Origin: Oscillospiraceae bacterium
Lineage (GTDB): Bacteria > Bacillota_A > Clostridia > Oscillospirales > JAAYXM01
Direction: 5' to 3'
Length of the DNA: 16,276 nucleotides
Assembly: GCA_017408185.1 (NCBI GenBank)
Contig: JAFQVE010000128.1
Span: forward strand, 1-16,276
Shown: in pieces, positions 1 through 16,276 of the stretch
How the letters are laid out: each line of letters begins with the position of its first letter
How positions within the stretch are numbered: position 1 is the stretch's first letter
Position numbers and translations under genes: made by a program
Notes under the pieces: model-generated
Database searches by the model: none
What the model was told of the DNA's origin: nothing
Seen by the model: the letters and a program-made list of their open reading frames with translations, nothing else

Positions 1-1
1 C

Positions 2-1807
2 CGTATTTTCTTCGCTCAATTCACCGGTTACTTTCAGAGAATACTCCTCCGGCACGGTGATGGTAACATCGCCTACCCGCTCCAGAGACATGAATCCCAG
101 GTTCACACTCTCTGTCAGGGTAGTATCCGCCAGTACCGTCAGCACGTTGGTACTGTCTTCCTCACCGGCAGTCACATCCTTGATGGCGGTGTAGTAGGAC
201 ACAACGCCGTCCCGGGTGACCTTAGCCACGATGGTCTGCCGGCAGTACTTACAGGTCTTGCCGTCGGAGGCAAAGACATGTGCGGACAGGTCTACCTCGC
301 CATACCACGCGCCGCAATCTTCGCACTGATAGCCCTTGCATGTCTGACCGATGGTTTCGTCGGGGGTGTGAGCTTCGGTGACGGTTACTTTACAGACGGT
401 ACAGATGAAGCTGTGCGTGCCGTCGCCGTTGTCCGTAGCTTCGTTGGTATTGCCACTGTGGTCGCAGACAGTGATTGTAGTTGTATAGGGTGTACCCGTA
501 GCATAGTCGGTACATTTCGCATCATTTTGGTCTTCGCCGTAGACAGAGAGAGTATAATCCCCCACAGCCAGTCCCGCCGGGATGATGATGGTGCTGCTTG
601 TAGCCAATACCACGTCATTGATGGAGCCGTAATAAATCAGCTTTCCGCTTGCATCGGTCAGGGTGGCTGTCACATTGGTATAGCCGGCATCCGTGAAAGT
701 ATCCAGCGCCGCATGGTTGATTGTTAACTCTGTTGCAGAATATCCCTCAGCGAACTTCGTCGTGCCGGTAACAGACGCACCGGTTGAAAAATCGTTGTCG
801 TCCTTTAATGTCACTTTCCACTCGCTGTCGCTGTAATCGGGAATAGGTGCTCCAAAGCTGATATGCCCTTCGTTGTTTGCAGCAGATGTGAAGAGGACAG
901 AATTCAGATTTAAGTTAAAAGCGGGGCGAACGTCGATGGAGCTGTTGGAAACAAGGCGGCCATTGCTAAAACACGCGCCGTCGAGACCTGACACGGTCGC
1001 CGCATTGCCATTATTATTGCCGGGGGAACGCAGCCACCACATGGCGCCTAAGCCGACTCCACCGTCCGCAGATACCTCGCCTGTTTCTCCGCCGCCTGCT
1101 GCATAGTCGGTATTGATTCCGATACGGCTGTTATCATTGGCAAAATAACTTGTGTTCCTTGCCTCTGCAATAGACAGCAGAAATACTTTGTCGGTAGTAT
1201 TATTTCCGCCCTCTGTTTGATAAACCGAGTTATCGACATTGACAACTGTTGTGTCTGCGATGGCAGTTTGATCTTTGGCAGAAAAGGCGGTATTTAAAAA
1301 ATTGTCGCTTGTGTAGTCAATGCCGCTGTCCCCACCAGTATTAAAAGAAGCGGCGTAGCCATTGAGCCATGAGCGCATGGTGCTTGTTTCCCATGTCACG
1401 CTCACATCTTTATCGTGATAATTAAAAGTATCAAGGGTTTGGTCGGAAAGCAAAAACAGTTTCCTGTCCGCATTTGACAGCACACGCCATTTGATGGGCT
1501 CAATTTTGTAGTACGGACCCTGCCCATTTTTTGTAGCAGTATCGCTTTTCATCCAGCCAACACCCTGTGCACCTTCTGTCGGCTCAGTATTTCCGAGGCT
1601 TGACTGCTGATATGTACCGAAATAAATGCTGCTTGCCTGCCCACCGCTGATATTTGCGGCAGTTCCGCTGTCCACAAGCTGTATGGCCTTTCCTGTGTCT
1701 GTTCCCGCTGCAAATGTCGTCAACATAAAGTTCGGTATAAATGTCATCAGCATAGCAAGTGTTAAAAGCCACGCTGTTAATTTGTGAAATCGTGTTTTTG
1801 TTTTCAT
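2..1807 (-). CDS. Secreted surface protein with DUF6273-like domain, 3' end outside window
   Basis: An open frame of 602 codons runs from ATG at 1807 to the window edge without a stop. Residues 1-34 look like a signal peptide: basic MKTKTRFHK, then a hydrophobic stretch ending near TTFAAG. Residues about 100-301 resemble DUF6273 (C-type-lectin-like fold): IKWRVL, a TSTMRSWLNG helix, WWLRSPG at 257-263 and a closing DVRPAFNLNL. Residues 325-445 look like a beta-sandwich. Residues 448-522 carry paired cysteines (C469/C472, C495/C498, C519/C522) and His, a repeat type common in Firmicute surface proteins. AAAGGA at 1820-1825 supports the start at 1807; in-frame ATGs at 1819 and 1828 have no better site. 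No anchor is visible because the C-terminus is missing. Leucine codons shift to almost all CTG in the last third, unlike the CTT-rich neighbours, which suggests acquisition. Role unknown; adhesion or binding is inference. Confidence 0.85.
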   Translation of the reverse strand, partial: MKTKTRFHKLTAWLLTLAMLMTFIPNFMLTTFAAGTDTGKAIQLVDSGTAANISGGQASSIYFGTYQQSSLGNTEPTEGAQGVGWMKSDTATKNGQGPYYKIEPIKWRVLSNADRKLFLLSDQTLDTFNYHDKDVSVTWETSTMRSWLNGYAASFNTGGDSGIDYTSDNFLNTAFSAKDQTAIADTTVVNVDNSVYQTEGGNNTTDKVFLLSIAEARNTSYFANDNSRIGINTDYAAGGGETGEVSADGGVGLGAMWWLRSPGNNNGNAATVSGLDGACFSNGRLVSNSSIDVRPAFNLNLNSVLFTSAANNEGHISFGAPIPDYSDSEWKVTLKDDNDFSTGASVTGTTKFAEGYSATELTINHAALDTFTDAGYTNVTATLTDASGKLIYYGSINDVVLATSSTIIIPAGLAVGDYTLSVYGEDQNDAKCTDYATGTPYTTTITVCDHSGNTNEATDNGDGTHSFICTVCKVTVTEAHTPDETIGQTCKGYQCEDCGAWYGEVDLSAHVFASDGKTCKYCRQTIVAKVTRDGVVSYYTAIKDVTAGEEDSTNVLTVLADTTLTESVNLGFMSLERVGDVTITVPEEYSLKVTGELSEENT

Positions 1808-2035
1808 ATTTATAACCATTCCTTTCATTGTATTAAAGACACAAAACAATATGTAATAAAATCAAAATGCATTGCATTTTGTACCATACCTCTTCACTCT
1901 TAACTTTTCCCTCTCACCTGTCTGAATTTATTCAGACTTTGTGTCCTCCTGAAAATTGTAATCCAACATAAAGGGATATCCCTTTGCTTTCCGATAAACG
2001 TATAAATTCTATACGCAAGACCTATATAAAGGAAT
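1808..2035. promoter_or_regulatory. Dyad-rich spacer upstream of the surface protein gene
   Basis: This 228-base AT-rich spacer holds no gene. It carries a chain of short inverted repeats: AAAATGCA/TGCATTTT around a single T (1864-1880), GTCTGAAT/ATTCAGAC around TT (1920-1937), the perfect palindrome AAAGGGATATCCCTTT (1970-1985), CGTATA/TATACG (1999-2015), and ATATAAAG/CTTTATAT (2024-2049), the last overlapping the stop of the phosphatase gene. Some may be operators for the surface gene or weak terminators of the gene before it. I could not pick a convincing -35/-10 pair on the minus strand. Confidence 0.45.
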
Positions 2036-2821
2036 TTATGTCTTTATATCCCGGATCAATATCAGCTCCGGCTTGCCTATATAGTTCAGATTATATTTCG
2101 CAACCATCCTCTCCGCTTTGGCAAGCGACTCTTTATCAAAGGCGCTTTCCGGCTCGTGCGCATCAAACCCGAAGGTGACGGGCGCCTTTTCCTCTCCTGC
2201 GACCTTCCAGAAGTCCTCACGCGGATAATGCCTTTCTCCGCGGATACCTAAGAAATTTATTTCAAGCGGCACATTCATCTCCCTTGCCGCGGCGCACAGC
2301 CTGCGCGCCTCACTGCGGTAAAAACCCGCATCTCCGGTAAAGTTAAAAACATCAGGATGAGCAATATAAGAAAAAACATTTTTACGCATCGCCGCAATCA
2401 CAGAATCCGTATACGCCGCAAGCTCTTCTCTGCTGTCCGATTCCTTCACCGTATGGCGCGCACCTTCGTTTTCCGGAAAAGTATAGTGCTGACCTAAAAT
2501 AAGATACTCTGCGCCCCACTTCACGGCATTTTCAAGCATTTCATCAAAAAGCTCCGGATAATACTCTGACTCAAAACCCACCTTTAAATCTATTTTGTCT
2601 TTATATTTTGTTCTGAGCGATAATATCTCTTTGCAATAATCCTCCGCCTCGCAAACAGGCACTCTGTAATGGGATTCCGTTCCGTCAGAAAAACGCAGCG
2701 GAATATGGTCAGAAAACCCCATATGCTTTATTCCGTTTTCTATTGCCGTAATAACATATTCCTCCGCTGTTCCTGTTGCATGGCCGCACCTGCTCGTATG
2801 AGTGTGGTAGTTATATTTCAC
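2036..2821 (-). CDS. hisJ: PHP-family histidinol-phosphatase (HisJ-type)
   Basis: This 261-residue cytoplasmic protein matches the HisJ branch of the PHP phosphoesterases, which remove phosphate from L-histidinol phosphate in histidine synthesis using a three-metal centre. Metal-binding motifs appear in family order: HTHTSRCGH (H6, H8, H14), GFSDHIP (D38, H39), GFESEY (E84), GQHYT (H112), IAHPD (H155) and FGFDAHEP (D220, H222). Length is normal. The start is GTG at 2821, preceded by AGAAGGAAA. It stands alone with no other his genes nearby, so a related phosphomonoester cannot be excluded as substrate. It has its own promoter, back to back with that of dusB. Confidence 0.8.
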   Translation of the reverse strand: MKYNYHTHTSRCGHATGTAEEYVITAIENGIKHMGFSDHIPLRFSDGTESHYRVPVCEAEDYCKEILSLRTKYKDKIDLKVGFESEYYPELFDEMLENAVKWGAEYLILGQHYTFPENEGARHTVKESDSREELAAYTDSVIAAMRKNVFSYIAHPDVFNFTGDAGFYRSEARRLCAAAREMNVPLEINFLGIRGERHYPREDFWKVAGEEKAPVTFGFDAHEPESAFDKESLAKAERMVAKYNLNYIGKPELILIRDIKT

Positions 2822-2859
2822 GTTCTTTCCTTCTTCTTATATAGTCTTGTCTGAAAATT

Positions 2860-2888
2860 ATTTTATCACAAAAAACTTTTTGATTCAA
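2860..2888 (-). promoter_or_regulatory. Sigma-A-type promoter for the PHP phosphatase gene
   Basis: On the minus strand TTGAAT (2883-2888) and TAAAAT (2860-2865) are 17 bases apart, with an extended -10 TGA just before TAAAAT. The predicted start lies about 30 bases upstream of the GTG start codon. Its -35 is only four bases from the -35 of the divergent dusB promoter. Confidence 0.5.
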
Positions 2889-2892
2889 GCTA

Positions 2893-2921
2893 TTGCCGAT
2901 TTATTTATAATATGATACAAT
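2893..2921 (+). promoter_or_regulatory. Sigma-A-type promoter for dusB
   Basis: TTGCCG (2893-2898) and TACAAT (2916-2921) are 17 bases apart. The ribosome binding site GGAGG (2942-2946) and the TTG start codon (2955) follow at sensible distances. A TATAAT at 2906-2911 is an alternative -10 but has no well-spaced -35. Confidence 0.45.
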
Positions 2922-2954
2922 AATTTCCGGAATATTCTACCGGAGGTTTTCTCT

Positions 2955-3923
2955 TTGAACATATCTGAAATTTTTAAAAACCGCCCGCTCGCCCTTGCTC
3001 CCATGGCAGGCGTTACGGATGCGGCGTTCCGCTCCGTTTGCCGTGATTGCGGTGCGGATATCACTTATACGGAAATGGTTTCCTCCCGTGCGCTTGTCTA
3101 TCAGGACAGCAAAACAGCCTCGCTTCTTATCCGAAACGAGGGAGAAAGCCCTTTCGGCGTTCAGCTTTTCGGCAACGACCCGCGCGTTATGCGCGAGGCG
3201 GCGGAGATTGCGCACGAGCGCACCGGTTGTGACTTTATAGACATAAATATGGGATGCCCTACTCCCAAAATCGTAAATAACGGTGACGGCTCGGCACTTA
3301 TGAAAAACCCCGCTCTTGCCGCGGAAATCGTGCGCGAAATAAAGCGCGGGGTAAACATCCCTGTAACGGTAAAATTCCGCAAGGGCTGGGATGGCGGAAG
3401 CGTAAACGCCGTGGAGTTTGCAAAGTCTCTTGAGGACGCGGGTGCCGATGCTCTTGCCGTTCACGGAAGAACGCGCGTAGCAATGTATTCCGGCCGCGCA
3501 GACTGGGATATCATCCGCGAGGTTGTGTCTGCCGTCAGCATTCCCGTTCTTGCAAACGGAGATGTTTTTGAGGGCGCTGATGCCGCAAAAATCCTGCGTT
3601 GGACAGGCGCGGCAGGCGTTATGGTGGGAAGAGCAGCGTTTGGCTGCCCGTGGATATTCTCGCAATGCCGTGCGGCAATTGACGGAAAAGATATCCCGCC
3701 CCTCCCCCCTCTCGCAGAGCGTCTTGATGTAGCGGAAGCCCAGATACGCAAAAGCGCGGAAAACACCTGCGAAAGAGTTGCCGCACTTGAAGCGCGACGG
3801 CATATAGCGTGGTATCTTCGCGGTGTTCGCGGCGCAAATTCATATAAAACGCGCGTGGTAAGCATCTCAACTCTTGATGAACTCCACCGCCTGCTCGAAG
3901 AGATAAAGCATACTTTGGGATAA
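2955..3923 (+). CDS. dusB: tRNA-dihydrouridine synthase DusB
   Basis: This FMN-dependent enzyme reduces uridine to dihydrouridine in the D-loop of tRNA using NAD(P)H. The 322 residues have the full family pattern: LAPMAGVTDAAFR at 14-26, INMGCPTPKI with the catalytic cysteine C101, VKFRKGWD near 139, HGRTR at 170-174 (FMN/phosphate side), IPVLANGDV at 196-204 and GVMVGRAAFG at 221-230. The C-terminal helical tRNA-binding part includes ARRHIAWYLRG (280-290), as in DusB. The start is TTG at 2955 with GGAGG eight bases upstream; no other in-frame start fits. It is transcribed alone, away from the phosphatase gene and towards the sugar operon. Confidence 0.93.
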   Translation: MNISEIFKNRPLALAPMAGVTDAAFRSVCRDCGADITYTEMVSSRALVYQDSKTASLLIRNEGESPFGVQLFGNDPRVMREAAEIAHERTGCDFIDINMGCPTPKIVNNGDGSALMKNPALAAEIVREIKRGVNIPVTVKFRKGWDGGSVNAVEFAKSLEDAGADALAVHGRTRVAMYSGRADWDIIREVVSAVSIPVLANGDVFEGADAAKILRWTGAAGVMVGRAAFGCPWIFSQCRAAIDGKDIPPLPPLAERLDVAEAQIRKSAENTCERVAALEARRHIAWYLRGVRGANSYKTRVVSISTLDELHRLLEEIKHTLG

Positions 3924-3964
3924 ACATAGCAGAACCGCGGCGATTGCCGCGGTTCTGCTATGTT
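3923..3964. terminator. Bidirectional hairpin between convergent dusB and the sugar operon
   Basis: Arms 3923-3941 (AACATAGCAGAACCGCGGC) and 3946-3964 pair perfectly over 19 bp around the loop GATT. The last base of the dusB stop codon and the first two positions of the opposing gene's stop (TAA on minus, 3963-3965) lie within the stem, so the hairpin fills the whole 39-base gap. Neither side has a clear T tract after the stem, so it may act as a terminator in both directions or as a 3'-end stabiliser. Confidence 0.7.
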
Positions 3965-5447
3965 AAAACATCTTGTTTATTTCTTCAACTGTCTTGCGTA
4001 CAAGCATCTCGCCGCCGACATGGCCGACTGTACCGCTGGAAACATATGCGCTGTAATGGCTTCCCTTTTCTGCCTTTTCGGTCGGCAGATAGCCGTCACT
4101 TCCGCAACAGAGCTGAACGATAAACGTCTGCGAAGCATGGGAAAGCGCGCGAATCTGATTGCCGAAATCGAGGAAGAGCTCATACGGGTTTGTTGCAAAA
4201 ACAACATCACCGATACGGACGATATGTACTTCAACCGTGCGGATATTATGATCCTGTTGATATTCATATCTCCCAAGAGTTCCTGCATGAACGTGCATTG
4301 CCGCAGTGTCCATATAATTGATGTCGCCTGTATGCTCCTTGAAAAACTCACGGATTGCGCGCGCTGCCGCATCACGCTCTGCCGGAGTTACGCGGCGAAG
4401 CGGAAGCTCAAGAGTAAGTTTTTTATGAACAAGCGGGCCCTCTGAGGTCTTTTCCGTAATTTCCTCAAACACATCGGAAATCTCATTCACAACGCGCTTG
4501 CCTATCTTCCACGTTCCCTTGATGTCATACATTGACGGGTCCGCACGGCGCACGGTTACGTTTTCACGGATAACGTTCGGGTCGGCAATCGGGGTTTCCG
4601 GATCCACCCAGCGGATAAGGTCACGCGGGCACTGGTCGCCTCCTGCACCGCCAAGACCGAGAACCTTGATGTCCTCGCCGTATTTCTCGCGGAGAAGAAT
4701 CTTCACCTTGCCCCAATAGTCGGAGGAAACATAGCTTCTCTGCTCAACAACCTGCGACGGGCAGGCAATATTTGCAACAACGCCCGTGAGCTTGTCGTTC
4801 TCGTCAAAGGTATAGAGAAGCTCAATGCCGTTATCGTTGCCACCTTCAAGATGCGTGAAATTTACGGTGTTCGTATCGCCCCACATTTTTGCACTGCCGT
4901 CGTCATAGCATACGCGACGGCACATTCCGACAGCCGCACGGCCAAACTCGTTTGCAAAAGATGCGGGTTTTAAGTTCTTATATGCCTCAATGCACGCCTC
5001 TGCGACTTTGCCCGGAAGGAATTCTGCCGCCTCAATGGGTGACATAACATCGTCCGTAAGCGGAACACGGTCTATGTACTTCACTCCCTCGGGCATATAT
5101 GCCTTTAGCGTTCCAAGCGTGTCGCCCACGGTCCTGTCACTTCGTCCGGCATATGAATACGAGGTGTGAGTATGGGTTGCAGCTACGATAATCGCATCTG
5201 TGTTTATTTCAGGGCATTTTTCCGAAACAATATCTCTGACATCTTTCATAAGGCTGCTGCTGACAGAAACAAGGTCTGCAGAGCAGAAGATAACATGCTC
5301 TTCTCCTGTAGCTATTGCCATTGCGGTAACGCTGAGCGGAGTTTCAACATACTCTGAAACGCGCTCATAAAACTGTCCTGCAAGACTTATCTTTTTATCC
5401 GGAGTTATATCAACTTCCGACCATCCGATTAAATATTTGTTCGACAT
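3963..5447 (-). CDS. Neutral/alkaline ceramidase-like hydrolase, last gene of the sugar operon
   Basis: The 494 residues resemble the neutral/alkaline ceramidase family, zinc amidases: GWSEVDITP at 8-16, CSADLVSVS at 55-63, ATHTHTS at 90-96 (zinc histidines), SSDYWGK at 241-247, GGAGGDQCPRD at 266-276, NPYELF with E423 and SDGYLPTEKA with Y453. Known bacterial ceramidases are secreted with a catalytic serine in GDxSPN and a second zinc histidine. Here there is no signal peptide, the serine position appears to be C273 and the histidine position C229 (ACPSQ). The protein is therefore probably a cytoplasmic hydrolase of another amide or ester. RBS AAGAAGGA lies before ATG 5447, 21 bases after the previous gene. 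Family placement is fairly sure; the substrate is unknown. Confidence 0.72.
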   Translation of the reverse strand: MSNKYLIGWSEVDITPDKKISLAGQFYERVSEYVETPLSVTAMAIATGEEHVIFCSADLVSVSSSLMKDVRDIVSEKCPEINTDAIIVAATHTHTSYSYAGRSDRTVGDTLGTLKAYMPEGVKYIDRVPLTDDVMSPIEAAEFLPGKVAEACIEAYKNLKPASFANEFGRAAVGMCRRVCYDDGSAKMWGDTNTVNFTHLEGGNDNGIELLYTFDENDKLTGVVANIACPSQVVEQRSYVSSDYWGKVKILLREKYGEDIKVLGLGGAGGDQCPRDLIRWVDPETPIADPNVIRENVTVRRADPSMYDIKGTWKIGKRVVNEISDVFEEITEKTSEGPLVHKKLTLELPLRRVTPAERDAAARAIREFFKEHTGDINYMDTAAMHVHAGTLGRYEYQQDHNIRTVEVHIVRIGDVVFATNPYELFLDFGNQIRALSHASQTFIVQLCCGSDGYLPTEKAEKGSHYSAYVSSGTVGHVGGEMLVRKTVEEINKMF

Positions 5448-5468
5448 ATTAAATCATCCTTCTTTCAA

Positions 5469-6818
5469 TTATTCGCTTATCTTATATTCTGCAATGAACT
5501 TCTCCTCATCTGCCGGCTGCACTCTGAAAAGAACCGCATCGCCCGGAGCGAGAGAAACGCTTATTTTATCCGCGTTTTCGCCGGCAAGCCCTTGCTTGCC
5601 GTCCTCACGGCTTACCTCATATATATTGAAGCTACCCGAGAGCGGAATATCCGCACAAAGCTCTTTTTCAAAATCACGGTTTAAAACAAACAGGTAATCA
5701 TTGCCGTAATCATCGCAAAGCTCACCGACAGAGGTGCGCCTCGGGAGATTGCCGGAGAGGATTTTGCTGTCTGCGATATTATCCTCAAAATCCTTATAAA
5801 TTTCGCCGTATTTGCCGTAAACCTTAACATCACTGCTGTGGTATACCGCACGGTTTGAAAGAGCGAGAAGTGTGTTTCCGAGCATTTTAAATTCCTCGTG
5901 GATTTTCTTCTGCTCATCAAAGAAATCACCCTTTGTGCCATCTGCAATAAGAACGGTCCTCTCTGTAGGATAAGGTGTCTCCGGATGAAGACCGTAACAC
6001 GTTCCCGTAACGGTATAATTCTGCAGTCCCTTTGCGCCGTAAAGCGCCCCGGCATACATCATCATACGCACCATCGGGAATGTGATTTTAACGTCCGTCT
6101 TATAAACATGGCAGGACTGGTAATAGAACCAGAACGGCAGATTGTATTTCCGCGCAAGGTTTCTTGCAACTGCAAGGTCAAGCCACATCGGCGAATCGTC
6201 AAGCTGCATTTCCTCGGTATATTCAAGCCCGGGATAAAGCCCGCAATAATTGCCGATAGGGTAATAGTCCATCGACAGAACCGGCGGCTCAAGCTCTTTT
6301 ATGTACTGCTCAAACGCATCGTAATACTTTCCGTTATCCCACGTCGGTCCGGGGTTATAGCTCGGCGGGAAAACCGAGAACATAAGAGCATCCGGATTCT
6401 CCTTCAGAATTATATCGCTCTGGCGTCTTGCCTCGCGGAAGAGATAATCATACACAGGCTCATCCCAGACGTAAAAGCCGACGGTGTGCTTCTTTTCCTT
6501 AAGCTTTCTTACAGTTTCACGGATAACATTGTCGTCAACCGGTCGGTCGTCATGCTTATACATCATACCGCTGAAAAGAGACAAATCCTGAAAGATAAGG
6601 TCAATGCCGTGCTTTTCACAGGCTTCCACCGTCTCCCAAACCTTTTCGTGGCTTCCCCAGCCAACCTCAAGAAGGTTAAAGCCCGCTTCTTTACAGTTTT
6701 TGATTGTCATATCGGTATCTTTGCCGATACAGTTGAAGGTTGAGAGCGCAAATTCGCGCTGTTTCCATCGAAAACGCGGATTTCCGAGCGGTTTTCTCTC
6801 ATATATTACGCTCTTCAT
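5469..6818 (-). CDS. Cytoplasmic glycoside-hydrolase-like TIM-barrel protein
   Basis: This 449-residue protein has no signal peptide. Residues about 20-330 look like a (beta/alpha)8 barrel of the glycoside hydrolase type: FNLLEVGWG (47-55), GIDLIFQDLS (71-80), VGFYVWDEP (113-121) with E120 at the usual acid/base place at the end of strand 4, VLSMDYYPIG (180-189), LPFWFYYQSC (227-236) and YGAKGLQNYTV (260-270). Residues 330-449 form a beta-rich tail ending LAPGDAVLFRV, as in many retaining glycosidases. The strand-7 position where a nucleophile Glu would sit seems to hold Q266, so catalysis is uncertain. ATG 6818 is four bases after the isomerase stop, with GAGG inside the isomerase end, so translation is probably coupled. 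The exact GH family was not recognised. Confidence 0.6.
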   Translation of the reverse strand: MKSVIYERKPLGNPRFRWKQREFALSTFNCIGKDTDMTIKNCKEAGFNLLEVGWGSHEKVWETVEACEKHGIDLIFQDLSLFSGMMYKHDDRPVDDNVIRETVRKLKEKKHTVGFYVWDEPVYDYLFREARRQSDIILKENPDALMFSVFPPSYNPGPTWDNGKYYDAFEQYIKELEPPVLSMDYYPIGNYCGLYPGLEYTEEMQLDDSPMWLDLAVARNLARKYNLPFWFYYQSCHVYKTDVKITFPMVRMMMYAGALYGAKGLQNYTVTGTCYGLHPETPYPTERTVLIADGTKGDFFDEQKKIHEEFKMLGNTLLALSNRAVYHSSDVKVYGKYGEIYKDFEDNIADSKILSGNLPRRTSVGELCDDYGNDYLFVLNRDFEKELCADIPLSGSFNIYEVSREDGKQGLAGENADKISVSLAPGDAVLFRVQPADEEKFIAEYKISE

Positions 6819-6822
6819 AATC

Positions 6823-8169
6823 TTAAATTACCTCAATTCCGAGAATGTCGCAAAGGTCGCGGATGGCCGCTGTGTTATCACCGTAAGAGATAATATAGTG
6901 CTGACACATCACGTTGTTTGTGAACTTCTCAACATCCGGAAGGATAATCTCAAGTCCCGGAAGCTGCGGTGCAGGCTGTGTCCAGCCGCATTCCTCCCAC
7001 TTGCGCGGAGTTACGCCCTCTCCCGTTACCATATGCATATAGTATTTTCCGTTTGTATATACAAGACGGCACATTGTAAGCTCGCCTGTTTTTACCTTGG
7101 AAACGTTGAGTATTCCCTCGCTCAGCTCGCCGAATGCAGCCGGCATAACTGTTGTCTCACCGTCCGTGATCTCAGCCGGAACATAGTCCGGAACACCTGC
7201 AAGAACGCGGTCTGTGAAGAACTCATAGAACTCAAGATACGCGCCGCACTGACCGGTAAGAAGCTTTACCATTGTCTGTGTAACGTTGCCGAGGCTGTCG
7301 TTTTCCGGAATTGTGGAAACGCCGAGAACATCGGAAAGAAGCATAAATATCGGTGCAGGCGGGAAGCCCAAGAGCTTCTTCATTCCGTCAACATCCTTCA
7401 AGGAAATTGCAAGGTATCCGCGCTCCTTTATAAGAGACGCGATTGCGAGGAAATATCCTGCCGCCATCATCTTGCCTTCCTGCTTTGCCGGCTTTAAGAA
7501 GTTCCACTTGGACATATATTTGTCGATAACCTCCTGCTTTTCGGCATCGGTCACCTTCTGATAGCGCTGGAAAATCTCAAGCATTTCAAATGTCTCAATC
7601 TCAACACCTACACGGTTTTTAAGAGATGCTCCGTCATGCAGAGTGCCGTAAAGGTTCATATCGCGGTATCCCGCATGGCCTATCTTTACGCTGCGCAGTG
7701 CCTTTGCCGCGCTCGCCGCCTTTACATATGTTGCAACCTTGTCTGTGCGTGACGGAAGTCCGATAATATCATAAACATATTTAAAGGTATATCCAAGGTC
7801 ATAGAATGTCTTGCGGAGTGCGCTTGTGCCCGCCTGGTCAGCGGTCGTGACAAGCCGCTCTCCCTCCATCCAGCCGCAAAGTCCCCAGAGCACCATCGGA
7901 AGATGGCGGTACTGCTCGGTGATTTTTACAACCGCATGGCTCGGAATCCAGCCTGCAATACAGACAACCATTGCGTCAAAATCGTTGCCCGAAAGCTTTC
8001 CGAGAGCTTCCTTTATATCGTTTTCCTCATAATCGTCCGTTACCGGATAAACGGAAACAAGATCAAGTCCGCGCTCAAGGAGTCCTTTTTCTGCCTCCGC
8101 GCATTTTTTAATAATAACGTCCTTCGGTGTGTTGACCTCACCAAAGCCTACAAAAGCTATTTTTCCCAT
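6823..8169 (-). CDS. L-fucose/L-arabinose isomerase-family protein
   Basis: The 448 residues match the short branch of the L-fucose/L-arabinose isomerase family, Mn-dependent enzymes that interconvert aldoses and ketoses. ENDSLGNVTQTMVKLLTG at 289-306 closely follows the active-site segment of E. coli FucI (ENDSLNGVAM...LTG). By that alignment the metal ligands are E289, E313 (Asp in FucI, same 24-residue spacing) and H424 in CQHYIISYGD. The N-terminal half (1-170) has the Rossmann-like segments of the family (KIAFVGFG; AMVVCIAGWIPSHAV). FucI itself is near 590 residues, so the substrate need not be fucose. It overlaps the kinase gene end by 13 bases; GGAGGA lies ten bases before ATG 8169. 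It probably makes the ketose that the neighbouring kinase phosphorylates. Confidence 0.8.
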   Translation of the reverse strand: MGKIAFVGFGEVNTPKDVIIKKCAEAEKGLLERGLDLVSVYPVTDDYEENDIKEALGKLSGNDFDAMVVCIAGWIPSHAVVKITEQYRHLPMVLWGLCGWMEGERLVTTADQAGTSALRKTFYDLGYTFKYVYDIIGLPSRTDKVATYVKAASAAKALRSVKIGHAGYRDMNLYGTLHDGASLKNRVGVEIETFEMLEIFQRYQKVTDAEKQEVIDKYMSKWNFLKPAKQEGKMMAAGYFLAIASLIKERGYLAISLKDVDGMKKLLGFPPAPIFMLLSDVLGVSTIPENDSLGNVTQTMVKLLTGQCGAYLEFYEFFTDRVLAGVPDYVPAEITDGETTVMPAAFGELSEGILNVSKVKTGELTMCRLVYTNGKYYMHMVTGEGVTPRKWEECGWTQPAPQLPGLEIILPDVEKFTNNVMCQHYIISYGDNTAAIRDLCDILGIEVI

Positions 8170-9566
8170 AACATTTTTTCCTCCGCTTCACAGAAATTTT
8201 TATATACATCGGTGTAATCCGCACCGCCGGGTACATATGTTTTGTCGGTTTCCACAATTGCGTCTGCCGCAGATACCACGCTGTCAAAAATGCCCGCGGC
8301 AACACCTGCAAGTATTGCGCTTCCGAGGCATGCGCTCTCTGCATTTTTGAGCGTTGTTATCTTTCTTCCTGTCATATCCGCCTTGATCTGACACCACAGC
8401 GGGCTTGATGCACCGCCGCCTGTCGAGCGGATTTCCGGAGCTTCTATATTCATATATTCAAGATTGCTTTTTAGCATACACGCCACCGCTTCTAAAATCG
8501 CGCGTATCATATGTGCTCTCGTATGCGAAAGCGTAAGTCCTAAAAATGCACCTTTTGCCGTGGGGGAATACTTCGGCATAGTTGACCCGCAGAGGTACGG
8601 GAGAAACGTAAGCCCCTCTGCTCCTATTCCCGCTTCCTCCGCGAGAACATCCATTTCCTTAAAGCTTAAATCCGCGCAGAAGCCGTTTTTAAACCACTTA
8701 AGCGCAAGGCCCGCAGCAGGAGTCCACGAAAGGAGTGCGTATTTTCCGTCATAATTCACATGGCAAGGAATTATGCTTTCGGGATTGTATTCCGGTATCT
8801 CATCGCACGGAACAAACATCGCCATTGTTGTGCCCGTCATCTCTGAAATAACGCTCTTTGACGTAACGCCCGCGCCTATCGCTCCGGCTATCTGGTCAAT
8901 TGCGCTTGTTGCAACCTTAATTCCGTTATATTCGCCGACAAGCTCGGCACTGCCTAAAATTTCCGGAAGCTGTTTGCGTGAGATTCCGATGAACGAAAGC
9001 ATCTCATCCCACCAATCTCCGCATCTTATGTCAAAATAAAGGCTTGACGACTGAAGCGTCTTTTCTGTCACAAAACGCCCTGTAAGCTTAAACAAAATGT
9101 AATCCTCAAGAAGAAAAATACGTTTTGTGTTCGAAAATACCTCCGGCAAATTCTTTTTTACCCATAAAAGCTTCGCCGCAGGCCACGTCGCACAAATCTC
9201 CGGCTGACCGGTTACTTCGTAAACGAGCTTCTTTCCGAATTTTTCCTCTATCTCACGCGCCTCGGCCTCGGCGCGGTTATCAAGCCAGACGATAGCGTTC
9301 GTAAGCGGCGCACCGCCCTCATCGGTAAGAATAAGAGTTTCACACTGTGTATCAACCGAGATCGCGGAAATCTCAATACCGCGGCTGACCTCAGTAAATG
9401 CATCGGAGAACATTTCCCAGTAACCCTCTGCCGGAAACTCAACGCGCTCTCCTTCCGTAATAAGCGTGTAATCTCGTGAGGCAGAGGAAATAAGCTTTCC
9501 TTTCTCATCAAAAACAGCAATTTTCAGCGAGGTTGTTCCTATATCTGCACCTGCAACATATTTCAT
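8157..9566 (-). CDS. FGGY-family sugar kinase (xylulokinase-like)
   Basis: This ATP-dependent kinase of sugars or polyols has 469 residues, normal for the family. Visible motifs are GADIGTTSLKIAVFD (6-20, phosphate 1), AIVWLDNRA (91-99), SAIDQIAGAIGAG (221-233) with the likely general base D224, STGGGASSPLWCQI (381-394, FGGY signature 2 and adenosine site) and ACLGSAILAGVA (412-423). I chose ATG 9566 because the protein begins there at MKYVAGADIG and GAGAGGGA sits about nine bases upstream; a longer frame to 9626 would overlap deoR and has no ribosome site. That ribosome site is inside a perfect hairpin. Operon context suggests a ketose such as L-fuculose, D-ribulose or xylulose as substrate; the specificity is inference. 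Confidence 0.88.
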   Translation of the reverse strand: MKYVAGADIGTTSLKIAVFDEKGKLISSASRDYTLITEGERVEFPAEGYWEMFSDAFTEVSRGIEISAISVDTQCETLILTDEGGAPLTNAIVWLDNRAEAEAREIEEKFGKKLVYEVTGQPEICATWPAAKLLWVKKNLPEVFSNTKRIFLLEDYILFKLTGRFVTEKTLQSSSLYFDIRCGDWWDEMLSFIGISRKQLPEILGSAELVGEYNGIKVATSAIDQIAGAIGAGVTSKSVISEMTGTTMAMFVPCDEIPEYNPESIIPCHVNYDGKYALLSWTPAAGLALKWFKNGFCADLSFKEMDVLAEEAGIGAEGLTFLPYLCGSTMPKYSPTAKGAFLGLTLSHTRAHMIRAILEAVACMLKSNLEYMNIEAPEIRSTGGGASSPLWCQIKADMTGRKITTLKNAESACLGSAILAGVAAGIFDSVVSAADAIVETDKTYVPGGADYTDVYKNFCEAEEKMLWEK

Positions 9567-9574
9567 ATTAAAAT

Positions 9575-9605
9575 ATCCCTCTCTTTCAACGCGAAAGAGA
9601 GGGAT
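9575..9605 (-). promoter_or_regulatory. Hairpin covering the kinase ribosome binding site
   Basis: Arms ATCCCTCTCTTTC (9575-9587) and GAAAGAGAGGGAT (9593-9605) pair perfectly over 13 bp with a five-base loop. It lies between the deoR stop (9616-9618) and the kinase start (9566). In the minus-strand transcript one arm contains the kinase Shine-Dalgarno GAGAGGGA, which would be paired. The bases after it (ATTTTAAT) are only a weak U tract, so RBS occlusion, attenuation or an RNA-processing site are all possible. Confidence 0.75.
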
Positions 9606-9615
9606 TCTGACATTT

Positions 9616-10374
9616 TCACACCTCAATAAGCTTTGTATACTTTTTTAAGCTTTTCTTTTCCTCTTCTGCCGCGTTTTTATTTGTTATTATGTAGTCCGCG
9701 ACACCGATATCCGAAATTTTTGCAAAGGTTGTTCTTCCTATTTTGGTGTAGTCGGCAGCAACGATACACGTTGACGAATTTTCAATCATCAACCGATCAA
9801 GCTCTGCTTCCTTATCGTAATACGTCGTAAAGCCGTTTTCGATATCCGCACCGTCCACCGAAAGCACAAGCTTGTCGGCGTGATAGCGGCGAATCTGCTC
9901 GTTTGCATCGCTTCCGCAGGAAAACTGATACTTGGCATTTATATCACCGCCGAGAAGAACAACATTGAAATTAGGGTTTGCCCCCGCCTCAAGCGCAATT
10001 GCGATTGAGTTGGTGACGATACTTAAATTCAAAGAGGGACGAAGCTGACGGAACGTCAGAAGCGTCGTCGTTCCGGAATTAAACATCACCGTGTCGTGGT
10101 CTTCTATCATAGCTGCGGCGGCACCGGCAATCGCAACCTTTTTCTCGTGGTTGGTTCCCAGACGCTGCTGCAGGCTCATATTGTAATACGTTTTATACGA
10201 GCTCATGGCACCGCCGTGAACACGCGATAAAAGCCCGCGCTCTTCAAGGTCTGCAAGATCCATACGCACTGTAACCTCTGAAACGCCGAACAGCTCTGCA
10301 AGCTCGGTAACGCGCACCTTTCCGTTTGCCGCCAAAAGCTCTATTATCTTATCTTTTCTGCTGTCAATATCCAC
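9616..10374 (-). CDS. DeoR-family transcriptional regulator of the sugar operon
   Basis: This 252-residue protein has the standard DeoR/GlpR layout. An N-terminal winged helix (1-57) has the recognition segment SEVTVRMDLADLEERG (32-47) and closes with RVHGGA. A DeoRC sugar-phosphate sensor domain follows, with NSGTTT (99-104), VTNS (120-123), LGGD (141-144), SVDGAD (172-177) and TTYYDKEAE (183-191). The start is GTG at 10374 behind GGAGAGGA; no ATG fits better. It is the first gene of the operon and lies ten bases before the hairpin that precedes the kinase. Family members usually repress their own operon and let go when a phosphorylated sugar binds, so the kinase product is the likely signal (inference). 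Confidence 0.9.
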   Translation of the reverse strand: MDIDSRKDKIIELLAANGKVRVTELAELFGVSEVTVRMDLADLEERGLLSRVHGGAMSSYKTYYNMSLQQRLGTNHEKKVAIAGAAAAMIEDHDTVMFNSGTTTLLTFRQLRPSLNLSIVTNSIAIALEAGANPNFNVVLLGGDINAKYQFSCGSDANEQIRRYHADKLVLSVDGADIENGFTTYYDKEAELDRLMIENSSTCIVAADYTKIGRTTFAKISDIGVADYIITNKNAAEEEKKSLKKYTKLIEV

Positions 10375-10411
10375 TGTTATCCTCTCCTATCGGGATTTTT
10401 TTACCGTATTT

Positions 10412-10447
10412 GTATACAGTATACCACAACAGGCAGTGGATTTGCAA
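10412..10447 (-). promoter_or_regulatory. Proximal deoR promoter with dyad over the -10
   Basis: On the minus strand TTGCAA (10442-10447) and TATACT (10418-10423) are 18 bases apart with a TGG extended -10. The -10 is part of the inverted repeat GTATAC-A-GTATAC (10412-10424), a natural place for a repressor. It lies closer to the gene than the consensus promoter at 10510-10538. Confidence 0.45.
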
Positions 10448-10463
10448 ATTTTCCTCCTCTTCT

Positions 10464-10493
10464 TTTCGTTTCACTTTCTTTTTGCTTTCGTTT
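10464..10493. promoter_or_regulatory. Three TTTC direct repeats with 11-bp phasing, probable DeoR operator
   Basis: TTTCGTTT occurs at 10464-10471 and 10486-10493, and TTTCTTTT starts at 10475, so TTTC recurs at steps of exactly 11 bp on one face of the helix. The block sits just downstream of the start point predicted for the distal deoR promoter and upstream of the proximal one. From memory, some DeoR-family regulators such as AgaR bind T-rich TTTCRTTT direct repeats. Binding here is inference. Confidence 0.45.
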
Positions 10494-10509
10494 TTTTACT
10501 TTAGTTTTA

Positions 10510-10538
10510 ATTATAAATATTTTACCGTGACTTGTCAA
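10510..10538 (-). promoter_or_regulatory. Perfect consensus sigma-A promoter reading into deoR
   Basis: On the minus strand TTGACA (10533-10538) and TATAAT (10510-10515) match both consensus hexamers exactly with the optimal 17-base spacer. The transcript would have a leader of about 125 bases before the deoR GTG, containing the TTTC repeats and the proximal promoter. Confidence 0.75.
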
Positions 10539-10576
10539 TAGATTTTTTTTAATATTGCCTGTATTTATAGTAAAAA

Positions 10577-10620
10577 TTGACTTTTTCAAAAAACAGTGTA
10601 TAATATTCTCATAGAATATT
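10577..10620 (+). promoter_or_regulatory. Strong promoter of the lepA operon with start-site dyad
   Basis: TTGACT (10577-10582) and TATAAT (10599-10604) are 16 bases apart. The predicted start is near 10611, inside the dyad AATATTCT/AGAATATT (10602-10609 and 10613-10620, three-base loop), which also overlaps the -10. The ribosome binding site GGAGGA (10625-10630) follows. The dyad could be an operator or a short 5' hairpin. Confidence 0.65.
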
Positions 10621-10638
10621 TTTTGGAGGATATTTATA

Positions 10639-11109
10639 ATGGTAATTATCGAAATGGAAAACGGAAAAAAGATTAAGCTTGAGCTTGACGCTTCGGCTGC
10701 TCCGATTACGGTGGAAAACTTTGAAAAGCTTGTCCGCGACGGCTTTTACGACGGACTCACCTTCCACAGAATTATCCCGGGCTTTATGATTCAGGGCGGT
10801 TGCCCGCTCGGAACGGGTACCGGCGGCCCCGGTCACACCATCAAGGGTGAGTTTAAGTCAAACGGCGTTGATAATCCCATCCGCCACACGCGCGGCGTTA
10901 TCTCCATGGCTCGCTCTATGATGCCCAACTCTGCAGGAAGCCAGTTCTTCATCATGCACAAGGATGCTCCGCATCTTGACGGACAGTATGCTGCATTCGG
11001 CCGTGTTGTTGAAGGTATTGAGGTTGTGGATGAAATCGCCTCCGTCGAAACCGATTATTCCGACAAGCCGACAACACCGGTTGTTATCAAGTCAATCACA
11101 ATCGAATAA
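10639..11109 (+). CDS. ppiB: Cyclophilin-type peptidyl-prolyl cis-trans isomerase
   Basis: This enzyme catalyses cis-trans isomerisation of proline peptide bonds during folding. The 156 residues carry the cyclophilin core: FHRIIPGFMIQGG (42-54) with catalytic R44 and with F49 and Q52, then NSAGSQFFI (97-105). HLDG at 112-115 has His where cyclosporin-sensitive eukaryotic forms have Trp, as is usual in bacteria. No signal peptide is seen, so it is cytoplasmic. ATG 10639 has GGAGGA eight bases upstream. It is the first gene of a plus-strand operon and is followed by lepA after 21 bases. Confidence 0.92.
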   Translation: MVIIEMENGKKIKLELDASAAPITVENFEKLVRDGFYDGLTFHRIIPGFMIQGGCPLGTGTGGPGHTIKGEFKSNGVDNPIRHTRGVISMARSMMPNSAGSQFFIMHKDAPHLDGQYAAFGRVVEGIEVVDEIASVETDYSDKPTTPVVIKSITIE

Positions 11110-11130
11110 GAAAGCCGAGGAAATCTTACT

Positions 11131-12936
11131 GTGGCAAAAAAGGACAATATCAGAAACTTTTGTATTATCGCTCATATCGACCACGGCAAGAGCACGCTTG
11201 CAGACAGACTGCTCGAGCATTGCAAGGCAGTTACCGAGCGCGAAATGGAAAACCAGCTCCTTGACGATATGGAGCTTGAGCGTGAGCGCGGCATTACGAT
11301 AAAAGCGCGTGCCGTGCGGATGGACTATATCGCCGAAGACGGCGAGGAATATGTCTTAAATCTTATCGACACTCCCGGACATGTTGACTTCAACTACGAA
11401 GTATCCCGTTCTCTCGCGGCATGCGAGGGCGCACTGCTCGTTGTTGATGCCTCTCAGGGAATCGAGGCACAGACGCTTGCAAACACTTACCTTGCAATAG
11501 AGCATGACCTTGAGGTTCTTCCCGTCATCAACAAAATAGACCTGCCCTCTGCAGACCCGGAGCGCGTAAAGGGCGAAATTGAAGACATCATCGGCATCCC
11601 TGCTGAGGACGCGCCTGCAATAAGCGCAAAGATGGGGTTAAATATCGGTGAGGTTCTCGAATATGCCGTTAAAAATATCCCCGCACCGAAGGGCGATGAA
11701 AGCGCGCCTCTCCGCGCAATCATCTTTGACAGCCGTTACGATTCATACCGCGGCGTTATCGTCTATCTCCGCGTTATGGAGGGCGAGCTTCGCCCCGGTA
11801 TGAAGATAAAGCTTATGGCATCGGGTGCGGAATTTGAAGTTGTCGAAACCGGCTATATGCTTCCGCGCGGCGAGAAAAAGACAAACTGCCTTTCCGCCGG
11901 CGAGGTAGGCTTCTTCACGGCAAGCATTAAAAACGTTACCGATACGCAGGTCGGCGATACCGTAACCGGTGTTGAAAATCCCGCAGCCGAGCCGCTTCCG
12001 GGCTACCGCACCGTGCGCCCGATGGTTTTCTCCGGTGTGTATCCCGCAGACGGAGCAAAATATCCCGATCTCCGCGATGCGCTTGATAAATTAAAGCTCA
12101 ATGATGCTTCCCTGACGTATGAGCCGGAATCCTCTGCCGCTCTCGGCTTCGGTTTCCGCTGCGGATTTTTGGGGCTTCTTCATATGGAGGTCATTCAGGA
12201 AAGGCTTGAGCGCGAATATAACCTTGACCTTATAACAACTGCACCAAGCGTTATTTATAAGGTAAAAAAGACAGACGGCGAAATTCTTATGATTACAAAT
12301 CCGCTCAATTATCCGAATCCCTCGGAGATTGAATGGGCAGAGGAGCCGTTTGTTTCAGCAAATATCATCTCTCCGACCGAATATATCGGAAATATAATGG
12401 AGCTCTGTCAGGAACGCCGCGGCGAGTATAAGGATACAAAATATCTTGACCAGACGCGCGTTGAAATTCACTATGATCTCCCGCTGAATGAAATTATTTA
12501 CGACTTTTTCGATGCGCTTAAATCCAAAACCCGCGGATACGCATCTCTTGACTATGAGCTTTCGGGATATCGCAAGAGCGAGCTTGTAAAGCTTGATATT
12601 CTGTTAAACGGCGACCCTGTTGACGCGCTTTCCTTTATCGTTCACTCCGAAAAGGCATATTCGCGCGCACGCCGCCTTGCCGAAAAGCTTAAAGAGCATA
12701 TCCCGCGCCAGCTCTTTGAAATTCCGATTCAGGCTACAATCGGAAGCAAAATTATTGCGCGCGAAACCGTAAAGGCACTGCGTAAGGACGTTCTTGCAAA
12801 GTGCTACGGCGGCGACATCACGCGTAAGAAAAAGCTGCTTGAAAAGCAGAAGGAAGGCAAAAAGCGTATGCGTAATCTCGGCTCGGTTGAGGTTCCGCAG
12901 GATGCCTTTATGGCGGTCCTCAAGCTCGATGAATAA
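11131..12936 (+). CDS. lepA: Elongation factor 4 (LepA) GTPase
   Basis: LepA is a ribosome-bound GTPase of the EF-G class that acts in translation initiation or back-translocation and stress. The 601 residues are full length. G motifs: AHIDHGKST (14-22), RGITIKA (53-59), DTPGHVDF (80-87, with the GTPase histidine H84) and NKID (134-137). Domains II, III and V follow, and the end has the LepA-specific tail motif [16 protein letters not shown] (583-598). The start is GTG at 11131 behind GAGGAAA. The stop overlaps the region carrying the hemW ribosome binding site, so the two genes are probably coupled. Confidence 0.97.
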
Positions 12937-12949
12937 AGGAGTAACCCTT

Positions 12950-14134
12950 ATGAAGCCGCTCGGCATATATATCCACATCCCGTTTTGTCTGTCGAAATGC
13001 GCTTACTGCGATTTTTACTCAAAATGCGGAAACAAAAATGAATATAAAGAATATACCGATGCGGTTATAAGCCATATTTCAGAGGCGCATCTGCGCTCCT
13101 CGGATTACGAAGTTGACACAATATACTTCGGCGGCGGAACTCCCACTGCAATCGGTGAGAAAAATCTTATAAAAATCCTCGGCGCGATTCTCCGTTCGTT
13201 CCGCGTCTCGGAAAAATGCGAGGTAACGTGTGAGGCAAACCCGAATTCCGTTACCTACCCGATGCTCAAACGGCTCCGCCGCGCAGGCTTTAACCGCCTC
13301 TCCTTCGGAATGCAGTCTGCCGACCGCGCAGAGCTTCGTGTGCTTGGACGCACCCACACGTTTGACGATGTTAAATCGGCAGTGGAGATGGCGCGCCGTG
13401 CGAAATTTTCAAACCTGTCGCTCGACCTTATGTACGGACTTCCCTCGCAGACGGTGGAAAGCTTTCTCGACTCCCTTGACGCGGCAATTGCGCTATCCCC
13501 CGAGCATATCTCCTGCTACAGCCTGAAAATAGAGGAGGGAACGCCTCTTGCAGAGCGCCCGGAAGCTCTTTTTCTTCCGTCAGACGACGAGCAGGCAGAT
13601 ATGTACCTTGCCGCAGTGACACGGCTTCGCGACGAAGGGTATGAGCAATATGAAATATCAAACTTTGCAAAAGAGGGATATCACAGCCGCCACAATATGA
13701 AATACTGGACGCTCGGAGAATATTGGGGCTTCGGTCCGTCTGCACATTCGCTTGTCGGGAAAAAGCGCTTTTCATACATCCGTGATACGGCGCTGTACAT
13801 TGATGCAATTGCAAACCACGACGAGGTTATAGACAGAATTGAAGCTATCAATGAATCCGCACGTTGCGGAGAATACCTTATGCTTGGGCTTCGAACACGT
13901 GACGGCATCTCGGGAGATGTTCTGGAAAAGCGATATCTCACATACTTTGACGAGATTGAAAAGGTGTTGCTTAAATACCACAAAACAGGCCATGCAGAGT
14001 TTGACGGACACAAGTGGTCACTTACTCCCGAGGGATTTTTAATATCAAACCGTATTATAGGCGATGTTTTAGACGCTTTGGAATCATCCGAGCATCTTGT
14101 ACGGCCATTAAATGGGTATGTAAGAAAAGAATAA
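12950..14134 (+). CDS. hemW: Radical SAM heme chaperone HemW
   Basis: This 394-residue protein is the HemW/YggW relative of oxygen-independent coproporphyrinogen III oxidase, now viewed as a heme-insertion chaperone. The 4Fe-4S motif is PFCLSKCAYCDFYS (11-24; C13, C17, C20), followed by YFGGGTPT (59-66, SAM site). HNMKYW at 248-253 is the HemW hallmark. The HemN N-terminal extension is absent. I chose ATG 12950 because AAAGGAG at 12935-12941 lies eight bases upstream; earlier in-frame ATGs (for example 12929) fall in or at the end of lepA. The lepA-hemW pair is common in Firmicutes, where hrcA-dnaK genes often follow; here they do not. Confidence 0.93.
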   Translation: MKPLGIYIHIPFCLSKCAYCDFYSKCGNKNEYKEYTDAVISHISEAHLRSSDYEVDTIYFGGGTPTAIGEKNLIKILGAILRSFRVSEKCEVTCEANPNSVTYPMLKRLRRAGFNRLSFGMQSADRAELRVLGRTHTFDDVKSAVEMARRAKFSNLSLDLMYGLPSQTVESFLDSLDAAIALSPEHISCYSLKIEEGTPLAERPEALFLPSDDEQADMYLAAVTRLRDEGYEQYEISNFAKEGYHSRHNMKYWTLGEYWGFGPSAHSLVGKKRFSYIRDTALYIDAIANHDEVIDRIEAINESARCGEYLMLGLRTRDGISGDVLEKRYLTYFDEIEKVLLKYHKTGHAEFDGHKWSLTPEGFLISNRIIGDVLDALESSEHLVRPLNGYVRKE

Positions 14135-14149
14135 GAAAGGAAAATAATT

Positions 14150-14419
14150 ATGCGCGCTGTTGTAACAGTTATAGGTAAAGACACAACCGGCATCATTGCC
14201 GCGGTCTCCAATGTTTTAAGCGAAAAGAAAATAAACATTCTCGACATTAACCAGAGCGTTCTGTCGGATATGTTCGTTATGGTTATGCTTGTGGATATCT
14301 CCTCAAGCACCGTTGACTTTTCTGCCCTCTCCACCGAGCTTTCCACTCTCGGTGACAGTATGGGTCTCAAAATCCTCGCAATGCACGAGGATATCTTCAA
14401 CACAATGCACAGAATCTGA
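14150..14419 (+). CDS. ACT-domain protein, UPF0237 family
   Basis: This small 89-residue protein is a single ACT domain, a fold that binds amino acids or other small ligands. It begins MRAVVTVIGKDTTGIIAAVS, continues with NILDINQSVLSD (34-45) and FVMVMLVD (47-54) and ends in DIFNTMHRI, the typical tail of UPF0237. ATG 14150 lies 15 bases after hemW with AAAGGAAA upstream. It is followed by the PFL-family gene, its frequent partner, so it may be the ligand sensor or subunit of that protein (inference from gene pairing). No molecular function is established. Confidence 0.9.
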   Translation: MRAVVTVIGKDTTGIIAAVSNVLSEKKINILDINQSVLSDMFVMVMLVDISSSTVDFSALSTELSTLGDSMGLKILAMHEDIFNTMHRI

Positions 14420-14437
14420 ATCCGAGGTTGAAAATTC

Positions 14438-15796
14438 ATGATTAATTCTTTTGACATTCTTGAAACTATAAAAATGATAGAAGAGGAGCACCTGGACATA
14501 CGCACCGTCACGATGGGTATATCTCTGCGCGACTGTTGCGGAAGCGATATAAAGCGAGTTGCCGACCGCGTTTATGACAAGGTTACCAAAACTGCGGAAA
14601 AGCTTGTCCAGACCGCAGACGGAATTGCATGCGAATACGGCATTCCAATCGTCAACAAGCGCGTTTCCGTAACGCCCGTTTCTCTTTTGGCGGATGCGTG
14701 TGAATCCTCCGATGTTCCCGTGCTTGCGCGTGCGCTCGACCGCGCGGCAGAGACACTTGGCATAAACTTTATCGGTGGCTACGGCGCGCTCGTCCACAAG
14801 GGCATGACGCGCGGCGACAAAAACCTTATCGAAACTCTTCCTGAAGCACTTTCGGAAACCGAACGCGTTTGCTCATTCGTAAACGTTGCAACCACCCGCG
14901 CCGGCATCAATATGGATGCCGTGAAAACCCTCGGTGAGCTTGTCTGCCGTATGGCGTATCTGACGCGAGAGCGCGAGAGCGTTGCGTGCGCGAAGTTCGT
15001 TGCATTTGCAAATGCAACCGAGGATAATCCCTTTATGGCAGGAGCTTTCCACGGCGTTGGCGAAGGCGAAGCCGTTATAAACGTCGGTGTTTCAGGTCCG
15101 GGCGTTGTTCACAAGGCAATAAAGCGCGCAGGGGATGTTAATCTCACCGACCTTGCAGAGGTGGTAAAGCGCACGGCGTTTAAGATTACGCGTGCAGGTC
15201 AGCTTGTCGCAAAAACTGCGGCAGAACGCCTTGGAATCCCCTTCGGTATCGTTGACCTCTCTCTTGCACCTACTCCCGCAATCGGCGACTCCGTCGCTCA
15301 TATCTTGGAGGAAATGGGGCTTTCTTCCGTTGGAAGCCACGGCACAACAGCAGCACTTGCACTTTTAAATGATGCAGTCAAAAAAGGCGGTGTTATGGCT
15401 TCTCCGCACGTCGGCGGTCTTTCCGGTGCGTTCATTCCGGTATCCGAGGATGCGGGAATGATAGAAGCCGCTTCAAAGGGATATCTCTCTTTCGATAAGT
15501 TAGAGGCAATGACCGCTGTTTGCTCAGTCGGTCTTGATATGATAGCAATACCGGGCGATACTCCGCCGGAGGTTATCTCCGCAATTATTGCAGACGAAAT
15601 CTCAATCGGTGTTGTAAATAACAAAACAACAGCTGTCCGCGTTATCCCCGCCTACGGCAAGGGTGTCGGCGATTTTGTTAATTACGGCGGGCTTCTCGGG
15701 GAGGCACCCGTTATGCCGATAAGCACCTGCTCGCCGAAGAAATTTATCTCACGCGGCGGACGCATTCCCGCACCTATCCACAGCCAGAGGAACTGA
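14438..15796 (+). CDS. PFL family protein (UPF0210/DUF711)
   Basis: The 452 residues match the UPF0210 (DUF711) family across their length: [15 protein letters not shown] (19-33), [33 protein letters not shown], an ENPF-like [12 protein letters not shown] segment, glycine-rich VGVSGPGVV and a conserved C-terminal half rich in Gly and Thr. It is related in name to pyruvate formate-lyase because of structural likeness, but the C-terminal glycyl-radical signature of that enzyme is not seen and the reaction is unknown. ATG 14438 follows GAGG at 14423, 18 bases after the ACT gene. The protein is cytoplasmic with no signal peptide. Its constant pairing with the ACT protein suggests a shared, ligand-controlled activity. 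Confidence 0.92.
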
Positions 15797-15800
15797 TGCC

Positions 15801-16276
15801 GTGGAAAATGTAAGAAACGATGAGTTTTATATGCGTGAGGCGATAGCCCTTGCCCAAAAGGCAGAAGAGCTCGGAGAGGCTCCCGTCGGATGCGTAATCG
15901 TTCTTGACGGCGAGATTATCGGACGCGGATATAACCTTCGCGAGAGCAGCGGAAATCCGCTTACCCACGCTGAAATAATAGCAATCAACGAGGCGTGCCG
16001 CCATGTCGAGAGCTTCCGCCTTGTCGGATGTGAGCTTTATGTCACTCTTGAGCCTTGCCCTATGTGTGCCGGCGCGTGCATCAATTCAAGAGTAGAGCGC
16101 GTCATCTTCGGCGCATATGACCCCAAAGCCGGTTCCTGCGGCTCGGTGGTAAATCTGTTTGATTTGCCGTATAACCACAAACCGGCTCTTTGCGGCGGCG
16201 TGCTTGAAGAGGAGTGTGCATCGCTTCTTTCCCGCTTCTTTCTTTCGCTCCGCGAGCGCAATAAACTGCGAAAAAA
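15801..16276 (+). CDS. tadA: tRNA adenosine(34) deaminase TadA, 3' end outside window
   Basis: TadA converts A34 to inosine in the anticodon of tRNA-Arg(ACG). The 158 codons present include the zinc deaminase motifs THAEI with H56 and the proton shuttle E58, and LEPCPMC with C86 and C89. APVGCVIV (27-34) and VIFGAYDPKAG, typical of TadA, are also present. The start is GTG at 15801, eight bases after AGAGGAA; the ATG at 15796 hits a stop after four codons. There is no stop before 16276, but family length suggests that only a few residues are missing. It overlaps nothing and follows the PFL gene after four bases. Confidence 0.94.
   Translation, partial: MENVRNDEFYMREAIALAQKAEELGEAPVGCVIVLDGEIIGRGYNLRESSGNPLTHAEIIAINEACRHVESFRLVGCELYVTLEPCPMCAGACINSRVERVIFGAYDPKAGSCGSVVNLFDLPYNHKPALCGGVLEEECASLLSRFFLSLRERNKLRK

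Follow-up and report, generated by a model that had tools for sequence, protein, structure and literature searches.

A ceramidase-fold protein as a recurrent partner of an isomerase-kinase pair in Clostridia, with a candidate role in sugar-conjugate breakdown

Sugar operons built around an isomerase and a kinase are already known as a kind. One of the questions raised by the locus described here is why an operon of this kind should also encode two proteins with the folds of hydrolases, and what either of them might contribute to the use of a sugar. The locus lies in a stretch of 16,276 nucleotides, referred to as the window, whose source is an uncultured Clostridia bacterium, probably from an animal gut. 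The original prediction was that the two hydrolases act inside the cell to release the sugar from an imported conjugate, which for both of them remains an inference. The reading that we favour, with a probability of roughly 0.55, is that of an operon controlled by DeoR that serves to break down a small sugar conjugate, and in which the ceramidase-fold protein (CER) would free an aldose and the isomerase (ISO) and kinase (KIN) would feed a phosphosugar module. The second hydrolase-like protein, a GH-like barrel (GHL), would have a more local part.

Table 1. Positions in the window of the operon genes and of the candidate elements that may control them
Feature	Position	Strand	Remarks
Sigma-70-type promoter, TTGACA-17-TATAAT	10510..10538	-	Consensus match 12/12, upstream of DeoR
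Candidate DeoR-family operator, repeated GAAAG-type units	10455..10505	-	Between promoter and DeoR start, found by eye
DeoR-family regulator	9616..10374	-	GTG start; DeoRC and HTH_DeoR domains
Perfect hairpin over the KIN ribosome-binding site	9575..9605	-	14 pairs, T-rich tail, scored terminator-like
KIN, FGGY sugar kinase	8157..9566	-	From ATG
ISO, FucI/AraA-superfamily aldose-ketose isomerase	6823..8169	-	Pfam scores near cut-off
GHL, GH-like barrel	5469..6818	-	E120 likely acid/base; nucleophile position taken by Gln234
CER, putative ceramidase-fold hydrolase	3963..5447	-	Fold from structure prediction and comparison
19-pair hairpin, candidate terminator at operon end	3923..3964	-	Separates CER from the convergent Dus gene

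As had been described, five minus-strand genes, all of them open, occupy positions 3963-10374 in the order DeoR, KIN, ISO, GHL and CER (Table 1). The stop-to-next-start gaps are 49, -13, 4 and 21 bases, so that the earlier wording of gaps of a few bases is generous for the DeoR-KIN interval. The mechanical open reading frame of KIN begins with a TTG at 9626, and the ATG start was used instead. The flanking genes are ordinary (PHP phosphatase-like, Dus, cyclophilin, LepA, HemW-like, DUF711 and a deaminase), no Rfam family matches the window at gathering scores, and no transporter or aldolase is present among the 13 main genes scanned, in agreement with the original prediction.

In the stretch scanned for promoters, 15 sites were scored as promoter-like (8.7 in shuffles), and only the one upstream of DeoR (Table 1) reaches 12/12. 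A same-genus locus, L061, has TTGACA..TATAAT likewise upstream of its DeoR gene, along with similar GAAAG-type repeats, both seen by eye; we take these repeats to resemble the AgaR operator. The hairpin between DeoR and KIN is the one strong terminator-like site scored within the operon, the 70-base stretch that holds it folding at -24.7 kcal/mol, and it is the same in loci L088 and L011 and absent from L061. Some transcripts may therefore end after DeoR. The hairpin at the operon end is stable (-37.8 kcal/mol, z -8.96, with 0 of 200 shuffles as good) and was not scored as terminator-like by the terminator scan, owing to the few T in its tail. Given these two hairpins it is uncertain whether the operon is transcribed in full as one unit; the terminator result between DeoR and KIN bears on that question and not on the pathway.

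Which sugar might such an operon handle? That DeoR, kinase and isomerase make up an aldose set was borne out, with the first two clear and ISO just under its Pfam cut-offs. DeoR passes PF00455 (DeoRC, 154.2 bits) and PF08220 (HTH_DeoR, 68.5 bits), its best NCBIfam model being AgaR (196.3 against a cut-off of 260), and KIN passes PF00370 (FGGY_N, 166.6 bits) and PF02782 (FGGY_C, 96.3 bits). ISO reaches 28.3 bits with PF02952 (cut-off 29.3) and 22.1 with AraA_central (cut-off 24), and PF02952 is precomputed for all 21 of its 21 best-listed relatives. A known pathway in disguise, for fucose, arabinose, xylose or sulfoquinovose, is suggested by the best NCBIfam models, which are the sulfoquinovose isomerase SftI (NF048012) for ISO and XylB (TIGR01312) for KIN. 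However, these matches are far under the curated cut-offs (47.5 against 700 bits and 292.4 against 380.25 bits, respectively), no fuculose- or ribulose-phosphate aldolase or epimerase was found among the selected neighbours scanned, and we know of none of these four pathways that includes CER or the SIS, TIM-homologue and YjbQ proteins described below; we hold such a disguise to be very improbable. Operons of the fucose, arabinose and xylose type do have the DeoR regulator, the FucI/AraA-superfamily isomerase and the FGGY kinase in common with the window operon, which differs in lacking a matching aldolase or epimerase and in having a ceramidase-fold protein, to which its relatives add SIS, TIM homologue and YjbQ. 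The sulfo-SFT pathway (SftI, SftT) likewise employs the isomerase superfamily of ISO, and a small TAL/FSA protein occurs in 8 of 40 ISO loci, but the small aldolase of one such locus, L124, fits a fructose-6-phosphate aldolase model and an FGGY kinase is present in the window operon. No kinase is used in the sulfo-SFT pathway, according to part of the published account (PMC11968277). The sulfoquinovose reading that the SftI match had raised was dropped on its score and on the presence of KIN.

The protein that sets this operon apart is CER. Its overall fold, by structure prediction and by comparison among the structures listed, is that of neutral ceramidase, and the same approaches uphold the earlier assignment of a hydrolase fold to GHL. 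The CER model is moderately confident (mean pLDDT 71.6, with values below 50 at residues 24-27, 100-108, 172-205, 231-238, 270-302 and 462-464). CER scores 21.4 bits with PF04734 against a curated cut-off of 32.1, the match being confined to residues 5-96. At 494 aa it is shorter than the neutral ceramidases (PF04734; 2zws, 4wgk), which have 630-670 aa, and differs from them also in having no signal peptide evident by eye; in line with the earlier statement that both hydrolases lack one, none is evident by eye in GHL either.

The zinc site of neutral ceramidase consists of two His, Glu and Tyr. When the ligands are mapped by aligning CER paralogues, CER keeps His92/94, Glu423 and Tyr453 of the presumed site, and the other presumed zinc His is replaced by Pro230 in 20/20 aligned rows, while paralogues L127_628 and L131_16974 retain it. 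As far as the alignment can tell, CER does not have the active site expected from its fold, and with one presumed ligand missing and a score below the ceramidase cut-off hydrolysis by CER is not assured. The same residues lend themselves to another explanation, where CER modifies the sugar as a lactonase, epimerase or anomerase and release falls to GHL or another enzyme. The loss of the second presumed zinc His and the invariance of Cys229, Gln232 and Cys273 in all 20 rows speak for such a change of chemistry, which we nevertheless consider decidedly unlikely. Under the reading preferred here, of CER as the releasing enzyme, its tandem arrays beside KIN-ISO (four copies in L080, three in L081) are expected if one sugar is carried on several partners.

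Does CER belong with the isomerase and kinase at all? It had been predicted that both hydrolases do, and for CER this is so. With CER called by its A2 profile at E <= 1e-30 and ISO at E <= 1e-140, the 245 genomes of the class sample include 21 with CER, 19 with ISO and 17 with both, two weaker ISO matches (G361 and G412) being left out. CER is therefore in 17 of the 19 ISO genomes (17 of 21 when the two weak matches are counted), and 17 of the 21 CER genomes have ISO. The exceptions are G309, G365, G396 and G520, with CER and no ISO, and G314 and G500, with ISO and no CER. In the order sample of 295 genomes CER is found in 26, ISO in 23 and both in 21, again with a weak ISO match (G012) left out; Fisher values for such counts overstate independence, the genomes being related.

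Linkage was scored at a radius of 10 kb in extended regions taken around ISO from 40 genomes, with a selection of the neighbours scanned by Pfam and the rest labelled by BLAST against window or cluster proteins or left unlabelled. Within this distance of the 40 ISO genes lie KIN in 31 loci, CER in 27, a TIM homologue in 20, SIS in 19, YjbQ in 19, DeoR in 17, an FSA-type aldolase in 8, two kinds of MFS protein in 6 and 4, and GHL in 2. The nearest CER is on the strand of ISO in 27/27 loci, although several of these proteins are distant, with 28-35% identity to the CER of the window. In 13 of the 40 loci the retrieved region shows no CER, for some of them because the contig ends, and this counts against the CER-ISO pairing. 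Among the misses, the contigs of G001 break inside GHL, and the CER of G383 is about 9.2 kb away, outside the counted stretch. Pairwise distances agree strongly for ISO and KIN (r 0.92, n = 31) and less so for ISO and CER (r 0.56, n = 28) and for KIN and CER (r 0.60, n = 21), the observed values being reached in 0, 1 and 1 of 2000 permutations, respectively. The lower value for ISO-CER than for ISO-KIN is perhaps due to loci in which only a distant CER paralogue lies near ISO. Linkage of KIN, ISO and CER extends to other families and beyond the order, which argues against chance. CER, ISO and KIN are thus a recurrent, co-occurring set, and the pairing of CER with ISO is a genuine one.

The same cannot be said of GHL, which although inside the window operon is mostly found apart from kinase and isomerase, the very outcome that the original prediction had named as refuting it, here for the GHL half. 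It adjoins ISO in only 2 of the 40 ISO loci, both from the genus of the window, and of 16 GHL-bearing genomes among the 295 of the order sample 10 are without ISO and 6 with it. Outside the window's genus 3 of 11 GHL genomes have ISO and 5 of 11 have CER. Among 26 GTDB loci with GHL, L011 alone has window-type ISO and KIN adjoining. Within the genus itself G047 has GHL directly before an ISO that is cut by the contig end, and G081 has an operon with two CERs and no GHL, its GHL being elsewhere beside a short CER. From this patchy linkage to ISO and CER we take GHL to be a local partner, added at the level of the genus and not part of the core.

The barrel itself is unusual. GHL matches no Pfam or NCBIfam model, including Pfam GH42, at E <= 0.01, and structure prediction with comparison among the structures listed gives it a GH42-like barrel of clan GH-A. 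With catalytic positions assigned from the order of secondary structure, the acid/base Glu after strand 4 (residues 112-119) is E120 in 25/25 rows, and the position of the nucleophile after strand 7 (229-234) is taken by Q234, likewise in 25/25 rows, where GH42 beta-galactosidases and clan GH-A in general have Glu. On this assignment the active site of GHL, like that of CER, differs from the one expected for the fold, and GHL is probably not an ordinary retaining glycosidase. Two GH140 enzymes among the structure matches, BT_1012 in the Foldseek list and an apiosidase at row 45 of another list, had suggested an apiose reading; it was set aside as less likely, as GH42 rows outscore GH140 and apulose is not mentioned among the literature matches listed.

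Could GHL and CER nonetheless act in series on one conjugate, with a glycoside opened by GHL and an amide or ester by CER, or the reverse? The GHL gene is flanked by those for ISO and CER, 4 bases from the former and 21 from the latter, it adjoins CER without ISO in two of the 26 GTDB loci, L006 (= L161) and L017, GH39-family barrels adjoin CER in L074 and L132, and CER is present in 8 of the 16 GHL genomes of the order sample. The confinement of the GHL-ISO neighbourhood to two loci of one genus and the invariant Gln at the position of the nucleophile weigh against such a series, and we regard it as unlikely. With CER as the releasing enzyme, GHL would instead widen or prepare the substrate in the genus that has it.

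What follows ISO and KIN is better seen in the relatives than in the window, whose operon has no SIS, TIM homologue, YjbQ or FSA. About half of the CER-ISO-KIN sets adjoin a KdsD/GutQ-type SIS protein together with YjbQ and a TIM homologue. FSA-type aldolases or MFS transporters adjoin some of the sets as well, so that the gene set first proposed was incomplete. The fuller clusters L123 and L124 both have DeoR, CER, ISO, FSA, TIM homologue, YjbQ, KIN and SIS, L123 also with an MFS protein. In L124 the small aldolase passes the fructose-6-phosphate aldolase model NF009299 (215.6 against a cut-off of 214) and falls under two other FSA models (219.9 against 306 and 211.3 against 245.95), the TIM homologue passes an archaeal-type model (203.9 against 132), and YjbQ scores 62.0 against a cut-off of 67.75. 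The SIS protein of L124 (199 aa given) is nearest to the GutQ/KdsD arabinose-5-phosphate isomerases, at 104-115 bits against KpsF/GutQ/KdsD cut-offs of 204-505; full enzymes of that group carry CBS domains.

YjbQ is present in 17 of the 19 ISO genomes of the class sample, compared with 34 of 245 overall, and in four of five same-genus genomes SIS and YjbQ occur with the TIM homologue. In G001, G047 and G081 the SIS-TIM-YjbQ genes are on contigs other than that of ISO (contig C80 in G001). G094, of the same genus, has them beside KIN and CER with no ISO found, which counts against the scheme, as does the distribution of FSA, found in one of the five same-genus genomes and in neither G001 (87% complete) nor three of the four others. 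At 4 of 14 further YjbQ loci (L199, L200, L204 and L209) an AraA-like isomerase and Amidohydro_2 relatives accompany SIS, TIM homologue and YjbQ, these families having been called on L199 and L197 and extended by BLAST grouping; in L198 a creatininase-family protein takes the place of Amidohydro_2. The SIS/TIM/YjbQ module thus appears to be shared between different isomerase-kinase pairs, some of which seem to be combined with a hydrolase from another family, of amide or ester type.

From these parts a route can be proposed. CER would hydrolyse an imported conjugate in the cytoplasm to give a free aldose, which ISO would convert to the 2-ketose for phosphorylation by KIN; SIS, TIM homologue and YjbQ would then rearrange the phosphosugar towards glycolysis or the pentose-phosphate pathway and, where FSA is present, that enzyme may cleave it. 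KIN, TIM homologue and SIS would be compatible with a route for a tetrose (erythrulose-like) or a pentose. The erythritol/tetrose phosphate route relies on EryH, of the TIM family, and an isomerase, and the relatives' sets resemble it in combining a TIM homologue, a sugar-phosphate isomerase and an FGGY kinase; they differ in that their isomerase is of SIS type and is joined by a free-aldose isomerase. The ceramidase-fold step and the SIS/TIM/YjbQ module would be what is new. We judge the chances to be evenly balanced for the fuller proposal of a new pathway of Clostridia, many of them probably from the gut, where an unusual sugar (perhaps in the form of a tetrose or pentose conjugate) would be unlocked by CER with its remodelled metal site and then activated by ISO and KIN, the SIS/TIM-homologue/YjbQ module, in which YjbQ would be a true phosphosugar enzyme, would feed central metabolism, and a GH-A barrel without its nucleophile would join in the window's genus. 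In keeping with the view first taken of this combination, a literature search for the gene set, with subscription journals and preprints mostly outside it, gave no matching pathway among the matches listed. A different set is described in part of one account, where DUF4867 proteins are often near fucose-isomerase and FGGY-kinase genes (PMC11968277).

If the proposal is true, thousands of uncharacterised relatives of CER and ISO would fall in or near one catabolic pathway. At E <= 0.001 there are at least 3261 relatives of CER among the candidates listed and at least 4041 of ISO among 7999 candidates scored; few source names are given for them and almost all are called hypothetical protein. A peptide-pattern search of viral contigs gave no ISO relative. 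The ceramidase fold, for its part, might gain a new reaction. For YjbQ, a widespread family whose name comes from a side activity, there would be a metabolic context, testable with a single set of enzymes.

The nearest genome compared, G001, has operon DNA 96-98% identical to that of the window. L011, from an Oscillospiraceae metagenome-assembled genome (isolate SIG480, no host in its title), has ISO and KIN that are 100% identical to those of the window, a DeoR that is 98% identical and a GHL whose first 235 residues are 98% identical. Among the 26 GHL-bearing records, 18 name a ruminant gut in their titles and one a chicken, with no host named for the other seven.

Clusters parallel to that of the window are present in other Clostridia (L199, L200, L204 and L209; also L197, L198, L201 and L208), where an AraA-like isomerase is accompanied by an Amidohydro_2-like protein, a TIM homologue, two YjbQ proteins and a SIS isomerase, together with a distant FGGY kinase in most of the clusters and an FSA-type aldolase in some. 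The lower module of SIS isomerase, TIM homologue and YjbQ is common to these clusters and to the sets built around the FucI/AraA-like isomerase (ISO) of the window, while the hydrolase is different.

Within the window's genus, the same trio in genome G081 (L189) is preceded by a distant FGGY kinase, an M28 peptidase-like protein, an amidohydrolase and two ceramidase-like proteins, one of which, at 38.3 bits, exceeds the Pfam cut-off. On a short contig of G094 (L187) the kinase (63%), YjbQ, the SIS isomerase, the TIM homologue and the ceramidase-like protein (CER; 60%) adjoin one another, and a search of this genome did not find ISO. A further G081 locus (L161, 8155-10090) has, behind genes for a solute-binding protein and for a GH42M-like protein, the GH-like barrel (75%) and then a CER (66%) that is only about 200 residues long, possibly a decayed copy.

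CER also occurs as tandem paralogues, with three to five per array (L080, L081 and contig C157 of G261), those of L080 and L081 having 28-34% identity to the window CER. Elsewhere its neighbours are GH38-family proteins (L125, L132), with an FAD-dependent oxidoreductase one gene further on in L125, or GH39-family barrels (L132, L074), and ISO is absent from the fetched stretches of L125 and L132.

Additional features of the window
Feature	Position	Description
Large protein	2-1849	truncated by window end; DUF6273 domain, 91.4 bits
Inverted repeat	9575-9605	perfect; DeoR-kinase interval, spanning the kinase ribosome-binding site

The inverted repeat, which a terminator scan scores as terminator-like, has the same sequence in the close relative G001 (L088) and in a near-identical Oscillospiraceae locus (L011) and is absent from L061 of the same genus; its role could be attenuation, translational control or that of a stabilising stem. 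The N-terminus of the DUF6273 protein resembles, by eye, a secretion signal.
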